DNA from: Acidobacteriota bacterium
GTDB taxonomy: Bacteria > Acidobacteriota > Blastocatellia > Pyrinomonadales > Pyrinomonadaceae
Assembly: GCA_029777145.1 (NCBI GenBank)
Contig: JAKOSS010000311.1
Location: 1-7,080, forward strand
Length of the DNA: 7,080 nt
Direction: 5' to 3'
The notes beneath the pieces are model-generated. The model had not been told where the DNA came from. It saw only the letters and a list, made by a program, of their open reading frames with translations, and did no database searches. A program made the translations under genes and the position numbers. Of the stretch, positions 1-7,080 are shown piece after piece. How positions within the stretch are numbered: position 1 is the stretch's first letter; every line of letters begins with the position of its first letter.

Positions 1-279
1 CAGCCAGTCCTGATCCTTGGGATCCTGTTCAAACTCAATCCCGGACGAACTGAGATCCGCGACTTTCGAGTCAAGGTCGTCGCACTCGAAGTAAAGTACG
101 ATGCCCGAAGCCAGGTCACTTTCGGCGGTGTGGACCGAGAGCGTCGAATTTCCGTCGGGACATTCAAGACGTGCGTAGCGCGGCAGGCTGTCGACGATTC
201 GCCGCAATCCGAGTCTTTCGTAGAATTCGACGACCGCGATCGGGTCTGTTGCGTAGATTGTGACTTGGTTCAGATCCAC
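1..279 (-). CDS. VOC (glyoxalase/bleomycin-resistance) superfamily protein, C-terminus cut off by window edge
   Basis: Reading leftward from a GTG codon at 279-277, the frame stays open for 93 codons to the window edge. The product begins VDLNQVTIYATDP, followed by the helix VVEFYERLGLRR, a strand pair (YARLECPDGNSTLSVHT), then IVLYFECDDLD and SSSGIEFEQDPKDQDWL. This is the beta-alpha-beta-beta-beta order of a vicinal oxygen chelate domain, including the family's typical 'YERLGL' helix and a late acidic 'QDW' segment. Such proteins are metal-dependent lyases, isomerases, dioxygenases or drug-binding proteins, and the substrate cannot be read here. No ATG is in frame upstream, so GTG 279 is the likely start, but no Shine-Dalgarno is visible. 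The frame is also stop-free through the repeat array back to the TGA of the preceding gene at 424-426, so the start is uncertain. Confidence 0.72.
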   Translation of the reverse strand, partial: MDLNQVTIYATDPIAVVEFYERLGLRRIVDSLPRYARLECPDGNSTLSVHTAESDLASGIVLYFECDDLDSKVADLSSSGIEFEQDPKDQDWL

Positions 280-286
280 AAGACCA

Positions 287-422
287 TTTGGGAATTCGGA
301 TTTGGGAATTCGGATTTGGGATGTGGGATTTGGGATGTGGGATTTCGGAATTCGGATTGCGTGACCATATCCGAAATCCCAAATCCCACATCCGAAATGC
401 GATATCCCACATCCGAAATGCG
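287..422. repeat. Inverted array of heptanucleotide repeats (TTTGGGA/ATTCGGA type)
   Basis: The left arm (287-363) is eleven consecutive 7-mers in exact register: TTTGGGA, ATTCGGA, TTTGGGA, ATTCGGA, TTTGGGA, TGTGGGA, TTTGGGA, TGTGGGA, TTTCGGA, ATTCGGA and a degenerate last unit. The right arm carries complementary heptads starting at 370, 377, 384, 391, 398, 405 and 412 (TCCGAAA, TCCCAAA, TCCCACA, TCCGAAA, TGCGATA, TCCCACA, TCCGAAA). Perfect inverted pairs include 319-335 with 377-393 (17 bp) and 339-349 with 370-380 (11 bp around a 20-nt loop). A 19-bp direct repeat occurs at 383-401 and 404-422. The array fills essentially the whole space between the stop of the upstream gene and the GTG of the VOC gene. 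No T-tract follows the hairpin, so it does not look like a standard terminator. Heptameric short tandem repeats are known from cyanobacteria; their function is unclear. Confidence 0.9.
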
Positions 423-423
423 T

Positions 424-882
424 TCATTCCGGTTTGAGTTGTTTGAGCATCTTCTCGGCTTCCGATTTGTATTTGCTTTGCGGGAACTTGTCGACGATCG
501 TTGTGAAGTAATCGATCGCGTCCGACTTCAGCTTCTCCGGCGCGTACTTCTTCTTTTCGTCCTCGGAAGCGTTGTCGGCAAGTTTCTGCTTGCCCTTGTT
601 CTCGGAAAGATAAACTGAGCTCATCCCCGCGATGTACAGGAATTCGTCCATTTTGGAGTATTCAGGATACGCCGCGTAGGTTTCTTCGAACCGGAGAAGG
701 ACCGCGCGGTAAGCCTTTCGCGTCCGAAAATAGTTTTGCGCGACCTCGAGGTTGTGATTCGCATCCGCCTCGAGAACCGGATCGCGATCGACCTGCGGGT
801 CGAGCTGTTTTTGCGCGGCGGCTGCCGGGGCCAATACCGCGAATGAAATGATGAATGCAACGAGTACGAATAATTTGCTCAT
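424..882 (-). CDS. Small exported TPR/BamD-like repeat protein
   Basis: The 152-residue product starts at ATG 882 with a clear Sec signal peptide: K3, a hydrophobic core at residues 4-18, and an AAAA stretch at 20-23 with likely cleavage before Q24. There is no lipobox cysteine, so it is probably soluble in the periplasm rather than a lipoprotein. The mature part is helical. Residues 44-92 (NLEVAQNYFRTRKAYRAVLL, then FEETYAAYPEYSKMDEFLY) resemble the helix pairs of BamD/YfiO and other TPR proteins. A charged linker at 95-117 is followed by a second helix pair with the typical 'YFTTIVDKFPQSKYKSEAEKML' pattern at 125-146. At about one and a half to two repeat pairs it is much shorter than BamD. 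A GTG 21 nt upstream (903) would add seven residues before the signal peptide and is less likely. The gene lies downstream of the pntB terminator and so is probably a separate transcription unit. The exact role is unknown. Confidence 0.8.
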   Translation of the reverse strand: MSKLFVLVAFIISFAVLAPAAAAQKQLDPQVDRDPVLEADANHNLEVAQNYFRTRKAYRAVLLRFEETYAAYPEYSKMDEFLYIAGMSSVYLSENKGKQKLADNASEDEKKKYAPEKLKSDAIDYFTTIVDKFPQSKYKSEAEKMLKQLKPE

Positions 883-933
883 AAAGTCGCTAAGATGCGC
901 CACGAGGCGTCATCGTTGGAAATATCGTTCTTC

Positions 934-982
934 AAAATAATAAAAGGCGGCCGGCCGAAGGCAAAGCCCGCAGCACGGCCGC
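934..982 (-). terminator. Intrinsic terminator after pntB
   Basis: On the minus strand, 20 bp after the pntB stop codon, GCGGCCG (982-976) pairs with CGGCCGC (953-947). The intervening loop can form an additional small GCC-TTC-GGC hairpin. A T-rich run read from the complement of 945-934 (TTTTATTATTTT) follows, beginning one base after the stem. A GC-rich stem with a U-rich tail is the classical rho-independent arrangement. It separates the pntAB transcript from the downstream exported TPR-like protein. Confidence 0.85.
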
Positions 983-1001
983 AAAGTAGGCAAAACAAAA
1001 A

Positions 1002-2402
1002 CTATTTCTTCGTATCGATCAGCTGCGCGAGGATCGCGTCGACGTTTTTCTTCGCGTCGCCAAACAGCATCCGCGTGTTCTCCTTGTAGAACAGCGGGTT
1101 TTCGACGCCGGCATAGCCGCTCGCCATGCCGCGCTTCATGACGATCGCGAAACTCGCCTTCCAGACTTCGAGCACCGGCATGCCGGCGATCGGGCTCGTC
1201 GGATCGTCGAGCGCCGCCGGGTTGACCGTATCGTTCGCGCCGATGACGAGCGCGACGTCGGTTTCCGGAAAGTCCTTGTTGAGTTCGTCCATTTCGAGCA
1301 CGATGTCGTACGGCACCTTCGCTTCGGCAAGAAGAACATTCATGTGACCGGGAAGTCGACCGGCGACCGGGTGAATACCGAACCGGACCTCGATCCCGCG
1401 CTTGCGGAGGATCTTCGTGATCTCGGCGACGGCATGCTGTGCCTGGGCGACCGCCATACCGTAACCGGGAACGATGATCACGTGGCGCGCTTCCGTCAGC
1501 AGATGAACCGTCTCTTCGACCGAGATCGGCGTGACCTCGCCCTCGGGCTGTTCTCCGGACGCCGGCGTCGATCCGCCCGTCGTACCGAATCCGCCCGCGA
1601 TGACGCTGATGAACGATCGGTTCATCGCCTTGCACATGATCGCGCTGAGGATCGCGCCGCTTGATCCGACGAGCGCGCCGGTGACGATCAGCAGGTCGTT
1701 CGAGAGCATGAATCCGGCGGCCGCTGCCGCCCATCCCGAGTAGCTGTTGAGCATCGAAACGACGACCGGCATGTCGCCGCCGCCGATCGCCGCGACGAGA
1801 TGCACGCCGAGGATCGCCGCCAGCGCTGTCATGATATAGAGCGGCGTCAGCGACTCTCCGGTGACGAACTGGTAGCCTAGATAGACCGAAACGATAATGA
1901 TGATCAGGTTCAGAAAATGGCGCGCCGGAAGCATCAGTGGCCGGCTTGAGATCAGCGCCCGGAGCTTTCCGAACGCGACGACCGATCCGGTGAAGGTAAT
2001 GGCACCGATGAAGACGCCGACGAATACCTCGATGTCGTGGATCGTCGCTTCGACCGGAGTCTTGAAGGTGTTGTGCTGCAAATAGCTGCCGTACCCGACA
2101 AAGACCGCCGCGAGCCCGACAAAACTGTGCAGGATCGCGACCAGTTCCGGCATCGACGTCATTGCGACCCGCGCGGCCAAAAATGCACCGATGATGACCG
2201 CCGGCACGATCACCGCGACGAGCAGTCCGTAGTTTCCGACCTTCGGCGAAAAAGCGGTCGCGAGGAACGCGACGGTCATGCCGATGATGCCGAAAAGGTT
2301 GCCGCGCCGCGCCGTTTCGGGATTCGAGAGCCCGCTCAGACTGAGAATAAAGAACGCGCTGGCGACGATGTAAGCGACTGTTAAAAGATTGTCTGAAATC
2401 AT
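1002..2402 (-). CDS. pntB: NAD(P) transhydrogenase subunit beta (proton-translocating)
   Basis: The 466-residue product is close to the family's usual ~460. It is the beta subunit of the inner-membrane transhydrogenase, which carries the NADP(H)-binding domain III and most of the proton channel. Residues 1-270 hold about nine hydrophobic segments. The channel residues known from E. coli (His91, Asp213, Asn222) correspond to H92 in [10 protein letters not shown]210 in GGGDMPVVV and N219 in MLNSYSGWA. After a linker (274-296), domain III has the NADP-binding loop [11 protein letters not shown] (312-322), IGANDTVNP (387-395, with D391) and [10 protein letters not shown] (423-432), whose K423/R424 contact the NADP 2'-phosphate in homologues. 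It ends in the expected [12 protein letters not shown] region. The ATG at 2402 matches the family N-terminus, but no Shine-Dalgarno precedes it. It is co-oriented with pntA across a 90-bp gap and surely forms one complex with it. Confidence 0.97.
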
Positions 2403-2490
2403 TGCGTTAATCGTTAATCGTGAATGGTTAATCGTTTATTTGCGGAATTCCATGGATCGCAATTAACAACTGTCAATCAACCATTAACAT
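2403..2490. repeat. GTTAATC heptad repeats, inverted arms, in the pntA-pntB gap
   Basis: On the plus strand, 2406-2440 reads GTTAATC, GTTAATC, GTGAATG, GTTAATC, GTTTATT in exact 7-bp register. On the minus strand the other half of the gap (2488-2461) gives related but more degraded heptads: GTTAATG, GTTGATT, GACAGTT, GTTAATT. The two halves therefore face each other as imperfect inverted arms around a roughly 20-bp unique centre (2441-2460). The repeat reaches to within 3 bp of the pntB start codon and leaves no purine-rich ribosome binding site there. Confidence 0.75.
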
Positions 2491-2492
2491 CA

Positions 2493-4106
2493 TTACTTTT
2501 GAAACATTCGGAGCATTCGCTGCGTGACGAGGAACCCGCCCGAGATGTTGATCGTTCCGATCAGAATTGCGATCGCGCCGAGGATCGTCGTGGCCGACGA
2601 CATCGAGCCGGCGATCTGCAGCATTCCGCCGATGATGATGATCCCGCTGATCGCATTGGTCACCGACATCAGGGGCGTATGGAGCGCCGGAGTGACGTTC
2701 CAGATGACCTGCCAGCCGACAAAGCACGCGAGCACGAACACCGTGAAATGCGAGATGAAGTTCTCGGGAGCATATGCACCGACTCCGACCAGTGCGAACA
2801 CCGCGACCGCGACGAGCACGAGGCTTCCCCAATTGTGGAATCCGCCTTCTTTCGGAGTTTCAGCGGCAGCGGCCGAAACGAGTTTCGGCGTCTGCGAGGC
2901 ATGGATCGAAGCGACGACGGGCTTCGGCAATTCCCAGGTGACCTCGCCGTTCTGCGTCACAAGCGCTCCGCGTACGACCTCGTCTTCCCAATCAACTTTG
3001 TAATTCTCGGCGCCGCCCATGTCTTTGAGCAGATGCCAAAGATTCGTGCCGTAAAGCTGGCTCGACTGGGCGGCCATGCGGCTCGGAAGATCCGTCAGGC
3101 CGACGATCTTGACTCCCTTGTAGTCGCGAACCTCGTTGGGGATCGTCACCTCGCAGTTTCCGCCCTGTTCGGCGGCGAGATCGACGACGACCGATCCTTC
3201 CTTCATCGACGAGACCATCTCTTCGGTGATCAGTGTCGGCGCCTTCTTGCCGGGGATCAGCGCGGTCGTGACGATGATATCGATGTCCTTGGCCTGGTCG
3301 GCGAAGAGCGCCATTTCGGCGTCGATGAACTCCTTCGACATGACCTTGGCGTAGCCGCCTTCGCCGGTGCCGTCCTCTTCGAACTCGAGTTCGAGGAAGT
3401 CCGCGCCCATCGACTGGACCTGTTCCTTGACGGCCGGACGGGTATCGAACGCGCGCACGATCGCTCCGAGGCTTCGTGCCGCGCCGATCGCCGCAAGACC
3501 CGCGACGCCAGCGCCGATGACAAGAACTTTCGCCGGCGGAACTTTGCCGGCGGCCGTGATCTGACCGGTGAAGAATCGTCCGAAGTTGTTCGCCGCCTCG
3601 ATCACTGCACGGTAACCGGCGATGTTCGCCATCGAACTGAGAGCGTCCATCTTCTGCGCACGCGAAATTCGCGGCACGGCGTCCATCGCAAGGACGGTCG
3701 CGTTCGTCGCCGCGAGCTTCTCAAGCAATTCCTTGTTCTGCGCCGGGTAGATGAAGCTGATCAGCGTTTTTCCGGCAGTCAAAAGGTCCGCCTCGTGCTT
3801 GCCCGTTTTCGGGTTTTCCATCGGTTGGCGGACCTTAAGGATGATGTCGGCTTCAGACCAGAGTTCTTCAGGTTTCTTGATTATCCGGCAGTTTGCCTTC
3901 TCGAACGAAGCGTCCGAAAAACTTGCATTCTCGCCGGCTCCTGATTCGATCAGCACTTCGAAACCGAGTTGCTGAAGTTTCTTGGCCGTGTCCGGCGTCG
4001 CAGCGACGCGGCATTCGCCTTCGAAGACTTCCTTCGGAATTCCGATCTTCATTGTTGGTGCTTGTTTCGAATCTTCTGTGGTTACGGGTTCTGCGGTAGT
4101 TGCCAT
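2493..4106 (-). CDS. pntA: NAD(P) transhydrogenase subunit alpha (fused form)
   Basis: The 537-residue product is the NAD(H)-binding subunit of proton-translocating transhydrogenase. With PntB it drives NADH + NADP+ to NAD+ + NADPH using inward proton flow. Domain I spans about 19-400 with MKIGIPKE (19-26), the nicotinamide-site motif PRISRAQKMDALSS (145-158; R146, Q151, D154, S157 match the catalytic residues of the Rhodospirillum rubrum enzyme) and the Rossmann loop GAGVAG (198-203). A flexible linker (about 400-425) leads to domain II with about four membrane segments (429-524), including ALHTPLMSVTNAISG, and the end MLRMFQK. It is the single-chain E. coli-type alpha, not the split alpha1/alpha2 form. 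Eighteen residues precede the usual first Met (M19), but GGAG placed 5 nt before ATG 4106 supports the longer start. It is the first gene of the pntAB operon. Confidence 0.97.
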   Translation of the reverse strand: MATTAEPVTTEDSKQAPTMKIGIPKEVFEGECRVAATPDTAKKLQQLGFEVLIESGAGENASFSDASFEKANCRIIKKPEELWSEADIILKVRQPMENPKTGKHEADLLTAGKTLISFIYPAQNKELLEKLAATNATVLAMDAVPRISRAQKMDALSSMANIAGYRAVIEAANNFGRFFTGQITAAGKVPPAKVLVIGAGVAGLAAIGAARSLGAIVRAFDTRPAVKEQVQSMGADFLELEFEEDGTGEGGYAKVMSKEFIDAEMALFADQAKDIDIIVTTALIPGKKAPTLITEEMVSSMKEGSVVVDLAAEQGGNCEVTIPNEVRDYKGVKIVGLTDLPSRMAAQSSQLYGTNLWHLLKDMGGAENYKVDWEDEVVRGALVTQNGEVTWELPKPVVASIHASQTPKLVSAAAAETPKEGGFHNWGSLVLVAVAVFALVGVGAYAPENFISHFTVFVLACFVGWQVIWNVTPALHTPLMSVTNAISGIIIIGGMLQIAGSMSSATTILGAIAILIGTINISGGFLVTQRMLRMFQK

Positions 4107-4111
4107 AGATT

Positions 4112-4115
4112 CTCC
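4112..4115 (-). promoter_or_regulatory. pntA ribosome binding site
   Basis: GGAG (followed by AATCT) sits 5 nt upstream of ATG 4106 on the minus strand. The internal ATG at 4052, which would give the canonical family N-terminus, has no such element, so this site decides the longer start. Confidence 0.75.
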
Positions 4116-4128
4116 AAATTGAAGGAAA

Positions 4129-4157
4129 ATATTAACTCAGTTAATTAGCTATGCCAA
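4129..4157 (-). promoter_or_regulatory. Candidate sigma70-type promoter of pntAB
   Basis: On the minus strand TTGGCA (4157-4152, 5 of 6 matches to the -35 consensus) is followed after exactly 17 bp by TAATAT (4134-4129, 4 of 6 to the -10 consensus). Initiation would fall near 4122, giving a leader of roughly 16 nt that just accommodates the GGAG site before the pntA start. The stretch is also the most AT-rich part of the spacer. Promoter consensus in this phylum is not firmly known to me, so this is sequence similarity only. Confidence 0.6.
4131..4145. promoter_or_regulatory. Perfect 15-bp palindrome, candidate operator
   Basis: ATTAACTCAGTTAAT is a perfect inverted repeat of 7-bp arms around a central C (4138). 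It overlaps the proposed -10 hexamer of the pntAB promoter and extends into the -35/-10 spacer, a typical place for a dimeric repressor. No regulator gene is in the window, and the site resembles no specific operator that I can name with confidence. Confidence 0.45.
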
Positions 4158-4200
4158 AACGGGCGATTGATTAGTTCGGCGACATTTCTTGTTAAGGAAA

Positions 4201-4216
4201 ACTGACGGTCGTCAGT
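4201..4216 (-). terminator. Weak terminator-like hairpin between mtnP and pntA
   Basis: ACTGAC (4216-4211 on the minus strand), loop GACC, then GTCAGT (4206-4201) form a perfect 6-bp stem, followed by TTTCC. The U-tract is only four bases counting the last stem base. The site lies downstream of mtnP and upstream of the pntAB promoter, where a terminator is expected. It is contiguous with the GTCAGTG heptad array and could simply be part of it. Confidence 0.3.
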
Positions 4217-4369
4217 GGTCAGCGGTCGGTGGTCAGTGGTCGATGGCCTGAAAATTTTCGATTTGCGATTTGCGATTTGCGATTTTGCCACGGAGACGTA
4301 CCGTGTTCAGGCTACGGTTTCCGACCACTGACCACTGACCACTGACCACCGACAACTTGCCACTGCTCA
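4211..4369. repeat. Inverted GTCAGTG heptad array with central GATTTGC tandem repeat
   Basis: The left arm has five in-register heptads from 4211: GTCAGTG, GTCAGCG, GTCGGTG, GTCAGTG, GTCGATG. The right arm is their complement: CCGACCA, CTGACCA x3, CCGACAA at 4321-4355. Two degraded heptads (CTTGCCA, CTGCTCA) then end exactly at the mtnP stop codon (4370-4372). 4211-4242 and 4322-4353 pair over 32 nt with about three or four mismatches around a 79-nt loop. Within the loop, GATTTGC is repeated three times (4260-4280), followed by GATTTTG, again with a 7-bp period. Apart from this array, the 263-bp gene-free spacer contains only the small hairpin and the pntAB promoter. No gene is seen in it. 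Confidence 0.9.
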
Positions 4370-5242
4370 CTAGCTGTATTTCCCAATGATCGCTTCGAGT
4401 TTCTTTGCCGTTTCCGGTTTCCAATGATCGGGTTGCGTGAAGATCGCGTTCTTCGTCGCGCCGGCGAACTGGTTCGGCGTCGTCTTCGCGGCGACTCGTT
4501 TGACCGCTTCCTTCAAGACGAGCTGTGCGTTGCGCACGTTGTTCGTCAGGTAACCGATCACCATGTCGAGCGTCACCGAATCATGCTCTTCGTGCCAGCA
4601 GTCGTAATCCGTCACGAGCGCCAGCGTCGCGTAGGCGATCTCGGCCTCGCGCGCGAGTTTCGCCTCCTGCAGGTTGGTCATGCCGATGATGTCCATTCCC
4701 CATTGACGGTAGACGTTCGACTCGGCTTTCGTCGAGAACGCCGGCCCCTCCATGCAGATGTAGGTGCCGCCGCGATGGACGTTCAGGCCCTCGACGGTCC
4801 GGCAGCTTGCTTCAAGAATGTCGCCGAGTTCGTCGCAAACGGGGTGTGCGAACGTGATGTGCGCGACGATCCCGTTCCCGAAAAACGTCGACTCTTCAGC
4901 GCGGGCCCGAGTCCGATCGAAAAACTGGTCCGGGATGACGAAGTCCATCGGCGCATACCGTTGCTGCAGCGACCCGACCGCCGAAACCGAAAGGATATAC
5001 TCGACGCCCAGAAGTTTCATCGCGTATATATTTGCGCGATAGGGGACTTCCGTCGGCGTAAATTTGTGCCCGCGACCATGGCGCGGCAGAAACGCTACCC
5101 GTTCGCCCTCGAGCGTTCCGATAATGAACGCATCCGACGGCTTTCCGAACGGAGTTTCGACCGTAACTTCACTGATATCGGTCAGCTCGGGCATTTGATA
5201 CAGGCCGCTGCCGCCGATGATTCCGATTTTTACTTGTTCCAT
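4370..5242 (-). CDS. mtnP: S-methyl-5'-thioadenosine phosphorylase
   Basis: The 290-residue product is the cytosolic trimeric phosphorylase that cleaves methylthioadenosine with phosphate into adenine and methylthioribose-1-phosphate, clearing a by-product of polyamine and SAM chemistry. It aligns in sequence with human MTAP almost throughout. Visible features are the phosphate loop IIGGSGL (8-14), PFGKPSDA (31-38), the phosphate-binding RHGR (54-57), SAVGSL (87-92), IPDQFFDRT (103-111), EGPAFSTKAES (165-175), the substrate Met M188 in GMTNLQEAKLARE, and TDYDCW (211-216). In homologues the two Asp of TDYDCW (D212, D214) select the adenine base, which argues for MTA rather than guanosine or inosine as substrate. 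ATG 5242 gives the family's usual start. The gene begins 3 bp after the stop of the small exported protein and lacks a strong ribosome binding site, so coupled translation is likely. No other methionine-salvage gene is adjacent. Confidence 0.95.
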   Translation of the reverse strand: MEQVKIGIIGGSGLYQMPELTDISEVTVETPFGKPSDAFIIGTLEGERVAFLPRHGRGHKFTPTEVPYRANIYAMKLLGVEYILSVSAVGSLQQRYAPMDFVIPDQFFDRTRARAEESTFFGNGIVAHITFAHPVCDELGDILEASCRTVEGLNVHRGGTYICMEGPAFSTKAESNVYRQWGMDIIGMTNLQEAKLAREAEIAYATLALVTDYDCWHEEHDSVTLDMVIGYLTNNVRNAQLVLKEAVKRVAAKTTPNQFAGATKNAIFTQPDHWKPETAKKLEAIIGKYS

Positions 5243-5245
5243 AAA

Positions 5246-5743
5246 CTATTCGCTGCCTTTCACGGCGCATCCGCCAACCTTGTCTTTGGTCAGCTCGCCG
5301 CGATCGCGCATCGCAACCAAATCGTCCATTTTCTGGTATTTGCCTTTGGGCTTTTCGGCGATCATCGCGGCGTACGCCTTGATCGCGCTTTCAACTCCGG
5401 CGAGCTGCGCCGCATCCTCGTCAGTTGCTTTTTCCGGGTTCTCGAACTTGAAGACAGCCATTCCCATCATGTACTGCGACAGGATCTCGGACCCGAACTT
5501 GTTTTTCTTGTCCAAAAAGACGGTGGTTATCTCGTTTGAGCAAACGACCAAATGAACCTCGTCCGTCTCGATCAGGTATTTCACCGCCCACCCGCGGTTC
5601 TCCTTGGCTTCTTCCGAGAAAGGTGCCGACTCGAGTTCTTTCGCAAACTTGATCAATTGCGCGCGCTTCGTGGTTTGAGCCGACGCGACGAACGAAAGAC
5701 ACAGTACGACGCAGAGAGATGCGGCGAAGGTTAAGCGTTTCAT
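5246..5743 (-). CDS. Small exported protein of unknown function, co-transcribed with mtnP
   Basis: The product has 165 residues from ATG 5743. The start is fixed by AGGAG 5 nt upstream and by the signal peptide it creates (K2-R3, hydrophobic 4-19, likely cleavage ASA-Q at 22/23). The frame is open 32 codons further up, but that extension would bury the signal peptide. The mature part looks mostly helical and charged. It contains a WAVKYLIETDEVHLVVC stretch (52-68), LDKKNKFGSEILSQYMMGMA (77-96) and an Ala-rich helix QLAGVESAIKAYAAMIAE (113-130). Only two cysteines remain after cleavage (C68, C159), which could form a disulfide. I do not recognise a named family. It sits 76 bp downstream of the hydrolase gene and 3 bp upstream of mtnP. 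Nothing in the sequence explains why an exported protein should be paired with a cytosolic phosphorylase. Confidence 0.85.
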   Translation of the reverse strand: MKRLTFAASLCVVLCLSFVASAQTTKRAQLIKFAKELESAPFSEEAKENRGWAVKYLIETDEVHLVVCSNEITTVFLDKKNKFGSEILSQYMMGMAVFKFENPEKATDEDAAQLAGVESAIKAYAAMIAEKPKGKYQKMDDLVAMRDRGELTKDKVGGCAVKGSE

Positions 5744-5748
5744 AAGTT

Positions 5749-5753
5749 CTCCT
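5749..5753 (-). promoter_or_regulatory. Strong ribosome binding site deciding the start at 5743
   Basis: AGGAG followed by AACTT precedes ATG 5743 on the minus strand at optimal spacing. It is the clearest Shine-Dalgarno in the window and overrules the longer open frame beginning at 5839. Confidence 0.85.
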
Positions 5754-5819
5754 GAGAATTGATTTGTCGAGTGTAATTCGAAGGAAAAGTATAGAACATT
5801 TGGACGGAAAATCAGAGCA

Positions 5820-6671
5820 TCAAGCCTGACTGAAAGCAACCGGGACGATCTTCCCCGATTCGTCGTTCAGTCGCCGGAGCGGCTCGCCGATCTCATGGTA
5901 GAACAGGCAGGTCCAGTTCTCGCGGACCGCTTGCGGGAGAAGTCGCTTCTTCGCGGCCAAAGTCTCGGTCGGAAACAGGTCGTATGCCATGATCCACGGA
6001 TATGGGACGTGAGCTGTTGTTGGGATGAGATCGGCGAATCCGAAGAGCGTTTGGCCGCCGCGATCGAGACGCACGGTTTGCATCGTCGCCGAATGGCCGC
6101 GGACCTGCTCGAGCCGCAGTCCGTCGACGACCTCAAACTCGTCCGGCATTAGTTCCAGCTGCCCCGAAGCGATCAGCGGTTTCCAATTTTCGGACAGGTA
6201 GCTCGCGCGATCGCGTTCGGTCGGATTCTCGGCCGCTTCAAACTCGCTCTCGGAGACCAAATACCGGGCGTTCGGAAACTGCGGGATCGGTTCACCGGAT
6301 TCTGAATCGAGGATCGTGTTTCCGCCGGCGTGGTCGAAATGCAGATGCGTATTGACGACGATCGTGATGTCCTCGGGCGCGCACCCGGTGATCACCTGCA
6401 ACGATTCGGCGAACGGACGCACGCGCCTGATTCCGAATCGCTCAGCGTGCGCCGGTGTCCATTTTTCGCCGATCCCGGTTTCGACAAGGATGCGTTCGTC
6501 CGCGGTCTCGATGAACAGGCAGTTCATGTTCATGCGGATGCGATTGAGCTCGTCCGGCGGCGAGACCTTTTCCCAAAGCACGCGCGGGACGACGCCGAAC
6601 ATCGCTCCGCCGTCGAGTCGGAACTCGGTGTCCGGAACGATTTCGATCCTGTAGTCGCCGAACCTCATCAT
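5820..6671 (-). CDS. Metallo-beta-lactamase-fold hydrolase
   Basis: The 283-residue product has a full set of dinuclear metal ligands: H109, H111, D113, H114 in THLHFDHAGG, then H193 (GHSATM), D214 (FGFADL) and H259 (FYHEI). It starts with the strand-rich LDGGAMFGVVPRVLW (19-33) and NMNCLFIET, common in stand-alone MBL-fold hydrolases of the GloB/AHL-lactonase/organophosphatase-like group. There is no signal peptide, so it should be cytosolic. Possible substrates include lactones, thioesters and phosphotriesters; the sequence does not decide between them. It is not a recognisable glyoxalase II or a beta-lactamase. Two ATG codons (6671 and 6668) are in tandem. The last hairpin unit of the upstream repeat array supplies an AGGCGG 7 nt before 6671. 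The next gene starts 76 bp downstream, so readthrough into it and mtnP is possible. Confidence 0.92.
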   Translation of the reverse strand: MMRFGDYRIEIVPDTEFRLDGGAMFGVVPRVLWEKVSPPDELNRIRMNMNCLFIETADERILVETGIGEKWTPAHAERFGIRRVRPFAESLQVITGCAPEDITIVVNTHLHFDHAGGNTILDSESGEPIPQFPNARYLVSESEFEAAENPTERDRASYLSENWKPLIASGQLELMPDEFEVVDGLRLEQVRGHSATMQTVRLDRGGQTLFGFADLIPTTAHVPYPWIMAYDLFPTETLAAKKRLLPQAVRENWTCLFYHEIGEPLRRLNDESGKIVPVAFSQA

Positions 6672-6672
6672 A

Positions 6673-6884
6673 TCAGTACCGCCTGCGTCACAGCGGGCGG
6701 CGGTGTCAGTACCGCCTGCGTCAGCGGGCGGCGAGTGTCAGTACCGCCTGCGTCAGCGGGCGGAAATAGTCAGTACCGCCTGCGTGAGCGGGCGGCGGTG
6801 TCAATGCCGCCTGCGTCAGCGGACGGCGAGTGTCAGTACCGCCTGCGTCAGCGGGCGGCGAGTGTCAGTACCGCCTGCGTCAGA
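6673..6884. repeat. Seven tandem ~32-bp hairpin-forming repeats
   Basis: Units start at 6673, 6706, 6738, 6770, 6801, 6833 and 6865 (lengths 33, 32, 32, 31, 32, 32, and a degraded last unit). Each begins TCAGTACCGCCTGCGTCAGC, followed by GGGCGG and a 5-6 bp linker. Within a unit, CCGCCTGC and GCGGGCGG pair as an 8-bp stem around a GTCA loop. Most differences fall outside the stem: unit 1 has two extra bases in the loop, unit 4 a loop C to G, and linkers vary (CGGTG, CGAGTG, AAATAG). Only unit 5 carries a stem change, and unit 7 loses its second arm. There are no unique spacers. The array lies directly upstream of the MBL-fold gene. Confidence 0.93.
6679..6684 (-). promoter_or_regulatory. Candidate Shine-Dalgarno inside a repeat hairpin
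   Basis: On the minus strand AGGCGG (5 of 6 matches to AGGAGG) ends 7 nt before ATG 6671. It is the 3' arm of the hairpin formed by the first repeat unit (6700-6679), so folding of that hairpin would cover the ribosome binding site of the hydrolase gene. This is inferred from sequence only. Confidence 0.4.
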
Positions 6885-7040
6885 GGCTGTGTCAAAACCG
6901 GACCGGATTTCGTGACATTTCGGCGATATTGTGGCTTGGATCAATTGCGGTATCCGTTTTTGGCATTTTCGCCGAACCCGTTGGTTTTTCGCGGCCGTTA
7001 GGGTTTTCGTTCGGGTCACAGAGTTGGTTTTCGCGCGAAT
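6885..7040. other. Gene-free stretch with spaced TTTTCG motifs
   Basis: Nothing here looks like a conserved gene. TTTTCG occurs at 6966, 6986, 7004 and 7028 on the plus strand, about two helical turns apart (20, 18 and 24 bp). The last copy overlaps the 10-bp palindrome TTCGCGCGAA (7030-7039). The stretch could contain the promoter of the hydrolase gene, but I find no convincing -35/-10 pair. Together with the flanking repeats it forms a gene-free region from 6672 to the window edge. Confidence 0.4.
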
Positions 7041-7073
7041 CAGGCGGTCTGCAGCGCTGTTCCGCCTGTTTTT
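7041..7073 (+). terminator. Terminator-like hairpin reading rightward
   Basis: CAGGCGG (7041-7047) and CCGCCTG (7062-7068) form a perfect 7-bp GC-rich stem, immediately followed on the plus strand by TTTTT (7069-7073). The loop contains the self-complementary CAGCGCTG. No T-tract follows on the minus strand. This looks like an intrinsic terminator for plus-strand transcription, yet no plus-strand gene lies to its left. The stem arms repeat the CCGCCTG core of the tandem units, so it may be a decayed inverted pair of those units. Confidence 0.45.
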
Positions 7074-7080
7074 CCGAACA

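Follow-up and report, generated by a model that had tools for sequence, protein, structure and literature searches.

The window, i.e., the whole analysed stretch of 7080 nucleotides from an Acidobacteriota bacterium (contig JAKOSS010000311.1), resembles Pyrinomonadaceae DNA and includes five minus-strand genes flanking three spacers with heptanucleotide arrays. The features are listed below; the G-rich strand is indicated for the arms of spacer 1.

1..279, minus strand: VOC-like gene of glyoxalase type, truncated at the window edge (start as in the ORF list; named from reading the sequence, 0 families in the family search, orthologues by tblastn)
287..358, plus strand: spacer 1 arm 1, about 10 heptamers ATTTGGG, AATTCGG, ATGTGGG and ATTTCGG, G-rich on plus, leading away from the VOC-like gene start (TRF; stem 295–343)
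365..422, minus strand: spacer 1 arm 2, inverted heptamers of the same lexicon, G-rich on minus, 1–2 bp past the TPR gene stop (TRF; stem 369–417; RNA fold)
424..903, minus strand: BamD/YfiO-like TPR protein (ORF list; family match below cut-off)
1002..2402, minus strand: pntB, NAD(P) transhydrogenase beta (family match)
2405..2440, plus strand: spacer 2 arm 1, GTTAATC-type heptamers immediately upstream of the pntB start codon (TRF 2405–2436; lag-7 z 4.7)
2459..2488, minus strand: spacer 2 arm 2, degenerate inverted heptamers just past the pntA stop codon (RNA fold z −2.8; ungapped stem not significant; not in TRF)
2493..4106, minus strand: pntA, NAD(P) transhydrogenase alpha (family match)
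4209..4247, plus strand: spacer 3 arm 1, GTCAGTG-type heptamers (TRF; stem 4211–4242)
4254..4285, plus strand: GATTTGC array in the centre of spacer 3, without inverted partner (TRF; fold)
4319..4366, minus strand: spacer 3 arm 2, inverted GTCAGTG heptamers just past the MTAP stop codon (TRF; stem 4322–4353; RNA fold)
4370..5242, minus strand: S-methyl-5′-thioadenosine phosphorylase, MTAP (family match)

Period and folding of the three spacers

Self-matching at lag 7 reaches 0.657 in spacer 1 (280–423; z 9.6), 0.482 in spacer 2 (2403–2492; z 4.7) and 0.595 in spacer 3 (4205–4369; z 9.6), against 0.25–0.26 in dinucleotide shuffles, none of 1000 being as high for any of the three. Two further window spacers gave no lag-7 signal (212 and 798 of 1000 shuffles as high). 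TRF reported period-7 arrays at 286–358, 365–419, 2405–2436, 4211–4241, 4254–4285 and 4323–4365; the second arm of spacer 2 is absent from its listing. The seven-base period noted in a preliminary description is therefore real in all three spacers, but the word "exact" was too strong, as matches within the TRF arrays are 72–96%.

The same description saw each spacer as an array and its inverted complement around a short centre. This holds well for spacer 1, where 295–343 pairs with 369–417 (score 28; RNA fold z −6.5), and for spacer 3, where 4211–4242 pairs with 4322–4353 (score 23; fold z −9.5); 0 of 100 shuffles gave as good a stem in either case. The pair in spacer 2 is weaker: its ungapped stem (2427–2440 with 2475–2488) scores just 8, a value that 15 of 100 shuffles also attain, and evidence for the inverted form therefore comes from the RNA fold (1 of 200 shuffles as good). 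The GATTTGC array of spacer 3 stays unpaired within a centre of about 70 bp, which consequently cannot be called short. The spacer between pntB and the TPR gene, which is without period 7, folds at z −3.8; a good fold is thus not peculiar to heptamer spacers.

Rfam gave 0 matches in the window at gathering score. Terminator-like matches numbered 11 against 8.9 expected, and one of them, at 4216–4201 on the minus strand, coincides in part with the outer end of arm 1 in spacer 3. Judged by reading, the arms contain no fixed REP/BIME-type palindrome. G4-type GGG tracts do not occur in every unit: the GTCAGTG and GTTAATC arms lack GGG, and only part of spacer 1 carries it.

Orientation and pairing of arrays in other genomes

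Samples of three relatives (0.66, 0.80 and 1.10 Mb) and a comparison set of 77 mainly cyanobacterial loci were scanned. Two outcomes in the relatives had been named beforehand as refuting the preliminary description, namely no enrichment of period 7 over 6 or 8 and no excess of inverted pairs; neither test refuted it. The gene caller used for the counts found six of the seven genes in the window, in part with shortened starts, and missed the cut VOC gene. Period 7 is far in excess in the relatives, with 164, 63 and 74 arrays against 5, 2 and 2 of period 6 and 35, 2 and 2 of period 8; a Markov null gives 0–1 per sample and period. These counts may be inflated for G001, as the first half of its sample consists mostly of contigs already known to carry GATTTSG matches (the second half was not so chosen). 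Arrays in the relatives are mainly extragenic, and period 7 predominates in the 77 loci as well. Nor can the arrays be treated as independent, with a single word family predominating in G001 and related genomes as well as two Polyangia in the 77-locus set.

Adjacent arrays are inverted copies of one word in 37/48, 11/17 and 3/8 cases in the three relatives, versus 1/21 in the comparison set. Inverted pairs thus far exceed direct or unrelated neighbours in two relatives, the third having too few neighbours to judge. The seven-base period is therefore widespread, and whether arrays form inverted pairs depends on the lineage.

The survey extends the preliminary description by an outward orientation of arrays at gene starts and stops. 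Within 30 bp of a gene, the G-rich strand reads away from it in 200 of 226 arrays and toward it in 26, starts and stops alike (arrays with equal G and C, numbering 10, 1, 1 and 8, were excluded from orientation counts). Outward to toward ratios are 31:4 in convergent, 16:1 in divergent and 153:21 in tandem spacers, and 107 to 18 for arrays that are alone in their spacer. At more than 60 bp from genes the rule is gone (33:28). Beside stops, 80 of 108 outward arrays in the relatives begin between −3 and +5 relative to the stop codon. Array-free spacers of the relatives follow no outward rule at starts (311 away, 418 toward), with a mild outward lean at stops (366:264); in the cyanobacterial set the lean is mild at both stops (300:254) and starts (345:276). 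GT and GG are abundant on the strand that leads away from the nearest gene. Such strong orientation beside genes means that array position and strand are not neutral.

The outward rule is present in the cyanobacterial set despite the near absence of pairs, and it entails that pairs, where they occur, have the G arm first, as found in 30 versus 0 matches for one word across 119 genomes. C-first exceptions include 3 of 11 pairs in G002 and 6 of 16 period-9 pairs in G001. In the latter genome, arrays of periods 8 and 9 are also mostly inverted pairs and point outward at gene ends, so the generating process is not strictly bound to seven bases.

Candidate origins of the arrays

Words are diverse (95 genome–word combinations) and turn over at one locus. 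A heptamer hairpin lies between pntA and pntB in three of five genomes compared (the window, G002 and G003; not G001 or G032), each time built from a different word. One word has 358 + 355 four-unit matches in G001 (overlapping registers counted) but 0–2 in three same-genus genomes. The earlier suggestion of a common generating process, instead of a common sequence function, fits the three words at one locus; it needs amendment in that the process is not confined to period 7 and that the strand and position of arrays are not neutral.

Among known repeats of this period are the STRR, heptanucleotide repeats of heterocystous cyanobacteria. At roughly even chances of being right, we favour heptameric simple-sequence repeats of the STRR/Xanthomonas kind, arising and spreading in non-coding DNA and surviving in one orientation. 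Replication slippage would expand short direct repeats spaced by about 7 bp, each genome would come to favour a few words, and these would be copied into other spacers. Where outward arrays of one and the same word adjoin both flanking genes, the two arms form an inverted repeat with the G arm first, and it can fold as a hairpin in intercistronic RNA. We infer that this hairpin mainly follows from having two outward arms; it may have a weak influence on how the neighbouring cistrons decay or are expressed.

The favoured reading accords with the dominant period 7, the inverted pairs, the gene-end rule and its absence at starts in array-free spacers of the relatives, the word turnover at pntA–pntB and the report that two Cyanothece strains differ in such repeats mostly by 7-nt indels (PMC4679880, available part). 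However, plain slippage predicts neither one-word arrays with fixed end phases and a size mode at many sites, nor matching words in two arms, so a putative copying in trans is needed. GATTTCG arrays of G001 share common end phases and a size mode of 32–33 bp. Also at odds with the favoured reading are the absence of target-site duplications in the tested family, the unmatched unit order of the arms, the C-first exceptions and the mild outward lean even of array-free spacers; no single selective reason that we found covers both starts and stops.

The inverted arms could instead be selected RNA hairpins, acting as intercistronic terminators or 3′-end stabilisers like REP/BIME, with words drifting while the stem is kept. 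Strong folds in two of three window spacers, the recurrent pntA–pntB hairpin with differing words and the lower array density per kb in divergent spacers (0.99 versus 1.69 tandem and 1.78 convergent in G001; 0.19 versus 0.67 and 0.46 in G002; 0.30 versus 0.88 and 1.32 in the 318-kb sample of G003) are consistent with this. Nevertheless, we consider it unlikely. T-tracts beside arms show no excess in relatives (12/90, 5/30 and 6/18 versus 10, 16 and 19% at control places), and intrinsic terminators were rejected for this reason. Array presence at 52 orthologous spacers (both 5, one only 11 and 9, neither 27) is not conserved beyond chance (p 0.74; 30 more spacers were excluded for overlap or for being too short or too long), and the outward rule holds in the cyanobacterial set although pairs are nearly absent there. 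Unit order is not mirrored between arms either: none of 17 pairs with varied units, three from the window, reached p ≤ 0.05 (combined p 0.76; arms of uniform units, being uninformative, were left out). The arms share words, yet their unit order matches no better than chance, which means that neither arm is a plain inverted copy of the other and also speaks against hairpin-templated copying.

Mobile palindromes of the REP or MITE kind, scattered through the genome and having heptamer arrays for arms only by chance, appear quite improbable. The shared end phases and size mode of the GATTTCG arrays, followed by GATTGG in 37 of 89 cases, the total of 713 four-unit matches in one genome (overlapping registers counted) and centres of 49–58 bp in 7 of 17 pairs would suit them. 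However, target-site duplications of at least 5 bp are absent from that G001 family (0/55 lone arrays, 0/17 pairs), centres differ between elements on inspection, and several unrelated words show one layout within one genome.

We give still less credence to directional writing, in which a putative activity would add G/T-rich heptamers to DNA 3′ ends next to genes in a telomere-like manner, a lone array marking one end and a pair both ends of a healed break. It predicts the outward G strand on both sides, matching arm words, unmatched unit order and non-homologous centres; however, periods 8 and 9 share the layout in G001, and array starts at the stop codon are left unexplained by writing alone. 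It is a long shot that G/T-rich words of 7–9 bases, species-specific, are written outward from both gene ends, with the pair as the two-sided and lone cyanobacterial arrays as the one-sided form; if true, bacteria would have a counterpart of interstitial telomere-like repeats. A binding platform, with the heptamer as a site for a single-strand-binding protein (e.g., a cold-shock protein) or as a quadruplex-forming element, is highly improbable: the GT- and GG-rich outward strands agree with it, as does GGTCTTT, whose rotation GTCTTTG matches the CspB consensus d(GTCTTTG/C) in the available part of PMC7825780, but it is the only word so matching, several words lack GG, and the 95 combinations are too diverse for one sequence-specific protein. 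No gradient of repeat decay was found on one side of arrays.

Comparison with known heptamer repeats

Returning to simple-sequence repeats, the STRR likewise are tandem heptamers between genes; unlike here, neighbours in the mainly cyanobacterial loci are seldom inverted copies. Calothrix heptanucleotides are cited in PMC4692102, as is a 2007 survey that raised the question of what makes 7-base units so frequent among bacterial simple repeats.

The closest likeness is with Xanthomonas and Nostoc as described in the available part of PMC4692102. Xanthomonas has a heptamer excess and inverted heptamer pairs (70 and 75 in two genomes, in convergent orientation), so the inverted form, first thought less familiar, had already been published. 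Common to both systems are the intergenic heptamer period, a preference for four units, the placement of the G-rich strand, which follows stops and, ahead of starts, lies on the non-coding strand (reported for Nostoc too), and scarcity between divergent ORFs. The Xanthomonas GGGAATC and Nostoc GGGGA(C/T)T repeats, discussed there as G-quadruplex, represent one G-rich word type per genome, whereas here many words occur, some without GG, in another phylum, together with word turnover at one locus and 8- and 9-mers in a similar layout in one genome. The outward rule, published for three genomes, covers dozens of words and two phyla in the present data and places a sharp constraint on any model of slippage, selection or writing.

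Beggiatoaceae TAACTGA repeats (PMC4679880, available part) are also short heptamer arrays flush with start codons, but they use a single word, read forward toward the start codon and include one inverted case in 170 sets. Geobacter metallireducens GGGACCG elements resemble the arrays in that four heptamers stand in tandem at 49 scattered sites; however, they also lie within genes, and the available part of their description (PMC2700814) contains no outward rule. REP/BIME (PMC3733652, available part) are similarly palindromic, mostly intergenic and located between unidirectional and convergent ORFs, but have a fixed palindrome of 20–40 bp that bears GTAG or CGTC at its end, and no short tandem word. 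The arrays described here are a known kind of repeat, found in an acidobacterial lineage with an orientation rule by which those touching a gene mostly point away from it.

Heptamer spacers in the window

All seven genes accepted from the ORF list and family search lie on the minus strand:
minus strand, VOC-like gene (label from sequence reading; no family match)
minus strand, BamD-like TPR protein gene
minus strand, pntB
minus strand, pntA
minus strand, MTAP gene
5246–5743, minus strand, small protein gene (no family match)
minus strand, lactonase-type metallo-hydrolase gene

For PntA, the leading hits (77 and 78%) come from two Acidobacteriota/Pyrinomonadaceae assemblies; cyanobacteria rank next at about 74%, ahead of a third Pyrinomonadaceae (73%). 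The best match within the order (119 genomes) reaches 81%. These matches, together with a gene order that the window shares with two of the Pyrinomonadaceae relatives, place the window in this family.

Three spacers, 287–422 (VOC-like/TPR), 2406–2488 (pntA–pntB) and 4211–4369, had been described as sharing a 7-bp period and paired inverted arms. The period is significant in each of them (shuffle test; TRF). The inverted arms are strong in the first and third spacers (stem scores 28 and 23, each equalled by 0 of 100 shuffles; RNA fold z −6.5 and −9.5) and weaker in the second, where significance is reached by the RNA fold (1 of 200 shuffles) and not by the ungapped stem (15 of 100 shuffles as good); the GATTTGC array in the centre of the third (4254–4285) is unpaired. 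Each spacer has one arm starting a few bases from a stop codon, and in the first two the other arm ends near the next start codon. At the pntB start, heptamers occupy the ribosome-binding-site position; by eye, those at 2400–2440, 5′ of the start codon, contain no Shine-Dalgarno-like sequence.

Other repeats occur nearby. A separate tandem array (6673–6883; 32-bp unit, 6.6 copies by TRF) lies 5′ of the lactonase-type gene, and its unit core, CCGCCTGC-GTCA-GCGGGCGG, is itself a REP-like palindrome. REP-like hairpins with CCGCCT...AGGCGG stems are found in the orthologues of two window spacers, TPR–VOC in comparison locus L002 and pntB–TPR in L001. In the window itself, the pntB–TPR spacer (880–1001) has no 7-bp period; a good RNA fold (z −3.8) forms there around GCGGCCGGCCG.

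Period, pairing and word turnover in relatives

The preliminary description expected period 7 to be enriched over 6 and 8 and arrays to occur in excess as inverted pairs. The former is borne out in samples of three relatives, G001–G003, and the latter is seen clearly in two of them (37 of 48 neighbours in G001, 11 of 17 in G002), with 3 of 8 inverted in the small G003 count, and is absent from a comparison set of 77 loci, cyanobacterial in nearly all cases by record title (1 of 21).

Table. Arrays in three relatives and the cyanobacterial set. Neighbours are arrays ≤150 bp apart, classed inverted/direct/unrelated; orientation is that of the G-richer strand in arrays ≤30 bp from a gene end.
Quantity	G001	G002	G003	Cyanobacterial set
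Sample	656 kb	800 kb	1102 kb	77 loci
Period 6	5	2	2	2
Period 7	164	63	74	90
Period 8	35	2	2	17
Period 9	43	5	12	3
Period 7, third-order Markov null	1	0	0	–
Neighbours	37/6/5	11/1/5	3/1/4	1/3/17
Expected, random pairs (%)	17/17/66	8/8/84	8/6/86 (318-kb sample)	3/2/95
Away/toward gene	84/1	33/8	43/10	40/7
Inverted pairs, G-rich arm first	34/37	8/11	3/3	–

From these counts, distant phyla have period 7 in common, without sharing inverted pairing. Intergenic neighbours of period 8 and 9 in G001 are also mostly inverted (8 of 9 and 16 of 17). The 9-bp word GGGAAGTTT forms inverted arms at about 3790–3885 of L001, in the spacer 5′ of the lactonase-type gene; its family is common in the G001 sample, with related words in G003.

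The words themselves differ between genomes. Arms of the pntA–pntB spacer consist of GTTAATC in the window, GTCTTTG in G002 and GTCAGTG in G003; G001 has no arms, and in a further relative, G032, other sequence fills the spacer over about 700 bp. Among more distant genomes this spacer, where readable, measures 7–33 bp in five cases, and in others it has zero length or is too long to compare. Across 52 orthologous spacers in three genome pairs, no conservation of array presence beyond chance was found (both 5; one only 11 and 9; neither 27). Four-unit GATTTCG matches number 358+355 in G001 (overlapping registers counted) and 0–2 in the other three genomes of its genus. Of the order's 119 genomes, 67 contain GGTCAGT as two units and 32 as three; the patterns read backwards give 5 and 1 matches across all 119.

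Orientation relative to genes

Near gene ends the G-richer strand predominantly reads away from the gene (see table). This outward rule is seen whether the array adjoins a start or a stop, whether the spacer is convergent, divergent or tandem, and also where a spacer holds a single array; at >60 bp from any gene, arrays showed no lean (33:28). Array-free spacers of the relatives (smaller G003 sample) lean the opposite way at starts (311 away vs 418 toward) and mildly outward at stops (366 vs 264), and those of the cyanobacterial set mildly outward at both (stops 300:254, starts 345:276).

Inverted pairs mostly have the G-rich arm first, the remainder being three ties in G001 and three opposite in G002. 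Among 119 genomes, GGTCAGT pairs separated by 5–35 bp match 30 times in the G-first form (7 genomes; overlapping registers included) and never in the C-first form. Outward strands, taken relative to the nearest gene over 95 genome–word combinations, carry 181 G vs 72 C, with the strongest skew in GT, GG and AGT. The gene-end rule extends in G001 to period 8 (22:1) and period 9 (18:0), where only 10 of 16 period-9 pairs are G-first; the few near-gene arrays of period 9 and 10 in G002 have no lean (2:2 and 0:2). In the relatives, the starts of arrays beside stop codons have peaks at −2 and +3 from the codon; in G001 these arrays often reuse the GA of TGA.

Possible origin and known repeats

Replication slippage would let arrays grow by whole units, in 7-bp steps, and coding sequences would avoid them because 7 shifts the frame. 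Because the two arms do not mirror each other's unit order, slippage is insufficient for the word match between them, and it also fails on the fixed ends and 32–33 bp mode of the G001 GATTTCG family. As slippage leaves these features unaccounted for, arms were likely copied from spacer to spacer, but target-site duplications were not found at arrays of the GATTTCG family. The orientation rule may reflect a filter, in which A/C-rich leaders would remain open to ribosomes and G/U-rich RNA 3′ of stops may escape Rho loading. A single operon effect would be insufficient, because the rule is present in both convergent and divergent spacers.

A 2007 survey, cited with the polymerase-slippage hypothesis by PMC4692102, reported a heptamer excess, and a later one (PMC4060949) places 4–11 bp units generally at normal or weakly raised frequency. 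Published accounts of related heptamer families cover Beggiatoaceae (PMC4679880), Geobacter (PMC2700814) and Chloroflexus (PMC6749651); the matches listed in the open-licence PMC literature included none that treats such pairs in Acidobacteriota. The part worth pursuing is the span of the outward rule over words, unit lengths and phyla. The arrays are a genuine feature of the sampled lineage, and they are a variant of an already known repeat type: PMC4692102 counts 70 and 75 inverted heptamer pairs in two Xanthomonas genomes and few in Nostoc, and the G-rich repeats of both have the same placement near ORFs as those described here.
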